Source of the DNA: Candidatus Scybalomonas excrementigallinarum
GTDB taxonomy: Bacteria > Bacillota > Clostridia > Lachnospirales > Lachnospiraceae
NCBI GenBank assembly: GCA_018710905.1
Contig: DVIZ01000206.1
Span: 1 to 64,000, forward strand
Direction of reading: 5' to 3'
DNA length: 64,000 bases
Under the pieces are notes generated by a model that was not told the origin of the DNA, did no database searches, and saw nothing but the letters and a program-made list of their open reading frames with translations. Both the position numbers and the translations under genes were made by a program. Shown here one piece after another: positions 1 through 64,000 of the stretch; within the stretch, counting starts at the first letter, position 1, and every line of letters begins with the position of its first letter.

Positions 1-39
1 TATTTTTTATTTATTTTTTGCTTATGTGATTCAATTGTT

Positions 40-68
40 TTTCCATATTTATACTTTTATGGTATAAT
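40..68 (+). promoter_or_regulatory. promoter of the GH25 lysozyme gene
   Basis: A perfect -10 TATAAT at 63-68 is preceded by TGG, giving an extended -10. A weak -35 (TTTCCA, 40-45) lies 17 bp upstream. The start codon follows about 64 bp later behind AGAAAGGAACG. The call is from sequence pattern only. Confidence 0.55.
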
Positions 69-131
69 TTTATTATAAGAATGATAGAAAAGGATAAAAA
101 TACAAAAATAGAATAAGAAAGGAACGATTAC

Positions 132-1322
132 ATGAAACTTACATGGAAAAAAATGCTCTTTACTTCTATTATACTCTCCATTTGCTTTTCTACTCCTACC
201 CCTACACTTGCTGGTACTCAAAGCTTTCTTGGGATTGATGTTTCGAAAAACAATGGGACAGTCCAATGGGAACTAGTAGCCGATGCTGGTTATCAATTTG
301 CAATGATAAAAACGGGAAATGGTCAAGATACTGCCTCTCACACGGATCAAGATTCCCAATTCGAATTCAATTATAACAATGCGAAAGCAGCCGATCTTTC
401 TTGTGGTGTTTATCACATGATTGCAGGTAACACTCCAGAGGACGCGAAAAAAGAGGCCAACTACTGTCTTTCTATTATCGATGGTCGCCCCCTTGATTTA
501 CCAATTGCCTACGATATTGAATCAACAAAATCTTTTGAAGATAGCGCTCTTTTTCAGTCTGGTAAAAAAAATATTACCGATATGGCCATCGCTTTTTGTG
601 AGACAATAAAAAAAGCGGGATACACCCCTATGATTTATACTTCTTCTTATATTTACAATACTTATTTGGATTCTTCCCGCTTAACAGACTATAAAATTTG
701 GATTGCTCACCATGATGCGAAAAAACCAAACATTAATTCTCCCTATCATATGTGGCAATATAAAACCGCTCCCGTTGAAGGTGCAAATACTTCTTCAGGA
801 GTCTGTGATATCAATCAGATAACGGAAAAACTTTCCTTTCCCCAAAAGACAGTGACGATTGGAAAAGGAGAGACTCTTAAACTCACTCCTACTTTATTTT
901 CGGCATTTACGGACACTTCTATCACTTTTTCTTCTAGCGCTCCTAATGTTGCTACAGTATCCAAGACAGGCCTTGTTCGTGGAAATAAAATTTCCTCTTC
1001 TACAATAACTGCTACCTCTTCTCACAATACACGAGCAACCTGTAAAATTATGATTAAACAGGCACCGACTTCCATTTCTTTTACTGAGAAAAATAAAACG
1101 TTAAAGAAAAAGACATTAAAAAAAGGACAGTCTTATTCTGTAAAAACTGCCCTTAGTAAAAATTCTGCAAGCTATTCTCTTACTTATTCTTCTTCTAATA
1201 AGAAAGTAGCGACGATCAATTCTAACGGTAAAATTACTGCTAAAAAAGTTGGCACTACAACGATTAAAGTAAAAACTTATAATGGAAAAACCGCTTCTTT
1301 AAAAATTACTGTTAAAAAATAG
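132..1322 (+). CDS. secreted GH25 lysozyme (muramidase) with two Ig-like BIG2 domains
   Basis: Predicted peptidoglycan hydrolase cutting the MurNAc-GlcNAc beta-1,4 bond outside the cell. Residues 1-27 look like a signal peptide ending near T-L-A-G. The GH25 fold covers about 33-235: GIDVS at 34-38, the catalytic-type D-I-E at 128-130, and the closing H-M-W-Q-Y and C-D-I-N segments near 206-228. Two bacterial Ig-like group 2 domains follow (about 240-310 and 318-396), rich in Ser/Thr/Lys with the usual V-A-T-V/I and G-x-I-T-A-K pattern, and probably bind wall polymers or act as spacers. There is no LPxTG or membrane anchor at the C-terminus, so release or non-covalent wall retention is expected. 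The gene is monocistronic. Its last 11 bases overlap the 3' end of the convergent RNase HI gene. The family call is secure; whether it serves remodelling or inter-bacterial lysis is not visible. Confidence 0.9.
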   Translation: MKLTWKKMLFTSIILSICFSTPTPTLAGTQSFLGIDVSKNNGTVQWELVADAGYQFAMIKTGNGQDTASHTDQDSQFEFNYNNAKAADLSCGVYHMIAGNTPEDAKKEANYCLSIIDGRPLDLPIAYDIESTKSFEDSALFQSGKKNITDMAIAFCETIKKAGYTPMIYTSSYIYNTYLDSSRLTDYKIWIAHHDAKKPNINSPYHMWQYKTAPVEGANTSSGVCDINQITEKLSFPQKTVTIGKGETLKLTPTLFSAFTDTSITFSSSAPNVATVSKTGLVRGNKISSSTITATSSHNTRATCKIMIKQAPTSISFTEKNKTLKKKTLKKGQSYSVKTALSKNSASYSLTYSSSNKKVATINSNGKITAKKVGTTTIKVKTYNGKTASLKITVKK

Positions 1323-1950
1323 CTGATTTTGCCAACTGATCGGCGATATCATTGTATTTATCACCTGAATGTCCTTTCACTTTATGAAATGTGACATTTA
1401 GATGATTTTTAATGCTATCATAATATGCTTTGTATGCTTTTGTCCCTTCTTTATTTGTCTTCCAATCTCCTAAACACCAACGAGCAATTCCTTCATAATC
1501 ATGATAAATCCATAACTCTTTACACCCTTTTTCTATGGCATATCGCATTGCCATTTCAGCTCCTTTAATCTCTCCTGCAACATTTCTCATAGAGGCTAGT
1601 GATGGATTTTCTACTTTACTAGCAAAGCGCATTTCTTGCCCCTGATATAAGATAACCATTCCATAGGAAAATTCTTTTGTTTGAATATTATAACTACCAT
1701 CCACATAAGCGATCATCCTATCTTCTGTCGTTACTGCTTCCTCCCCCCTCTTTTCTGTATTCGTTTCTTTTTTTACATTCTTTTTTGTCTGTCCTTGTCC
1801 TTCTACAAAAGCTGCTGCTTCTTCTACTGTTGGAAAACTTTTATAAATAGCTCCTGAAAATTTATCAATTTGTCTTTTACAATCTTCCCATGTAAAATAA
1901 ACTCCTGGAATTCTTCCTACTTTTACTGCATAATACTTTTTTCCTGCCAT
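1312..1950 (-). CDS. rnhA: ribonuclease HI with N-terminal viroplasmin (hybrid-binding) domain
   Basis: Degrades the RNA strand of RNA-DNA hybrids in the cytoplasm (R-loops, primers). Residues 1-50 form the small hybrid-binding domain seen in eukaryotic-type RNase H1 (Y-Y-A-V-K-V-G-R-x-P-G-V-Y at the start, F-P-T-V-E-E-A at 39-45). A charged linker (about 51-77) leads to the RNase H fold. Acidic active-site residues are visible: D84 in Y-V-D-G-S-Y, E127 in V-A-G-E, D151 in H-D-Y-E, and the late G-D-K-Y-N-D segment. The length of 212 aa suits the two-domain form. The ribosome site AAGGAAG precedes the ATG. Its 3' end overlaps the lysozyme gene by 11 bp, with no terminator between the two convergent genes. 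Confidence 0.9.
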   Translation of the reverse strand: MAGKKYYAVKVGRIPGVYFTWEDCKRQIDKFSGAIYKSFPTVEEAAAFVEGQGQTKKNVKKETNTEKRGEEAVTTEDRMIAYVDGSYNIQTKEFSYGMVILYQGQEMRFASKVENPSLASMRNVAGEIKGAEMAMRYAIEKGCKELWIYHDYEGIARWCLGDWKTNKEGTKAYKAYYDSIKNHLNVTFHKVKGHSGDKYNDIADQLAKSAIF

Positions 1951-2295
1951 TTTTTTCTTCCTTTTCTCATTATTTTCGTTTTCTTATTGTTTTTTATCAC
2001 ATAAAATTTTCTTATATCTTATAATCGTTCTCTATTAATAGAACCTATCAATTTTCTTATTTTGCATAGCAATCCTTTTATTTCTAAAAGCTATTGAGCA
2101 ATCGAACTTTTTTCATCCTTTACTAAAAATTTCTTGACGATTTCCTTTATCACTTTATTTCGCTATCTTTTTAAACTTTTTGAAAGATAAATATATATTT
2201 TTTTCAAAATTTAATGGTTTTTCTTCTTTTTTTATGCTAAAATACATTTTTAGTAGAAACCATATTTCATAATGGAAACAAAGGAGAGTAATATT
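1951..2295. other. A+T-rich divergent intergenic region between rnhA and aroF
   Basis: No gene or stable RNA is visible in these 345 bases. A rightward extended -10 (TGC-TAAAAT, -10 at 2238-2243) fits aroF transcription. A perfect 12-bp palindrome TCTATTAATAGA at 2031-2042 lies on the rnhA side and could be an operator, but A+T richness makes chance likely. I looked for a T-box or other amino-acid leader before aroF and saw none. Confidence 0.4.
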
Positions 2296-3324
2296 ATGGG
2301 CTATAAAAAAATAAAACCTATGTTGTCACCAGAGGAAATTAAATCTCGCATTCCTATGACAGAGAAACTATTAGCAACAAAAGCAATCAGAGATCAACAA
2401 TTAAAAGAAATTTTCACAGGACAGTCCGATCGCTTTATTGTCATTATTGGACCTTGTTCCGCAGATAATGAAGAACCAGTAATGGAATATTTATACCGTC
2501 TTGCAAAGGTAAATGAAAAAGTGAAAGATCGCCTTATGATTGTTCCTAGAATTTATACGAACAAACCTCGTACAACAGGAGAAGGCTATAAGGGAATGTT
2601 TCACCAACCAGATCCAGAAAAAGCTCCTGATATGTTAGAAGGTGTTATGGCAATTCGTCACTTACATATTCGCTCCATTGCAGAAACTGGTTTTACCGCT
2701 GCCGATGAAATGCTATATCCAGAAAATTGGCAATACCTTGATGATATTTTATCTTATGTAGCCATTGGTGCTCGTTCTGTAGAAAACCAACAACATCGGT
2801 TAACCGTAAGTGGTATGGACGTGCCAGTTGGAATGAAAAATCCAACAGGTGGTGACTTAACCGTCATGATGAATTCTGTCATCGCTGCTCACGCAAAACA
2901 TACATTTCTTTACGGCGGCTGGGAAGTAGAAACCGAAGGAAACCCTCTTGCTCATACGATTCTTCGTGGAGCTGTAGATAAACACGGTCAGAACATTTCT
3001 AACTATCATTATGAAGATTTAATGCACGTTCAGCAAATGTACGAACATTTAGAACTTTCTAATCCAGCTTGTATTGTAGATGCAAACCACGCAAACTCTG
3101 CAAAACATTGGGAACAACAGCCTCGTATCGTCAAAGAAGTCCTTCATAGCCGTAAATTTAATTCCGATCTTCATTCTCTTGTAAAAGGAGTTATGATCGA
3201 AAGCTACCTTGAAGATGGAAATCAAAAAGTAGGAGGCGGCTGTTTTGGTAAATCCATTACCGATCCTTGTCTTGGTTGGGAAAAAACAGAACAATTACTT
3301 TATGAAATTGCTGATTTAATTTAA
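2296..3324 (+). CDS. aroF: 3-deoxy-7-phosphoheptulonate (DAHP) synthase, AroF/G/H class
   Basis: First step of aromatic amino-acid synthesis: phosphoenolpyruvate plus erythrose-4-phosphate gives DAHP. Class I signatures are clear: G-P-C-S-A near the N-terminus, K-P-R-T-T-G-E-G-Y-K-G, the substrate segment A-I-G-A-R-S-V-E-N-Q-Q-H-R, P-V-G-M-K-N, and the metal-site region D-A-N-H-A-N. An in-frame ATG lies 24 bp upstream at 2272, but AAGGAGAG at 2281-2288 is placed correctly for the ATG at 2296, which gives 342 aa, the family's usual size. No ACT or chorismate mutase domain is attached, so any feedback control is within the barrel. It stands alone, with a bidirectional terminator after it. The particular isozyme and its inhibitor cannot be told. 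Confidence 0.9.
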   Translation: MGYKKIKPMLSPEEIKSRIPMTEKLLATKAIRDQQLKEIFTGQSDRFIVIIGPCSADNEEPVMEYLYRLAKVNEKVKDRLMIVPRIYTNKPRTTGEGYKGMFHQPDPEKAPDMLEGVMAIRHLHIRSIAETGFTAADEMLYPENWQYLDDILSYVAIGARSVENQQHRLTVSGMDVPVGMKNPTGGDLTVMMNSVIAAHAKHTFLYGGWEVETEGNPLAHTILRGAVDKHGQNISNYHYEDLMHVQQMYEHLELSNPACIVDANHANSAKHWEQQPRIVKEVLHSRKFNSDLHSLVKGVMIESYLEDGNQKVGGGCFGKSITDPCLGWEKTEQLLYEIADLI

Positions 3325-3366
3325 TACACTCTATTTCTTTTCCAAAATAGAGAAAACATTTCATTG

Positions 3367-3412
3367 AAACAAGAGACTTCTGTTTTGCTTTCGAAACAGT
3401 AATCTCTTGTTT
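3367..3412. terminator. bidirectional terminator between aroF and the xerD-like gene
   Basis: Ten-base arms AAACAAGAGA (3367-3376) and TCTCTTGTTT (3403-3412) enclose a second six-base stem (CTGTTT/AAACAG). T-runs follow on the + strand and A-runs precede, so it can serve both convergent genes. Confidence 0.8.
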
Positions 3413-3419
3413 TTCCTTA

Positions 3420-4250
3420 TTATTCTTTCATTTCTTTCCAGTTTATTTTCTTAAAAAGATCGTTTGCCTCGTTTCCATTCCATCCTTTTTGCAATAAATG
3501 AAAAGAAAATGAGGTTCTTAGTACATGAGGAGTAATTTCTTTTTTAATCCCTGCTTGACTAGCATATGCTTTTATCATCTTCCAAAGTCCTTGGCGTGAC
3601 ATGGTTTGTCCACTTCGATTTAAAAACAAAATATCCGTTTCTCCTTTTTCTAATTGTGGTCTTGCTTCCTCTATATATTCTTTTAAAATCTCTTTTGCAA
3701 TCGTTTCAAAAGAAATGACCTTTGTTTGCTTTTCTCCTTCACAAACCAAATACCCCAATTCTAAATTGACATTCTCTTTTTTTAGCTGAATTAATTCATT
3801 TACATGGATTCCCGTCTCATAAAGTAACTCTAAAATAGCCCGATCTCTTATACCTTTTGTGGTTCTTTTCGATGGCTGTTCAAAGAGTAGCTCAACCTCT
3901 TCCATTGTTAAAACATCAATTGTTTTTTTCTCGACTTTTGGACTTTGCAATTGTTCGGTTGGATCCATAGAAATCCAACCACTTCGAACTAAATATTGAA
4001 AATATTTTTTTAATACTGTAATACTTCTAGAAATGGTAGCTGTTGAAAATCCTTTTTTTTCCATATATAATAAGTAGGAAGTTACACTTGTAGCTGTTAT
4101 TTCATTTACTTCTGTCATTCCAAATTGTTCAAAATATGCCTTTGCTTTTCTCAAATCTCTTTCGTAAGAAATTCTCGTATTATAACTTGCTCTTTTTTCT
4201 TTCTCTATGTAGGTAATAAACTGTTGTATTTTTTCCTCCACCTGCTTCAC
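3420..4250 (-). CDS. XerD-like tyrosine recombinase homologue lacking key catalytic residues
   Basis: Homologue of the XerC/D chromosome-dimer recombinases by overall sequence. An N-terminal SAM-like core-binding domain (about 1-90) is followed by the catalytic fold. The active site is incomplete. The first catalytic Arg of the usual T-G-L-R-x-S-E-L motif is His149 (E-T-G-I-H-V-N-E-L). Lys near 174 and the H-x-x-R pair (H242, R245) remain. The protein stops soon after H-L-L-Q-K-G, before the segment that normally carries the second His/Trp and the Tyr nucleophile. Length is 276 aa against about 295-300 for XerD. The reading frame ends just before a terminator, so no lost tail is visible downstream. 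The start is GTG at 4250 or the GTG three codons on. The position downstream of nudF and spoIIM matches the usual firmicute xerD locus. Probably DNA-binding but not cleaving. Confidence 0.75.
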   Translation of the reverse strand: MKQVEEKIQQFITYIEKEKRASYNTRISYERDLRKAKAYFEQFGMTEVNEITATSVTSYLLYMEKKGFSTATISRSITVLKKYFQYLVRSGWISMDPTEQLQSPKVEKKTIDVLTMEEVELLFEQPSKRTTKGIRDRAILELLYETGIHVNELIQLKKENVNLELGYLVCEGEKQTKVISFETIAKEILKEYIEEARPQLEKGETDILFLNRSGQTMSRQGLWKMIKAYASQAGIKKEITPHVLRTSFSFHLLQKGWNGNEANDLFKKINWKEMKE

Positions 4251-4290
4251 TTCCTCTATATTTTTTATTCTTATCTTTTAACATTCTTAG

Positions 4291-4842
4291 CTATTTTCCA
4301 ATAAGAAGCATTGTTATCTTTTGTACAAGTGTTGGATTCCAATAAGCTTCGATATAACAGCCAAGCCCCCAAATTCCAATAATACAAATGAGTTGTAACA
4401 ACATCTGATAATCCTTTTTTTGTTTTTCCCCAATTTGAAATAACCCATAAAGAGCGCCACTATATACAAAATAATGGGGAATTAAATATACAATAGATAC
4501 CAATACCCCTACAATCCCAATTCGCATTGTCTCTAGTGCGAATAAAGCGCTTGTTGAAAAAGAAAACAAAAAAAGTGGGACACCAATTCCAATAAAACGA
4601 TTTGTAAAAAAAAATAATAATAAAATTCCTAATAATTGCTTTCCTCTTCGAAATAATAAAAATATAAAATATTGCTTTTGTGGTAACTCTCCAGCAGCGA
4701 TTGTCCGATACTGATCCAAATTCCACAAATCAGATATCCCCGCCTGATTTTTAAAAAATAGGTTTGTTAAGAAAGCCCCTAATATAATTCCTGTAAAAAA
4801 AATCACTTTCCATATCTGATATACTTTTTCATTTTGTTCCAT
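4291..4842 (-). CDS. spoIIM: stage II sporulation protein M-like membrane protein
   Basis: SpoIIM works with SpoIID and SpoIIP in peptidoglycan removal during engulfment of the forespore. This 183-aa protein is almost wholly hydrophobic, with about five membrane segments separated by short basic loops (the F-R-R-G-K-Q loop and the E-K-Q-K-K-D loop), as in the family. An ATG ten codons upstream (4872) is in frame, but AAAGGAG lies just ahead of the ATG at 4842, so I use that one. The nudF-spoIIM-xerD order supports the call more than any single motif. It points to an endospore-forming lineage, though a core sporulation operon is not within view. Confidence 0.75.
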   Translation of the reverse strand: MEQNEKVYQIWKVIFFTGIILGAFLTNLFFKNQAGISDLWNLDQYRTIAAGELPQKQYFIFLLFRRGKQLLGILLLFFFTNRFIGIGVPLFLFSFSTSALFALETMRIGIVGVLVSIVYLIPHYFVYSGALYGLFQIGEKQKKDYQMLLQLICIIGIWGLGCYIEAYWNPTLVQKITMLLIGK

Positions 4843-4947
4843 AGAAAACTCTCCTTTATCATAAATAAGCACTCTATCATAACTTCAGCATTATGTAATA
4901 CTATATGCTTACTTCTAAAAAAAGAGAACTCTATCCTTTTATCTCAT

Positions 4948-5490
4948 CTATTTTTTATCAATATACTTTGCTTTATATGTCAAAACTCCTGCAATCGTTT
5001 TCGCATCTTTTATTTTTCCTTCAATAATCATATCCATTAATTCTTCTACGGAATATCGTTCGATTTGGACAAATTCATCTTCGTCTAAATGCTGTTCGGT
5101 CTCTACAAGTTCGGTAGCTAAATAAATGTATACAACTTCATTACAAAAACCAATTGCCGTAATAGCATCCACAAGATGTTCTATTTTTCCCGCCTTTTGC
5201 CCTGCTTCTTCTTCTAGCTCACGAAGGGCACTCATCTTTGGTTCTTCCCCTTCATTGATTCCACCTGCTGGTATTTCAAGGCTCATGCGTTCTAAAGAAT
5301 TTCGATATTGACGTACCATAATAATCTTTCCATCTTGATCCACTGCTACAACGGCTGATGCACCTTTATGCTTTACCAAATCCCATTCCACTTGTTTTCC
5401 ATTTGGTAACTCAACAATATCTTTATATACATCAATAATATGACCTTTATAAGCTAATTCTTGTCTAACTTTTTTATATTCTTTTTCCAT
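4948..5490 (-). CDS. nudF: NUDIX hydrolase, ADP-ribose pyrophosphatase type
   Basis: Predicted to split ADP-ribose to AMP and ribose-5-phosphate. A complete Nudix box (G-x5-E-x7-R-E-L-x-E-E-x-G) sits at about residues 76-98, preceded by L-E-I-P-A-G-G, the segment typical of ADP-ribose pyrophosphatases. The longer in-frame start at 5520 lacks a ribosome site; AGGAAGG before the ATG at 5490 fixes a 180-aa product. It heads the leftward cluster nudF-spoIIM-xerD-like. Substrate preference within the NudF/ADPRase group is inferred from sequence and gene order. Confidence 0.85.
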   Translation of the reverse strand: MEKEYKKVRQELAYKGHIIDVYKDIVELPNGKQVEWDLVKHKGASAVVAVDQDGKIIMVRQYRNSLERMSLEIPAGGINEGEEPKMSALRELEEEAGQKAGKIEHLVDAITAIGFCNEVVYIYLATELVETEQHLDEDEFVQIERYSVEELMDMIIEGKIKDAKTIAGVLTYKAKYIDKK

Positions 5491-5597
5491 AATGTTTCCT
5501 TCCTTTCCTATACGAAACAAAAAGCTCTATGTTCTTCTAAAATTATTGTTTTTTGTAAACGATAAAAAGCGCTCTTTCCAAACTTCTCCGATTCACA

Positions 5598-5643
5598 GAC
5601 AGTCATCCTATGTGAGCATACATGCTCTTACACGATAACTGTC
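5598..5643. other. 46-nt imperfect hairpin between rny and nudF
   Basis: GACAGT (5598-5603) pairs with ACTGTC (5638-5643). Inside lie ATC/GAT, TGT/ACA and GAGCAT/ATGCTC steps separated by bulges. It sits between the rny terminator and the nudF start on the leftward strand. No U-run follows, so it is not an ordinary terminator. Function unknown. Confidence 0.35.
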
Positions 5644-5659
5644 TTTGCATAAAAATATA

Positions 5660-5710
5660 GAAAACCCTACAAATGGCTTATGATTCTTTTCATAAGTTTG
5701 TAGGGTTTTC
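5660..5710 (-). terminator. rny terminator
   Basis: Perfect 14-base arms (5660-5673 and 5697-5710, core AAAACCCTACAAA) lie 36 bp past the rny stop. The loop holds a smaller CTTATGA/TCATAAG stem. The leftward transcript then reads into a U-rich stretch. Confidence 0.8.
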
Positions 5711-5745
5711 ACTTTCTCGATTTGATATTTTATTTTGTCATGTTA

Positions 5746-7290
5746 TTACTTTGCATAATCCGTAGCACGAGACTCACGAATTACATTAACCTTTATCTGA
5801 CCAGGATATTCCAATTCACTTTCAATCTGCTTGGAGATATCTCTTGCTAATAAAATCATATCAGAATCGCTTACTTGTTCTGGAACTACCATTACACGAA
5901 TCTCACGACCCGCTTGAATTGCAAAAGTTTTATCAACACCTTTGAATCCATTACCAATGTCTTCAAGTTGTTTAAGTCTAGTTGTATAAGAATCCAATGT
6001 CTCTCTTCTTGCCCCTGGACGAGCAGCTGAGATTGTATCAGCAGCTTGTACAATACAAGAAATAAGGGATGTTGGTTCCACATCACCATGATGAGATTCC
6101 ACTGCATTAATAACAATTGGAGATTCTTTATATTTTCTACATAAATCTACACCAATTTCAATATGAGAACCTTCCATTTCATGGTCTACTGATTTACCAA
6201 TGTCATGTAATAAGCCTGCACGTTTTGCCATTCTTATGTCCACACCGATCTCAGCAGCTAATAACCCACTGAGCTGTGCAACTTCCATAGAGTGTTTCAG
6301 AGCATTTTGTCCGTAACTTGTTCTAAATTTCATCTTTCCAAGTAAACGAATTAACTCTGGGTGAATACCATGAACTCCTACTTCAAGAGCAGCAGCTTCA
6401 CCTTCTTCACGCATCATCACTTCTACTTCTTTTTGAGCCTTTTCTACCATTTCTTCAATTCTCGCAGGATGGATGCGTCCATCAACAATTAATTTCTCAA
6501 GAGCAATTCTTGCAACCTCTCTGCGTATTGGATCAAAACTTGATAAAATAACAGCTTCTGGAGTATCATCAATAATTAAATCCACTCCTGTCATTGTCTC
6601 TAAAGTACGAATATTTCGACCTTCACGTCCAATGATACGACCTTTCATCTCATCATTTGGAAGCTGTACTAAAGAAATTGTTGTTTCGGCAACATGATCT
6701 GCTGCACACTTTTGAATCGCAGTTACAACATATTCCTTTGCTTTTTTGTTGGCTTCTTCTTTGGCTCTGGTTTCCATTTCTTTTACCATCACCGCAGTCT
6801 CATGTTTCACTTCATCTTCAACCGTTTTCAAAAGATATTCTTTTGCTTGTTCAGAGGTTAATCCAGAAATTCTTTCTAGTTCCTGTAAGCGCTTCGCCTC
6901 AAGCTCTGCAACTGCTATTTTTTGCTTTTCAAGACTTGCTTCTTTTGACGCAAGGCTTGACTCTTTACGCTCTAGCATTTCTGCTTTACGATCAACAGTT
7001 TCTTCCTTGTTGATCACGCGTTTTTCATAGCGTTGTAATTCTGTACGGCGTTCTCTTGTTTCTTTTTCGAAGTCATTTTTTGCCTTAATAGACTCTTCTT
7101 TGGCTTCTAAAAGAGCTTCGCGTTTTTTCGCTTCTGCTGTTTTTACACCTTCATCTATAATCTCTCTAGCTTTCTCTTCTGCGCTTCCAATCTTAGCTTC
7201 AACAATTTTCTTACGATATGCTGTAGCCCCAAACCAAGACACAAGCGCTGTAAGCACGAAAGTAATTAAGACAGCAATTACAATTTCCAC
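5746..7290 (-). CDS. rny: ribonuclease Y, membrane-anchored endoribonuclease
   Basis: Initiates mRNA decay and processing at the membrane in many Firmicutes. Domains in order: one N-terminal membrane helix (about 3-20), a long charged coiled coil (about 25-180), a KH domain (about 205-265, containing [10 protein letters not shown]), and an HD domain with H-S-M-E-V and L-L-H-D-I-G-K. It ends with the conserved basic tail including I-K-V-N-V-I-R-E. At 514 aa it is full length. It is transcribed alone from a near-consensus promoter just upstream and has its own terminator. It lies downstream of recA-recX, a common clostridial neighbourhood. Confidence 0.96.
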
Positions 7291-7375
7291 AGGAGCACCT
7301 CCTTATTCAATTTTCGTTGCCCTCTTCGTCTCCCACCAATAAACATAGAAAACTTGTGATTTATGCAACACTTAA

Positions 7376-7404
7376 ATTTTATACTTTTTTTAGTGCTATG
7401 TCAA
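7376..7404 (-). promoter_or_regulatory. sigma-A promoter of rny
   Basis: On the leftward strand a perfect -35 TTGACA (7399-7404) and -10 TAAAAT (7376-7381) are separated by 17 bp, about 85 bp ahead of the rny start. Confidence 0.75.
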
Positions 7405-7465
7405 GTATAAGGTACTCCTAATTTCAGAAAACTGTCCACAATTCCAACACAATTTCTTTTTCTTT

Positions 7466-8083
7466 CTACTCGATTTCTATTTCTTCTAAATACTCTTCTA
7501 CTACTCTTCTCACAAGACTATACGAATATCCTTTTCTTAAAAAATAACTATAATGCTTTTGCATTTCTTTTGGCTCGCAAGGAACTTTCCCTTGTAACCG
7601 TTTTTCCACAAGTTTTCGAAGAACTTCTCCTTCATCCCATTCATTCTCTTCTAAATAGGCAGTGACTTCTTCTTTCTTTATTCCCTTTTGAATCAATTCC
7701 ATTTCAATCTGTTTTTTACTTTTTCCATCTTTTTTAAAAACAATGTAGTTTTCCATATATCGATTATCATCAATATATCCATAAGATTCCACATAAGTGA
7801 TGGCCTGTTCTGCCATAGATGCGCTAAAAGAGGCTTCTATTAGCCTCTTTCGCAATTCTTCACGGGTGCGATCGCCGTGCTTTAATAATAACATAGCTTT
7901 CTTTTTCGCTCTTTTTAGAACAATCTCTTTCTCAATTGTAAAAGCTACCGATTCTTCAATCTCAATTCCTTCTTCTAAATGGAACATTTTTATCTCTTTA
8001 CTATAAAGAGCAAAAGCAAATTCATAATCTAAATCAATTCGATAAAATTCTTTCTTTATTCGTTCCATTTTCGTAATTAGCAT
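7466..8083 (-). CDS. recX: RecX regulatory protein
   Basis: RecX binds RecA filaments and limits recombinase activity. The protein shows the family's three tandem three-helix repeats, including L-L-L-K-H-G-D-R-T-R-E-E-L-R-K-R-L and Y-G-Y-I-D-D-N-R-Y. The start codon overlaps the recA stop by one base (TAATG), so the two are translationally coupled and under the same LexA-type control. At 205 aa it is of ordinary size. No clear terminator follows before the rny promoter. Confidence 0.88.
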   Translation of the reverse strand: MLITKMERIKKEFYRIDLDYEFAFALYSKEIKMFHLEEGIEIEESVAFTIEKEIVLKRAKKKAMLLLKHGDRTREELRKRLIEASFSASMAEQAITYVESYGYIDDNRYMENYIVFKKDGKSKKQIEMELIQKGIKKEEVTAYLEENEWDEGEVLRKLVEKRLQGKVPCEPKEMQKHYSYFLRKGYSYSLVRRVVEEYLEEIEIE

Positions 8084-9117
8084 TATTCTTCCTCTTTTAC
8101 TTCTTTCTCTTCTTCTACTTCCCCACCAATATTAAAATGTGCACGAACAAGAGCTTCGATTTCTTCCATTGTCTCTGGATGTTCTCTTAAATACTGTTTG
8201 GCATTTTCACGGCCTTGTCCAATCTTATCTTCGTTATAAGCATACCAAGCACCAGATTTATTGACAATTCCAACATTCGCTGCTAAATCAAGAATATCCC
8301 CTTCTCTTGAAATTCCTTTTCCAAACATAATGTCAAATTCTGCTTCCTTAAATGGTGGGGCAATTTTATTTTTTACGACTTTAATTCGTGTACGGTTTCC
8401 AACAATCTCTCCACCTTGCTTTAAAGCTTCAATTCTTCTTACATCCATACGAATAGAAGAATAGAATTTAAGAGCGCGTCCACCAGTTGTTGTCTCAGGA
8501 TTTCCAAACATAACACCAACTTTCTCACGAAGCTGATTAATAAAAATAACCGTACAATTAGACTTACTAATGACAGCCGTTAATTTACGAAGAGCCTGTG
8601 ACATTAAACGAGCATGAAGACCTACATGAGAATCTCCCATATCGCCATCAATTTCTGCCTTTGGTACAAGAGCAGCTACCGAGTCAACAATTACAATATC
8701 AACTGCACCAGAACGTACCATAGTCTCTGTAATCTCAAGAGCTTGCTCTCCATTATCTGGCTGTGAAATATAAAGGTTATCCGTATCTACCCCAATATTC
8801 TTTGCATAAACAGGATCTAATGCATGCTCTGCATCAATAAAACCGGCAATTCCTCCACGTTTTTGCACTTCTGCAATCATATGAAGTGCTACCGTTGTCT
8901 TACCACTGGATTCTGGTCCATAGATTTCAATAATACGTCCCTTTGGAACCCCGCCAAGTCCAAGTGCTAAATCAAGACTTAAAGAACCTGTAGGAACAGT
9001 CTCAATATTCATATTAATATTGGAGTCCCCAAGTTTCATAACAGAACCCTTTCCATACTGTTTTTCTATCTGTGAAAGAGCGGCATCTAACGCTTTTAAC
9101 TTTTCTTCTTTTAACAT
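8083..9117 (-). CDS. recA: RecA recombinase
   Basis: Strand-exchange ATPase for homologous recombination and the co-protease that triggers LexA self-cleavage. Walker A G-P-E-S-S-G-K-T is at about 67-74, with the usual [17 protein letters not shown] and [13 protein letters not shown] segments. The 344-aa length and acidic C-terminal tail (a run of Glu) are typical. AAGGAG precedes the ATG. A LexA-type box and strong promoter lie upstream, and recX is coupled downstream. Confidence 0.98.
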
Positions 9118-9141
9118 ATTTACTTCTCCTTTTCTATCTCT

Positions 9142-9155
9142 CGAACAAATGTTTG
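9142..9155 (-). promoter_or_regulatory. LexA (SOS) box upstream of recA
   Basis: CGAACAAATGTTTG matches the firmicute LexA/DinR consensus CGAACRNRYGTTYC at all but the last defined base. It lies just downstream of the recA -10, over the expected early transcribed region, where a repressor would block elongation or open-complex formation. Confidence 0.75.
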
Positions 9156-9167
9156 CTATATGTTCTT

Positions 9168-9196
9168 ATTGTAATATATGGCTTCCTATTTGTCAA
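9168..9196 (-). promoter_or_regulatory. promoter of recA-recX
   Basis: Perfect -35 TTGACA (9191-9196) and -10 TACAAT (9168-9173) are spaced by 17 bp on the leftward strand, immediately ahead of the LexA-type box. Confidence 0.8.
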
Positions 9197-9306
9197 TAGC
9201 GTTTCTAATTTTTCCTCTTATTTCTTTTATGATATCATATAGAAATTTATTTTTCAATTATTATAACATTTATTTTTAATATTATTTTTAAAATTAAACA
9301 AAGAAA

Positions 9307-9340
9307 AGCCGATTAACTTTCTTTTTAAGATTAACCGACT
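9307..9340 (-). terminator. terminator after cinA
   Basis: Arms 9307-9316 and 9331-9340 pair over ten positions with G-U wobbles (AGTCGGTTAA with TTAATCGGCT on the leftward strand), followed by TTTTCTTTG. It lies 10 bp past the cinA stop and closes the rimO-pgsA-cinA unit. Confidence 0.65.
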
Positions 9341-9350
9341 TTTCTTCCAT

Positions 9351-10625
9351 TTATTCTTCTTTTTCTCCTGCAAATCCGCCTTCATAATATTCGATTATCG
9401 CGTGATGCAATAATGTTAGAGCGCTTGCAACAGAGCTTTCACGAATTTTTCTTCTATTCCCTGTAAAATGGAATTCTTTCGCAAAAACTTTATCATGAAT
9501 ATAACAACCGATATAAACTAACCCAACAGGTTTTTCTTCTGTACCGCCTGTTGGTCCAGCGATTCCTGTTATGGACACTGCCACATCAGAATTATAAAGC
9601 AAAGCAGCACCTTTTGCCATTTCCTTTGCCGTCTCTTGTGAAACAGCGCCATATTCTTTTAACGTATTTTTCTTTACACCTACTAATTTTCTTTTTGCTT
9701 TGTTAGAATACGTAATAAACCCTTGTTTTAAAACATCAGAACAACCAGATACATTGACAATTCTTCCAGCCAGTAATCCACCAGTACAAGACTCTACTGT
9801 ACAAAGTTTTAACTCGTGTTTTTTCAAAAGTTCTACCACACTGTCTTCCAAGGCAATATTCTCTTCTTCTGTAAACACGAAGTTTCCAAACCGACTTTTT
9901 ATTTCCTTCACTACTGGATCTACAAGATCTTTTGCCTCATCCTCTGTTTTTCCCTTCGCTGTAACACGAATATGAACTTCTGCCTCTTTTGCATAAGGAG
10001 CAATCGTTGGATTTGTCTGCTTTTGCATAAGATCCGATAACTTATCTTCCACATAACTTTCTCCAAGTCCACCAATTTTTACCATAGCGGTATAAAAAAC
10101 ACTATCTTGGAGTTTAGAAAGATAAGGAACTACTTCTTGATTCATTAGCGGAATCAACTCGTTTGGAGGACCTGGGAGCAAAATAAATTTACAGTTATCG
10201 GTCTCTACAATTAAACCAGGAGCCGTTCCATTTTTATTATCAAGGACAATAGCTCCCTCTGGAATGTACGCCTGTTTCCAATTATTATGTGTAATATTAG
10301 CTAATTGGCGTTTTGCAAAATATTCTTGAATTCGCTCTCTTGTCCGAATATCCTCCACTAGTTCTAATTGACAAACTTTCGCAACCATCTCTTTTGTAAT
10401 ATCATCCATAGTAGGCCCAAGCCCTCCTGATAAAATTACGATGTCTGCCCGTTCTCTTGCCTGTTCTAACGCTTTTATAAGTCTCTCTTCATTATCTCCC
10501 ACTGTTGTTTGATAATAAATAGAATACCCAAGAGATGTACATTTCTCTGCCAAATAAGCACAGTTCGTATTCACAATGTTCCCCATTAAAATTTCTGTTC
10601 CAACAGAAATTAATTCCACTATCAT
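9351..10625 (-). CDS. cinA: CinA-family protein (nicotinamide-nucleotide amidase / competence-damage protein)
   Basis: Two-domain protein of 424 aa. The N-terminal molybdopterin-binding-like half (about 1-170) carries S-V-G-T-E-I-L-M-G and S-G-G-L-G-P-T-x-D-D. The C-terminal CinA domain (about 255-415) carries T-V-E-S-C-T-G-G and S-I-T-G-I-A-G-P-T-G-G. CinA proteins deamidate nicotinamide mononucleotide and in some species hydrolyse ADP-ribose; the role in competence is variable. The start overlaps the pgsA stop (ATGA), so it is coupled to pgsA. In many Firmicutes cinA stands directly beside recA; here it is a neighbour with its own terminator and lacks the SOS box. Confidence 0.9.
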   Translation of the reverse strand: MIVELISVGTEILMGNIVNTNCAYLAEKCTSLGYSIYYQTTVGDNEERLIKALEQARERADIVILSGGLGPTMDDITKEMVAKVCQLELVEDIRTRERIQEYFAKRQLANITHNNWKQAYIPEGAIVLDNKNGTAPGLIVETDNCKFILLPGPPNELIPLMNQEVVPYLSKLQDSVFYTAMVKIGGLGESYVEDKLSDLMQKQTNPTIAPYAKEAEVHIRVTAKGKTEDEAKDLVDPVVKEIKSRFGNFVFTEEENIALEDSVVELLKKHELKLCTVESCTGGLLAGRIVNVSGCSDVLKQGFITYSNKAKRKLVGVKKNTLKEYGAVSQETAKEMAKGAALLYNSDVAVSITGIAGPTGGTEEKPVGLVYIGCYIHDKVFAKEFHFTGNRRKIRESSVASALTLLHHAIIEYYEGGFAGEKEE

Positions 10626-11170
10626 TTCTTTTCGCTTCCTTCCATCATAACAGCTCTATTTTTATATAAATAATCCATTAAAGATACAACCGTAAGAACT
10701 AATGCGATATAAGTAAAAATCGTTTCAAGTGTTGCAAAAATACCGCCTAGGTCAACAATCAAAAGTAAAATTAAAATCATCTGTGACACCGTCTTAAATT
10801 TTCCCCAATAACTTGCTGCGATTACAACACCGTTATCAGATGCAACTAAACGGAATCCACTAATAATAAATTCTCTTGCAATAATGATAATAACAATCCA
10901 ACCAGCTAATCTGCCAAGATCTACAAAAGCGATCAAAGCAGAACATACTAATAATTTATCTGCTAGCGGATCCATAAATTTCCCAAAATTCGTAATCAAA
11001 TTCCATTTTCTTGCCAGATGACCGTCTAAATAGTCGGTAAAACTTGCTCCTGCAAACAAAAGAAACGCAATCCACTTTCCATAGGAAAGTTCATCACTCA
11101 TGTAAAGAAATACTAAAAAGAACGGAATCATAATAGTTCTTAATATTGTCAGTTTATTCGGTAAGTTCAC
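10622..11170 (-). CDS. pgsA: CDP-diacylglycerol-glycerol-3-phosphate 3-phosphatidyltransferase
   Basis: Membrane enzyme making phosphatidylglycerol phosphate, the committed step to phosphatidylglycerol and cardiolipin. The CDP-alcohol phosphotransferase motif D-G-x2-A-R-x8-G-x3-D-x3-D is complete (D49, G50, A53, R54, G63, D67, D71). Several membrane helices flank it, and length is 182 aa. The start is GTG with GAGAGGTG at good spacing, and it overlaps the end of rimO by 17 bp. Its stop overlaps the cinA start. The phospholipid head-group gene cdsA, supplying its CDP-diacylglycerol substrate, is also in this window near 59 kb. Confidence 0.92.
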   Translation of the reverse strand: MNLPNKLTILRTIMIPFFLVFLYMSDELSYGKWIAFLLFAGASFTDYLDGHLARKWNLITNFGKFMDPLADKLLVCSALIAFVDLGRLAGWIVIIIIAREFIISGFRLVASDNGVVIAASYWGKFKTVSQMILILLLIVDLGGIFATLETIFTYIALVLTVVSLMDYLYKNRAVMMEGSEKK

Positions 11171-12497
11171 GATAAATCACCTCTCCAATTAAGTCATATT
11201 CAGACGCACCAGTGATTTTTACATCTACGAAATCTCCAGAAATAATTTCCTCTTCTGATTTCACAAAAATGCATCCATCTACTTTTGGAGCATCTTTATA
11301 AGTTCTACCCACATAAATGTCTTCTTCAAATAAATAGCCTTCCACTAACACTCTTACTTCTTTTCCGATCATTTCTTGATCTTTTTCATAAGAAATTTCT
11401 TGTTGAAGTTCCATTAATTCATTTCTTCTGCTTTCTTTGATCTCTTCTGGAACTTGATCTGGAAAACTAGCTGCTGGAGTATCTTCTTCTTGAGAATACG
11501 TAAAGACACCTAAACGATCGAATTCCATTTCGTTTACAAAATCTAACATTCCTTCATGATCTTCTTGTGTCTCTCCTGGGAATCCTGTAATTAATGTAGT
11601 ACGAATTGCAATATCTGGCATAGCAGTTCTCAGTTTTTTCACAACTTCTACTAACTGTTCTCTACTTGTTCTTCTTCCCATACGTTTTAAGATCGTATTT
11701 TCTGAATGCTGAATTGGCATATCGATGTAATGACATACTTTTGGTTCTTTTACCATTGTTTCAATCAATTCATCTGTAATTTCTTCTGGGTAGCAATAAA
11801 GAAGACGAATCCATTCGATTCCTTCTATTTGACCTAAACGATGAAGAAGTTCTGGTAATTTCTTCTCTCCATAAATATCTTTTCCATAAAGTGTTGTTTC
11901 TTGTGCCACTAATACAAGTTCACGAGTTCCATTTTTTGCAAGACGTTCCGCTTCTTTTATCAACTGTTCCATTGGCACGCTACGGAATTTTCCTCGAACA
12001 CTTGGAATAATACAGTATGTGCAATGTTTGTCACAGCCTTCTGCTATTTTTAAATATGCAAGGTAACTACCTGTTGTAACAAGACGCTCCACATTTGATG
12101 TATCCGGAAGAGAATCCACATTATTAAAGATTTCCTCGCCATGCCCTACTAAGGCTTCATCGACTGCTTCTACAATCTTATCAAAACTTGTTGTTCCAAG
12201 CACCGCATCTACTTCTGTTAATTCTTTCCTAAACTCATCTTTATAACGCTCAGAAAGACATCCTGCCACAACTAATGCTTTTAACTTTCCTGTTTTTTTA
12301 AGCTCTGACACTTCAAGAATCGTTTCAATACTCTCTTCTTTTGCATCATGAATAAAACAGCAAGTGTTAACTACGATAACATCTGCTTCTTGCTCCTCAT
12401 TTGTAATTTCATATCCTCTTTGGGATAAAAGTCCTAACATCACTTCGCTATCCACAAGGTTTTTATCACAACCAAGGGAAATAAATAATACTTTCAT
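11154..12497 (-). CDS. rimO: ribosomal protein S12 methylthiotransferase RimO
   Basis: Radical-SAM enzyme that methylthiolates an Asp of ribosomal protein S12. Both iron-sulfur sites are visible: C10, C46 and C80 in the N-terminal UPF0004 domain, and C155-x3-C159-x2-C162 (C-D-K-H-C-T-Y-C) in the radical-SAM domain. A TRAM domain closes the protein. RimO rather than MiaB is favoured by S-L-G-C-D-K-N near the start and the Y-G-K-D-I-Y segment. An ATG two codons upstream is touched by the GGAG; the ATG at 12497 has better spacing, giving 447 aa. It leads the rimO-pgsA-cinA operon. Confidence 0.92.
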   Translation of the reverse strand: MKVLFISLGCDKNLVDSEVMLGLLSQRGYEITNEEQEADVIVVNTCCFIHDAKEESIETILEVSELKKTGKLKALVVAGCLSERYKDEFRKELTEVDAVLGTTSFDKIVEAVDEALVGHGEEIFNNVDSLPDTSNVERLVTTGSYLAYLKIAEGCDKHCTYCIIPSVRGKFRSVPMEQLIKEAERLAKNGTRELVLVAQETTLYGKDIYGEKKLPELLHRLGQIEGIEWIRLLYCYPEEITDELIETMVKEPKVCHYIDMPIQHSENTILKRMGRRTSREQLVEVVKKLRTAMPDIAIRTTLITGFPGETQEDHEGMLDFVNEMEFDRLGVFTYSQEEDTPAASFPDQVPEEIKESRRNELMELQQEISYEKDQEMIGKEVRVLVEGYLFEEDIYVGRTYKDAPKVDGCIFVKSEEEIISGDFVDVKITGASEYDLIGEVIYRELTE

Positions 12498-12526
12498 AAA
12501 CATCTCCTTTATTCTTTATTTTTTTC

Positions 12527-13381
12527 CTATTTTTTATTCCATTTGTTTTGAGCAGATTTTACACAATTATGCATTAACATAGCAATTGTCATAGGTCCAA
12601 CTCCGCCTGGTACTGGTGTAATCGCAGATACCTTTGATTCCACCTTCTCAAAATCCACATCCCCGCATAATTTATTGTTTTCATCTCGATGCATTCCGAC
12701 ATCAATTACAACAGCACCGTCTTTGATATAGCTTTCATCAAAAAATTTTGCTTTTCCAATGGCAGCAACAAAGATATCCGCTTGTTTTGTAATTTCTTTT
12801 AAATTCTGTGTATGTGAATGACAAATTGTCACAGTTCCATTTTCTTTTAATAGTAATAAAGCCATTGGTTTTCCAACAATATTGCTTCTTCCAACAACAA
12901 CACAGTTTTTTCCTGCTATTGTAATATCAGAACGCTTTAAAAGTTCAATAATTCCTGCGGGTGTACAAGAAATAAATCCTTCATTTCCTGTTGTAAGTGC
13001 TCCCATATTTTGATTATGGAAACCATCTACATCTTTTTGTGGAGAAATCGCCTGTGTAACCACATCCTCATTGATATGAGCTGGCAATGGAAGTTGTACT
13101 AAGATTCCATCGACACCATCCTCTTGATTCAATTTATGAACAAGATTTAAAAGTTCTTCTTGTGTTGTTTCCTCTGGAAGTTTATAAGTTCTTGATAACA
13201 TTCCAACATACTCACAAGCTTTTGTTTTATTTCTTACATAAATAGAAGATGCAGGATCATCACCTACTTGCACAACGGCAAGGCATACTTCTTTTCCTTG
13301 TTCCTTTAATTGTGCTACTTTAACCTTACATTCTTCTTTTATTTCTGTTGAAATTTTCTTTCCATCAATTATCTTTGCCAT
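12527..13381 (-). CDS. folD: methylenetetrahydrofolate dehydrogenase / methenyltetrahydrofolate cyclohydrolase
   Basis: Bifunctional enzyme interconverting 5,10-methylene-, 5,10-methenyl- and 10-formyl-tetrahydrofolate. Catalytic Y48-x3-K52 (Y-V-R-N-K), the Q-L-P-L-P segment, the P-x-K-D-V-D-G-F-H motif and the cofactor-binding G-R-S-N-I-V-G-K-P are all present. 284 aa is standard. Together with fhs just upstream it forms a one-carbon pair that can move formate into the folate pool. No acetyl-CoA-pathway genes are seen beside it. A terminator separates it from fhs, so folD is likely transcribed on its own or by read-through. Confidence 0.96.
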   Translation of the reverse strand: MAKIIDGKKISTEIKEECKVKVAQLKEQGKEVCLAVVQVGDDPASSIYVRNKTKACEYVGMLSRTYKLPEETTQEELLNLVHKLNQEDGVDGILVQLPLPAHINEDVVTQAISPQKDVDGFHNQNMGALTTGNEGFISCTPAGIIELLKRSDITIAGKNCVVVGRSNIVGKPMALLLLKENGTVTICHSHTQNLKEITKQADIFVAAIGKAKFFDESYIKDGAVVIDVGMHRDENNKLCGDVDFEKVESKVSAITPVPGGVGPMTIAMLMHNCVKSAQNKWNKK

Positions 13382-13473
13382 AGTTTCTTCCTTTCATAAG
13401 CTGCCATCATCCTTTTGGTGCCTTTTTTCTAATTCTAAAGTACTTTTCATTCTCTATCTTACACTCCTAGACA

Positions 13474-13514
13474 CAAAAAGGCAAGGAAACAATCAAAAAT
13501 CATCTCCTTGCCTT
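13474..13514 (-). terminator. terminator after fhs
   Basis: Ten-base arms AAGGCAAGGA (13478-13487) and TCCTTGCCTT (13505-13514) are followed on the leftward strand by a run of five Ts. It lies about 85 bp past the fhs stop and ahead of folD. Confidence 0.75.
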
Positions 13515-13599
13515 GCTTTTATTGCAATCGCTTATCCTTGTCTAGCAGACGTGAGAATCCTTCTATCTTAAATCATTCCCCCGTGCTTTTCAAAGCCAT

Positions 13600-15270
13600 T
13601 TAAAATAATCCTGTAATGACTCCATTTGTATCCACATCAATATTTTCTGCTGCTGGTTTCTTTGGAAGACCTGGCATCGTCATAATAGCTCCTGTAATCG
13701 CCACTACAAACCCTGCACCTGCAGAAACATACGCCTCACGAACATGAATTGTAAAACCAGTTGGTCTTCCAAGTTTCTTCGCATCATCGGATAAAGAATA
13801 TTGATTTTTTGCCATACAAACTGGAAAATCACCCATACCAAGACTTTCTATTTTATCAATTGCTTTTGCAGCCATTGGTGAATACGTAACACCTTCTGCT
13901 CCATAAATTTCCCTTGCAATGGTTTCAATTTTTTCGCGGATTGTTAAATCATCTCCATAAAGTGGTTGAAAATGACTTTCTTTCGTCTCTAATGTTTTAA
14001 TAACAGCTTTTGCAAGCTCTTCTCCACCTTCTCCGCCTTTTTCCCAAACATTTGCAAGAGCAAATTCGCAATTTCTTTCTTTGCAAAATTCCTCAACAAA
14101 AGCGATTTCTTCTTCTGTATCAGATACAAATTGATTTAATGTTACAATGACTGGAACGTTATACTTTTGCACATTTTCAATATGCTTTTCTAAATTGACA
14201 ATCCCCTTTTTTAAAGCCTCTAAATTTTCTTCTCCTAATTGTTCTTTTACAACACCACCATTATATTTTAAAGCTTTAATAGTAGCCACTAATACAACGG
14301 CATCTGGATGGAAAGAAGCTTTTCGACATTTAATATCAAAAAACTTTTCGGCCCCTAAATCTGCACCAAATCCAGCTTCTGTCACAAGAATATCCGCTAA
14401 TTTTAATCCCATTTTTGTGGCCTGCACACTATTACAACCATGGGCAATATTAGCAAATGGTCCACCATGAACAAATGCTGGTGTGTTCTCTAATGTCTGA
14501 ATTAAATTTGGTTTTAACGCATCTTTTAAAAGAGCTGCCATAGAACCAACTGCTTTTAAATCTTTTGCAGTGACCGGCTCTCCTTGATAGTTATAAGCCA
14601 CAATAATATTGCCTAAACGTCTCTTTAAATCGTCCATATCATTGGAAAGACATAAGATTGCCATAATTTCTGACGCTACTGTAATGACGAATCCATCTTG
14701 GCGAACGACTCCATCCATCTTATTTCCCATACCAATAATAATATTACGAAGAGCGCGATCGTTCATATCCACACATCGTTTCCATACAATTTGCTTTGGA
14801 TCAATTTGTAATGCATTTCCTTGTTGTAAGTGATTGTCAAGCAATGCCGCTAATAAATTATTTGCGGAAGTGATGGCGTGAAAATCTCCTGTAAAATGTA
14901 AGTTTAAATCTTCCATTGGAACAACTTGTGCATAGCCACCGCCAGCTGCTCCGCCTTTGATACCAAAACAAGGTCCTAAAGATGGCTCACGAAGAGCAAT
15001 TGCGGCTTTTTTCCCAAGGCGACTTAGCGCTTGTCCAAGCCCTACACTAATGGTTGTCTTTCCCTCTCCTGCTGGAGTTGGATTAATCGCTGTTACAAGA
15101 ACTAATTTCCCATCTGGTTTCTCTTTTAACTTATGCATTAACTCACTGGATAATTTTGCTTTATACTTTCCATATAACTCTAAATCATCTTCTACAATGC
15201 CAAGCTTTGCTGCCACATCTTTAATTGGAAGCATATTGGCTTCCTGCGCGATTTGAATGTCTGTCTTCAT
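13600..15270 (-). CDS. fhs: formate-tetrahydrofolate ligase
   Basis: ATP-dependent ligase producing 10-formyl-tetrahydrofolate from formate. The nucleotide-binding T-P-A-G-E-G-K-T lies near 65-72, followed by [19 protein letters not shown], the hallmark of the family. 556 aa matches the usual tetramer subunit. A near-consensus promoter lies upstream and a terminator downstream. It is divergent from fabV. In non-acetogens it supplies C1 units for purine synthesis and formyl-Met; which applies here cannot be decided from this window. Confidence 0.97.
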
Positions 15271-15382
15271 TGATTTAACCCAACCTTTCTACCTTGTGCA
15301 TCTTTGGCTCTTTCATAGCACTCCATAAGGCATCTTATTCTTTTTCACTCTACTATGTAAGTAAAATTTCTCCTATGTGTGC

Positions 15383-15412
15383 ATTATAGCAGAAATTTCA
15401 CTTGTTTGTCTA
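15383..15412 (-). promoter_or_regulatory. promoter of fhs
   Basis: Leftward -10 TATAAT (15383-15388), extended by TGC, with -35 TAGACA (15407-15412) 18 bp upstream. It lies about 113 bp before the fhs start. Confidence 0.65.
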
Positions 15413-15465
15413 TACACGATTCCCATTTTTACTTGCCTTCATCTTCAATGTATGTTAGTATTTAT

Positions 15466-15478
15466 TTTGAATATCAAA
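15466..15478 (+). promoter_or_regulatory. FabT-like palindromic operator upstream of fabV
   Basis: TTTGAATATCAAA is a palindrome with perfect five-base arms (TTTGA/TCAAA). It differs by one central base from the TTTGATTATCAAA core of the streptococcal FabT (MarR family) operator. It lies about 50 bp before the fabV start, next to TATACT (15492-15497), a possible -10. No regulator gene is in the window. Confidence 0.45.
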
Positions 15479-15526
15479 CTTTTATATTAAATATACTATC
15501 TGAAAATTAAAGGAGAACGGATAATT

Positions 15527-16690
15527 ATGATCATTGAGCCAAAGGTTAAAGATTTTATCTGCACAACTGCTCACCCAACTGGATGCGCAGAAAATGTTAA
15601 AGAGCAGATTGCCTATACAAAAAGTCAAGGAAAATTAGAAGGACCTAAAAATGTATTAGTCATTGGTTGTTCTACTGGATATGGACTTTCTTCTCGTATT
15701 GCAGCAGCTTATACTTATGGAGCCTCTACATTAGGCGTTATGTTTGAAAAACCTTCGAATGGCAGAAGAACGGCTACAGCTGGTTATTATAATACAAAGG
15801 CTTTTGAACAAATAGCCACAGCCGATCACCTTTATGCAAAAACAATTAATGGCGATGCTTTCTCCCGTGAAATAAAAGAAGAAACCATTCAAACAATTAA
15901 AGAAGATCTAGGAAAAGTCGATATGATTATCTATAGTCTTGCCGCTCCTAGAAGAAAAACGGAAGATGGCACTTTATATTCTTCTGCTTTAAAAACAATC
16001 GGCGAACCATTTACAAATAAATCTTTAAACCTTCGTAATAACGAAGTCACATCTGCCTCTATTGAACCTGCAACGGAGGAAGAAATTGCATCTACCGTAA
16101 AAGTTATGGGTGGAGAAGATTGGATGGATTGGATCAAAGCACTGTATGATGCAGGTGTTATGGCGGATAAAGTGATGACTCTTGCTTATTCTTATATTGG
16201 ACCCGATCTTACTTATCCTGTTTATTATGGTGGTACTATTGGAACAGCAAAACAACATCTTTATGCTTCCGCTTTCCAATTAAATGACCTTTATGCTTCG
16301 AAAGGATTAACCGCTTATGTTTCTGTTAACAAAGCTCTTGTCACTCAATCAAGTGCTGCGATTCCTATTGTTCCACTTTATATGGCACTTCTTTATAAGG
16401 TGATGAAAGAAAAAGACATTCATGAAGGATGTATCGAGCAAATCAATCGTCTCTTCCATGAAAAACTTATTGGAACTCCAATTGTTGATTCCGAAAATCG
16501 TATTCGACTTGATGATCTAGAATTAAGAGAAGATGTACAAGAAGAAATTAAAAAACGTTGGAACGAAGTTACAACGGAAAATGTAGAACAACTTGCAGAT
16601 ATGAAAGGATACTGGGAAGACTTCTATCATATTTTTGGATTTGGATTTTCCAATGTGGATTATACAAAAGATGTGGATCCTGTTGTATAA
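15527..16690 (+). CDS. fabV: FabV-type trans-2-enoyl-ACP/CoA reductase
   Basis: NAD(P)H-dependent enoyl reductase for the last step of the fatty-acid elongation cycle, or crotonyl-CoA-type reduction. The Rossmann segment I-G-C-S-T-G-Y-G-L-S-S-R spans about 47-58. The FabV active-site spacing Y-x8-K is met by Y233 and K242 in Y-Y-G-G-T-I-G-T-A-K. 387 aa is near the usual 395-400 and far from the 260-aa FabI class. AAAGGAG gives a firm start. It is a single gene, divergent from fhs, and ends before repeat copy A. Whether it acts on ACP or CoA thioesters cannot be settled. FabV enzymes are typically triclosan-tolerant. Confidence 0.93.
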   Translation: MIIEPKVKDFICTTAHPTGCAENVKEQIAYTKSQGKLEGPKNVLVIGCSTGYGLSSRIAAAYTYGASTLGVMFEKPSNGRRTATAGYYNTKAFEQIATADHLYAKTINGDAFSREIKEETIQTIKEDLGKVDMIIYSLAAPRRKTEDGTLYSSALKTIGEPFTNKSLNLRNNEVTSASIEPATEEEIASTVKVMGGEDWMDWIKALYDAGVMADKVMTLAYSYIGPDLTYPVYYGGTIGTAKQHLYASAFQLNDLYASKGLTAYVSVNKALVTQSSAAIPIVPLYMALLYKVMKEKDIHEGCIEQINRLFHEKLIGTPIVDSENRIRLDDLELREDVQEEIKKRWNEVTTENVEQLADMKGYWEDFYHIFGFGFSNVDYTKDVDPVV

Positions 16691-16790
16691 CTATTTCCTA
16701 TCATATAAAAAAAGCAAAGTGTACATCATTTGCGCATAGCGCTTTTCTATCGTATAAGATAACTTACTTTGTAAGGAATTCCCTATTAAT
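16691..16790 (+). repeat. dispersed intergenic repeat, copy A
   Basis: Most diverged of five related intergenic elements. It has ATTTCCTAT followed by ATAAAAAAAGC, then CAAAGTGTAC, GCGCATAGCGCTTTT, and TATAAGATAACTTACTTTG before AGGAATTCCCTATTA. The block order matches copies B-E. It lies between the convergent fabV and ftsK genes. Confidence 0.5.
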
Positions 16791-16798
16791 TAAATTAA

Positions 16799-16847
16799 AA
16801 AAAGTCGTAAATTCTCATTGATAAATCAAGGGAATTTACGACTTTTT
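16799..16847. terminator. bidirectional terminator between fabV and ftsK
   Basis: Sixteen-base complementary arms (16799-16814 and 16832-16847; core AAAGTCGTAAATTC / GAATTTACGACTTT) are flanked by A-run and T-run, serving both convergent genes. Confidence 0.85.
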
Positions 16848-16876
16848 TGATAACATACTAAAAATGTACTAAAAAT

Positions 16877-19807
16877 CTATTGTTCTAAATATTGTTCAAA
16901 CTCTTCAAAAGTCATCATAACTTTTCTTGGTTTTGTTCCTTCCTCTGGACCAACAATTCCGGCTTCTGAAAGCTGATCCATAATTCTTGCTGCTCGATTA
17001 AATCCAATTTTAAACATTCTTTGTAACATTCCAATGGACGCTTTTTCTTTTTCAATTACAAATCGAGCTGCATCGATAAAGTATTCATCTTGTTCCGAAC
17101 TAGAAGTTCCTCCCATAACGGTTGCATTATTAATCTTTTCCTCAATGGCTGCTGATGTAGATGCTCCTGCTTCTTCTCCAGCATTTTGTTTTAAAAATTC
17201 TACAACTTCTGATACTTCTTCATCCGAAATAAATGCTCCTTGCACACGAACTGGTTTTTGATAACCAGATGGATAAAAGAGCATATCTCCTTTTCCGAGT
17301 AATTTTTCCGCTCCATTCATATCGATAATCGTTCGACTATCCACACCCGAAGAAACGGAAAAAGCAATTCTAGAAGGTACATTTGCTTTAATTAAACCAG
17401 TGATGACATTTACTGATGGTCTTTGTGTTGCAATAACAAGGTGAATTCCTGCCGCACGCGCCAGCTGAGAAAGACGAACAATCGCATCTTCCACTTCTCC
17501 TGGAGCTACCATCATTAAGTCTGCAAGCTCATCGACAATAATGACAATTTGTGGAAGTTTTTGTAAATCTCCATCTTCTCTCGTGTCATCTTGTGCTAAT
17601 ACTTCTTCTACTTTTTTATTATATCCTTTTAAATTGCGCACACCATATTCAGCAAATTTCTTATAGCGATCGGTCATCTCCATAACCGCCCAATTTAAAG
17701 CGCTAGAAGCTTTCTTTGGATCGGTAACAACAGGAATTAACAAATGCGGAATTCCATTATAAGTACTTAATTCTACGACCTTTGGATCGATCATGATCAT
17801 CTTAACATCACTTGGCTTTGCCTTATATAAAATACTCATAATTAAAGTATTGATACAAACGGATTTACCAGATCCAGTCGCACCTGCAATTAAAAGATGA
17901 GGCATTTTTGCAATATCGGTTACAACGGTTTTTCCACCAATATCCTTTCCTACTGCAAAAGCGATATCCGATGGGAATTTTTTAAATTCTTCATTCTCAA
18001 TTAGATCACGGAACATAACCGTTGAATTTGTCTTATTTGGCACTTCAATCCCAACTGCTGCTTTTCCTGGAATCGGTGCTTCAATTCGAATATCCGCCGC
18101 AGCCAAATTTAACTTAATATCATCCGCTAATCCGACAATTTTACTCACTTTTACTCCCTGTTCAGGTTGAAGTTCATATCGAGTAACTGCTGGACCTTGG
18201 CTCACATCCGTAATCGTTACCCCGACTCCAAAATTCTCTAACGTCTGTTGTAATTTTAACGCCGTAGAACGTAATTCTTCTTTTGTATCGGAATTATCAT
18301 TTCTTGTTCCACGATTCAAAAGATCGATTGGCGGAAATTGATATTCTTTCTTTGGCACCATAGGTGTTCCCATTGGTTCTATTTCTTCTTTTTGTAGGAA
18401 AGCACTTTCTTGTCTCTTTGTTTCCATTGGACGATTTGATACGACTCTTTCGTTAGAAGCGAATGCTCTGTTCTTTGGCTCTGATTGCACTTTTGTTGCC
18501 TTTTTCAAAACAATTTCATCCATATCTGGCATTTCCCCAAAGTCTTCTTCCTCTTTTTGATTGAGTCTTTCTGGTGATAGTTCAAGCATCGGATTTTCTT
18601 TTTTTACTGCTTTTTGACCTTTTTCAAGCCCTGTTAAAAGCAATTCTTCTTCCGTTGGTAAGGAATCAAAATCCCAGCCACCGACTGTATTTTTCGATTC
18701 GACTGGCTGTTCTTTTTTCATAGCAGTATCCATTTCTTTTTTCTCTGGCTCTTTCTTTATAAAAAAGTCTTCTTTTACTTCTTTAATATCATCATTTAAG
18801 AAATGAAAATTAGGTTCTCTTCTCTTTGGTCTTTCTTCCGATGTTCTTCCTTGCATCTTATTTAAATCGAAATTAATTCCATCGCTATGATAGGTGAGCT
18901 TTTGAATTTCAGGCTTTTTCTTTTCCTTCTTTTCTTCACTATCCTCCATTAAAAGAGGGGATTTTTGAGGCAATGTAGCGTTCTCTGGAAGCACCATCGT
19001 TTTTTTATAAAGTTCTGGATCTTTTACAAGATTTTTTCTCTCTTCTTCTAAAAATACTTTCTTAATCTGCTTTTTATTGGCTAACTTTTGTTTTCTCTGT
19101 TCCCGAATCTCATCTAAATTTTTCTTAGCAACCGCACTGTTTTCTTTTACATTAGTCGCCACAAATTCTCCACTCTCTTTTACAAAAGAGACAAAAGAAC
19201 GCTCGGTAATCAATACAAAAGAAATGAGTAAAAGAGCGATAATGGCCACATAAGCACCAAAAGTACCTAAATATTGATAGAACAGACGACTAAACATCGC
19301 CCCTAAATAGCCACCTCCAATATGGTGTTTCGCGGAATATGTATAAGCATCCTCTAACTTTGCTACGTCAATTTCTACTATCATCTGCCATAGTGTAGAC
19401 AAACATATAACTGCAACCGCCCCTAAAATTACTTTTTTTATAGCTAAACTGCTAAAATCATTTGAGAGTAGCAAAGCAATTGCTAAACAGACTAAAATTG
19501 GCAAAATATACTGAATTCCCCCAAATAATCCAAACATTGTATCACTGACTGCTTGTCCAATTTTTCCACACAGAGAAAAATTGCTGAGCATAAAAAATAA
19601 CATGATTGCAATTGATGCTAATAAAAAAATCTCTCCATAAAATTGGCTAAAATCTTTTCTCTCTTCCCCCTGTTGTGGTGTCTGCTTTTTTGTCTGGCTT
19701 GTTGATGTTGTCGTTCTCTTTCCTTGCTTTGTTTCCGTTTTATTTGAACCACTCGGCCTTTTCTTTGTTTGAGACGACTTTGGTGTTGATTTCTTACTCG
19801 CTGCCAT
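16877..19807 (-). CDS. ftsK: FtsK/SpoIIIE-family DNA translocase
   Basis: Septal DNA pump that clears chromosomal DNA from division or sporulation septa. Four N-terminal membrane helices (about 55-210) are followed by a long charged Lys/Glu-rich linker. The motor domain carries Walker A G-A-T-G-S-G-K-S at about 642 and Walker B I-I-V-D-E-L-A-D. The winged-helix gamma domain (about 908-976) reads the polar guide sequences. The in-frame ATG at 19891 is not used: AAAGGAG precedes the ATG at 19807, giving 976 aa. Adjacency to tepA (across arcC) resembles the Bacillus spoIIIE-tepA neighbourhood. Whether it is the vegetative FtsK, the sporulation SpoIIIE or a dual-role protein is open. Confidence 0.95.
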
Positions 19808-19950
19808 TCCAAATACTCCTTTCAAACATAACTCTAAAAAATGCTTACCACCTTTTTTGATTGTAATGAATTTTTTTATCCATTCTTCCATTCAAATAAA
19901 TGGGCATAACAATAGCTGTTGTTTTATCAATTCCAACAGCTTATAAAAAT

Positions 19951-19979
19951 ATTGTACTATTAATATAGGAAGAAGTAAA
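19951..19979 (-). promoter_or_regulatory. promoter of ftsK
   Basis: Leftward -35 TTTACT (19974-19979) and -10 TACAAT (19951-19956) with a 17-bp spacer. The transcript would start with a small AGCTGTTG/CAACAGCT hairpin (about 19914-19940), about 110 bp ahead of the start codon. Confidence 0.5.
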
Positions 19980-19990
19980 GTTCATTTTTA

Positions 19991-20019
19991 TTGCTTTTTT
20001 AATTATCCTTTTGTATAAT
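19991..20019 (+). promoter_or_regulatory. promoter of the carbamate-kinase gene
   Basis: -35 TTGCTT (19991-19996) and -10 TATAAT (20014-20019) with a 17-bp spacer, about 80 bp before the start codon. Confidence 0.6.
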
Positions 20020-20097
20020 TTAATAAGAAAATAAGGGCTTTATAAAAATAACGAATTTCCTTATTAAAAATGATGAAATAAAAAGAGAGGTATTGTT

Positions 20098-21033
20098 ATG
20101 GTTAAGAAAAAAGTTGTAGTGGCACTTGGACATAGTGCTTTAGGAGTGACTCTTCCAGAACAGATGGCAGCAGTAAAAGTTGCTGCAAGCTCTATCGCTG
20201 ATTTAATTGAAAATGGATGTCAAGTCGTTATTTCTCATAGTAATGGACCACAAGTAGGAATGATTCACCGTGCTATGAATGAATTCAGTAAAATTCATGG
20301 CGATTTTACAAATGCCCCTATGTCAGTTTGTTCTGCTATGAGCCAAGGATATATCGGTTATGATTTACAAAATGCTCTTCATGAAGAACTGCTTCGTCGT
20401 GGTATTTTTAAAACAGTTGTCACTGTCATTACCCAAGTTGCTGTCGATCCTTATGATGATGCTTTCTTCCAACCAACGAAAACAATCGGACGTATTCTTA
20501 CAGAAGAAGAAGCGGAAATGGAAAAAAAGAAAGGAAATCATGTCGTTCCTGTGGAAGGTGGATTCCAACGTATTATCGCCTCTCCTGAACCAAAAGAAAT
20601 TATTGAAATCGATGCGATCAAAAGCCTTGTAGATGCTGGGCATATTGTAATCGCTTGTGGTGGCGGTGGAATCCCTGTTCTCCGTCAAGATGTTCATTTA
20701 AAGGGAGCTAGCGCAGTTATTGAAAAGGATTTAACAAGTGCGGTGCTTGCCAACGCCTTAGACGTAGACGAGCTTATGATTTTATCTGGAATCGAACATT
20801 TAACGATTCATGAAGGAACAGAAAAAGAAGTTGTTCTTAAAAATATTTCAACAAAGACTGCCAAAGAATATGTTGAAAACGGTTTCTTTCCAAAAGAAAC
20901 AACAGGAGCAAAACTAAGTGCTTCTATTTCCTTTATTGGAGATAACAAAGAACGCCGTGCGGTTATCACAGAACTTACAAAGGCATTAGAAGGCCATGAA
21001 GGAAAGACAGGAACTATCATTACAGCGGAGTAA
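20098..21033 (+). CDS. arcC: carbamate kinase-like amino-acid kinase family protein
   Basis: Carbamate kinases transfer phosphate between ADP/ATP and carbamoyl phosphate/carbamate, usually at the end of arginine-deiminase or purine-derived pathways. Family blocks are clear over 311 aa: S-N-G-P-Q-V-G-M-I, M-S-V-C-S-A-M-S-Q-G-Y-I-G-Y-D-L-Q, D-P-Y-D-D-A-F, A-C-G-G-G-G-I-P-V and G-A-S-A-V-I-E-K-D. Two normally conserved N-terminal spots differ. The G-G-N-A-L-G nucleotide/substrate loop reads G-H-S-A-L-G (11-16), and T-H-G-N-G-P reads S-H-S-N-G-P. No arginine deiminase, carbamoyltransferase or antiporter gene is adjacent. It may therefore be a specialised subfamily rather than the arc-operon enzyme; the symbol is by homology only. 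Confidence 0.8.
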   Translation: MVKKKVVVALGHSALGVTLPEQMAAVKVAASSIADLIENGCQVVISHSNGPQVGMIHRAMNEFSKIHGDFTNAPMSVCSAMSQGYIGYDLQNALHEELLRRGIFKTVVTVITQVAVDPYDDAFFQPTKTIGRILTEEEAEMEKKKGNHVVPVEGGFQRIIASPEPKEIIEIDAIKSLVDAGHIVIACGGGGIPVLRQDVHLKGASAVIEKDLTSAVLANALDVDELMILSGIEHLTIHEGTEKEVVLKNISTKTAKEYVENGFFPKETTGAKLSASISFIGDNKERRAVITELTKALEGHEGKTGTIITAE

Positions 21034-21039
21034 TGAAAT

Positions 21040-21240
21040 TTGCAAAGCAAAGTTATCTTCTTTGCATACAATGAGAAAATCGCTCCGCGGTTTTCTCATG
21101 TTCGTGGGCGGCGTCAAATAGAAATGCAAGCATTTCTGCTTGACTTATGCCTTCCACGCAAGCTGCGCATCGTTCGCACGTAGTGCTTTTTTATGTTATA
21201 GGATAACTCGCTTGCGAGGAATTTCCTATAACATAAAAAA
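21040..21240 (+). repeat. dispersed intergenic repeat, copy B
   Basis: Long copy, more G+C-rich than its flanks. It contains a 17/17-base inverted repeat (21187-21203 with 21224-21240) around AACTCGCTTGCGAGGAATT. It also has an ATGAGAAAA/TTTTCTCAT hairpin (about 21071-21099), and a 32-base block at 21163-21194 identical to 50732-50763 of copy E. It lies between the convergent arcC and tepA genes. Confidence 0.75.
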
Positions 21241-21303
21241 AGGAGTTACAACATACAATCAGGAAATCTTATCCTTTCTTGTATTATAGTAACTCCTTTT
21301 TTT
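21235..21303. terminator. bidirectional terminator between arcC and tepA
   Basis: AAAAAGGAGTTAC (about 21236-21249) pairs with GTAACTCCTTTTT (about 21289-21303), with A- and T-runs at the two ends. Its left arm shares the A-run that closes repeat copy B. Confidence 0.75.
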
Positions 21304-21310
21304 GTTTCTT

Positions 21311-22096
21311 TTATGATATTTTTGTCTGTTCAATCATATCATATAGTTTTTCCATAGCGTCTTTAATTCCTCCAATGGAATCAATTAAACCTTCTTTTAC
21401 CGCTTCTTTTCCATCAAGCATTGTTCCAACATCTTTTACTAATTGGGAAGTGTCAAGCATTAATTCTTCCATTCTCTCTTGACTCATGCCAGAATGGTTG
21501 GATACAAATTCCGTAATTCTATCTTGTATCTTTTCAATATTACGATAAGACTGAATCACCCCAATAAACATTCCACCAGAACGTACTGGATGAATGACCA
21601 TCGTAGCACTTGGTACAATAAAAGAATAATCAGAAGAAACGGCTAAAGGAACGCCAATGGAATGTCCTCCTCCAAGAACAAGAGAAACCGTTGGCTTACT
21701 CAAGGAGGCAATCATCTCTGCAATGGCAAGACCAGCCTCCACATCTCCTCCAACCGTATTTAAAAGAACTAATACTCCATCGATTTCATCGTTATCCTCT
21801 ATCATAGCAAGTTGTGGTAAAACATGCTCATATTTTGTTGTCTTTTGAGAAGAACCTGCATTTTCATGCCCTTCAATTTCCCCAATAATATTGAGTAAAT
21901 GAATTTTATATTTCCTTTTATTTCCATTTAATGTCACTTGCCCGATCTCACCAATGCGCTCGAGATCTTTTGCCTCTTTTTCTTGTCGTTCTTCTACTTC
22001 TTTTTCATTCTCCATCGGTTGTATTTTATCATTCCTACGATTTAATCTCATATCAGGAATTGAAGAGTTTCTATAGCTTTGTTGTATTCTGTACAT
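21311..22096 (-). CDS. tepA: ClpP-fold serine peptidase, TepA-like
   Basis: Cytoplasmic member of the ClpP/crotonase superfamily. TepA (YmfB) of Bacillus was linked to protein export and spore small-protein turnover. The ClpP-like core spans about 65-245: I-G-E-I-E-G near the start, the oxyanion-type N-T-V-G-G-D, the nucleophile region G-G-G-H-S-I-G (Ser) and the His in M-V-I-H-P-V. An acidic, probably disordered 50-residue N-terminus precedes it. The reading frame can begin at TTG 22111, but TTTGGAGG is spaced for the ATG at 22096, giving 261 aa. It is near ftsK as in Bacillus. The exact substrate is unknown. Confidence 0.8.
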   Translation of the reverse strand: MYRIQQSYRNSSIPDMRLNRRNDKIQPMENEKEVEERQEKEAKDLERIGEIGQVTLNGNKRKYKIHLLNIIGEIEGHENAGSSQKTTKYEHVLPQLAMIEDNDEIDGVLVLLNTVGGDVEAGLAIAEMIASLSKPTVSLVLGGGHSIGVPLAVSSDYSFIVPSATMVIHPVRSGGMFIGVIQSYRNIEKIQDRITEFVSNHSGMSQERMEELMLDTSQLVKDVGTMLDGKEAVKEGLIDSIGGIKDAMEKLYDMIEQTKIS

Positions 22097-22279
22097 TATT
22101 ATTTCCTCCAAATCGTCATTTAAAAGGATTCCGCCTCTTATCGTTATTCCATTTGTCTTTTCTTATCATGTACAGATTTTTTATTCTTATGCGAATTTCT
22201 ATTAAATTCTATTTTTCCTCATTGTATCTTTTCCATTGGAATGATAAAAATAACTCCATTGATAACATATTTTTTCTTT

Positions 22280-22786
22280 TTATCTCCACTCAATCACCGT
22301 TTTGGATGGAAGTTGTTTTCGAATTCCATTTATCATTGTTTCGGATGGCTCAAATAAAAGTTTAACTCCTTTTCCATCTTGCTTTGTAATAACTGCATAT
22401 ACGTTTTTGCTACTTTGCCCTGATGTACAATCGATCACTTTAAGTGCATTTGTATCTACATCTTTTACTTTTTGATGGGTAGCAGGACCAATAATGTCTG
22501 CTTGTTTTAAGTCCAATGTTAATAATTGTTTTCTTTTTTCTTTTGACATAATTTTTGCCACATCCAAATCTGTCATTGTTAACGCATATTCATATTCTAT
22601 ATTCAAACGTTTAAATAAGAAATAATCAAATGCAATTGCCGCTGCCACAACTAAAATACCCACAAATGGGATAAATGGAGAGGCGATAACAATAAGAATT
22701 GTGAGGATAATTGCCCCCACTTTTTTCATCAAATCCTTGCTATCTGGTTGTTTTTTTACGATTGCTTCACAAAAAATATCACTCAT
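22280..22786 (-). CDS. uncharacterised membrane-anchored protein (possible DUF6106 type)
   Basis: No firm family recognition. Two adjacent hydrophobic helices (about 22-58: A-I-I-L-T-I-L-I-V-I-A-S-P-F-I-P-F-V-G and following) are followed by a cytoplasmic-type domain of about 105 residues. The segment I-E-Y-E-Y-A-L-T-M-T-D-L-D-V and a K-K-R-K-Q-L-L-T-L-D-L basic stretch recall small Lachnospiraceae proteins annotated DUF6106; I hold this loosely. AGGAAGA before the ATG gives 168 aa. It sits 25 bp downstream of the AI-2E-type permease gene, so the two are probably co-transcribed. Confidence 0.6.
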   Translation of the reverse strand: MSDIFCEAIVKKQPDSKDLMKKVGAIILTILIVIASPFIPFVGILVVAAAIAFDYFLFKRLNIEYEYALTMTDLDVAKIMSKEKRKQLLTLDLKQADIIGPATHQKVKDVDTNALKVIDCTSGQSSKNVYAVITKQDGKGVKLLFEPSETMINGIRKQLPSKTVIEWR

Positions 22787-22811
22787 TCTTCCTATACCCT
22801 TTCTGTCTTTC

Positions 22812-24014
22812 CTATAACTCTTTATAATCTTCTGTATTTATCGACATTTTCTTCTTTCGCAAGCCATGATTGACAAGTCTTGATATAATATCGTAAATAA
22901 CAGCAAACGTTGGCACTCCAATAATCATACCAACAAATCCAAACAGTCCCCCAAATAAAAGAATGGAAAACAATACCCAAAAACTCGAAATTCCTGTGGA
23001 ATCTCCAAGAATCTTTGGACCAAGAATATTTCCATCAAACTGTTGGAGAAGCAAAATAAAAATTAAAAAATAAATACATTGAATTGGACTTTCCATTAAA
23101 ATAAATAATGCCGTTGGAATTGCTCCAATAAATGGTCCAAAAAATGGAATAATATTTGTCACGCCGATAATAACACTAATCAGCATAACATATGGCATTT
23201 TTAAAATTGTCATAACAATGAAACAAATAATTCCAATAATTAGAGAATCTAATAATTTACCGCTGATAAATCCACCAAACATTTTATGAATAAAACGAAC
23301 TTCTTCTATCACTAATTTTGCATGTTCTTCTTTCATTGCACTATAGACAATTTTCTTTCCTTGTGCCACAAAAGTATCTTTACTATTCAATACATAAATT
23401 GCTACAATAATACCAATAATAATATTTTTAATTAAATTCACAACATTGCTAATCGATAACAAAATTCCTGTTGTAATTCCATTTAATAATTTTTGAATAT
23501 TAGGCATTAAAAAGCTATTGAACCAATCGTTCATATTACTAGTCATATCACTGCTAATAATAAGGTTTTTTAACTCTGGATTATCTTCCGCAATTTGTTG
23601 TACCCAATCAATAAAGTTGCGATAGCTATCGGGAGCCATCTGAATAATACTCGTCAGACTTTCCAGCACTTGCGGAATTACCATTGCAATTAGCCCTGCA
23701 ACAACTGCAATTGCCAGTACAATCGTCAAAGTAATACTAAACACTTTTCCTAAAAAAAGGACGCGCTTCTCACTCTTTAGTTTTTTCTGCAAAAACGGAA
23801 TTATTTTTTTCATAAAATAGTTATAAATAGGAATGGTTAAATACGCAATCACAAGACCGTAAATAATCGGCATTAAAATTCCAATAATTGTATGAATGAC
23901 TTGTTGGATCGCTTCTACTTTTTGAATAATAAAATAAAGTAAAATCCCAAATCCTATAATGACACACCCTGTAATCCCTGCATAAATATACTTCTTCAAC
24001 TCCTCTTTATTCAA
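22812..24014 (-). CDS. AI-2E/PerM-family membrane permease
   Basis: Polytopic membrane protein of the family named after the E. coli TqsA exporter. Members act as small-molecule exporters or Na+/H+ antiporters, so substrate is not predictable. The usual pattern is present: paired N-terminal helices, a periplasmic-type region, then a helical core with P-F-F-G-P-F-I-G and the final F-G-x-V-G-M-I-I-G-V-P segment. An open frame reaches 24089, but the best ribosome site (AAAAGGAG, 8 bp away) serves a TTG at 24014 starting L-N-K-E-E-L, giving about 400 aa. It leads a likely two-gene unit with the DUF protein. Confidence 0.8.
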   Translation of the reverse strand: MNKEELKKYIYAGITGCVIIGFGILLYFIIQKVEAIQQVIHTIIGILMPIIYGLVIAYLTIPIYNYFMKKIIPFLQKKLKSEKRVLFLGKVFSITLTIVLAIAVVAGLIAMVIPQVLESLTSIIQMAPDSYRNFIDWVQQIAEDNPELKNLIISSDMTSNMNDWFNSFLMPNIQKLLNGITTGILLSISNVVNLIKNIIIGIIVAIYVLNSKDTFVAQGKKIVYSAMKEEHAKLVIEEVRFIHKMFGGFISGKLLDSLIIGIICFIVMTILKMPYVMLISVIIGVTNIIPFFGPFIGAIPTALFILMESPIQCIYFLIFILLLQQFDGNILGPKILGDSTGISSFWVLFSILLFGGLFGFVGMIIGVPTFAVIYDIISRLVNHGLRKKKMSINTEDYKEL

Positions 24015-24169
24015 GACATCGACTCCTTTTTTGTAACATATTGCTGTCATATGCTGTTTTACATTCTTTACTATTGTATCATTTTCCAATTAAAGATACA
24101 ACCTTGGTTTTTTTAAGTTTTCCTTTTATGAATTCTATACTATTTGTAGACTATTTTTCACTTATTTTA

Positions 24170-24205
24170 GAAGAAAACGGCATAGTCCTTATTGAACTAT
24201 GCCGT
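24170..24205 (-). terminator. terminator after galE
   Basis: ACGGCATAGT (24177-24186) and ACTATGCCGT (24196-24205) form a perfect ten-base stem, with TTTTCTT following on the leftward strand, 9 bp past the galE stop. Confidence 0.85.
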
Positions 24206-24213
24206 TGTTTTCT

Positions 24214-25239
24214 TTAGCCTTCGTATCCGTTTGGATTATTAGACTGCCATCTCCAAGAGTCCTCGCACATTTCATCAATTCCTCGTTCTGCAACCCAGCC
24301 TAATTCTTCTCTTGCCTTCGTTGCATCTGCATAGCATTGAGCAACATCACCAGCTCTTCTTGGCTTAATTTCATATTTAATCTCATGACCACAAGCTTTT
24401 TCATATGCTTTTACAACTTGAAGGACAGAATATCCGTTTCCTGTTCCTAAGTTATAAACGTGAGTTCCATCTCGATCCTCTAATTTTTGAATTGCTTTTA
24501 CATGGCCAATGGCTAAATCCACTACATGAATATAATCACGCACTCCTGTTCCATCTGGTGTATCATAATCATCGCCAAACACACCTAGACACTCTAGTTT
24601 CCCAACTGCCACTTGTGCAACATAAGGAACTAAATTGTTTGGGATTCCTTTTGGATCTTCTCCCATAAGCCCTGACTTATGAGCTCCAATTGGATTAAAG
24701 TATCGAAGAAGAATGACATTCCACTCTGGATCCGCTGTATGTAAATCTAATAAAATTTGTTCTAACATAGCTTTTGTACGTCCATATGGGTTTGTAACTT
24801 CTGCAATCGTACAAAGCGGACATTCTTCTGTAATCGGAACAAATGCTGGATCGCCATATACCGTTGCTGATGAGCTAAATACAATATTTTTCACTCCATG
24901 ATTTCTCATAACATCACAAAGTACTAATGTTCCTGTAATGTTATTATGATAATATTCTAGTGGTTTCGCAACCGATTCTCCAACTGCTTTTAACCCTGCA
25001 AACTGAATAACAGAATCAATCTTTTGTTCTTCAAAAATCTTTTCAATTGCTTCTCGATCTAATAAATCTGCCTCATAAAATGTTACTTTTTTTCCAGTAA
25101 TCTGCTCCACTCTTTCTAAAGCTACTTTACTAGAATTGTAGAGATTGTCAACAACTACAACTTCATATCCCGCATTTAATAATTCTACACATGTGTGGCT
25201 ACCAATATATCCCGCACCGCCTGCTACTAAAATCGCCAT
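24214..25239 (-). CDS. galE: UDP-glucose 4-epimerase
   Basis: Interconverts UDP-glucose and UDP-galactose for galactose use and surface polysaccharides. The extended SDR features are present: G-G-A-G-Y-I-G-S at the N-terminus, the S-S-S-A-T-V-Y-G segment with catalytic Ser, and the Y-x3-K in [15 protein letters not shown] and [13 protein letters not shown] are typical of GalE rather than other sugar epimerases. 341 aa, AGGAGGG ahead of the ATG. No Leloir partner genes adjoin; the next gene upstream is a nucleotidyltransferase, suggesting nucleotide-sugar supply. Confidence 0.95.
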
Positions 25240-25462
25240 TTGTTTGCCCTCCTATGTCTTACAAGTTTTTACTTTGTGTTCTATCTTTCTTTTCTACAAA
25301 AGAATCCGTCATATGTAACCATAGATGCTCACATATCACTTCTTTTTCTATTATAACACAAATTTTGTTTTTATACATATTTTTTGTTCATATTTTTCAT
25401 TATTTTTTATAGATTTTTCTTATTCTAGTTTCATAACGATAACAATAGAGGCCTTTTCTTCT

Positions 25463-26395
25463 TTATCTTTCGATTTCTTCCCAAAGATTTTGAGGATAAA
25501 TGCCATCATCTTTTAATTTTTGAATGGCTTTTACTACTTGCTCCTTATCTTCTTTATAAGTCACTCCATACCAACGTGCACCAGAATGTAATACTGTAGC
25601 TGTTGCTTTTCCTTTTTGAATTAATTTATCAACGACTGTTGGCAAGAAATACTCACATTTTAATGGATTAGTTTTAATATTTTTTGCTAAGAAACGTGGA
25701 AAAGTATCCTCTAATTCATGAATTAAACTTTTGGAAAATCCCCACATATTCATAGAAACCGTACTTCCCATTGGAATCGAAATCCAAGTTTCTCCATCAT
25801 CTTCTGTGTACGCTACCCCTTCTTCTCTCTTCTCAATTCTTGTTCTTTCATGAATCGTAATTAACATATTGTCTTGATCGATTTCGCAAATACCTCTTGC
25901 TACATGACCATTCTCTGTCAACGTATTTTCCAACTGGTATCCTACCATACAATAACGGTAGCGTTCATCGTCTTGTTGGGTAGAAAGAAACTGATAGAGC
26001 ACTTGATAAGCCTCTTGCCCATAATAATCATCTGCATTGATTACAGCAAACGGTCCATCGATAATATCTCTACAACTTAAAATTGCATGTCCTGTACCCC
26101 AAGGTTTCTTTCTTTCTTCTGGAACATGAAATCCTGCTGGAATATCTTCTAGATCTTGAAAAACATAATGTACTTTAATCTGTTTTTCTATGCGATCTCC
26201 AATGGCCTTTTTAAATTCTTTTTCATTTTCCTTCTTTATAATAAAGATCACTTCTTCAAATCCCGCTTTTATGGCATCAAAAATTGAGAAATCAATAATA
26301 ATATGCCCCTGTTCATCGATTGGATCAATTTGTTTTAATCCACCATATCGACTTCCCATACCTGCTGCCATAATAATTAATACTGGTTTTTTCAT
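25463..26395 (-). CDS. sugar-phosphate nucleotidyltransferase family protein
   Basis: Nucleotidyltransferase fold protein of 310 aa. The N-terminal nucleotide-binding motif is M-A-A-G-M-G-S-R-Y-G-G-L-K-Q. The metal-site-type segment A-V-I-N-A-D-D-Y-Y-G and the product-binding W-G-T-G-H-A-I are present. It differs from GalU and RmlA by the Y-G-G-L-K start and the R-W-Y-G-V-T-Y-K-E-D C-terminus, matching a family often annotated only as nucleotidyltransferase in gut Firmicutes and sometimes paired with a choline/aminoglycoside-kinase-like partner; no such partner is here. GAGGAGG precedes the ATG. Substrate unknown. It probably activates a sugar phosphate, consistent with galE next door. Confidence 0.8.
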   Translation of the reverse strand: MKKPVLIIMAAGMGSRYGGLKQIDPIDEQGHIIIDFSIFDAIKAGFEEVIFIIKKENEKEFKKAIGDRIEKQIKVHYVFQDLEDIPAGFHVPEERKKPWGTGHAILSCRDIIDGPFAVINADDYYGQEAYQVLYQFLSTQQDDERYRYCMVGYQLENTLTENGHVARGICEIDQDNMLITIHERTRIEKREEGVAYTEDDGETWISIPMGSTVSMNMWGFSKSLIHELEDTFPRFLAKNIKTNPLKCEYFLPTVVDKLIQKGKATATVLHSGARWYGVTYKEDKEQVVKAIQKLKDDGIYPQNLWEEIER

Positions 26396-26441
26396 TTTTA
26401 TAAGCCTCCTCGCAATTTTTTATTTTATTTGATTCTTCTTT

Positions 26442-26891
26442 CTATAGAAGATCCCGACTGTCTAAAACAATGGTAAAAGGTCCATCGTTTAATAATTCCA
26501 CTTTCATATCGGCTCCAAAAGAACCTTGCTCTACTTTTTCTACTTTTTCTTTTGCAAGTGCAATAAAAAATTCATAAAGTTCATTTGCAACTTCTGGATC
26601 CCCTGCATTGACAAAACTAGGCCTTCTGCCTTTTTTACAATCCGCATAAAGAGTAAACTGAGATACGACTAATAATTCTCCTTTTATCTCTTGTAAAGAT
26701 AAATTGGTCTTTCCATTTTCATCTGCAAAAATACGAAGTCCTATGATCTTATTTACAAACTTCTTCACTTCTTCTTTCGTATCCTCTTTACTAATTCCAA
26801 GAAGCACTAACAGACCTTCTTGAATCGCTCCAATTACGTTTCCTTCCACCGTTACCGATGCTTTTTTTACTCTTTGAATAACCGCTTTCAT
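26442..26891 (-). CDS. dtd: D-aminoacyl-tRNA deacylase
   Basis: Removes D-amino acids (and mischarged Gly) from tRNA as proofreading. The 149-aa protein shows the DTD signatures: M-K-A-V-I-Q-R-V at the start, S-Q-F-T-L-Y-A-D in the middle (catalytic Q-F-T), and the C-terminal [11 protein letters not shown], a variant of the Gly-cisPro-type loop. AAGGAG lies ahead of the ATG. It sits 20 bp downstream of the M16 peptidase gene, probably in one transcript with it. Confidence 0.95.
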
Positions 26892-26911
26892 CTGCTTCTC
26901 CTTTTATTTTT

Positions 26912-28186
26912 CTATTCCCTATATCCATGGGACCAAATGGATTTTAAAATTTGATCATTTCGTTTTGTACCATTTCCTACAATAACAAGACTCGTCTTTT
27001 CAAGCTGAATATATTGTTTTATGTATCTCATTACATCTTCCTTTGATACTTGTAATGTTCGTTGTAATAAATCTGTCATTGTCTCTAATTGCCCAGAAAG
27101 CAATAGACTCTTTCCATTTTGCGCCATGCGATTTTCGGTAGAATCAAGACCAATTAATAAATCCGACTTTACTCTTTCTTTGGCACAAAACAGTTCTTCT
27201 TCCGTAATGCCTTGTTGCCTTAATTCCTTTAAAAGAAGTCCAATTTCTTTTACCGCTTTTTCAACCTTTTGTCCATTCATAGCACCATAAATTTGGAATA
27301 GTCCCATATCATAATAAGAGTTACAAAAAGAATAAATAGAGTAGACAAGTCCTAAATCCTCTCGCAACTTTTGAAACAATCTAGAATCATCGCTATCGCC
27401 AAAACATTGTTCAAAAATGTCTTGCGCATATTTATCCTCACTTGTATAAGAACACCCTTGAAATCCTATTGTTAAATGTATTTGTTCCGTATCTTTATGG
27501 ACCGAAGAAAAAGCTGGGTGAAATTTTGTTTGTGTTCTTATGATTTTCTTTCCAATCGGTTTTATCATCCCAAATTGTTTTTCTAATAATGCAAGCACTT
27601 TTTCTGCGCAAAAATTACCTGCCACTGAAATCACCATTCGTTCTGCTGTATAAAAATCTTCCATGAAACTTTTTACATGCTCTTTTGTAAACTGAGATAC
27701 GACTTCTTTTTTTCCCGAAATTAAATATCCAATGGAGGAATCTGGCATACTAATTTCTTGCAAATGTTCAATCGCCAAATCCTCTGGCGAATCTTGATAC
27801 ATATCAATTTCTTCTAAGATCACTTCTAATTCTTTTTTTAAATCCTCTGAATCCAATTTGGAATTGACAAGCATATCTCCCAATAACTCAATCACTTCAT
27901 CTAAATGCTCATCTAAAACCATTGCATAATAACAAGTTTCTTCTTTGGCTGTGTAAGCATTGACTCCTCCACCTATTCTTGCAAAGGCAGTTGCCAGTTC
28001 CTTTGCTGTTCTTTTATTTGTCCCTTTAAAAAGCATATGCTCCGTTACATGAGCAATTCCATTATTTTCTCTCGTTTCATAAGCAGAACCTGCTTTTACA
28101 TAAATACCAATAGATGCTGAATGTACATATTCCATTGGCTCTAATACAACTCGTATTCCATTGGATAACCGATGGACTTTTACCAT
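26912..28186 (-). CDS. M16-family zinc peptidase (insulinase/processing-peptidase type)
   Basis: Predicted cytoplasmic or surface zinc metallopeptidase. The inverted zinc motif H-x-x-E-H is at H46-V-T-E49-H50, with the distal Glu in L-E-E-I-D-M about 75 residues on. Two M16 halves fill 424 aa; the C-terminal half has R-L-F-Q-K-L-R-E-D-L-G-L-V-Y-S-I-Y, which is typical of the mitochondrial-processing-peptidase-like bacterial group. No signal peptide is seen. Members are often annotated as processing proteases in Firmicutes (YmxG/MlpA type), a group commonly near pnp, as here. The ribosome site is somewhat distant from the ATG. Confidence 0.9.
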   Translation of the reverse strand: MVKVHRLSNGIRVVLEPMEYVHSASIGIYVKAGSAYETRENNGIAHVTEHMLFKGTNKRTAKELATAFARIGGGVNAYTAKEETCYYAMVLDEHLDEVIELLGDMLVNSKLDSEDLKKELEVILEEIDMYQDSPEDLAIEHLQEISMPDSSIGYLISGKKEVVSQFTKEHVKSFMEDFYTAERMVISVAGNFCAEKVLALLEKQFGMIKPIGKKIIRTQTKFHPAFSSVHKDTEQIHLTIGFQGCSYTSEDKYAQDIFEQCFGDSDDSRLFQKLREDLGLVYSIYSFCNSYYDMGLFQIYGAMNGQKVEKAVKEIGLLLKELRQQGITEEELFCAKERVKSDLLIGLDSTENRMAQNGKSLLLSGQLETMTDLLQRTLQVSKEDVMRYIKQYIQLEKTSLVIVGNGTKRNDQILKSIWSHGYRE

Positions 28187-28265
28187 AGACTATTTACTCT
28201 TCCTTTCTTTTCTCTTTTTTCTTTCAATCGATCGCTTAAGCGATAGTATTTTCTTTCATCACCGA

Positions 28266-28688
28266 TTACTTTTCAAAATGAAATCCCAACGGCAAAAGTT
28301 CTTTTAATAAATAACTTTTCATCTCTCCACTTCCTCGATACAAAAGAATTTCAAACTCATTTGGATCACAAAATTCTGCCATCACTTGCCGACACACTCC
28401 ACATGGAGGGCAAAATTCCCAGTTTTCTTTTAAAACATCTTTCTTTGCTCCAACAATAGCAATTGCTTGAAACTGTCGTTCTCCATCTGAAATCGCTTTA
28501 AAAAATGCTGTTCTCTCCGCACAATTGCTTGGAGAATACGCACCATTTTCAATATTACATCCGCGATAAATGCTCCCGTCTTTTGTTAATAAAGCCGCTC
28601 CTACCATAAAATCGGAATATGGTGTATAAGCATTTTCCCTCGCTTTTATGGCTTCTTCTATCAATAACTCTTTTTGCTTTTGCTCCAT
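28266..28688 (-). CDS. cdd: cytidine deaminase
   Basis: Pyrimidine salvage: cytidine or deoxycytidine to uridine forms. Zinc ligands C56, C96 and C99 and the proton-shuttle E58 are visible in N-C-A-E-R-T and P-C-G-V-C-R-Q; the substrate-side C-N-I-E-N-G-A-Y is at 44-51. Upstream in-frame codons to 28727 are excluded by GGAGGAG placed for the ATG at 28688, giving the normal 140-aa tetrameric type. It stands alone behind a terminator. Confidence 0.95.
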   Translation of the reverse strand: MEQKQKELLIEEAIKARENAYTPYSDFMVGAALLTKDGSIYRGCNIENGAYSPSNCAERTAFFKAISDGERQFQAIAIVGAKKDVLKENWEFCPPCGVCRQVMAEFCDPNEFEILLYRGSGEMKSYLLKELLPLGFHFEK

Positions 28689-28717
28689 AGTATCACTCCT
28701 CCATCTTTCTAACGCTG

Positions 28718-28756
28718 AAAAAGCCACTTCTCTTTTTAAAGAAATGACTTTTTCTC
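28718..28756 (-). terminator. terminator after the anchored 307-aa protein gene
   Basis: A long wobble-containing stem (about 28718-28735 with 28739-28756; AAAAAGTCATTTCTTT with AGAGAAGTGGCTTTTT on the leftward strand) ends in TTTTT, 29 bp past the gene's stop. Confidence 0.6.
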
Positions 28757-28784
28757 ATAACAATTCCATTTTTCTACAATATTT

Positions 28785-29708
28785 TTATGGATTAATTTCT
28801 ACATAGCCATAATTATAGCTATCAATATTAAACTCTCCTGTTGGATCCGCAACTCCTTGTAAAGCATATGTTTTATATTGAAAACCTAAACTATCTTCAA
28901 TTTCCACTGCCAATTGGAATTGTTGCCCTTCAAAAAACTCTAGTTTTTGATCCACTTCACATACATATTCATTACCGCCAGTTGTATTCTCATCTTGTTC
29001 CATTGGTATTACCGCAATTTCTTCTCCATCTACATAGAGATGAGCATTAACACTTCGAATATAGTTATCTTCTACTCCTGTAATTGGATTGCTATCACTT
29101 GGATTATATACATCAAGATGAACTGTACCACTGACTTTTAATCCACTATCCGCACTATAGTTATAATCTCCGTCTAAATAAGCTCCTGTTACTTGTAGCT
29201 GTAACTGAGATTCAATATTGTAAATCCAATCTAAATATTCTTGAATCGTCTTATTATTTTCTTTAATGAGAACTCCAATGTGATAATCTTTATTATATGG
29301 TATTTTCAATTGCGCTTCATATAGATTCTCACCTTTTCTTGTAGCTGGAGCCGTTGAATACTTTCCTTCTGTCTCCTCATAAGTCACAATAAGACTTGTA
29401 CTTTGTTGACTTTCTTTTGGAATCACACGAACGGTCACTTCTATTTTTCCTGTTTTTGCATTTAAGTCACCATAAATAAATTCAAAAGAAGAGATCGCCC
29501 GATTTTGTTCAATTAATGTCTTTTCAAATGTATCACTAATATTCGCAATCTGGCTCTCTAAATTACTTTGATTATTTCCAATGGTTTTATTCATCTTTTT
29601 TACGGTTCCTTGTAATTGCAAAATAGAATAAATCAAAATTCCATTCATACTCATCAATAAAAGAATAATAACACCAAACAGTAACCACCGATATTTATTT
29701 TTCTTCAT
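28785..29708 (-). CDS. uncharacterised N-terminally anchored extracytoplasmic protein
   Basis: Not recognised. K-K-N-K-Y-R-W then a single hydrophobic helix (about 9-30), a short coiled coil of about 40 residues (K-K-M-N-K-T-I onward), and about 230 residues of beta-rich, acidic sequence likely outside the membrane. Within it are two repeated-looking sandwich-type stretches (I-E-V-T-V-R-V-I-P-K and L-K-V-S-G-T-V-H-L-D-V). AAGAGGTG fixes the ATG at 29708; the longer frame to 29804 would run through the pnp terminator. No cysteine lipobox and no catalytic motif are visible. The architecture resembles wall- or membrane-tethered binding proteins, but no ligand can be suggested. Confidence 0.65.
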   Translation of the reverse strand: MKKNKYRWLLFGVIILLLMSMNGILIYSILQLQGTVKKMNKTIGNNQSNLESQIANISDTFEKTLIEQNRAISSFEFIYGDLNAKTGKIEVTVRVIPKESQQSTSLIVTYEETEGKYSTAPATRKGENLYEAQLKIPYNKDYHIGVLIKENNKTIQEYLDWIYNIESQLQLQVTGAYLDGDYNYSADSGLKVSGTVHLDVYNPSDSNPITGVEDNYIRSVNAHLYVDGEEIAVIPMEQDENTTGGNEYVCEVDQKLEFFEGQQFQLAVEIEDSLGFQYKTYALQGVADPTGEFNIDSYNYGYVEINP

Positions 29709-29768
29709 GAAAAAACACCTCTTACATTTTGCAACCCAATGTTTCTTATTAATGTTAATGGCGAAGAA

Positions 29769-29811
29769 AGCTGTTGCAGAAAATATAGCAATCGCTCTTT
29801 CCACAACAGCT
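29769..29811 (-). terminator. putative terminator after pnp
   Basis: AGCTGTTG (29769-29776) pairs with CAACAGCT (29804-29811), with a large loop; the following leftward sequence is TTCTTCGCC, so the U-tract is poor. It starts 12 bp past the pnp stop. Confidence 0.5.
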
Positions 29812-29822
29812 CTTTATGCTTT

Positions 29823-31910
29823 TTATTCTTCTACATCTTTTAAGCTTAAGTTAATTCTTCCCATCTTATCGATTTCGATTACTTTTACTTTTACTTCATC
29901 TCCGATGTTCACAACATCTTCCACTTGTGAAACTCTTTCTTTTGAAAGTTTAGAAATATGAATTAAGCCATCTTTATTCGGTGCTAACTGAACAAATGCT
30001 CCAAATTGCATAATACGAACAACTTTACCTTCATAAATCTTACCTTCTTCAATTGGTTCTACAATAGAACGAATGATCTGAATTGCACGATCAATGTTTT
30101 GTTGTTCAAGACCACAAACAGCAATTCTTCCATCATCATCGATATCGATCTTTACGCCTGTTTCATCAATAATAGCGTTGATTGTTTTTCCTTTTTGTCC
30201 AATGACTTCGCTAATCTTTTCTGGATCGATTGTAAGCTGAGAAATTTTTGGTGCATATTCTCCAACATGATCTCTTGCTTTATCAATGATAGGTGCCATA
30301 ACTTCATCTAAAATATAAAGTCTTGCTTCTCTTGTTTTTGCAATTGCCTCTTCAATAATTGGTTTTGTTAACCCATGGATTTTAATATCCATCTGAATCG
30401 CTGTAATCCCTTTATGAGTACCAGCTACTTTAAAGTCCATGTCTCCAAAGAAATCTTCTAATCCTTGGATATCGGTTAATACAATATAATCATCATCACT
30501 ATCGCCTGTTACAAGTCCACAAGAAATACCTGCAACTGCAGATTTAATTGGAACACCTGCTGCCATTAAAGATAAGCTAGATGCACAAACACTGGCCTGT
30601 GATGTAGAACCATTGGATTCCATTGTTTCTGATACAGTACGAATCGCATATGGGAATTCCTCTTCGGATGGAAGAACTGGAATTAAAGCACGTTCTGCTA
30701 ATGCACCATGTCCAATCTCACGTCTTCCTGGTCCTCTTGATGGCTTTGTTTCTCCAACTGAGTAAGAAGGGAAATTATAATGATGCATGTATCTTTTTGA
30801 TGTTTCATTTACATCAAGTCCGTCTAATCTTTGGGCCTCAGATAATGGTCCTAATGTACAAATATTTAAAATCTGTGTCTGTCCTCTTTGGAACATACCA
30901 GAACCATGTACTCTAGGTAAAACATCAACTTCTGCGTGAAGATGACGAATTTCATTGATAGCACGTCCATCTGGTCTCTTTTTATCTTTTAAGATCATTT
31001 TACGAACGGTTTTCTTTTGATATTGGTAAAGAGCTTCTCCAACAAGAGGTAACCACTCTTCATTTTCCGCAAACGCTTCTTCTAAACGTTCGCGAATCAC
31101 ACGGATATTTTCATCTCTCTTTTGTTTTTCATCTGTAAAGACAGCCTCTTCCATTTCTGCTGGAGGTACCATCTCTTTTATCGCTTCAAATAACTCTTCT
31201 GGCACTGCACAGCTTGTGTACTCATGTTTTTCTTTTCCACATTCTGCTACGATCGTATCGATAAATGCGATCACTTCTTGGTTCACTTCATGAGCTTTAA
31301 AAATTGCCTGTAGCATAACATCTTCTGGAACTTCATTAGCACCTGCTTCAATCATAATGACTTTTTCTCTTGTAGAAGCAACTGTAAGTGCTAAATCAGA
31401 AACTGCTCTTTGTTCGGATGTTGGGTTAATAACAAACTCTCCATCGATTAAACCAACTTGTGTTGCTGCTGTTGGACCATCAAATGGAATGTCTGAAATT
31501 GCTGTAGCAATGGCAGAACCAAGCATTGCTGTAATTTCTGGTGCACATTCTGGATCCACAGACATAACAAGGTTGTTTAATGTAACATCATTTCTATAAT
31601 CCTTTGGAAATAATGGTCTCATTGGACGGTCAATCACACGAGAAGTTAAAATGGCATGCTCAGATGCCTTTCCTTCTCTTTTATTAAATCCTCCTGGGAT
31701 TTTACCAACTGCATATAATTTTTCTTCATATTCTACGCTTAATGGGAAGAAATCGATACCTTCTCTTGGTTTTTCAGAAGCAGTTGCTGTTGATAGTACA
31801 ACCGTCTCCCCATAATGCATAAGTGCTGCACCATTTGCTTGCGCTGCAACTCTTCCAACTTCTACAAGCAATGGTCTTCCAGCAAGTTCCATTCTAAACT
31901 GTTTTGTCAT
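29823..31910 (-). CDS. pnp: polyribonucleotide nucleotidyltransferase (PNPase)
   Basis: Phosphorolytic 3'-5' exoribonuclease, part of RNA decay together with RNase Y encoded at the other end of the window. Domains: first RNase PH-like half, helical linker, second RNase PH half (G-R-R-E-I-G-H-G-A-L-A-E-R-A and D-S-D-D-D-Y-I-V-L-T-D-I-Q-G), KH (I-G-Q-K-G-K-T-I-N) and a C-terminal S1 domain (G-K-V-V-R-I-M-Q-F-G-A-F-V). 695 aa is full length. AAGGAG precedes the ATG. The gene has its own promoter and a heavily structured leader, which suggests post-transcriptional control. Confidence 0.97.
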   Translation of the reverse strand: MTKQFRMELAGRPLLVEVGRVAAQANGAALMHYGETVVLSTATASEKPREGIDFFPLSVEYEEKLYAVGKIPGGFNKREGKASEHAILTSRVIDRPMRPLFPKDYRNDVTLNNLVMSVDPECAPEITAMLGSAIATAISDIPFDGPTAATQVGLIDGEFVINPTSEQRAVSDLALTVASTREKVIMIEAGANEVPEDVMLQAIFKAHEVNQEVIAFIDTIVAECGKEKHEYTSCAVPEELFEAIKEMVPPAEMEEAVFTDEKQKRDENIRVIRERLEEAFAENEEWLPLVGEALYQYQKKTVRKMILKDKKRPDGRAINEIRHLHAEVDVLPRVHGSGMFQRGQTQILNICTLGPLSEAQRLDGLDVNETSKRYMHHYNFPSYSVGETKPSRGPGRREIGHGALAERALIPVLPSEEEFPYAIRTVSETMESNGSTSQASVCASSLSLMAAGVPIKSAVAGISCGLVTGDSDDDYIVLTDIQGLEDFFGDMDFKVAGTHKGITAIQMDIKIHGLTKPIIEEAIAKTREARLYILDEVMAPIIDKARDHVGEYAPKISQLTIDPEKISEVIGQKGKTINAIIDETGVKIDIDDDGRIAVCGLEQQNIDRAIQIIRSIVEPIEEGKIYEGKVVRIMQFGAFVQLAPNKDGLIHISKLSKERVSQVEDVVNIGDEVKVKVIEIDKMGRINLSLKDVEE

Positions 31911-31952
31911 AAATTTTTTCTCCTTATTCCTTTACAATCGTTCGGTCATCCG

Positions 31953-32041
31953 CCGAAACAACTGAAAAATCCATCCAATTCTTATTTCGATGCACTTTTC
32001 AGAAGTCTCGGTATACGGTTGACCGTAATGGTGAAAACACC
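31953..32041 (-). promoter_or_regulatory. structured 5' leader of pnp (three hairpins)
   Basis: In transcript order: GGTG-UUUU-CACC (32041-32030); UACGGU/ACCGUA (32027-32014); and a long hairpin with two seven-base stems, CCGAGAC/GUUUCGG (one G-U) and CUGAAAA/UUUUCAG. A symmetric UU/UU internal loop separates them (arms 32011-31996 and 31968-31953). It lies between the pnp promoter and the ribosome site. The fold is visible; the function is inferred. Confidence 0.6.
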
Positions 32042-32060
32042 TATTTTAATTAACTAAAAT

Positions 32061-32066
32061 ATTATA
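32061..32066 (-). promoter_or_regulatory. extended -10 promoter of pnp
   Basis: Leftward TGG-TATAAT (-10 at 32061-32066); no good -35 is visible at 17 bp, as is common for extended -10 promoters. It predicts a leader of about 145 nt. Confidence 0.5.
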
Positions 32067-32086
32067 CCATCTTTATATTATTTTTA

Positions 32087-32265
32087 CCATAGGAAATCTT
32101 TCTTTTCTTAAATATAATAAAGTATTTCCTATGAAATAACAAAGTGTGCGCCCAACACTCTTCGCAACTTTCGGTCACTCCTAGCAACGTACACTTTGCC
32201 GCGCGCGAGCAATTTGCGAAGCAAAATTATCGTCTTTGCGAGGAATTTCCTATAACATAAAAAAA
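32087..32265 (+). repeat. dispersed intergenic repeat, copy C
   Basis: Begins with a ten-base inverted repeat CATAGGAAAT/ATTTCCTATG (32088-32097, 32124-32133), then the AAAGTGTG module. A 45-base block at 32195-32239 differs by one base from 50684-50728 of copy E. It ends with GCGAGGAATTTCCTATAACA, matching the right arm of copy B. It lies between the pnp promoter and the rpsO terminator. Confidence 0.75.
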
Positions 32266-32285
32266 GCACCGCTTGATAGCGGTGC
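32258..32285 (-). terminator. rpsO terminator
   Basis: GCACCGC (32266-32272) pairs with GCGGTGC (32279-32285), followed by eight Ts on the leftward strand; 18 bp past the rpsO stop. Its T-run is shared with the edge of repeat copy C. Confidence 0.9.
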
Positions 32286-32303
32286 CTAATAAATAATCTC
32301 TGA

Positions 32304-32570
32304 TTATTTTCTTAAACCTAATTTTTCGATTAATGTACGGTATCTTTCGATATCTACTTTCTTTAAGTAAGCAAGCATGTTACGTCTCTGACCAACCATC
32401 TTTAAAAGACCTCTTCTTGAATGATGATCTTTTTGATGTGTTTTGAAGTGTCCTTGAAGATCGTTAATTCTTTCTGTTAATAAAGCGATCTGAACTTCTG
32501 GTGAACCAGTGTCATTTGCTGTACGTCCATAAGTTTCGATAATTTCTTGTTTTCTTTCTTTTGAAATCAT
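32304..32570 (-). CDS. rpsO: 30S ribosomal protein S15
   Basis: Primary 16S-binding protein of the platform. 88 aa with the conserved [21 protein letters not shown] and L-G-L-R-K end. The frame opens at a TTG six bases upstream, but GGAGG spacing favours the ATG at 32570. An RNA fold in its leader may be the autoregulatory S15 site. A strong terminator separates it from pnp. Confidence 0.97.
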
Positions 32571-32614
32571 TTTCAAATTCCTCCGTTTTTTCTTATTTCA
32601 TTTTTAGACATAAC

Positions 32615-32662
32615 GCCTATCACTGAGAGAAGGTTGGAGTCTTCCAGACTCTAAGTGACGGC
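32615..32662 (-). promoter_or_regulatory. structured leader of rpsO, candidate S15 autoregulatory element
   Basis: On the leftward strand GCC and UCACU pair with AGUGA and GGC across a small internal loop. A GAGUCU/AGACUC hairpin is nested at one side, leaving an unpaired CAACCUUCUCUC arm, a junction-like shape. S15 represses its own mRNA through junction or pseudoknot leaders in several phyla. Assignment here is by position and foldability only. Confidence 0.45.
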
Positions 32663-32712
32663 TTTTATACCTTGATTAGTCTAACACATTTATTTTTAAA
32701 AGTAAAGGATTT

Positions 32713-33663
32713 TTACAAAGAAAATGGCTTTATTTGATTTTCTTTTTTTGATACATACGCTTTCCCAAAAGCACCATCTTTATGCATCTGTTCTGCTAAT
32801 TCCTCAACACTATTAAATTTCATTTCAGGGCGAACAAATTCCATCAATTGAACCGATACTTGTTTTCCATAGAGATCTTCATGAAAATCAAAAATGAAAG
32901 TTTCAGCACCAGTACAAACCGTATCATCGACCGTTGGTTTTACTCCAATATTACAAATTCCATAATATTGTTTTTCATCTCCCTTTATGCGAACTCCAGC
33001 TACATAAACACCATTTGGCGGGAGATATTTCTTGTCCGATGGAACGATATTAGCCGTCGGCATACCAATTATCCTTCCTAGCTGTTTTCCATGGACAACT
33101 TCACCTACAATCGTATAAGGATAGCCAAGCATTTGGTTTGCAAGTGCCAAATCCCCTTCTTTCATAGCCTCCCGTATTCTTGAACTACTAATATCAATTC
33201 CTTTATATTGAAGTTTTGGAATCACCTTTAATTCATATCCATAAAGTGTAGAAAGTTCAGAAAGAAGAGCTACATTTCCTGCTCTTTGATATCCAAACCC
33301 AAAATCTTCACCAACAGCAATGGCTTTTACATCCAATCGATCAACTAAAATTTCTTTTACAAAAGCTTCTGGAGAAAGGGTGCGAATCTCTTTAAATGGA
33401 TAAGCAATCATAAGATCCATTCCCATTTCTTCTAACAAAAATTGTCTCTCCTCTTTTGTATAAATGACATTTTCTTTCTCTCCATTGATCAAAAGTTTTG
33501 GAGGCATATCAAAAGTGAAAACCACACTCGTTCTTCCTTGTTTCTTCCACTCTTTTAATTCATGAAATAAAAGCTGATGTCCTCTATGAAGCCCTTCAAA
33601 TTTTCCAAGAGCAACTGCTGTATTTTTAAACTGAAAATTTGTTTGTTTGCTTATGTATTTCAT
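32713..33663 (-). CDS. ribF: bifunctional riboflavin kinase / FAD synthetase
   Basis: Makes FMN then FAD from riboflavin. The N-terminal adenylyltransferase half carries G-K-F-E-G-L-H-R-G-H and the S-S-S-R-I-R signature (here I-S-S-S-R-I-R-E). The C-terminal kinase half carries G-R-x-I-G-M-P-T-A-N and G-V-Y-V-A-G-V. 316 aa, AGGAG before the ATG. It is last in the translation operon that runs leftward from rimP, 9 bp after truB, a classical position for this gene. Confidence 0.96.
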   Translation of the reverse strand: MKYISKQTNFQFKNTAVALGKFEGLHRGHQLLFHELKEWKKQGRTSVVFTFDMPPKLLINGEKENVIYTKEERQFLLEEMGMDLMIAYPFKEIRTLSPEAFVKEILVDRLDVKAIAVGEDFGFGYQRAGNVALLSELSTLYGYELKVIPKLQYKGIDISSSRIREAMKEGDLALANQMLGYPYTIVGEVVHGKQLGRIIGMPTANIVPSDKKYLPPNGVYVAGVRIKGDEKQYYGICNIGVKPTVDDTVCTGAETFIFDFHEDLYGKQVSVQLMEFVRPEMKFNSVEELAEQMHKDGAFGKAYVSKKENQIKPFSL

Positions 33664-33672
33664 GTTATGCTC

Positions 33673-34575
33673 CTATGATAAAAACATTTTTTGTGGATAA
33701 AATTTTTTCTTTTGTTCTTGATATTGATAAATGCCAATAAAAACCCCTTTGCTATCGTAAACACGAAGAGGAGCTTCTTTTGCATTTTCTTGATCAGCCC
33801 CTAATAGATCCTGCTTTTCAAACGGATTGCCATTATGAACAAGTTTATCCGTTTTTTCTGTTGTATGAACGAGCGGATAATCAGCAAATACTTCTTCAAT
33901 TCCAATTACCGTTTCTTCCAACACGCCTTCTTTTACTTTTTTTTCAATTTGTTCTAATGTCATGCTTTCTTCTATCGGAAACTGTCCAACTCTTGTCCGA
34001 ACTAAAGAATCCATACAAGCTCCACAACCTAATTTTTCTCCAATATCTCTACAAATGCTTCGAATATAAGTGCCCTTACTACAAGACACTTTCATGCGAA
34101 CAAAAGGCAACTTCATCTCTAATATTTGGATTTCATAAATCGTGATCGGTCTTCCCTTTCGTTCGATGACTTTTCCTTCTCTTGCTAATTCATAGAGTTT
34201 ACGACCGTTGACCTTTAGAGCCGAATACATAGGCGGAATTTGTTCCATATCACCAACAAAACTTGTAATTACAGCTTCTACTTCATCTTCGGTACAATTC
34301 ACTTCGGATTCACTCAGTACAGTGCCTGTCATATCTTCTGTGTCAGTTGTAATGCCCAGTCGCATTACAACTTCATACGTTTTATTGTGATCCGTTAACA
34401 TATCACAAAGTTTTGTTCCTTTTCCAAGACAAACAGGCAATACTCCTACGGCATCCGGATCAAGAGTCCCTGTATGTCCAATCTTTTTTTGTTTTAAAAT
34501 ACCGCGCAGCTTTGCAACGACATCGTGAGAGGTGAAACCTTTTTCTTTGTAAACATTAATAATTCCATCAATCAC
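33673..34575 (-). CDS. truB: tRNA pseudouridine-55 synthase
   Basis: Forms the universal pseudouridine in the T-loop of tRNAs. The catalytic Asp lies in [15 protein letters not shown], and the Y-S-A-L-K-V-N-G and [10 protein letters not shown] segments are conserved. 300 aa including a C-terminal PUA-like extension. Its ATG overlaps the nrnA stop by four bases, so the pair is coupled. Confidence 0.97.
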
Positions 34576-35543
34576 TGTTCTTCCTCCGCCTCTAGCTGAC
34601 TCATAATATGCTCCATTAAATTATTTACAACATCATGAACCGTTCCAGCCATCGTACAACCAGAAGCTTTCACATGACCGCCACCGCCATAAAGCTTTGC
34701 AATACTGCTCACATTGACATTGTGATTGGAACGCATACTCACTTTATATTGTTGAAACTCTGTTTCATAAAGAAAGATCGCCACTTCAACACCTTTTGTC
34801 ACACGAAGTTGATCAATAATTCCGTCTAAGTCACTCGGATTGCATCCATAAAACTGCATTACATCTTTGCTAATAGCAGAATAGATAACTTTTCCATCGA
34901 GAAGGCGTGTACTTTCCATTAACGCTCTACCTAACAGCTGATTTTGCAAATAGGTTTTTGCATAAAAAGTTTCATCAATAATATAAGAACTATCAACGCC
35001 CTTTTCTAGAAGTTCTCCTGCTCTTATCATCGTCTCTTTTGTTGTATTGCTATGCTTAAACACACCTGTATCATGAACAATACCTAAATAAAGAGATTCT
35101 GCTGTCTCTTTACTTACTTTCTCTCCTTCCATAAGTCCAAAGAGAAGTTCACAAGTGGAACTTCCCTTTGGGTTAATATGGCTTATTTGCCCAAATCCAT
35201 CATTACTAATATGATGATCAATGCACATCGTCTGTTTTGCATTTTTATATAAATTGCCAAACACACCAAGACGTTCTACATCACCACAGTCACAACAAAC
35301 AAAGAGATCATACTTCTCATCAGAAGTTTCATGACATACTTTACCTGAGCCACTTAAAAATAGAAAACTATCGCGAATCGGTTCTAAATAAACTTGAACC
35401 TTTTTTTCTTTATAATTATCGCGAATGTATTGCGCAAGAGCCAACGTAGAGCCCGTACAATCACCATCTGGTCGAACATGACCACTGATTGCGATTGTAT
35501 TCGCTTGTTCAATGGCTTCTTTAAATTCTTTCTTCGTCATCAT
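34572..35543 (-). CDS. nrnA: DHH/DHHA1 phosphoesterase, NrnA type (nanoRNase / pAp phosphatase)
   Basis: Degrades very short oligoribonucleotides and, in Bacillus, 3'-phosphoadenosine 5'-phosphate. Metal-binding motifs are visible: G-H-V-R-P-D-G-D at about 21-28, C-D-C-G-D, and D-H-H in C-I-D-H-H-I. The C-terminal DHHA1 segment G-G-G-H-V-K-A-S-G-C is intact. 323 aa. GAGGTG precedes two consecutive ATGs. It overlaps rbfA by 23 bp and truB by 4, sitting in the conserved rbfA-nrnA-truB order. Confidence 0.95.
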   Translation of the reverse strand: MMTKKEFKEAIEQANTIAISGHVRPDGDCTGSTLALAQYIRDNYKEKKVQVYLEPIRDSFLFLSGSGKVCHETSDEKYDLFVCCDCGDVERLGVFGNLYKNAKQTMCIDHHISNDGFGQISHINPKGSSTCELLFGLMEGEKVSKETAESLYLGIVHDTGVFKHSNTTKETMIRAGELLEKGVDSSYIIDETFYAKTYLQNQLLGRALMESTRLLDGKVIYSAISKDVMQFYGCNPSDLDGIIDQLRVTKGVEVAIFLYETEFQQYKVSMRSNHNVNVSSIAKLYGGGGHVKASGCTMAGTVHDVVNNLMEHIMSQLEAEEEQ

Positions 35544-35892
35544 GCTGGTTCACCTCATCGATCATCTTAGACATATTAACGCCATATTCGATGGATTGAT
35601 CCATAATGAATCGAATTTGTGGAGTATTTCTTAAATTCACAGTACGAGCCAATTCTTTACGGATAAACCCTTCTGCACTTTTTAATCCTGCTAATGTATC
35701 AAGGCGAGCTTCCTCGTCTCCATATACACTAATATATGCTTTACAGCTTTTTAAATCTGGTGCCACTTCAACGGCAACAACAGATGTAAGCGGATGAATT
35801 CTTGGATCTTTAATCTCACGACTAATAATACGGCTTAATTCTTTCATCACTTCCCCATTAATACGGGTATTTTTAATACTATTCTTTCTCAT
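35521..35892 (-). CDS. rbfA: ribosome-binding factor A
   Basis: Late-stage 30S maturation and cold-adaptation factor with a KH-like fold. R-I-N-G-E-V-M-K-E-L near the start, D-P-R-I-H-P-L-T-S-V in the middle and L-R-N-T-P-Q-I-R-F near the end are family blocks. An upstream in-frame ATG (35937) is passed over because AGGAGG points to the ATG at 35892, giving 123 aa. The gene lies between infB and nrnA with overlap into nrnA. Confidence 0.95.
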   Translation of the reverse strand: MRKNSIKNTRINGEVMKELSRIISREIKDPRIHPLTSVVAVEVAPDLKSCKAYISVYGDEEARLDTLAGLKSAEGFIRKELARTVNLRNTPQIRFIMDQSIEYGVNMSKMIDEVNQHDDEERI

Positions 35893-35991
35893 CGTTATTC
35901 CTCCTAATTTCTTAAGGATTTTAGAAAAGGCAGGCAATCACGCCTGCCTCTATACCATTATACTAATGCATAAACAGTTTTGTGTAAAGTC

Positions 35992-38172
35992 CTATCTAGG
36001 TACTTCTACCATTTCATATGCTTCAATAATATCTTCTTCTTTTGCATCATTAAATTTCTCGAATACGAGACCACATTCATATCCAGCTTTTACTTCTTTT
36101 ACATCATCTTTAAAACGTTTTAAAGAAGCTAAATCGCCTTCAAAAATCAATTCGCCTTCACGAGTAATACGAACACGGCAACCGCGTTTAATCACACCAT
36201 CGAGAACATAAGAACCTGCAATTGTTCCAATACCAGATGCTTTAAATGTCTGACGAACTTCTGCATGACCAATTACTTTTTCTTCATAAATTGGTTCTAA
36301 CATACCTTTCATCGCATTTTCAATATCTTCAATAGCATTGTAAATAACACGATATAATCTTAAATCCACTTTTTCGCGATCTGCGATTTCTTTTGCCATA
36401 TTGTCTGGTCTTACATTGAAACCGATAATAATCGCATTGGATGCAGATGCTAAAATAACATCGGACTCATTGATCGCACCAACACCACCATGAATTACTT
36501 TTACAACAACTTCCTCATTGGATAATTTTGTTAAACTTTGTTTTACGGCTTCTACAGAACCTTGTACGTCCGCTTTTACAACTAAGTTTAATTCTTTTAC
36601 ATTACCAGCTTGAATTTGGCTAAATAAATCATCAAGAGATAATCTTGCTTTTGTATCAGCGAGCATTTTTTCGCGGTTATATGCAATAAACTCTTCTGCC
36701 ATGCTTCTTGCAATCTTTTCATTATCGGTTTCAATCATAATTTCACCAGCATTTGGTACATCGTTAAGACCGATAATTTCTACTGGAGTAGATGGACCAG
36801 CTTCTTTTACACGGCGACCTCTATCATCTGTCATAGCACGCACTTTACCATGAGCGCTTCCAACAACGATAGAATCTCCTACTCTTAACGTACCTTTTTG
36901 TACTAAAACAGTGGCAACGGATCCACGTCCTTTGTCAAGCTGTGCTTCAATTACGATACCACGAGCATTTCTCTTAGGATTTGCTTTTAATTCTAATACT
37001 TCTGATGTTAAAAGAATCATTTCAAGAAGTTCATCAATTCCCTGTCCTGTATGAGCAGATACTGGAACAAAGATTGTGCTTCCACCCCAATCTTCTGGAA
37101 TTAATTCATATTCTGCCAATTCCTGTTTTACACGATCTACATTGGCACTTTCTTTATCCACTTTATTAACCGCTACAATGATTTCAATTCCTGCTGCTCT
37201 TGCATGGTTAATCGCTTCCACTGTTTGAGGCATAACACCATCGTCTGCTGCTACTACTAAAATAGCGATATCTGTTGCTTGTGCACCACGCATACGCATA
37301 GAAGTGAACGCTTCATGCCCTGGTGTATCAAGGAATGTAATTCTTTTATCATTGTATGTGACAACAGATGCACCGATGTGCTGTGTAATACCACCAGCTT
37401 CTCCTCTTGTTACATTAGTAGAACGAATTGCATCGAGAAGAGAAGTCTTACCATGGTCAACGTGTCCCATAACACAGATAACAGGTGGACGTTCTACCAT
37501 TAAGCTTTCATCTTCTTCATCCTCGCGAAGTAATTCTTCAATTACGTCCACTTTTTCTTCTAATTCAGCGATGTAGTTATATTCTAATGCAATTTCAGCG
37601 GCTTGCTCAAACTCAATTTCATGGTTTGGAGTTGCCATAATTCCTTGCATAAATAATTTCTTAACGATTTGAGCAGCAGGTGTTTTAATTATATCTGCTA
37701 ATTCTTTAATTGTCATTGCTTCTGGAAGGATAATGTTTTTAATCGTTGGTTCTTCCTTCTTTGGAGGTTGTTGTTTTGGAGCATTATTGCTTTTGTTATT
37801 CTTATTGTTTTTATTATTTCTATTATTGTTATTATTATTCTTGTTATGGGAACGATTATCTTTTTGTCCATTTTTATTATCGCGATTTCCGTTATTTCCT
37901 GGACGATTGTCTTTTTGTCCCCCACGATTATTTTCTTTGTTTCCACCGTTATTAGAACGATTTTGTCCATTTTTGTTATCACGGTTTCCTTTATTTTCTT
38001 TTTTGGAACTATCGTCCTTTGCAAAATGGTTTTTAATTAACTTAACATGTTCCTCATCTAAATTGCTAGCAGCTGTCTTTCCTTCCACTCCATTTGCCTC
38101 TAATACTTCCATAATTTCTTTATTATTTTTTCCTAATTCTTTTGCTATTTCACGCACTCTAATTTTTGACAT
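35992..38172 (-). CDS. infB: translation initiation factor IF-2
   Basis: GTPase that brings initiator tRNA to the 30S subunit. A small N-terminal IF2 domain (about 1-52, R-V-R-E-I-A-K-E-L) is followed by an unusually Asn-rich linker (about 61-130). A second IF2-N domain (about 145-200), the G domain with G-H-V-D-H-G-K-T at 236-243 and N-K-V-D, and domains II-IV complete it. An ATG five codons upstream is discounted in favour of the ATG 7 bp after GGAGGT. 726 aa. Its start lies within the end of ylxQ. Confidence 0.97.
37783..37992 (-). repeat. low-complexity Asn/Lys/Arg/Gly linker coding region in infB
   Basis: Codons for residues about 61-130 of IF-2 encode roughly 31 Asn in 70 residues, with near-repeats of the N-R-D-N-K-N-G-Q and Q-K-D-N-R types and a six-Asn run. 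At DNA level it is a degenerate three-base microsatellite (AAT/AAC/AAA), prone to length change. Confidence 0.8.
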
Positions 38173-38497
38173 CCACACTACCTCCATTTTCTATACTGTC
38201 AAGTTGTTTCATTATTGACTTAGCAAAGCCTTCATCTAGTAGTACAAGTGATGCCCTTTGCTCTTTTCCCATGGCATGCCCAAGTTCACTTTTGGTGCCA
38301 AAGAAATAAAGCGGTACTTCATAAAACGTACACATATTGGTAAACATCTTCTTTGTATTGGCTGACGAATCTTCTGCAACAAGCACTAAAAATCCTCTTC
38401 CAGATTTCACCGTCTTCTCAACAGAGAATTCACCGCTTTGCACCTTTAAAGCCTTTGTTGCTAACCCTAATAATGAATAAATTTTTTTCTTATTCAA
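38159..38497 (-). CDS. ylxQ: L7Ae/L30e-family RNA-binding protein YlxQ
   Basis: Small kink-turn-binding-fold protein of 112 aa conserved between ylxR and infB in Firmicutes. L-L-G-L-A-T-K-A at about 10-17 and the [13 protein letters not shown] segment are characteristic. The start is TTG with AAAGGAG ahead, overlapping the ylxR end by 8 bp, and its end overlaps infB by 14 bp. Role in ribosome biology presumed, not known. Confidence 0.9.
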
Positions 38498-38756
38498 GGT
38501 TTTCTAACTCCTTTGTCAATTTCTCATAAATCTCTTTCGGTATTTGTACCTTTAAAGAGCGTTCAAGACCTTTATTTTTTTCTGCTTTTTTAAAACAGTC
38601 AATTGATTTGCAGATATAGGCTCCTCTTCCATTCTGCTTGCCAGTTGCATCCACTACAATTTCTCCTTCTGGAGTTTTAATGACACGAATGAGTTCTTTT
38701 TTATTTTTCATTTCGTTGCAACCAACACATTGTCTTAATGGTAACTTCTTAGCCAA
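38490..38756 (-). CDS. ylxR: YlxR-family (DUF448) RNA-binding protein
   Basis: 88-aa basic protein following nusA. The family signature L-R-x-C-V-G-C and R-G-A-Y-I-C is present, with a conserved G-R-G-A-Y-I surface loop. It is implicated in RNase P or nucleoid-level regulation in some species. TTG start with GAGGTG. Tightly packed between nusA and ylxQ. Confidence 0.92.
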   Translation of the reverse strand: MAKKLPLRQCVGCNEMKNKKELIRVIKTPEGEIVVDATGKQNGRGAYICKSIDCFKKAEKNKGLERSLKVQIPKEIYEKLTKELENLE

Positions 38757-38781
38757 ACTATCACCTCATCTCTTACTGTTT

Positions 38782-39933
38782 TTATTCCATATCTTCGCCA
38801 TCAAACTCTTCAAATTCTTCATAATTTTCGTAGTTTGTTGTTTCTTCTACTGGCTCTTCGCTTACAGTTTCTACCTCTTTCGGCATCTCTTCTCCAAGCT
38901 CTTTTGCTTGAGATTCACTCTTAATATCGATTTTATATCCGGTAAGTCTTGCAGCAAGTCTTGCATTTTGTCCTTCTTTACCAATTGCTAAAGATAATTG
39001 ATAATCTGGCACAACAACTCTTGCACTTTTTTCTTCTTCATTAACAACAACAGAAACTACCTTTGATGGGCTTAACGCATTTTCAATTAAAACTGCTGGA
39101 TCTTCATCCCAGTTAATAATATCGATTTTTTCACCTTTTAAATCATTGACAATGGCATTCACTCTGGCACCATTTAAACCAACACATGCTCCAACTGGAT
39201 CCACGTTTTCATCATTAGACCATACAGCAATTTTTGTTCTAGAACCAGCTTCTCTTGCAATGCTTTTAATTTCCACTGTTCCATCTTGAACTTCTGCTAC
39301 TTCTTTTTCAAAAAGGCGTTTTACTAATTCTGGATGTGTTCTTGAAACTAAAATTTTTGGTCCTTTATTTGTTTCTTTTACTTCAATAATATAAAGTTTA
39401 ATTCTATCTGTTGGCTTAAACACTTCTCCTGGAACTTGTTCATTTTCTGTTAAAAGTGCATCCGTTTTATCATCTAAACTAATGCTAATATTATTACCAA
39501 CATATCGTTGAACAACACCTGTTACGATGTCTTTTTCTTTACAATAGAAATGATTAAATACAACTTTTCTTTCTTCTTCTTTAATCTTTTGAACAATAAC
39601 ACTTCTTGCATGTTGTGCTGCAATACGTCCAAAATCTTTTGGTGTAATTTCCACATTTACAACATCGCCTAACTGGTACTGTCCATTGATCATTCTTGCT
39701 TTTTCTAAGCTAATTTCAACAACAGGATCTTCTACATGATCCACAACTGTTTTTTCAGCAAATACAGAAATTTCAGCTGTTTCTCTATCCATACTCACTT
39801 TTACATTGTCGGCTTTTCCGAAATCTCTTTTACAGGCTGCAACGAGAGAATTTTCGATCGCTTCCATAATCACTTCTTGGCTAATTCCTTTTTCTTTCTC
39901 AAGCTGTTTTAAAGCTTCTACAATTTCATTCAT
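38782..39933 (-). CDS. nusA: transcription elongation/termination factor NusA
   Basis: RNA-polymerase-associated factor affecting pausing and intrinsic termination. N-terminal polymerase-binding domain (about 1-125), S1 (about 135-200, G-V-V-Q-R-Y-V-G-N-N) and two KH domains (R-E-A-G-S-R-T-K-I-A-V and L-A-I-G-K-E-G-Q-N-A-R-L-A-A). An acidic tail follows. 383 aa, short C-terminus as in Gram-positive NusA. AGGAGG precedes the ATG. In Bacillus the operon is autoregulated by NusA-dependent termination; a candidate leader hairpin lies upstream of rimP here. Confidence 0.97.
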   Translation of the reverse strand: MNEIVEALKQLEKEKGISQEVIMEAIENSLVAACKRDFGKADNVKVSMDRETAEISVFAEKTVVDHVEDPVVEISLEKARMINGQYQLGDVVNVEITPKDFGRIAAQHARSVIVQKIKEEERKVVFNHFYCKEKDIVTGVVQRYVGNNISISLDDKTDALLTENEQVPGEVFKPTDRIKLYIIEVKETNKGPKILVSRTHPELVKRLFEKEVAEVQDGTVEIKSIAREAGSRTKIAVWSNDENVDPVGACVGLNGARVNAIVNDLKGEKIDIINWDEDPAVLIENALSPSKVVSVVVNEEEKSARVVVPDYQLSLAIGKEGQNARLAARLTGYKIDIKSESQAKELGEEMPKEVETVSEEPVEETTNYENYEEFEEFDGEDME

Positions 39934-39955
39934 TTTCTTCTTTTCCTCCTAAACG

Positions 39956-40423
39956 TTAAAAATCTAATGCTAAACGAATTAACGCAATATCACTTCTCGT
40001 AATCTCCATATTAGCGCCATCTTCTAATGTAATTGTAATAGAATCGTTATTATAAGAAACTAAAGTACCTTCCCATTCTTTTTGTTTCTCAATTGGACGA
40101 TATAATTTGATTTCTACATCACGTCCGATGCTTCTTTCAAAATCTTTATCCTTCTTTAAAGGTCTTCCAAGACCTGGTGAACTAACTTCTAATATATAAG
40201 CTTCTTGAATAAAGTCATCTTCATCTAACTTCGCTTCTAATGCACGGCTAATTAAAACGCAATCATCAATGTTGATTCCACCTTCTTTATCCGCATACAC
40301 ACGTAGATACCAGTTAGCGCCTTCCTTTACATATTCTACATCTACAAGTTCAAAATGATTTTCATCAATAATTGGTTGTACTAATTGTTCTGTACGAAGT
40401 TCAATATCGGTTCTTTTTGCCAA
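39956..40423 (-). CDS. rimP: ribosome maturation factor RimP
   Basis: 30S maturation factor. 155 aa with the G-x-x-L-R-V-Y-x-D segment (here W-Y-L-R-V-Y-A-D-K-E-G-G-I) and the V-S-S-P-G-L-G-R-P-L motif. TTG start with AAGGGA. First gene of the rimP-nusA-ylxR-ylxQ-infB-rbfA-nrnA-truB-ribF run, behind its own promoter and leader. Confidence 0.95.
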   Translation of the reverse strand: MAKRTDIELRTEQLVQPIIDENHFELVDVEYVKEGANWYLRVYADKEGGINIDDCVLISRALEAKLDEDDFIQEAYILEVSSPGLGRPLKKDKDFERSIGRDVEIKLYRPIEKQKEWEGTLVSYNNDSITITLEDGANMEITRSDIALIRLALDF

Positions 40424-40499
40424 AATAATCCCTTCTTTCTCTTTTTATTTTATTATTTAACTGTAACAATTGCTTCACAGTAATTGGAAATTTTTTCCT

Positions 40500-40532
40500 G
40501 AACAAAGAAGAAGAGTGGACGAACGTCCACTC
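40500..40532 (-). terminator. leader hairpin upstream of rimP, possible NusA-dependent attenuator
   Basis: GAGTGGACG (40513-40521) and CGTCCACTC (40524-40532) form a perfect nine-base stem. The leftward transcript continues TTCTTCTTTGTT, an interrupted U-tract. It lies downstream of the rimP promoter and about 90 bp before rimP. It may also end read-through from the B12 operon. Confidence 0.6.
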
Positions 40533-40563
40533 CTTTCTGCTTTGTCTTATCTAATCGTATTTC

Positions 40564-40592
40564 ATTATAGCACCATTATATAGAATATGCAA
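40564..40592 (-). promoter_or_regulatory. promoter of the rimP-nusA-infB operon
   Basis: Leftward -35 TTGCAT (40587-40592), 17-bp spacer ending TGC, and -10 TATAAT (40564-40569). It predicts a leader of about 135 nt containing the 40513-40532 hairpin. Confidence 0.65.
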
Positions 40593-40637
40593 GTGGAAAT
40601 GTTGGTTGGGTTCAAGAATAACCATAAATCTCCAAAT

Positions 40638-41189
40638 TTATTTATAATTTCGACTAATAAATGGAACTTCTTCCACATTCTCATAAAGGTTGAACACTAG
40701 GGCTAAAGAAAAGAAATACCCAGATAAAAGATTTGCTATATCCAATAACAAATTCGGAACTTCATTTCCGTATTCGATATAACGATAAATCAGTCTTACC
40801 AATTTCTTAGCTTCTACCCGCAACCCATGCGCCTCACAAGCAAGTTCACCACCAATTGGAAGTACAAACTTCTTACATCTATCTTTCGCTTGATTTTGTA
40901 ATCGATCGATCTTCTTTTTTAATTGCTCACATTCCTCTGTTGTTACGGTTAACTGTGTGCGCAGAGTTGGATTTAAATGATAAATTATTTCACAGATCCA
41001 GCATAATTCTTCACATATTTCTATGTTGATATCAGGATTTATCTCAGCGCATTTTGCTACTTTTGCTCGAAGCAACCCTGTATGACTGGCTAATTCATCT
41101 GTCAAAAGTTCAAAATCACATTTTAAATCATCCTTTGTATCGCATAAAAAAGGATATGCTTCATAAGGACTTCTATATAATTGCTTCAT
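40638..41189 (-). CDS. divergent PduO-like cobalamin adenosyltransferase homologue
   Basis: Helical 183-aa protein resembling the C-terminal three quarters of PduO-type ATP:cob(I)alamin adenosyltransferases. T-D-E-L-A-S-H-T-G-L-L-R-A (30-42) matches the V-D-E-L-N-S-x-I-G helix. F-V-L-P-I-G-G-E-L-A and H121-G-L-R124 match the F-I-L-P-G-G-S and H-x-x-R-T-x-x-R-R-x-E-R region, and N-L-L-L-D-I-A-N-L-L matches the L-N-R-L-S-D-x-L-F helix. The N-terminal T-G-D-x-G-x-T ATP loop is missing and the R-R pair is K-K. The ATG overlaps the btuD stop (ATGA), which fixes the start. Last gene of the B12-riboswitch operon, so a role in cobalamin binding, handling or adenosylation is inferred. Activity is uncertain. 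Confidence 0.6.
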   Translation of the reverse strand: MKQLYRSPYEAYPFLCDTKDDLKCDFELLTDELASHTGLLRAKVAKCAEINPDINIEICEELCWICEIIYHLNPTLRTQLTVTTEECEQLKKKIDRLQNQAKDRCKKFVLPIGGELACEAHGLRVEAKKLVRLIYRYIEYGNEVPNLLLDIANLLSGYFFSLALVFNLYENVEEVPFISRNYK

Positions 41190-41983
41190 CTTATCGCTCC
41201 ATTCTTTTCTAAAACATTCCATTTTTTTAAGGAAGTCTTCATATAGTTTCCAATGTCCATTTCATACACTTCATTTAATATAGATAGTGAAAATTCCTTT
41301 ACCGATGTATTCATGACACTTTTTCCATCTTCTATAAGAAGAATTTTATCTGAAAAATTAAGCGCTAAATTGATATCATGTAACACACTAACTACACATC
41401 TTTGTCCCTTTTTCACCCATTCATTCAAATACTCCATCAATTCTATCTGATATTTTAAATCCAAATGATTGGTAGGCTCATCCAATAAAATAATATTTGG
41501 CGACTGAGCAAACACTCTGGCAAGCATTACCCTTTGAAGCTGTCCACCTGATAATTCTGTAATCAATCGATCTTTCAATTCCCATGCTTTCGTTTGTCTT
41601 AGACTTTCCTCTACAATTTTTTTATCCTCTGCATTCTTTGTGCCAAAAATTCCTTTCTGATAAGCATATCTTCCCATCATAACGGTTTCATAAACAGAAT
41701 AAGGGAAATAAAGGGAATTCATTTGGCTCATTAGCGATATTGTTTTTGCAACTTTAATTCTTTGTGCCTTTTGAACTGAAAAATCACAAGCAATTACTTC
41801 TCCTGTAAATGGAATCATATTAGCGATTGCTCTTAAAAGGGTTGTTTTTCCACATCCATTTGGACCAAGAATACAAAGTTTTTCGTTTGGAAACACCTCA
41901 AAGGAAATTCCATGTAAAATTTCTGTATTCCGATACCCGCAGCTAATTCCTTTTACTGATAAAATCGGATTTCTTTCTATCAT
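41186..41983 (-). CDS. btuD: cobalamin-type ABC transporter ATPase
   Basis: ATPase driving import through the permease encoded just upstream. Walker A G-P-N-G-C-G-K-T (about 38-45), signature L-S-G-G-Q, Walker B I-I-L-L-D-E-P and the switch H in V-L-H-D-I-N are all intact. 265 aa, FecE/BtuD/FhuC class. Family membership alone would allow iron-siderophore or haem; the upstream cobalamin riboswitch and downstream PduO-like gene argue for corrinoid. It starts 3 bp after btuC ends. Confidence 0.88.
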   Translation of the reverse strand: MIERNPILSVKGISCGYRNTEILHGISFEVFPNEKLCILGPNGCGKTTLLRAIANMIPFTGEVIACDFSVQKAQRIKVAKTISLMSQMNSLYFPYSVYETVMMGRYAYQKGIFGTKNAEDKKIVEESLRQTKAWELKDRLITELSGGQLQRVMLARVFAQSPNIILLDEPTNHLDLKYQIELMEYLNEWVKKGQRCVVSVLHDINLALNFSDKILLIEDGKSVMNTSVKEFSLSILNEVYEMDIGNYMKTSLKKWNVLEKNGAIR

Positions 41984-41985
41984 AG

Positions 41986-43038
41986 CTACCCCTTTCTTCG
42001 TGATAAGAAATAAATATAAAGAAAAAACGGCGTCCCAAGCAGTGCTGTAATAGAACCAACTGGAATTTCACTCGGAGAAGCAATTGTACGCCCTGCAAGA
42101 TCACAGACTACCATAAACGCACCACCAAATAATGCACTCATAGGAAGCACCCATTTATGAGATGAGCCAAAAAATCTCCTGACAACATGAGGTGCGATCA
42201 AATCAACAAAACCAATAATACCCACAAAAGATACGGCTGTTCCAGTTAGAAACGATGTTATAAGAATAAGAAGATTTTTTTCCTTTTTTAAATCCACACC
42301 CATTATCAATGCTTGCTCTTCTCCAAAAGTCATAATATCAAGCTCTTTGCTATGCTTTTGAAAAATAACAAGGCAAATAACTGTCACAACTGCCAGTATC
42401 CCAATAGAATTCCATTCCTTCCCCGAAAAGGTTCCAAGCTGCCAAAGTAAAATTTTATTTGTATATTCTGAATAGGCTGTTGCGAGCATGTTCATAATGG
42501 CATTTAAAAATAAAGATATTACCATTCCAGATAAAATAATTGTGTTGTTCGATTGCAATCGATCCATACGAGCTGCAAATCCAACCGCGATCATGACAGC
42601 CCCAAGCCCAAATACGGTTCCAACTACTGGAAGAAATAAAGCTCCAAACCAACTAGAAGTAATCCCAGTAATCATCACAATTGTGGCCCCAAGACCAGCT
42701 CCTGAAGAAACACCTAGTCCATAAGAAGATGCTAAGGGATTTTTCAAAACAGACTGCATAACAGTGCCACTGACTGACAATGCCGCTCCTGTAAGAAACG
42801 CCATCAAAACTCTTGGAAGTCTTATTCCTGTTACTACCCCATAATAAATATGGTCTATTCCTTCTGGTAATTTTGTACTAAAAAGGAAACTCTTTAAAAT
42901 TTGGATGATGTTCATAGGAGAGATAAAGACACTTCCGATTCCAATTCCAATGATAATCGTCACACAAGCAAGCACCAATAAAAAAACTGCCTTTACTGAA
43001 TTTTTTATAATAGCTTTTTCATTTTTATTATTTTTCAT
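41986..43038 (-). CDS. btuC: cobalamin-type ABC transporter permease (FecCD/BtuC family)
   Basis: Ten-helix permease. Family blocks R-L-P-R-V-L-M-A-F-L-T-G-A-A-L-S-V-S-G, N-P-L-A-S-S-Y-G-L-G-V-S-S-G-A and G-F-V-D-L-I-A-P-H-V-V-R are complete, and the E-I-P-V-G motif lies near the end. The frame opens at 43059, overlapping the btuF end; no ribosome site is evident and I choose the ATG at 43038 (M-K-N-N-K), overlapping the btuF stop by 11 bp. About 350 aa. Translational coupling with btuF is likely. Confidence 0.85.
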   Translation of the reverse strand: MKNNKNEKAIIKNSVKAVFLLVLACVTIIIGIGIGSVFISPMNIIQILKSFLFSTKLPEGIDHIYYGVVTGIRLPRVLMAFLTGAALSVSGTVMQSVLKNPLASSYGLGVSSGAGLGATIVMITGITSSWFGALFLPVVGTVFGLGAVMIAVGFAARMDRLQSNNTIILSGMVISLFLNAIMNMLATAYSEYTNKILLWQLGTFSGKEWNSIGILAVVTVICLVIFQKHSKELDIMTFGEEQALIMGVDLKKEKNLLILITSFLTGTAVSFVGIIGFVDLIAPHVVRRFFGSSHKWVLPMSALFGGAFMVVCDLAGRTIASPSEIPVGSITALLGTPFFLYIYFLSRRKG

Positions 43039-43996
43039 AAACATCTGGATAAATAGCAACTGCTATTTCTTTTAATGCTTTTACAATATTTTCATTTGGT
43101 AAGGAGGATGACTGGTTATCAATATAATAAACCTGTTTATTTAAGATTGCATTTACTCCATCCCACCCTTTTCTTGAGAGAATTTCATTTACAGAATCTT
43201 CAATATAGTTTACATTTGTCAAAATGACATCTGGATTTTTTGAAACAACACTCTCTGTTTCCACGGAAAGCCATCCATCTTGATCGGCAAGCACATTTTC
43301 TGCCCCTACTAATTCAATCATTTCATTTAAAAATGTGTTCTTTCCAAAACTATAAGCATTTGGTGCTGCTGCAATTTCAAAATATACTTTTTTCTTATCC
43401 GTGATCGCTTTTCCGATTTCAGCAATCTTATCAATTTCTTCTGTCATATTAGCAATAATTTGTTCGCCTTCTTCTGTCTTTCCTACACAAGTAGCAATAA
43501 ACGTAATATCATCCTTTACTCCTTGAATACTATCAGAACTTGGAATACTGATAACACAGATTCCCATGTTCTTCAAATCCCCATATAGGTCTGTACCACC
43601 AACAGATGTCATACCAGAGATAAATATTACATCTGGCTTTAATGCTGCTAACTGTTCTGTATCAGGTGCCATCATATCAAAGGCTGGTAAATCTTTTGAT
43701 AGCCCTTCATATCCATAGGCTTTTGTCTGTGTATCAATTCCTATAATCTTATCTGTGCACCCAAGATCCATGAGTGTTTCTGTAATAGAAGGTGCTAATA
43801 CCACAATCTTTTCTACATTTTCTGGAATAGAAATCTCTTCACCACTGCGATCTTTCGTCGGTTTTTGAGCACTAGTTGTTTCCGTAGACGTACTTGTGCC
43901 TGCTGTAGAATTAGTTTTTCCATTTCCACACGCAACTAACGAATACATCATAACCAATGCCAGTAGTAATGCTATAATTTTTTTCATTTTCTTCAT
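43028..43996 (-). CDS. btuF: cobalamin-type ABC transporter substrate-binding lipoprotein
   Basis: Lipid-anchored receptor of the importer. Signal peptide with lipobox L-V-A-C (C23), then a Ser/Thr-rich tether (about 25-45) and a two-lobe class III binding fold. The segments V-V-L-A-P-S-I-T-E-T-L, L-K-P-D-V-I-F-I-S and F-E-I-A-A-A-P-N-A-Y are typical of BtuF/FepB/FhuD proteins. 322 aa, with GAGAGGA before the ATG. First gene behind the cobalamin riboswitch, which is the main evidence for B12 rather than iron chelate. Confidence 0.88.
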   Translation of the reverse strand: MKKMKKIIALLLALVMMYSLVACGNGKTNSTAGTSTSTETTSAQKPTKDRSGEEISIPENVEKIVVLAPSITETLMDLGCTDKIIGIDTQTKAYGYEGLSKDLPAFDMMAPDTEQLAALKPDVIFISGMTSVGGTDLYGDLKNMGICVISIPSSDSIQGVKDDITFIATCVGKTEEGEQIIANMTEEIDKIAEIGKAITDKKKVYFEIAAAPNAYSFGKNTFLNEMIELVGAENVLADQDGWLSVETESVVSKNPDVILTNVNYIEDSVNEILSRKGWDGVNAILNKQVYYIDNQSSSLPNENIVKALKEIAVAIYPDVYEK

Positions 43997-44040
43997 CTTA
44001 TTTTCCTCTCTTTTGTTATAGAGCTATGGATTTGACACTT

Positions 44041-44117
44041 GACCGCGCACGTAACGCTTTTTTATCTTATACACTAGCTCGCTTTGTGCAGAATTTCCTA
44101 ATAAGATAAAAAAAAGC
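44041..44117 (+). repeat. dispersed intergenic repeat, copy D
   Basis: Short copy: GCGCACGTAACGCTTTTTTA, then a 12/12-base inverted repeat TTTTTTATCTTA/TAAGATAAAAAA (44058-44069, 44102-44113) around CTAGCTCGCTTTGTGCAGAA. It lies inside the btuF leader, between the riboswitch terminator and the start codon. Confidence 0.65.
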
Positions 44118-44139
44118 ACTCTCCACATAGGAAGAGTGC
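44108..44139 (-). terminator. expression-platform terminator of the cobalamin riboswitch
   Basis: GCACTCT (44116-44122) pairs with AGAGTGC (44133-44139), followed by eight Ts on the leftward strand. It sits about 95 nt after the aptamer and ahead of btuF, the arrangement expected for B12-induced termination. Confidence 0.75.
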
Positions 44140-44232
44140 GCGCATATTCATATTAAAAACAGCATGTTCTTACAAAAATGCCCTTTTAACAAATAGATAG
44201 CACATAATCCATCTCTCGTAGATTTTGCACAT

Positions 44233-44333
44233 GATAAACGTGGCGATCTGACTTATGTATAGCGCAACGCCATACAATTACAGTAGCGGGACTGTGCAGG
44301 ATTCTCACCTGTCTTCTCCACATAATGTTTATC
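44233..44333 (-). ncRNA. cobalamin riboswitch aptamer
   Basis: Read leftward: GATAAAC (P1), ACAGGTGAGAATCCTGCACA and GTCCCGCTACTGTAA (the conserved core of the class), then AAGTCAGATCGCC (B12-box variant of AGYCAGRNRACC), closing with GTTTATC (P1'). Upstream is a near-consensus promoter, downstream an intrinsic terminator and the btuFCD operon. The match to the family core is direct. Confidence 0.92.
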
Positions 44334-44368
44334 AACTACAATATTTTTTTGACTAAATTCAAGCTATC

Positions 44369-44397
44369 ATTCTACTTTGTTTTCGCAGATTTGTCAA
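44369..44397 (-). promoter_or_regulatory. promoter of the cobalamin riboswitch and btu operon
   Basis: Leftward -35 TTGACA (44392-44397) and -10 TAGAAT (44369-44374), 17-bp spacer, about 30 bp ahead of the aptamer. Confidence 0.8.
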
Positions 44398-44501
44398 GAA
44401 AGAAACTTCCAACCATCTAATTTTGATAGTCATAGAACTATTTTGATTCCTAACATTTTCTCTTTATCAATCCTATCTTTTTACATCATGCACGTAAAAA
44501 C

Positions 44502-45098
44502 TTATGATTGCTCTAGTATTTTTTCAATACTGGAGTTTAAAAATTCTTTCGTAATGCGCCCCATATAATCATAATATAATGTTCCATCCCGATTGATAAA
44601 GAGTGTTCTTGGAATGGAAGAAATATAATACGTGTAAGTAGCATCTAAATCTAAATCGTAAACAATATCCATGTCATACCCTGATTCTTTTATGAATTTA
44701 TCCGCTTTTTCTACCGTCTCTCTCATTCCATCTGTTAAATTTACCATAAGAAATTCCACTTCATCCCCATATTGTTCGATTGCCTCTTGAAAATATGGCA
44801 TTTCTTCTTTACAAGGGTCACACCAACTAGCCCAAAAATTCACAACAACTGGTTTTTTCCCTTGGAAATGGGATAACTTAATTTCTTCTCCATCTTTTCC
44901 ATAGACGGTAAAATCCATTGCCAATTCTTCTTCGGTAGTTGTGCTAGTTTCCTGTTCTTCTTGTTCTTCTTGCAACTTCTGCTGGTCTTGTTCTTCTACT
45001 TGCTTTGATAATTTTTGATATAAAATATTTCCACCAACTAAAAGTGTCGCAAATAATACGATAATTACAATTAATATAATACTATTTTTTTTCTTCAT
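44502..45098 (-). CDS. TlpA/ResA-like membrane-anchored thioredoxin
   Basis: Extracytoplasmic thiol-disulfide protein. N-terminal helix (about 6-27) with K-K-K ahead, no lipobox Cys, then a Gln/Glu-rich tether (about 35-58). The thioredoxin fold carries the active site W-C-D-P-C in N-F-W-A-S-W-C-D-P-C-K-E-E-M-P, and the cis-Pro segment I-P-R-T. 198 aa. Lies 42 bp downstream of ccdA, its usual electron donor. Together they can reduce surface disulfides; no cytochrome c maturation genes are present here. Confidence 0.88.
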   Translation of the reverse strand: MKKKNSIILIVIIVLFATLLVGGNILYQKLSKQVEEQDQQKLQEEQEEQETSTTTEEELAMDFTVYGKDGEEIKLSHFQGKKPVVVNFWASWCDPCKEEMPYFQEAIEQYGDEVEFLMVNLTDGMRETVEKADKFIKESGYDMDIVYDLDLDATYTYYISSIPRTLFINRDGTLYYDYMGRITKEFLNSSIEKILEQS

Positions 45099-45140
45099 AT
45101 TACCTCCTTTATCACTGGGTCTACTGAGCCTTTATATAAC

Positions 45141-45815
45141 CTAAAATGTCAATAGAGATAAGAAAACATTCAAATATCCAGTTGCCATACAGATTCCAAT
45201 TACAATAAGTAAAGCACCTGAAATTCCTTTAATAATAGAATAATGAGCTTTTATAAATTGAAATACCCCTGCCAATAAATGAATAAGAAGGGCCGATAAT
45301 ATAAAAGGAATCCCAAGACCGAGGCTGTAAACAACCAACATAAGAACGCCTTCTACAATTTTAGTTGAATTGGATGCGATCATAAGCGCAGAACCTAAAA
45401 AAGGACCTACACAAGGAGTCCATCCAATTCCAAAAATACTTCCAAAAATAAAACTTCCCACTATTCCCATATTTTTTGTATCTTTATTCCAGCTGATTTT
45501 ATATGTATTGTTTAAAACTTTAATTGGGTACAATCCTAAAAGATTAATACCAAATACAATCATAACAATCCCACAAATAAGATTGATGATTTTCATATGC
45601 TGTTGAAAAAATACTCCAACCGTACTAGCTGCTGCTCCCATCAATGAAAAGATAATGGTAAAGCCAAGCACAAAAGCGATTGCATTACGAAACGCCCGAA
45701 ATTTTTGATTTCCTTCGGATCCTGCAAAGTAGGATATATAAATCGGCAACATCGGTAAAATACACGGAGAAATGAATGTAATAATTCCCTCCAAAAATAA
45801 CAATAAATATCTCAT
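45141..45815 (-). CDS. ccdA: CcdA-type thiol-disulfide transmembrane reductase
   Basis: Carries reducing equivalents from cytoplasmic thioredoxin across the membrane. Six hydrophobic helices in 224 aa; the two redox Cys lie in F-I-S-P-C-I-L-P-M-L-P and G-W-T-P-C-V-G-P. The family's P-C-x-L-P and P-C-x-G-P spacing is exact. AGGAGAG before the ATG. Co-directional with the TlpA-like gene, likely one transcript. Confidence 0.92.
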   Translation of the reverse strand: MRYLLLFLEGIITFISPCILPMLPIYISYFAGSEGNQKFRAFRNAIAFVLGFTIIFSLMGAAASTVGVFFQQHMKIINLICGIVMIVFGINLLGLYPIKVLNNTYKISWNKDTKNMGIVGSFIFGSIFGIGWTPCVGPFLGSALMIASNSTKIVEGVLMLVVYSLGLGIPFILSALLIHLLAGVFQFIKAHYSIIKGISGALLIVIGICMATGYLNVFLSLLTF

Positions 45816-45995
45816 ATACTCTCCTAACGTTCCTTATTTTCCTATAAGACGCTCCATATGTCTCCACCTATTCTCGCCTATTATATCCTATCTTTTTATG
45901 GAAAGCAATCGCTTACTACTTCAAATCTATTATTTTAATATTTTTGTAAGAAATAAAACGATTTCTTTTAAAAAATGAAAAACGACTATTTATTC

Positions 45996-46024
45996 TTGTA
46001 AATGATTGGAAAGATTTGTATAAT
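45996..46024 (+). promoter_or_regulatory. promoter of the Cys/His-rich protein gene
   Basis: -35 TTGTAA (45996-46001), 17-bp spacer, -10 TATAAT (46019-46024), 26 bp ahead of the start codon. Confidence 0.65.
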
Positions 46025-46050
46025 GATAAAAAAGGAAAGGGGTTATGTAA

Positions 46051-46719
46051 ATGGAACGTAAAGAATCACATATGCTTTGGAACAACTTAATGGAACATAT
46101 GATAGAGGATCATTGCCCTGTCTGTTCTCTCATGAAAGATCGAACACATAGTGCTATGGACAATTTCCTTTATGAATGTGCAAACTTACCCGATATTCGT
46201 TTGAAAATCAAAAAGGAAGGCGGATTTTGTGAGCGCCATAGCAAAGAATTGCTCTTATTAGGCGATCCACTAGCCCATGCCATTATCTATCAAGATCTCT
46301 TTGATGAAGCATTAAAAAATTTAGATTCTTCCAAAATAAAAATTGGCTTTTTTAATAAAAAGGAAGAAAACCAATGTTTCTTTTGCACCCGAGAAAAAAA
46401 AGGCGAGGAACATTATACAAAAGCTATGACAGAAGCTGTCTCCGATCAAGCATTTTTAGAAAAATATAAAGAAAGTGGTATGCTTTGCCTTCCTCACCTC
46501 AAAATGGTATTATCGATCAAAACACGAAATCCTGAAAAAGTACAACAGCTGAAAGAATCCACACTAAAAAAATACAATTCCATGTTAGAAAGTCTTAAAG
46601 AGATTATGAGAAAACATGACTTTCACTTTAAAAATGAACCGTTAACAGAGAAGGAAAAAGAGGATTGGAAAAAAGCGGTTAGCATATTCCATGGCCTTGA
46701 AAAAGACGCTACCACATAA
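46051..46719 (+). CDS. Cys/His-rich protein of unknown function (DUF6062-like)
   Basis: No function known to me. 222 aa, soluble, highly charged. It contains two copies of a C-x-x-C plus C-x-x-H set: C22-P-V-C25 with C60-E-R-H63, and C109-F-F-C112 with C146-L-P-H149. The gaps are almost equal (34 and 33 residues between pairs), so an internal duplication with two zinc-type sites is likely. I believe this matches the family annotated DUF6062 in Clostridia. GGAAAGGGG precedes the ATG, with a strong promoter. It is divergent from the ccdA/TlpA thiol genes and just upstream of tRNA-Glu. Redox-sensing or nucleic-acid roles are speculation. Confidence 0.75.
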   Translation: MERKESHMLWNNLMEHMIEDHCPVCSLMKDRTHSAMDNFLYECANLPDIRLKIKKEGGFCERHSKELLLLGDPLAHAIIYQDLFDEALKNLDSSKIKIGFFNKKEENQCFFCTREKKGEEHYTKAMTEAVSDQAFLEKYKESGMLCLPHLKMVLSIKTRNPEKVQQLKESTLKKYNSMLESLKEIMRKHDFHFKNEPLTEKEKEDWKKAVSIFHGLEKDATT

Positions 46720-46756
46720 ATTATTGCAATAATTTTAAAAAAACAAAAAATATTTC

Positions 46757-46785
46757 TTGACGACAACAAAAACTTTTGCTATAAT
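46757..46785 (+). promoter_or_regulatory. promoter of tRNA-Glu
   Basis: -35 TTGACG (46757-46762), 17-bp spacer, perfect -10 TATAAT (46780-46785), 20 bp before the tRNA 5' end. Confidence 0.8.
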
Positions 46786-46805
46786 AATTTTTGTCGTTAA
46801 GACAT

Positions 46806-46877
46806 GGCCTGTTGGTCAAGAGGTTAAGACGTCGCCCTCTCACGGCGAAAACACGGGTTCGATTCCCGTACAGGCTG
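46806..46877 (+). tRNA. tRNA-Glu (anticodon CTC)
   Basis: Cloverleaf is clear: acceptor GGCCTGT/ACAGGCT (G-U at the end), D arm GTC/GAC, anticodon stem TCGCC/GGCGA with loop CTCTCAC (anticodon CTC, reads GAG), T arm ACGGG-TTCGATT-CCCGT and discriminator G. CCA is not encoded. A dedicated promoter and terminator make it a single-gene unit. Confidence 0.96.
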
Positions 46878-46882
46878 TTATT

Positions 46883-46914
46883 AAGCACTAGAGAATTTCT
46901 CTAGTGCTTTTTTT
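46883..46914. terminator. terminator after tRNA-Glu
   Basis: Thirteen-base arms AAGCACTAGAGAA (46883-46895) and TTCTCTAGTGCTT (46897-46909), followed by a T-run. It also lies just past the stop of the convergent oleate hydratase gene. Confidence 0.88.
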
Positions 46915-46928
46915 ATTCTAAATGATCT

Positions 46929-48707
46929 CTATCGATATGCTTTTTTTACTGCCTTTGCAAGGACTTTTGGATCTTTATAATACGGGGTCACTGGACAGAT
47001 TTTTTTATTCTTCACTCCCATCAATTGATACACTGCCATTCTGGCTGCCCGAACGGAATATTCCTCTGTAAATACCATATCCTCTGGAATCTCGACAAAC
47101 TGAGAAATCATTGCAAAATTAGTAGACCCTTTTGGTACAACCTTTGGTCGATCAGATATAGCTCTTGGTTGGAATTGTGCATCGATATATGGCATCATAC
47201 ATGGAATCACATTCACAACAGAATCTAAAATTTCTTCCTGCTCTGCTTCCATATGAAGATGGTGGATCAGTTCAATGAATAACTCTTCACCCGTGCATTC
47301 TCGCATCGGTTTCTTTACATAATTTCCGATCCGAGCGGTATAAAGGCCATATCCCCAGAAAATTGTCGTATCCATTGGCTGATTTTTAAAATGTGGCTGA
47401 GCAGCTACTACAATGCTCATTAACCAATTAGAGTCTTTCAATGTCATCAGTGCTCCACTACCTGGAATGTTACCACTAAATTTTTCAATCATTTTGAGGA
47501 ACTTATTTCCTTTCATCGTTACCGTAAAACTTTCCCAATTGGTCTCATCTGGATGATTAAAAAATGGCTCTGGGTTTCCAAGTCCTTGTTTTTTCTTGGC
47601 TACTTTTGCCCAAAGGTTTCCTGAAATTGGGTTTTCTGGACAATACTTTGGTGCCGTATTCCGATCTCCTAGTGTTGCACAATCGGTCATGCAACCATTT
47701 GTCATAATACAAAGATCTTTCTCCTGTAACGAAATAACCTCTTCTTTCCCATTTTTATCTAAATGAATGGCTGTGGCTGTAATTTTTTCTCCATCTTTAA
47801 AATCAATATCGGTAACCGTTGCTTGGATACTAAAATCCACATCATGCTCTGATAAATAGACTTTTAACGGAAGAATTACCGATTCATATTGATTATATGG
47901 CGTTCTTGTTACCCCTTCTAATGTTTCAATCCTTGAAAATTCAAAAATCATACGATTCATATATCGTCTTAATTCAAATAAACTTGACCATTTCTGAAAA
48001 GCAAAGGTAGTCTGCCACATATACCAAAAATTGGTTTCAAAAAAGTGGGGCGTATCTTTAAACCATTCTTCAATCGTCATTCCATCCAAATCTTCTTCCC
48101 GTGTCCGCATTAATTTAAATAACGCAATGCGATCCGCTGTATTAAATCCCATACTTTTTACATCGAGTATTTTTCCATCTTTATCAATTAAACGAGCTTG
48201 TGCATACGTTGGATGTAAATGATCGAAATTTAGAATTTCTTCTGTGACACTCTTGTTTGGCATATCAAGAGAAGGAATATCTTTGAATAATTCCCAAAAG
48301 TTTTCATAAGTTTCTTCATTTAACATTCTTCCCCCTCGGCACACAAACCCATTGTTTACATCGCCTGCCCCATCATTACTTCCACCTAGTACAGACATTC
48401 CTTCTAAAATATGAATTCTTTTCCCTTCCATATGACAATCCCGAATTAAATAAGCAGCTCCTGCTAAAGAAGCTAATCCTCCACCAATAAAATATACTTG
48501 TCTATCTGTTGATTTACATCCTCTTTCCTGTTTATTTTCTTGCTTCCCTTGCTTTTCTTTCTCTTTTTCATCTGTTTGCTCATTCTTTTTTTTCTTTGTT
48601 TGATTCTTGCTATTTAACATGACAGCGGCCATTGTCGCTCCTGCTAAAGCACCTGCACCAATGATAAGATTTTTTGCTTGTTTCTTTTTATGTTTTCGTT
48701 TGCCCAT
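46929..48707 (-). CDS. ohyA: oleate hydratase with an added N-terminal hydrophobic anchor
   Basis: FAD-dependent enzyme hydrating oleic and related acids to 10-hydroxy acids (also known as myosin-cross-reactive antigen). The core begins near residue 71 with the dinucleotide motif F-I-G-G-G-L-A-S-L. Further family blocks are G-G-S-N-D-G-A-G, R-G-G-R-M-L-N, N-Q-Y-E-S, S-N-W-L-M-S and T-T-I-F-W-G-Y-G-L-Y. Residues 1-70 are extra: a basic start, a hydrophobic helix (about 13-31), then a Lys/Glu-rich tether. In the R-G-G-R-E-M-E motif of the best-studied enzymes the Glu is Met128 here, as reported for the Rhodococcus-type hydratases. The Tyr of N-Q-Y-E-S is kept. Start at the second of two ATGs. 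Single gene. Confidence 0.9.
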   Translation of the reverse strand: MGKRKHKKKQAKNLIIGAGALAGATMAAVMLNSKNQTKKKKNEQTDEKEKEKQGKQENKQERGCKSTDRQVYFIGGGLASLAGAAYLIRDCHMEGKRIHILEGMSVLGGSNDGAGDVNNGFVCRGGRMLNEETYENFWELFKDIPSLDMPNKSVTEEILNFDHLHPTYAQARLIDKDGKILDVKSMGFNTADRIALFKLMRTREEDLDGMTIEEWFKDTPHFFETNFWYMWQTTFAFQKWSSLFELRRYMNRMIFEFSRIETLEGVTRTPYNQYESVILPLKVYLSEHDVDFSIQATVTDIDFKDGEKITATAIHLDKNGKEEVISLQEKDLCIMTNGCMTDCATLGDRNTAPKYCPENPISGNLWAKVAKKKQGLGNPEPFFNHPDETNWESFTVTMKGNKFLKMIEKFSGNIPGSGALMTLKDSNWLMSIVVAAQPHFKNQPMDTTIFWGYGLYTARIGNYVKKPMRECTGEELFIELIHHLHMEAEQEEILDSVVNVIPCMMPYIDAQFQPRAISDRPKVVPKGSTNFAMISQFVEIPEDMVFTEEYSVRAARMAVYQLMGVKNKKICPVTPYYKDPKVLAKAVKKAYR

Positions 48708-48796
48708 CATAAAATCCTTCTTTCCTTTTTTCTAATACTTTTCACTTTCTTTGTCATTTCTATTCGTATCATTGATAAGAAAAGAATTACCTATAC

Positions 48797-48837
48797 AAAA
48801 AAAGAAGTAGCTTCTCAAATTTCACGGAAACTACTTC
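48797..48837 (-). terminator. terminator after the PTS gene
   Basis: GAAGTAG (48804-48810) pairs with CTACTTC (48831-48837), followed by seven Ts on the leftward strand, 45 bp past the stop. Confidence 0.75.
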
Positions 48838-48881
48838 ATTTTTACCCCTATTAATGTATTTTTCTAATATTCATTTTTTTA

Positions 48882-50339
48882 TTATAATAATTTTTTCATT
48901 TCATCGGCAACAAATTGTACTTTTGGTCCAATAATAACTTGCACGGATGTCTTAGAAGGTCTCATAACCCCTGCAATTCCCGTAGATTTAATTTTCTTCT
49001 CATCTACTTTTGTATAATCATTGATTTCTAAACGAAGCCTTGTAATACAGTTATCAAGAGTTTTAATATTTTCCTTTCCTCCAAGTCCTTCTAATATGGT
49101 TTGAGCCATTCCTGTATAATCATTATTTGCCAATTCTACTTTCATTTCAGCTTCTTGATCATCATCTTCTCGTCCTGGTGTTTTCAATTTAAAAACAGAA
49201 ATGACAAAGCGAAATACGATATAGTAAATAATTCCAACTACAATTCCTACTGGAATTAATAACCAAGGATTTTGTGCCAGCGGTGTAAAAGAACTTAATA
49301 ATAAATCAACTCCACCACCAGAGAAAGAAAATCCTGCACGAATTGGAAGTGCTACCGTAATTCCTGCGGTGATTCCTGCTAAGATCGCATGAACTAAGTA
49401 AAGACCGGGAGCTAAGAACATAAAAGAAAATTCAATAGGCTCTGTTACCCCTGTTAAAAAGGCACAAAATGCAGCAGATGCTAATAAACCGAATACAGCT
49501 TTCTTCTTTTGTGGCTTTGCAGTATGATACATGGCCAAACAGGCAGCTGGAAGACCAAACATCATAAATGGGAAGAACCCTGTCATATACATACCTGTTT
49601 CTCCAAATACCCCTGTATTTGCCCAGAAATTTTGTAAATCATTAATCCCTGCCACGTCAAACCAGAATACAGAGTTTAATGCATGATGTAATCCAAATGG
49701 AATTAACAAACGGTTAAAGAATACATAAAGTCCTGTACCAACAGCTCCAAGACTCATAATACTTTCTCCTAATGTAACAAGTGCATTGTAAATAACTGGC
49801 CATACAAAGAATAAAATGCCAGCTGCAATAATAGAAAATGCAGCTGTTACAATTGCTACTGCACGTTTTCCACTAAAAAATGCTAATGCATCTGGAAGTT
49901 TTGTATTTTTAAACTTATTATAACAAGTAGCACCAATTAATCCTGCTAAAATACCAATAAACTGATTTTCAATCTTTTCAAATGCAGCAGGTGCTTCCGC
50001 TCCCATCAATGCGGTTACCGTTGCTACACTTAGCAATTTTGTAATCATTAAAAAGGATACAAGACCTGCAAGACCAGAAGAACCGTCCCCATCATCTGAC
50101 ATACCAACGGCTACCCCAATCGCAAATAGCCATGACATATTATCGATTAATGCTCCACCTGCTTTGATTAAGAAAAGTCCAATGACATATTTAGCACCAC
50201 CAGTTGTAAAACCTGCAACTTCTCCTGCCATAGCAGCTGGAGCTAATAAATAACCAATTCCCATTAAAATACCACATACAGGCAAACAGGCAACTGGTAG
50301 CATTAAGGATTTACCTAATCGTTGAAAATACTTCATCAT
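48882..50339 (-). CDS. nagE: PTS EIICB transporter, N-acetylglucosamine/glucose type
   Basis: Phosphotransferase permease coupling sugar import to phosphorylation. EIIC covers about 1-375 with ten hydrophobic stretches, including L-P-V-A-C-L-P-V-C-G-I-L-M near the start and G-V-T-E-P-I-E-F-S-F. EIIB (about 405-485) holds the phosphorylated Cys in D-N-C-I-T-R-L-R-L. There is no EIIA domain, so a separate EIIA is needed. The GlcNAc assignment rests on overall resemblance; glucose or maltose specificity remains possible. GGAGG spacing selects the third of four N-terminal Met options (50339), 485 aa. No BglG/LicT antiterminator hairpin was found in the leader. Confidence 0.8.
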   Translation of the reverse strand: MMKYFQRLGKSLMLPVACLPVCGILMGIGYLLAPAAMAGEVAGFTTGGAKYVIGLFLIKAGGALIDNMSWLFAIGVAVGMSDDGDGSSGLAGLVSFLMITKLLSVATVTALMGAEAPAAFEKIENQFIGILAGLIGATCYNKFKNTKLPDALAFFSGKRAVAIVTAAFSIIAAGILFFVWPVIYNALVTLGESIMSLGAVGTGLYVFFNRLLIPFGLHHALNSVFWFDVAGINDLQNFWANTGVFGETGMYMTGFFPFMMFGLPAACLAMYHTAKPQKKKAVFGLLASAAFCAFLTGVTEPIEFSFMFLAPGLYLVHAILAGITAGITVALPIRAGFSFSGGGVDLLLSSFTPLAQNPWLLIPVGIVVGIIYYIVFRFVISVFKLKTPGREDDDQEAEMKVELANNDYTGMAQTILEGLGGKENIKTLDNCITRLRLEINDYTKVDEKKIKSTGIAGVMRPSKTSVQVIIGPKVQFVADEMKKLL

Positions 50340-50475
50340 ACACATATACCTCCATCCATATCAAATTTTCCACTCTCAATAAAATATCTTTACATTTCTT
50401 TCCCTCGCCTCCTAAATTATAAATTTTATATAAATTTTTATCATTATTGTAATTACTTTTATTAACTTTATATAA

Positions 50476-50504
50476 ATTATATCAAAATTTTTTCTAAAAG
50501 TAAA
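50476..50504 (-). promoter_or_regulatory. promoter of the PTS gene
   Basis: Leftward -35 TTTACT (50499-50504), 17-bp spacer ending TGA, extended -10 TATAAT (50476-50481), about 135 bp ahead of the start in very A+T-rich DNA. Confidence 0.5.
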
Positions 50505-50529
50505 TATATTTTCTAATAGTTTATTCGAT

Positions 50530-50823
50530 TCTAAGCCATGAGAAACATGTCTCACGAGTTTCTCACGCCTGCGGGTATTCGTTAGAAATTGATACAAGCA
50601 TAATTTCTGACTGGTAGCATTCGCAGAACAAAGTGTGCATTGCACACTCTTCATGACTTTAAGTTTCTTCTAGCAATGTATACTTTGCCGCGCGCGAGCA
50701 GTTTGCGAAGCAAAATTATCGTCTTTGCTCGCTGCGCATCGTTCGCACGTAGTGCTTTTTTATTTCATAGGAAACGTTACTTTTACAAATTAATGTAACA
50801 AGGTATTTCCTATGAAATAAAAA
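50530..50823 (+). repeat. dispersed intergenic repeat, copy E (longest)
   Basis: Contains all modules seen in the other copies. These are a CATGAGAAAC...GTTTCTCACG pair, an AGAAAT/ATTTCT pair, the AAAGTGTG module, a 45-base block (50684-50728) nearly identical to copy C, and a 32-base block (50732-50763) identical to copy B. It ends with a 19/19-base inverted repeat (50756-50774 with 50806-50824). It lies between the polC terminator and the PTS promoter. Confidence 0.8.
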
Positions 50824-50864
50824 AATACACTATATGAAAAAACGATTCTTTCATATAGTGTATT
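50817..50864 (-). terminator. polC terminator
   Basis: Sixteen-base arms (50824-50839 and 50849-50864, AATACACTATATGAAA and its complement) followed by a run of Ts on the leftward strand, 15 bp past the polC stop. Its T-run merges with the end of repeat copy E. Confidence 0.9.
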
Positions 50865-50878
50865 ATTGTGTATTACTA

Positions 50879-53800
50879 CTATCCAACTAAAAAGTCAAAA
50901 CTTAACTGATTTGTTTCTGGAAGATCTCCTAAAATTCCAAGCTCTGCCATCTTATCTACGACAGTCTTACTAACCTTTGTACGGTTTCTAAAATCTTCTT
51001 TTGATAAGAATGGTCCGTCTTTTATAGCTTCCACAACGGCTTCTGCCGCTTTTTCTCCAAGGCCATCAATGGCACTTAATGCAGGCATAATTTTTCCATC
51101 AAAAATTTGGAACTGTTTATCATCCACCTTATCAAGTTGAATTGGGATAAATTCAATTCCTCTTGCATACATTTCCTGTACAATTCTCATATCTTTAATC
51201 GAATCCTGATCTTTTGCTGTTAAATTTTCTTTTCCACGACTTTGCAGTTCTTTTAAATTAAATTCCAATCGCTCTTTTCCAAGACACATCAGTTCATAAG
51301 AAAAGGCAGAAGCACGAATACTAAAATATGCCGTATAATAAGCCTCTGGCTTAAACACTTTAAACCAAGCAATGCGCCACGCCATCATAACGTAAGCTGC
51401 TGCATGGGCTTTTGGGAACATATATTTAATCTTTTTGCATGACCAAATATACCAATCTGGAACACCATGAGCAAGCATTTCCTCTTCCCATTCGGGTTTT
51501 AATCCTTTTCCTTTACGAACGCTTTCCATAATCGTAAAAGACTGTTCTTTATCAAGTCCCATATGAATTAAATAAACCATAATATCATCACGACAACAAA
51601 TGGCAGTAGAAAGTTTTGTCTTTCCTTCTTCAATCAACGTCTGAGCATTCCCAAGCCACACGTCTGTTCCATGAGATAGTCCTGAAATACGAACGAGATC
51701 GGAAAAACTTTGCGGATCGGTATCCACTAGCATTTGAATAACGAAATCCGTTCCAAATTCAGGAATCCCAAGAGAACCTAATGGAATACCACCAATATCT
51801 TCTGGCTTAATCCCCAAAACTTCTGTTCCATGAAATAGCGCCATAACATTTGGATCATCTAATTTAATCGTTTTTGCATCAACGCCCGTTAAATCCTCTA
51901 ATCGACGAATCATTGTCGGATCGTCGTGTCCAAGAATATCTAATTTTAATAAGTTGTGGTCAATGGAATGGTATTCAAAATGGGTTGTGACAATCGGTGT
52001 ATTCATATCATTTGCAGGATGTTGAATGGCTGTAAATTCGTAAATTTCATGCTCATGAGGAACAACAATAATTCCTCCCGGATGCTGTCCCGTTGTACGT
52101 TTTACACCAGTACACCCTTCCGCAATCCTTTCCATTTCACAACGCCGCTTATGGATTCCACGCTCTTCATAGTATTTATATACATAGCCATAAGCTGTTT
52201 TTTCCGCTAAAGTACCAATGGTTCCAGCCCGATAGGCTTTTCCCTTTCCGAAAATAACTTCTACATAAGCATGGGCTTTTGCTTGATAATCTCCTGAGAA
52301 ATTTAAATCAATATCAGGCTCTTTATTTCCTTTAAATCCTAAGAATGTTTCGAATGGAATATCATGTCCTTCTTTATTTAAAGGATGTCCACATTTTGGA
52401 CAAAGTTTATCTGGCATATCACAACCAGAACTTCCTGAATAAGAACGAACTTCTTCGGAATCAAAATCCACATAATAACAACTTGGACAAATATAATGGG
52501 CAGAAAGTGGATTTACTTCGGTTATCCCTGCCATAGTAGCGACGAAAGAAGAACCTACCGATCCACGAGACCCTACCAAATATCCATGATCGTTGGAATC
52601 CCATACTAATTTCTGCGCAATAATGTACATAACGGCAAATCCATTGGAAATAATGGAATTTAATTCCCTTTCTAGTCGTTCCACTACAATCGGTGGAAGA
52701 TCTGGTCCATAAATTTCATGAGCTTTGTCATAACAAATCTTTGTCAATGTTTCATCGGATTTCTCGATAACTGGCGGACATTTATCTGGGTGAACTGGCG
52801 ATATTTTTTCAATTTGATCCGCAATTTTATTCGTATTTTCAATCACAACTTCATGGGCTTTTTTACTGCCAAGATAATCAAACTCTTTTAACATTTCTTC
52901 CGTTGTTCGAAGATACAGAGGAGCTTGATCATCGGCATCTTTAAATCCTTTCCCTGCCATTAAAATTCTTCGATATAGTTCATCTTCTGGATCAAGAAAA
53001 TGCACATCACAAGTAGCGACCACAGGTTTTTGATACAGCTCTCCAAGCTCTACGATTCTTCGATTATAGTTTTGTAAGTCTTCTATACTCTCTGCAGAAT
53101 AACGATCGCTTCGAATCATAAACTCATTGTTTCCAACAGGCTGAATTTCTAAATAATCATAAAAATTCACAATACGAGCAATTTCTGCATTGGAACGCTC
53201 CATTAAAATCGCTTGAAATAACTCCCCTGCCTCACAAGCAGAACCAATAATTAATCCTTCTCGATATTTTTGAATTAAACTCTTTGGCATCCTTGGTCTA
53301 CGATTAAAATAACTTAAGTTTGATTCAGAAACTAATCGATTTAGGTTCACACGCCCAGTCTCATTTTTTACTAAAATAATCCCATGATATGTTGGTGCCT
53401 TCTTTATCGCTTCTGGTGACATAACTGCCATCTTATTTAACTCATCCAATGTATTAACATTTTTTTCTTGCAACATTCCTAAGAACTTGATAAAAATCTC
53501 AGCGGTGGCTCCTGCATCATCCACCGCACGGTGATGATTTTCAAGACTAATACCAAGGGCTTTTGCCACAATATTTAATTTATATTTACTAAGTTCTGGT
53601 AACAAGAGTCTTGCTAGTGACACCGTATCAAGCACCGTATAATCGTATGGAATGGAAAGTCGTTCACAATTGACGCGAATAAACCCGGTATCAAAATCCG
53701 CATTATGGGCAACTAAAACAGAGCCTTCGCAAAATTCCATAAATTTTGGTAGTAACGTTTCAATGGTTTCTGCACCGAGTACCATGTTATCGCTAATTCC

Positions 53801-55324
53801 AGTCAAATTTTCAATATGAAATGGAATTGGAACTTCTGGATTTACAAACTCACTAAACTTATCGACAATCCGACCACCACAAACTTTTACCGCACCGATT
53901 TCAATAATTTTATTTTGTGTTGGACTAAATCCCGTTGTCTCTAAGTCAAATACAACATAGGAATCTAAAATATTTTGATTTTTGGAATCCGTAACAACTT
54001 CTTTTAAGTCATCGACAAAATATCCTTCTACTCCATATATAACTTTAAATGGTTCGTCTTTTGAAATACAGTGATTGGCAATTGGAAAGGCTTGTAGACA
54101 GCCGTGATCGGTAATTGCAATGGCTGGCATTCCCCATTCTTTGGCACGATTAATAACCTTTTTAATATCTACTACACTATCCATATCACTCATAACGGTA
54201 TGAAGATGAAGCTCTACTCGCTTTTCTAAAGAAGTATCCATACGTTTTTTTGTAAAATCAGGAATCGTCTTCATACCCATAACAGAGGTAATCCCTACAT
54301 CTTTATCAAATTTATCAAATACTGCCATCCCCTTAATTCTGTAGAAATTACCAGCCTTTAACTCTCCAAGCACTTCTGGTAACTGCTCATTTCGAACAAA
54401 GATTTTAACCATAATCGTATCGGTAAAGTCTGTGATACTGAACATAATAATTGTTTTTTCCGAGCGAATTTCCCTTGTATCCAGCTTTAACAGTTTTCCA
54501 TGAATGACAACTTCTCCAATCTCTTCTGTAATTTCTTCAATTGGAATTAATTCTCCTTCACAGTTTCGTCCATAGAACACATCTGGATCATCATTTCTCT
54601 TTGCTCCATAAGACTTCTTCTCAAATGTCTTTGCAGAAGAACTTTGGTGTTTATCAAAAGATTTTTTCTCTCTTTGTGTTTTTTCTTTTTTCTCTTGCTC
54701 TTTTTCTTTTCCTTCTGCTTTTTGTTCCTCTTTTTCCTCAGATAAATGGTCAATAATCTGATGAATTTCTAAATCTAGCTTATGACGATTTGCCTCATAA
54801 AAGGCCTGTTTTTGTGCTTCTGTATAATCAAATCCCACTTTTAATGACATATGAAACCGATCGTGGTAAATTTCTTCTAAAAATTGTTTGATTTCACCTG
54901 ATTTATTTCGAGCTAAAAAAGAATCTTCAAGAAATAATGTTAAAATCTCTTCATTGACGTTCCACTCCGCCTTAGAAAGTAAGTTATAAAGGACAAGACT
55001 TTTTTCCCTTATCTCATAAAGAAGACTATCTTTATAAGCTACTGTTAATCGCTCCACATCATACTGATCGGATAATTCATATTGCTCAATGAGACGCACC
55101 TTTGCCTTTGACTGATAAAATAGATTTTCCTTAATAGCCCGCTCCATTTCATGAATTTGCTTTTGATGAATTAATCTTCTTGCACAAATATGAAAGGAAA
55201 GCATATTTTGTTTTTTATTCATTACCACTTTTTCTACATCCACATTCAGAAATAGATTGTTAAGTTCTGTTGGAACAACCAATTCTGTAAAGACATCAAA
55301 AAATGGTCTTCTTGTTTTTTCCAT
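50879..55324 (-). CDS. polC: DNA polymerase III alpha subunit, Gram-positive PolC type
   Basis: Main replicative polymerase with built-in proofreading. Domains in order over 1481 aa: N-terminal domain, a Lys/Glu/Gln-rich spacer (about 195-240), OB fold (about 270-340), PHP (E-L-H-L-H-T near 371), and DEDD 3'-5' exonuclease (V-F-D-L-E-T-T-G near 458 and H-N-A-D-F-D near 540) inserted in PHP. The palm has P-D-I-D-L-N-F-S near 1005, a four-Cys zinc module lies near 945-980, and a C-terminal helix-hairpin-helix and tail end Q-L-S-F-D. AAAGGAG precedes the ATG. Follows ispG as in many Clostridia, with a terminator between them. No intein. Confidence 0.98.
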   Translation of the reverse strand: MEKTRRPFFDVFTELVVPTELNNLFLNVDVEKVVMNKKQNMLSFHICARRLIHQKQIHEMERAIKENLFYQSKAKVRLIEQYELSDQYDVERLTVAYKDSLLYEIREKSLVLYNLLSKAEWNVNEEILTLFLEDSFLARNKSGEIKQFLEEIYHDRFHMSLKVGFDYTEAQKQAFYEANRHKLDLEIHQIIDHLSEEKEEQKAEGKEKEQEKKEKTQREKKSFDKHQSSSAKTFEKKSYGAKRNDDPDVFYGRNCEGELIPIEEITEEIGEVVIHGKLLKLDTREIRSEKTIIMFSITDFTDTIMVKIFVRNEQLPEVLGELKAGNFYRIKGMAVFDKFDKDVGITSVMGMKTIPDFTKKRMDTSLEKRVELHLHTVMSDMDSVVDIKKVINRAKEWGMPAIAITDHGCLQAFPIANHCISKDEPFKVIYGVEGYFVDDLKEVVTDSKNQNILDSYVVFDLETTGFSPTQNKIIEIGAVKVCGGRIVDKFSEFVNPEVPIPFHIENLTGISDNMVLGAETIETLLPKFMEFCEGSVLVAHNADFDTGFIRVNCERLSIPYDYTVLDTVSLARLLLPELSKYKLNIVAKALGISLENHHRAVDDAGATAEIFIKFLGMLQEKNVNTLDELNKMAVMSPEAIKKAPTYHGIILVKNETGRVNLNRLVSESNLSYFNRRPRMPKSLIQKYREGLIIGSACEAGELFQAILMERSNAEIARIVNFYDYLEIQPVGNNEFMIRSDRYSAESIEDLQNYNRRIVELGELYQKPVVATCDVHFLDPEDELYRRILMAGKGFKDADDQAPLYLRTTEEMLKEFDYLGSKKAHEVVIENTNKIADQIEKISPVHPDKCPPVIEKSDETLTKICYDKAHEIYGPDLPPIVVERLERELNSIISNGFAVMYIIAQKLVWDSNDHGYLVGSRGSVGSSFVATMAGITEVNPLSAHYICPSCYYVDFDSEEVRSYSGSSGCDMPDKLCPKCGHPLNKEGHDIPFETFLGFKGNKEPDIDLNFSGDYQAKAHAYVEVIFGKGKAYRAGTIGTLAEKTAYGYVYKYYEERGIHKRRCEMERIAEGCTGVKRTTGQHPGGIIVVPHEHEIYEFTAIQHPANDMNTPIVTTHFEYHSIDHNLLKLDILGHDDPTMIRRLEDLTGVDAKTIKLDDPNVMALFHGTEVLGIKPEDIGGIPLGSLGIPEFGTDFVIQMLVDTDPQSFSDLVRISGLSHGTDVWLGNAQTLIEEGKTKLSTAICCRDDIMVYLIHMGLDKEQSFTIMESVRKGKGLKPEWEEEMLAHGVPDWYIWSCKKIKYMFPKAHAAAYVMMAWRIAWFKVFKPEAYYTAYFSIRASAFSYELMCLGKERLEFNLKELQSRGKENLTAKDQDSIKDMRIVQEMYARGIEFIPIQLDKVDDKQFQIFDGKIMPALSAIDGLGEKAAEAVVEAIKDGPFLSKEDFRNRTKVSKTVVDKMAELGILGDLPETNQLSFDFLVG

Positions 55325-55393
55325 ATTGTTTCACTCCTTTCTGTGAATAAGGAGGAAAAGCATTGTTTCCGATTGTGACTTTTCTCTCTTTCG

Positions 55394-55430
55394 AAAAAAT
55401 AGACTGCCACATTCCTTGACAGTCTATTTT
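55394..55430 (-). terminator. terminator between ispG and polC
   Basis: AAAATAGACTG (55396-55406) and CAGTCTATTTT (55420-55430) form an 11-base stem ending in six Ts on the leftward strand, 37 bp past ispG. Confidence 0.8.
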
Positions 55431-55466
55431 CTCACTTCCTTAAAAATTTTTTCTTATTCAGTCACT

Positions 55467-56531
55467 CTATGCCTTTTTCCAATTTCTTAATTCTTCTCTT
55501 AAAGTAGAAAGTAGCTCTTGTTCTGGAACCTTTCGAATAATTTCTCCTTTTTTAATTAAAAGTCCCTCTCCCTTTCCACCTGCAATTCCAATATCCGCTT
55601 CCTTTGCTTCTCCTGGACCATTGACAACACAGCCCATAACCGCTACTTTTAAATCCAAATCGTCAAATTCAGCGACCATATTTTCTACCTGATTTGCAAG
55701 GCCAATCAGATCGATATTCGTTCTTCCACAAGTTGGACAAGAAACGACTTCCACTCCACCTTTTCTAAGACCTAATGTTCTTAAAATTAATTTTGCAGAA
55801 GCGATTTCATTCACCGGATCTCCTGTCAAGGAAACGCGAATCGTATCACCAACACCAACACTTCCTAAAATCATTCCAAGCCCAATGGCGGATTTAATGT
55901 TTCCACTATAGACTGTTCCCGCTTCTGTAATTCCAACATGAATTGGATATGGAGTCTTTCCTGCAATCAGTTCGTGAGCTTTTACACACATCATAACATC
56001 CGAAGATTTGATACTAATTACAAGATTATCATATCCCATCTCCTCTATTAGATGTACTTTATTTAACGCACTTTCTACAATTCCTTCCGCAGTCACTTTT
56101 CCGTATTTTGCTAAAATATCTTTTTCTACGGAACCGCTATTGACACCAATTCGAATTGGAATTCCATACTCTTTTGCTTTATCCACAACTGCTTGCACTC
56201 GTTCGCGATTTCCAATATTTCCTGGATTAATACGAATTTTATCTGCTCCATTTTCAATAGCAGCAATCGCCATTTTATAATCAAAATGAATATCGGCTAC
56301 CAATGGAATATGAATTTGTTTTTTTATTTCCTTAATTGCCAATGCCGCTTCCATTGTTGGCACGGTACAACGAACAATTTCACAACCTGCCTTTTCTAAT
56401 CGAAGAATCTGTTCCACAGTAGCTTCTACATCTTCTGTTTTTGTATTTGTCATTGACTGAATCAGAATCGGATTTCCACCACCGATCACTCGGTTACCAA
56501 TTCGAATCTCTTTTGTATGATCTCGATACAT
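55467..56531 (-). CDS. ispG: 4-hydroxy-3-methylbut-2-en-1-yl diphosphate synthase
   Basis: Penultimate step of the non-mevalonate isoprenoid pathway. The [4Fe-4S] ligands are visible in S-C-P-T-C-G-R and in M-G-C-V-V-N-G-P-G-E; the N-terminal barrel has Q-S-M-T-N-T-K and V-A-D-I-H-F-D. 354 aa. AAGGAGG before the ATG. It sits 34 bp after rseP. With dxr two genes upstream, isoprenoid supply for undecaprenyl phosphate (uppS) is encoded in one run. Confidence 0.97.
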   Translation of the reverse strand: MYRDHTKEIRIGNRVIGGGNPILIQSMTNTKTEDVEATVEQILRLEKAGCEIVRCTVPTMEAALAIKEIKKQIHIPLVADIHFDYKMAIAAIENGADKIRINPGNIGNRERVQAVVDKAKEYGIPIRIGVNSGSVEKDILAKYGKVTAEGIVESALNKVHLIEEMGYDNLVISIKSSDVMMCVKAHELIAGKTPYPIHVGITEAGTVYSGNIKSAIGLGMILGSVGVGDTIRVSLTGDPVNEIASAKLILRTLGLRKGGVEVVSCPTCGRTNIDLIGLANQVENMVAEFDDLDLKVAVMGCVVNGPGEAKEADIGIAGGKGEGLLIKKGEIIRKVPEQELLSTLREELRNWKKA

Positions 56532-56565
56532 AATTCCTCCTTTTTTCTATTTTCCTTCTTTTTTA

Positions 56566-57600
56566 TTATTGAATCCATAGCATACGAATATCATTTGCAA
56601 ATAAAAATACCATTAAAACCATTAAGGCACAAAAACCAACAAAGTGGATCATTCCTTCTTTATTTGCAGACATTTTCTTTCCACGAATGGCTTCAATCAA
56701 TAAGAATAACAGACGTCCACCATCTAATGCTGGAATTGGTAAAAGATTCATGACACCCAAGTTGGCACTCAATAAAACAGAGAAATTTGCTAAGTTCAAA
56801 AATGTTGTCATCACATTGATCTTTTGAGACTCTTTATAAACAGTACCAAGTTCGTTTACAATTCGAATTGGCCCTGAAAGATCTTGAGCTCCTACTTGCC
56901 CACTGATTAACATTCCTAAACTTTGAATCACTGCTTCAATCCAATAGCGAACTTCGGATAATCCATAGCGAAGTGTTGAGAAAAATCCAACCTTTGTTCG
57001 AGTTGAAATAAATCCAAATTTATACATTCCTGTCGCTTCATCTTTTACAGGAGTCACTTCTACTTCATTTTTTTGTCCATCTCTTTCATAAGTAACCGTT
57101 ACAGACTCTCCACTTGGATGTTTCTGCAAGTATAAATTAATATCTGAAAAAATAGTAATTTTTTTGTTATCTAATTTTAAAATCGTGTCTCCTGCTTGTA
57201 ATCCAGCCGCTTGTGCTCCTGTTCCTTCTTCTACTTGTGATAACGTAGGAACTTGAGCTCCTCCAATTCCTATAATAATAGAAGCTAGAAAGAATGCTAA
57301 AATAAAGTTAAAGGCTGGCCCTGCAAAAACAACTGCAATTCTTGCCCAAACAGACTTATTATTAAAAGCTCGACTCGAAGTGCTTGATTCATCTTCTCCT
57401 TCCATCATACAAGCTCCACCAATCGGAAAGAGACGAATACTATAGACGGTTTCTCCTTTTGTCACATGAACGAGCCTTGGACCCATTCCGATGCAAAATT
57501 CTTCTACTTTAATTCCATTTTTCTTTGCTACAAGAAAATGTCCTAACTCATGAAATAAAATTAATAATCCAAATATGATAATTGCTACAATAATACTCAA
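56566..57600 (-). CDS. rseP: RseP-family site-2 zinc metalloprotease
   Basis: Intramembrane protease cutting signal-peptide remnants or anti-sigma factors. Zinc motif H-E-L-G-H is near the start in the first membrane helix; the PDZ domain is central (about 115-190, G-L-Q-A-G-D-T-I-L); the third ligand region L-D-G-G-R-L is near the C-terminus. The frame opens at 57627 inside dxr with no ribosome site; a TTG at 57600 (L-S-I-I-V-A), one base after the dxr stop, gives the standard 344-aa protein, with AGGTGG just ahead. Strongly coupled to dxr. Confidence 0.9.
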   Translation of the reverse strand: MSIIVAIIIFGLLILFHELGHFLVAKKNGIKVEEFCIGMGPRLVHVTKGETVYSIRLFPIGGACMMEGEDESSTSSRAFNNKSVWARIAVVFAGPAFNFILAFFLASIIIGIGGAQVPTLSQVEEGTGAQAAGLQAGDTILKLDNKKITIFSDINLYLQKHPSGESVTVTYERDGQKNEVEVTPVKDEATGMYKFGFISTRTKVGFFSTLRYGLSEVRYWIEAVIQSLGMLISGQVGAQDLSGPIRIVNELGTVYKESQKINVMTTFLNLANFSVLLSANLGVMNLLPIPALDGGRLLFLLIEAIRGKKMSANKEGMIHFVGFCALMVLMVFLFANDIRMLWIQ

Positions 57601-57601
57601 T

Positions 57602-58744
57602 TTACCACCTGCCTTCAATAAATTCATAGGTCCAACGTTCTGTCTCTAAAATTTCCTCTACCGTTGGCTCCCCAATTACTTTATGCTGTTCCATACACTC
57701 TTTTATGATTTCTATAATTTCTAAATACGCGATCTTTTCATCTAAAAATTTAGCAACTGCTCGTTCATTGGCTGCATTAAATACGGTTGGCATACTGCCG
57801 CCTACTCTCCCTGCTTCATAAGCCATAGAAAGTGCTGGAAAGTTCTCCACATCAGGTGCTTCAAATGTAAGATTTTTTAACTTTGCAAAATCCAATCGCT
57901 CTCCATCCAATGGTCTTCTCTCAGGATAATATAAAGCATATTGAATTGGAAGTCTCATATCTGGTGTTCCAAGCTGTGCCATAATGCCTCCATCAACAAA
58001 TTGAATCATAGAATGGATTACACTCTGTGGTTGAACAACTACTTCAATCTTATCAAAGGATACATCAAACAGCCATTTCGCTTCCATCACTTCTAATCCT
58101 TTATTCACAAGTGTCGAAGAATCGATCGTAATCTTTCTTCCCATGGCCCAATTTGGATGTTTTAAAGCATCTGCTACCGTTACATTTTGTAATTGTTCTT
58201 TTGTTCTTCCTCGGAATGGTCCACCGGATGCCGTAATTAACAATTTGTCAATTTCTCTATGTCGCTCTCCATTTAGACATTGAAAGATAGCGGAGTGTTC
58301 GCTATCAACAGGAAGAATGTTTACGCCATATTCTTTTGCCAACTTCATAATAATATGTCCAGCCGTTACAAGTGTCTCTTTATTGGCAAGAGCGATATCT
58401 TTCTTTGCTTTAATTGCAGCAATTGTTGGACGAATACCAATCATTCCCACAATCGCTGTTACTAAAATATCAGACTCTTTCATAGATGCAATGGTTAAAA
58501 GCCCTTCCATTCCTGATAAGACTTTCACATCAGTATCTGCAACTTTTATTTTTAATTCTTTTGCTTTTTCTTCCTCATATACAACAGCATAAATTGGCTT
58601 AAACTCTCGAATCTGTTCTTCTAGCATAGAAATATTGCTTCCAGCGGAAAGCGCTGTCACTTGCAAATCTCCATTTGCTCGAACGACTTCTAATGTCTGT
58701 GTACCAATAGAACCTGTTGATCCTAAAATTGCAATTTTTTTCAT
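57602..58744 (-). CDS. dxr: 1-deoxy-D-xylulose-5-phosphate reductoisomerase
   Basis: Second step of the methylerythritol phosphate pathway, NADPH and divalent metal dependent. G-S-T-G-S-I-G-T-Q at the start, the metal-site segment [11 protein letters not shown] and the S-G-G-P-F-R-G loop are intact. 380 aa. Preceded by GAGGA and a 120-bp gap from cdsA. Confidence 0.97.
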
Positions 58745-58866
58745 GTCGTCCTCTTTTCCATTTTATTTGTATTTCCGTTACAAACATATCACTCACATAT
58801 TCCTTTATAAGATAACATGATTTTGTGACAAATTCATGAATTTTCTCTTTCAATTTTTCTTCTTTT

Positions 58867-59685
58867 TTATTGAATTAAAATTCCTTTTGTTAATACAATC
58901 ATTAAATAGTAAATGGTTGGAGCTGTAAATATCATACTATCAAATCGATCCAAAATCCCTCCATGCCCTGGAATCAATTTTCCATAATCTTTGATATCAT
59001 GATTTCTTTTAATCGCTGATGCTGCTAGATCCCCAATCATAGAAAGAATGGCTCCACCTCCACATACAACTGGATACACAATAAGAACATTATATCCAAA
59101 ATAAATGTGCTTCTTTACAAATAATCCATATAAAAATCCTAATAAGACCGCTCCAATCACACCTCCAATAGCTCCTTCAATTGTTTTTTTCGGGCTTAAT
59201 ATTGGCGACATTTTATGCTTTCCTACTAGCATTCCTGTACAATAAGCAAGAGTATCACACCCCCAAGAACTTAAGAAAATAAGTACTACAAGATATCCAC
59301 CTGTTGGTAATACACGAAGTTTATAAACAAAAGACATCATAATTGCTACATAAAATAATCCAAAGAAGGCAGCCATAATCTGTTCTGCATTGTATTTTGG
59401 ATATCGCAATACATAAACCGTCATTAAAAGCATTAAGTAACCAATAAACAATACAAAATACCCTCTTGGAATTTCAATAGCAATCATAGAATAATAAAGC
59501 ACCGCTGCTAAATAAGATAAGTAACTTAAGGCACATTTTTCAATCTGATAAACGCGATACAACTCATACATTCCAATTAAGGAAACCGCCCCCATTACAA
59601 ATAATGTAACATCTCCTCCAAAGTAAAGTGTAACCGCAATGATAATGACTAATACAATGCCACTTAATAAACGTTGTTTAAACAT
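58867..59685 (-). CDS. cdsA: phosphatidate cytidylyltransferase
   Basis: Makes CDP-diacylglycerol, the substrate of PgsA encoded near 11 kb. Seven to eight hydrophobic helices in 272 aa; the C-terminal CDS signature K-R-x4-K-D-x5-P-G-H-G-G-x2-D-R-x-D is complete. AAAGGAG before the ATG; 11 bp after uppS. Confidence 0.95.
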   Translation of the reverse strand: MFKQRLLSGIVLVIIIAVTLYFGGDVTLFVMGAVSLIGMYELYRVYQIEKCALSYLSYLAAVLYYSMIAIEIPRGYFVLFIGYLMLLMTVYVLRYPKYNAEQIMAAFFGLFYVAIMMSFVYKLRVLPTGGYLVVLIFLSSWGCDTLAYCTGMLVGKHKMSPILSPKKTIEGAIGGVIGAVLLGFLYGLFVKKHIYFGYNVLIVYPVVCGGGAILSMIGDLAASAIKRNHDIKDYGKLIPGHGGILDRFDSMIFTAPTIYYLMIVLTKGILIQ

Positions 59686-59696
59686 AAGTCTCTCCT

Positions 59697-60422
59697 TTAT
59701 ACCGCCCCAAAACGACGATCCCTTCCGTTATAATATTCAACGGCTTTTATTAATTCTTCTTTCCCAAAATCTGGCCATAATACATCGGTAAAGTAAAACT
59801 CTGTATAAGCAAGTTGCCACATCATAAAGTTGGATAATCGTTCTTCTCCACTTGTTCGAATCATCAAGTCTGGATCTGGCATTCCAGCAGTATCTAAGTA
59901 AGAAGCAAAAAACTCTTCTGTAATTTCCTCTTCCGCTATCACACCTTTTTTTACATCTGCTGTCATTTTTCTCATGGCACGCACCATCTCATCGCGGCTT
60001 CCATAGTTTAATGCCATCGTAAATTGAATCCCATCATACTCTTTTGATTCTTCTTCTAAACGAACAATCTTTTCTTGTAATTCTGGTGATAAGCGATGAA
60101 TTTCTCCAATGACTTTTACTCTCATGTTATTCTTTTTACATTTTTTTATGCAGTCATCTAAGTAATTATTAAGAAGTTTCATCAATGTACCAACTTCTTC
60201 TTCTGGTCGCTTCCAGTTTTCTGTAGAAAAAGCGTATACCGTCAAATATTTAATTCCCATCTCTCCTGCGGCGCGGATAACTTTTTCCACTACTTTACTT
60301 CCCTGTACATGACCATAACTTCTTGGCATAAATCTCTTTTTCGCCCAACGTCCATTTCCATCCATAATAATGGCTACATGTTGTGGAATTGTCAACATTT
60401 TTCCATTTATTTCTCTCTCCAT
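59697..60422 (-). CDS. uppS: isoprenyl transferase (undecaprenyl diphosphate synthase)
   Basis: Cis-prenyltransferase making the C55 carrier for peptidoglycan and wall polymers. I-I-M-D-G-N-G-R-W-A, S-T-E-N-W-K-R-P and the C-terminal R-T-S-G-E-x-R-L-S-N-F-M-M-W-Q segments are diagnostic. A GTG three codons upstream is in frame, but GAGGTG with 6-bp spacing picks the ATG at 60422, giving 241 aa. Confidence 0.96.
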   Translation of the reverse strand: MEREINGKMLTIPQHVAIIMDGNGRWAKKRFMPRSYGHVQGSKVVEKVIRAAGEMGIKYLTVYAFSTENWKRPEEEVGTLMKLLNNYLDDCIKKCKKNNMRVKVIGEIHRLSPELQEKIVRLEEESKEYDGIQFTMALNYGSRDEMVRAMRKMTADVKKGVIAEEEITEEFFASYLDTAGMPDPDLMIRTSGEERLSNFMMWQLAYTEFYFTDVLWPDFGKEELIKAVEYYNGRDRRFGAV

Positions 60423-60508
60423 AGGTTTCACCTCTATCTTCTATCTGATATTGAAAGACGGATGCTTTTACGCTTCCGCCAAAACATCCGTCCTCTTTAT
60501 CTTTTTTC

Positions 60509-61054
60509 TTATACTGTAAGAATTTCTTTTGATTTTGCTTCGATTTCTTTGTCAATTTCAGCAATATATTTATCTGTCATTTTTTGCACTTTATCTTCTG
60601 CATCTTTTAATTCATCTTCGCTAATTTCATTCGCTTTATTTTGTTTCTTTAAGCTATCATTTGCATCTCTTCTGATGTTACGGATTGCAACCTTTGCTGC
60701 TTCTCCTTTTTTCTTAACATCTTTTACTAATTCTTTACGTCTTTCTTCTGTTAATTCTGGGAAGATAAGACGAATGCTTTTTCCATCATTTGTTGGGTTG
60801 ATTCCAATATCAGATGTTAAAATCGCTTTTTCTACTTCTTTTAAAAGAGATGTTTCCCAAGGTGTAATCATAATGCAACGTGCTTCTGGAACAGAAATAT
60901 TAGCTGCTTGTTGTAACGGTGTTGGAACTCCATAATATTCTACTGTTAATCTATCAAGAATATGTGGGTTTGCTCTACCTGCACGAATAGTAGCATACTC
61001 TCTTACTAATGCATCAACAGATTTGTTCATTTTCTCTTCAAATGTTTTTAACAT
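60509..61054 (-). CDS. frr: ribosome recycling factor
   Basis: Splits post-termination ribosomes with EF-G. 181 aa, with [11 protein letters not shown], the [10 protein letters not shown] segment and [11 protein letters not shown] typical of the hinged three-helix fold. AGGAGG precedes the ATG. 24 bp after pyrH. Confidence 0.97.
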
Positions 61055-61078
61055 ATAAGTTTCCTCCTGATTTTTACA

Positions 61079-61795
61079 TTAATCAACGGTTACAAGTGTT
61101 CCGTTAAATTTTCCTGTCATTGTATCCACAATACTATTTGGTTCATTTAATCCAAATACCATAAGTGGCATTTTATTTTCTAAACACATAATCGTTGCTG
61201 TCAAATCAATGACTGCTAATTTTTGTGCAAGCACCTCATCTAATGTGATACGATCATATTTTACCGCATCTTTGTTAATCTTTGGATCGCTGTCATATAC
61301 GCCATCAATCGCCTTTGCAAGAATAATTGCATCTGCTTCAATCTCAATAGCACGAAGTGCAGTTGCTGTATCTGTTGAAAAATATGGATGTCCAGTACCA
61401 CCTGCAAAGAAAACAACTTTTCCTTCAGATAAATCTTTTACCGCTCTTCCCTTTGAAAATAACTTTGTAAAACTTCCACATTCAAAAGGAGTCATTACCT
61501 CTGTTTTCATACCTGCTGTACGAAAAATTTCGGATACATAGATACAGTTCATAACAGTTGCTAACATTCCGATCTGATCTGCTTTTGTTCGATCGATGTT
61601 TTCACTTGTTCTTCCTCTCCAGAAGTTACCACCACCGATAACAATTGCAACTTGAACTCCACTATCTACTACTTGTTTGACTTGTTTTGCAACATCGATA
61701 CAAGTTGCTTCATCAAATCCTGTTTTCTTATCTCCTGCGAGAGCTTCACCGCTTAATTTCAATAACACTCTCTTCATATCTTTTACATCTTTCAC
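61079..61795 (-). CDS. pyrH: UMP kinase
   Basis: Phosphorylates UMP to UDP. The amino-acid-kinase fold shows V-L-L-K-L-S-G-E-A-L-A-G, G-G-G-N-F-W-R-G and D-T-A-T-A-L-R-A. The start is unclear: GTG 61807 overlaps the ribosome site, GTG 61795 has good spacing from GAGGTG, and ATG 61777 lacks a site. I use 61795 (about 238 aa). First gene of the pyrH-frr-uppS-cdsA-dxr-rseP-ispG run. The usual upstream rpsB-tsf pair is not adjacent here. Confidence 0.95.
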   Translation of the reverse strand: MKDVKDMKRVLLKLSGEALAGDKKTGFDEATCIDVAKQVKQVVDSGVQVAIVIGGGNFWRGRTSENIDRTKADQIGMLATVMNCIYVSEIFRTAGMKTEVMTPFECGSFTKLFSKGRAVKDLSEGKVVFFAGGTGHPYFSTDTATALRAIEIEADAIILAKAIDGVYDSDPKINKDAVKYDRITLDEVLAQKLAVIDLTATIMCLENKMPLMVFGLNEPNSIVDTMTGKFNGTLVTVD

Positions 61796-61849
61796 TGGTC
61801 TTTCCACCTCTACTCTTCTTCATTGAGCATGTTCTGCCCATCATGTATA

Positions 61850-61878
61850 AGTATAGCATATGTTCCTTCATTTTGAAA
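61850..61878 (-). promoter_or_regulatory. promoter of the pyrH operon
   Basis: Leftward extended -10 TGC-TATACT (-10 at 61850-61855) with a weak -35 TTTCAA (61873-61878), 17-bp spacer, about 55 bp ahead of pyrH. Confidence 0.5.
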
Positions 61879-61953
61879 ATATATTTTATACAATTATGCA
61901 AAAATTTGTTTTCCTTAAAAAAACTTCTTTCCTACAAAATGAAATAAAATGCT

Positions 61954-62006
61954 AAAAACATCTCAAACAGTCACTCCAATTCCTGAGCCTTGTCTGAGAT
62001 GTTTTT
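61954..62006 (-). terminator. terminator after the basic-tailed protein gene
   Basis: Twelve-base arms AAAAACATCTCA (61954-61965) and TGAGATGTTTTT (61995-62006), 31 bp past the gene's stop and ahead of the pyrH promoter. Confidence 0.7.
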
Positions 62007-62036
62007 GTTTTCTTATTTTTCATTAAGTTTTACTAT

Positions 62037-62978
62037 TTATTTTTCTTTTTGTCTATTTCTTGGCCTTGCACAACCATACCCAGATTTATTTTTCTTCACT
62101 GGCAAATGAAGCATTTCTCGCATAACCATCCAATATTTTGTTTGACGACAGCGATTATTTCTAGCTCTTTTACATTGTACTTCCTCTTCTTCTGTCACAG
62201 TTACTTTTTGTTTTTCTTCCTTCTGTTCTAATTGAAGCGCCTCTTTAATATCTGCAAAATGAGCTTTACAAATGTCTTCTTCTAACTTCTTTCTTCTATC
62301 GGAGTAAAAGATATAATACCAACCTTTTTCTCCATCTCTTTCTACTTTTTTTCCGTAAACCATATTGCAACCAGCTTCTTCAATGGCTTTTTGAAGATCG
62401 CTCATTCTTCGATATCGATTGCTCTCTCCAAGACTATATCTTCCCACACAATCTTTTCGATAATAAGCAAACGCTCCTGCAATTAATTCAAGATATCCTT
62501 GTTCTAATCCATTTTTCAAGAAAAAGTCAAAATCGAATGTTTCTCCTTCAATCTCTTCAAATCGAATAGTTTCGATTTCTTTATCAAAATAAATACTACA
62601 AGCAGTTAAATGAGAGCCATCCAAAATTTCTCTTTGACTTCCTGTGATTACAAACTGTTCCACTTCTTCATCTGCTTTAAAACTTTCAATCATATCTTGA
62701 AAATTTTTCAAAGACTCATTTAACTGCTCTTCTGATTGCTCTTCTCCTTGCACCTCATATTGCATTGCACTAATATGTTTGCGATAAAGTTCTTCTGCTA
62801 GAGCAATTCCTTTTCCTTCCATATAACAAGAAATATAATAAAGCTTTGCCCCAAGATCCAATCGATTTTTTGTTAATAACGTAGTCGCTTTAATAGTCTC
62901 AATTTCAAATTCTGATTTATCTGTAATATGAAAACGATTTCTCAACTCTTCTGAAATCTTTTCAAACTCCGCCTTCAT
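62037..62978 (-). CDS. uncharacterised protein with a basic Cys/Arg-rich tail
   Basis: Not recognised. 313 aa, soluble, no signal or membrane segment. The N-terminal 240 residues are acidic and helical, with a central Y-x-E-L-I-A-G-A-F-A-Y-Y-R-K-D segment and a Y-G-K-K-V-E-R-D-G-E-K-G-W-Y-Y-I-F-Y-S stretch that reads like a beta hairpin. After a Lys/Glu linker the last 45 residues are strongly basic, with four Cys and aromatic residues, suggesting nucleic-acid or metal contact. AAGGAG fixes the ATG. It has its own terminator and sits between pyrH and the DUF445 gene. Confidence 0.65.
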   Translation of the reverse strand: MKAEFEKISEELRNRFHITDKSEFEIETIKATTLLTKNRLDLGAKLYYISCYMEGKGIALAEELYRKHISAMQYEVQGEEQSEEQLNESLKNFQDMIESFKADEEVEQFVITGSQREILDGSHLTACSIYFDKEIETIRFEEIEGETFDFDFFLKNGLEQGYLELIAGAFAYYRKDCVGRYSLGESNRYRRMSDLQKAIEEAGCNMVYGKKVERDGEKGWYYIFYSDRRKKLEEDICKAHFADIKEALQLEQKEEKQKVTVTEEEEVQCKRARNNRCRQTKYWMVMREMLHLPVKKNKSGYGCARPRNRQKEK

Positions 62979-63175
62979 GTCTCATTCTCCTTGTATGCCA
63001 TTGTTTCGTTATTTTTTATAACGCATCTCTTTTTTTGCGACTTAATTGTAGCACACAAATTTAAAAACTACAAGCGAATACCCCCTGTATTTAAGCCATT
63101 TTTACCGATTTTGATGCAAAGGTACATTAATAGATGTATACATGAATTTTTTATAGTGCTTTCCGCTATTAGAAT

Positions 63176-64000
63176 TTAAAATAATATGTTGAAAACACCT
63201 AACACAAGTCCAATTAACGCTCCAAGATTTACGATCATTGTAAGTTCATGTTTCATAACAGATAACACTAACTCTTCTAAATCTTCTACTTTCATTTCAT
63301 TAATTTTTTCTTCTACAATTTCGTCCACTTTAAAATGAACTAAAATCTTTTCTGCACATTTTTCAATACAGGCATCATACACTTGTGCTACTACCATTCT
63401 CATTTTTTCAGGATTCAATTTCGCCCCTTGAGCAATCGAAGAAAGAGTAACCTCTTCCATAGCATTGAGCTCTTTTTCAATGGCTGGTTCTACATAATTT
63501 CTTCCTTCATTTTCAATATAACGATCAATACATTCTTTTATTGGTTCGGAAATAGATTCTAATAAATCATCATTTAAAAACATTGCCATAAAAGAACCTG
63601 ATAACTTTTCTACAATCGCCTTCTTTGCCTCTTCTACAACAATCGTCCCAATATTAGCCTCCACTAAATGCTCCATCACTTTATCGGTTGCCTTTTCTGC
63701 TAAATCACCTTTTATTTGAATATAATTTCCCTCACTTACAGCGGTAAGAGCTACTTGTTTTATTGTCATTTCACTAGTTGATACTCTTTCTATTTGCTCT
63801 ATTACAAGCTCTACCACGGATTGCTTTACATTCTCAGATAACAAGGTATTTTTTAAATCCTCTGTTGTCAATAATGTTGTTCCTACCGCTTTTCCAAGCG
63901 CCTTCGCTAATGCAGGCTTTCTTTTTGGAATAATTCCTGGTGTAAATGGCATTGTCCATTTCCCAATTTTCACTGGCCTTAAAGGACGAAATAACATTTT
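63176..64000 (-). CDS. DUF445-family membrane protein, 5' end beyond the window
   Basis: Partial. The visible part starts K-M-L-F-R-P-L at the window edge; in the family this follows an N-terminal membrane helix ending in N-x-x-A-I/V-K, so the real start lies outside. P-F-T-P-G-I-I-P-K-R-K follows, then about 200 residues of amphipathic helix and a closing hydrophobic helix (V-N-L-G-A-L-I-G-L-V-L-G-V). Function unknown; related Bacillus proteins (YheB/YlbJ-like neighbourhoods) are poorly defined. Stop at 63176. Confidence 0.8.
   Translation of the reverse strand, partial: KMLFRPLRPVKIGKWTMPFTPGIIPKRKPALAKALGKAVGTTLLTTEDLKNTLLSENVKQSVVELVIEQIERVSTSEMTIKQVALTAVSEGNYIQIKGDLAEKATDKVMEHLVEANIGTIVVEEAKKAIVEKLSGSFMAMFLNDDLLESISEPIKECIDRYIENEGRNYVEPAIEKELNAMEEVTLSSIAQGAKLNPEKMRMVVAQVYDACIEKCAEKILVHFKVDEIVEEKINEMKVEDLEELVLSVMKHELTMIVNLGALIGLVLGVFNILF

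Follow-up and report, generated by a model that had tools for sequence, protein, structure and literature searches.

A predicted XerD orthologue without its catalytic tyrosine, and complete XerS-like recombinases in the same genome

The xerD locus and its neighbours

The window, by which we mean the whole stretch of DNA that was analysed, consists of the first 64,000 nucleotides of a contig from Candidatus Scybalomonas excrementigallinarum (DVIZ01000206.1). Near one end of the window lies a xerD-type gene with the following features and neighbours.

3420..4250, minus strand: predicted XerD orthologue lacking H/W and Tyr; 276 aa when counted from the first GTG, with 4241 as the probable start
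3804..3806, minus strand: CAT, a His codon in place of the first catalytic Arg (residue 149); among the 165 family loci, 149 encode Arg here and 9 Lys
3720..3743, minus strand: beta-hairpin C-E-G-E-K-Q-T-K, without the canonical GKG lysine, which is missing in nearly all relatives too
3516..3527, minus strand: H-V-L-R, the retained H-x-x-R pair, from the sequence
3420..3485, minus strand: short non-homologous tail (last 21 codons) replacing the G-H...Tyr segment
3368..3411, no strand assigned: inverted repeat AACAAGAGA ... TCTCTTGTT, read from the sequence, in the interval where xerD and the aroF-type gene converge
4291..4872, minus strand: spoIIM-type membrane protein, upstream neighbour; HMM E 2.3e-47, by homology among the neighbours of relatives
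4948..5520, minus strand: nudF-type NUDIX hydrolase; HMM E 7.4e-78

The frame on the minus strand is open throughout its 276 codons. The GTG at 4241-4239, nine bases in, matches the starts of orthologues better than the first GTG, and is the probable start. The best NCBIfam match of the protein is XerD (TIGR02225), with 239.3 bits over profile positions 1-250 of 290; this is below the curated equivalog cut-off of 329.6 bits, as is the score of the XerD of a sister species, G001 (289.0 bits). The alignment to the XerD structure 1A0P reaches residue 256 and then ends. Compared with the catalytic set R, H-x-x-R, H/W and Tyr, the protein has His for the first R, possesses HVLR and lacks both H/W and Tyr. 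Sequence, profile and alignments thus bear out what a preliminary description of this DNA had reported about these residues. Judged by its sequence, the gene would be a true XerD orthologue whose product is no longer able to cut and rejoin DNA. A model predicted by AlphaFold2 without an alignment was useless (pLDDT 38.9).

A GKG-like hairpin is canonical in XerC and XerD, and a Glu in the hairpin of the window protein aligns with the corresponding lysine of E. coli XerD, which we take to be K172. However, such a hairpin is present in only 2 of the 173 XerD loci that we collected, even where the other catalytic residues are all retained. The hairpin Glu is therefore a feature of the clade and separate from the loss in the window.

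The genes upstream support the assignment. Both the nudF-type gene and the membrane-protein gene, for which we assume the name spoIIM, lie directly upstream of xerD, so the nudF-spoIIM-xerD position given by the preliminary description stands. At 1e-3, Pfam gives no match to the spoIIM-type protein, but the protein can be recognised in relatives. One or both of these genes were found at 149 of the 173 XerD loci, and there is one strong XerD match per genome across the family. Downstream, xerD is convergent with a gene that is presumably aroF, with 95 bases between them, and the inverted repeat in this interval is probably a terminator common to both genes.

Alignment of the last 21 codons to the G-H...Y segment in the nearest relative is no better than that of shuffled sequences (122 of 500 shuffles were as good), and the tail from HLLQ to the stop is 8 codons shorter than in the G001 orthologue. 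It is important to consider whether a sequencing or assembly error has introduced a frameshift that hides a real Tyr-bearing tail, given that the assembly is in 208 contigs and the gene lies 3.4 kb from a contig end. However, G-H...Y is absent from all three minus-strand frames down to 3301, as expected from the earlier claim that there is no frameshifted tail, and the interval between the stop and the convergent gene is just 95 bases long. Moreover, the loss of the first Arg is an independent change. An error that would restore the Tyr is thus nearly refuted, and we attach only a minimal probability to it.

Sister species and selection on the gene

Our sample of the genus consists of three genomes: that of the window (G000), G001 and G002. 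Their XerD proteins form a 98* set in the tree described below. The XerD of G001 (about 55-56% identical) has R, HxxR, GH and Y, with 7 residues past the Tyr, and that of G002 (53% identical) has R, YxxR, GH and Y, with the first His lost and 9 residues past the Tyr. Since both sisters have the first Arg and the Tyr, the loss of these residues belongs to the window lineage only, while the short C-terminus is common to the genus. In this sample, the orthologues at the same locus have not lost the same residues, and G001, the nearest sister, retains R, H-x-x-R, G-H and Y. The three xerD 3' ends aligned too poorly as DNA for the loss to be placed as one deletion.

Using Nei-Gojobori distances, omega is about 0.30 (0.13-0.49) on the window branch and 0.30 and 0.24 on those of the sisters; the intervals are wide and dS is high. 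The three genomes are near or past synonymous saturation; pairwise maximum-likelihood dS is 26-35 for pairs including the window gene, so these estimates are usable only as an omega "below 1". Of 41 conserved columns in the catalytic domain, the window protein retains 34, G001 39 and G002 38, i.e., 7 are changed in the window protein versus 2 in G001 and 3 in G002. Of 12 conserved columns in the N-terminal domain, the window protein retains 11, and the one miss is the start codon. As to constraint, which the preliminary description proposed to look for in dN/dS, the whole-gene omega is below 1 and shows no relaxation, but the changed columns hint at it. The same description held that intact R and Y in sister species, together with relaxed selection on this copy, would speak against a repurposed protein: the sisters do retain R and Y, but relaxed selection is absent from the whole-gene omega.

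In simulations without indels, 0.08 neutral substitutions per site left the frame open in only 3.75% of runs. Any neutral phase must therefore have been short, although a recent loss is compatible with this result. Ordinary decay would mean that xerD recently lost its active site after another recombinase took over its task, and that it is a pseudogene in the making with its frame still unbroken. We regard this as a substantial possibility that is nonetheless somewhat short of an even chance. The residues retained by G001 and G002 and the eroded conserved columns are consistent with decay. However, the 276-codon frame is open, the position after spoIIM is intact, and omega on the window branch is well below 1 and similar to that of the sisters. 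The earlier proposal that the gene is kept rather than decaying accordingly draws support from the intact frame, from omega below 1 and from the constraint on another dead XerD (see below), but has the erosion of the catalytic domain relative to the sisters against it. No sister species in the sample shares the loss, which weakens the case for persistence of the window's dead copy, and we consider retention and recent decay nearly level for this gene.

XerS-like recombinases in the window genome and the family

By curated cut-offs, neither a XerC nor a complete XerD was found in the window genome among the 9 of 10 Phage_integrase matches that were scored (all but the one on contig C35). A scan of genome contigs with the window protein yielded one distant locus only. 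The window genome does encode two XerS-like proteins, one of 350 aa on contig C126 and one of 349 aa on contig C194, in which R, HxxR, GH and Y are all complete. XerS is the top NCBIfam match of both (208.8 and 215.9 bits), under its cut-off of 267. The second, catalytically complete Xer that the preliminary description proposed to search for thus exists in the form of a XerS-like protein, but not as a XerC or complete XerD at the cut-offs. The C126 protein is 83% identical to its counterpart in G001, as against 56% for xerD between the same genomes. The C194 gene (locus L048, 3436-4485) is 51% identical to the C126 gene, with a dif-like site just upstream at 4513 and an 85% identical copy in G002.

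For comparisons beyond the genus, we used 299 genomes, nearly one per genus, of a family that we take to be the Lachnospiraceae; 246 of these are classed as good. A protein was counted as present at E up to 1e-40 for XerS-like and up to 1e-30 for XerD. XerS-like proteins are present in 275 of the 299 genomes (238 of the 246 good ones). XerD is present in at least 11 of the 24 genomes lacking XerS-like, counted among the 20 that were listed. In all seven closed genomes with both positions, the xerS-like gene lies 0.455-0.492 of the genome from dnaA; three further closed genomes in the dnaA search are without xerS positions and are excluded from this count, and G000 itself is in contigs. XerS-like would most likely be the recombinase that resolves chromosome dimers. 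Known XerS acts alone as a single recombinase, according to passages of PMC5357621. Among the papers searched, we found none on a XerS-type/dif system in Lachnospiraceae and none mentioning both Lachnospiraceae and XerS.

dif-like sites

A 27-base palindrome, AGTTTACATAA-N5-TTATGTAAACT, occurs with both arms perfect in a phage contig and in G001, G035, G072 and G290, the last with two copies separated by 2.3 kb. Its distance from dnaA is 0.475 in G072 and 0.483-0.484 for both copies in G290. In G000 each xerS-like gene has a match on its upstream side, 20/22 at 87 bases from the C126 gene and 18/22 close to the C194 gene. Beside the xerS-like genes of G000, G001 and G026, perfect or near-perfect sites are found within 0.4 kb, and in G002 at about 1 kb. 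Among 20 xerS-like neighbourhoods (12-20 kb), a site with a score of at least 18 and a 5-base spacer was found in 6 and not in the other 14; shuffled sequences gave maxima of 16-18. Because the pattern with up to 3 mismatches is overall not clearly commoner than a reversed control, we rely only on the best matches and on where they lie. With this restriction, a candidate for the dif site that the preliminary description proposed to look for occurs in several genomes as a dif-like palindrome near XerS-like or at the terminus.

Several of these sites adjoin other elements. The phage contig (L258, 1-10395, from IMG/VR) encodes a rolling-circle initiator and has a virion-protein match and a Zot-type ATPase match that is below the cut-off. 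At 9153 these phage genes are followed by a perfect dif-like palindrome, and beyond it by a host-type XerS-like gene whose identity to the G000 one is 66%. The contig probably represents a filamentous prophage that the host recombinase inserted at dif, which would be an indirect sign of recombination at this site. The two sites in G290 (L260, 4603 and 6946, 2.3 kb apart) flank other genes, one site being abutted by a gene for a 181-aa tyrosine recombinase, and two sites in G001 (L259, 2727 and 11812, 9.1 kb apart) also flank other genes; these pairs are possible dif-exploiting elements. In G035 (L262, 4316-4993) a perfect site adjoins lexA, and a lexA-like start is also located downstream of xerS-like in G284 (L093), which suggests a dif-lexA-xerS neighbourhood near the terminus.

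XerD across the family

XerD is found in 164 of the 299 family genomes (138 of the 246 good ones) and is missing from 135 at the threshold used. Of the 173 loci collected, 165 are from the family. The first catalytic Arg position is R in 149 of these, K in 9, H in 3 and another residue or a gap in 4. The Tyr is present in 149 and absent in 16. All of R, H, R, H and Y are canonical in 132 loci, 13 of which have fewer than 12 residues past the Tyr, while in 17 the Tyr is present but another catalytic residue is altered. XerS-like is present in 15 of the 16 genomes with a Tyr-less XerD.

We constructed a tree of 170 rows, excluding L030, L069 and L232 and dropping the C-terminal and catalytic columns. 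The 14 Tyr-less rows require 12 changes on this tree, at least 7 of which are forced by strongly supported branches. Shuffles gave a mean of 13.6 changes, and 28 of 500 were as low as the observed 12.

Some of these observations match what would be expected if the window gene is decaying. Two of the 16 Tyr-less genes are plainly broken, L069 by an in-frame stop and L232 by a frameshift, and could represent the next stage. The absence of XerD from so many family genomes agrees with such decay, as does the genus of G111, a genome with a truncated XerD, in which three of four species are without any XerD. The XerD proteins of G111 and G321 share their end residue.

The patchy distribution also bears on the suggestion, made in the preliminary description, that the window protein is an inactive subunit of a heteromeric Xer complex. 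Such a subunit might contribute DNA binding without catalysis, for example together with XerS-like on dif. The dif-like arms TTATGTAAACT match the XerD arm of B. subtilis dif, so both proteins could use one site, and similarity to XerD is retained up to H-x-x-R. However, with XerS-like present in 275 family genomes and XerD absent from 135 of the 299, XerS-like does not need XerD. In addition, the C-terminal helix of Xer proteins serves partner contact and is gone here, and the only complete Xer proteins found by the scoring above are of the XerS-like type, with no XerC or XerD at the cut-offs. The suggestion thus finds no support, and we consider it very improbable.

A truncated XerD under purifying selection

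One case of long retention comes from two congeneric species. The XerD of G183 (242 aa) stops right after the second Arg and is without the hairpin, His, H/W and Tyr. That of its congener G324 (243 aa) has the same architecture and the same end residue, and is 71% identical. Pairwise maximum likelihood gives an omega of 0.083 (approximately 0.049-0.107) at a dS of 2.4, with 2dlnL of 148 versus omega of 1. This Tyr-less XerD is therefore under strong purifying selection in both species, which also weighs against the reading of the window gene as decaying. A XerD from another genus, that of G280, forms a 99* set with that of G183 and has a similar end; a search for a second truncated XerD in the genus of G280 found only G280 itself.

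Proposed explanation

We propose that takeover by XerS-like freed XerD of catalysis, and that the window remnant has been kept, at least until recently, for a non-catalytic role in binding DNA. We assign this explanation very nearly an even chance. Most likely, dimer resolution would have passed to a single XerS-like recombinase acting at a palindromic dif near the terminus, and XerD catalysis would then most likely have become dispensable. Many genomes would have dropped xerD altogether. Others would have eroded it from the C-terminus inward, losing first the partner-contact tail and next the segment with Tyr and H. Such a takeover could explain why XerD is patchy, why its C-terminus has been eroded repeatedly and why XerC is absent. 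However, takeover alone leaves the retention of the dead XerD in G183 and G324 unexplained, and this calls for a function that is free of catalysis.

What is left of the window protein would be its core-binding domain at the N-terminus and the larger part of the catalytic-domain clamp, most likely kept for a role that involves binding of half-site DNA. A candidate role for this binding, proposed by analogy, is unloading of the SMC complex. It is important to note that the exact 11-base half-site TTATGTAAACT shows no terminal clustering in closed genomes and does not occur in G111. This argues against SMC unloading via that exact half-site, although the protein's true site may differ.

A broader version of our explanation is that there is a recurrent class of dead, C-terminally shortened XerD proteins, freed by takeover by XerS-like and dif, that are under purifying selection as recombination-free terminus binders, e.g., SMC unloaders, with the window gene as a young member. 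We consider this version rather unlikely. If a dead XerD is truly retained, the proposed recombination-independent role of XerD would be naturally split from recombination, and dead XerDs would be ready-made separation-of-function proteins. Beyond this question, our observations point to a XerS-type/dif system throughout a large family, and they warn that a xerD annotation in this family is not proof of a working recombinase.

Comparison with known systems

The window protein resembles the XerD (RipX) of XerCD/dif systems in its top family match, its N-terminal core-binding domain, its catalytic domain up to H-x-x-R and its nudF-spoIIM neighbours. However, it differs in having His for the first Arg and in lacking H/W, Tyr and the C-terminal tail. 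It also scores under the curated cut-off, and no XerC partner was found in its genome.

For B. subtilis and S. aureus, Karaboja et al. (2021) reportedly described XerD as an unloader of SMC. SMC unloading by XerD is also cited in passages of PMC10945525 and PMC9733580. What this shares with our proposal is that XerD would act by binding sites at the terminus. However, the B. subtilis and S. aureus protein is a full recombinase, and the terminal clustering of half-sites is not seen here.

The XerS-like proteins are comparable to XerS of the XerS/difSL system of streptococci and lactococci: they are single recombinases of ~350 aa with XerS as their best NCBIfam match, their genes are near the terminus in the closed genomes of the family, and in some genomes a dif-like site is near the gene. 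They nevertheless fall below the XerS cut-off of 267, and the site differs. While difSL has 31 bases with an 11-base centre, according to PMC5357621, the palindrome here has 27 bases, 5 of them in the centre. In Lactobacillus helveticus, XerS is near the skew shift-point and dif/XerCD may not function, with both xerC and xerD reported, as stated in passages of PMC3025954. That case differs from the present one in that both xerC and xerD are there, whereas the window genome has only a XerD, and that XerD is visibly dead.
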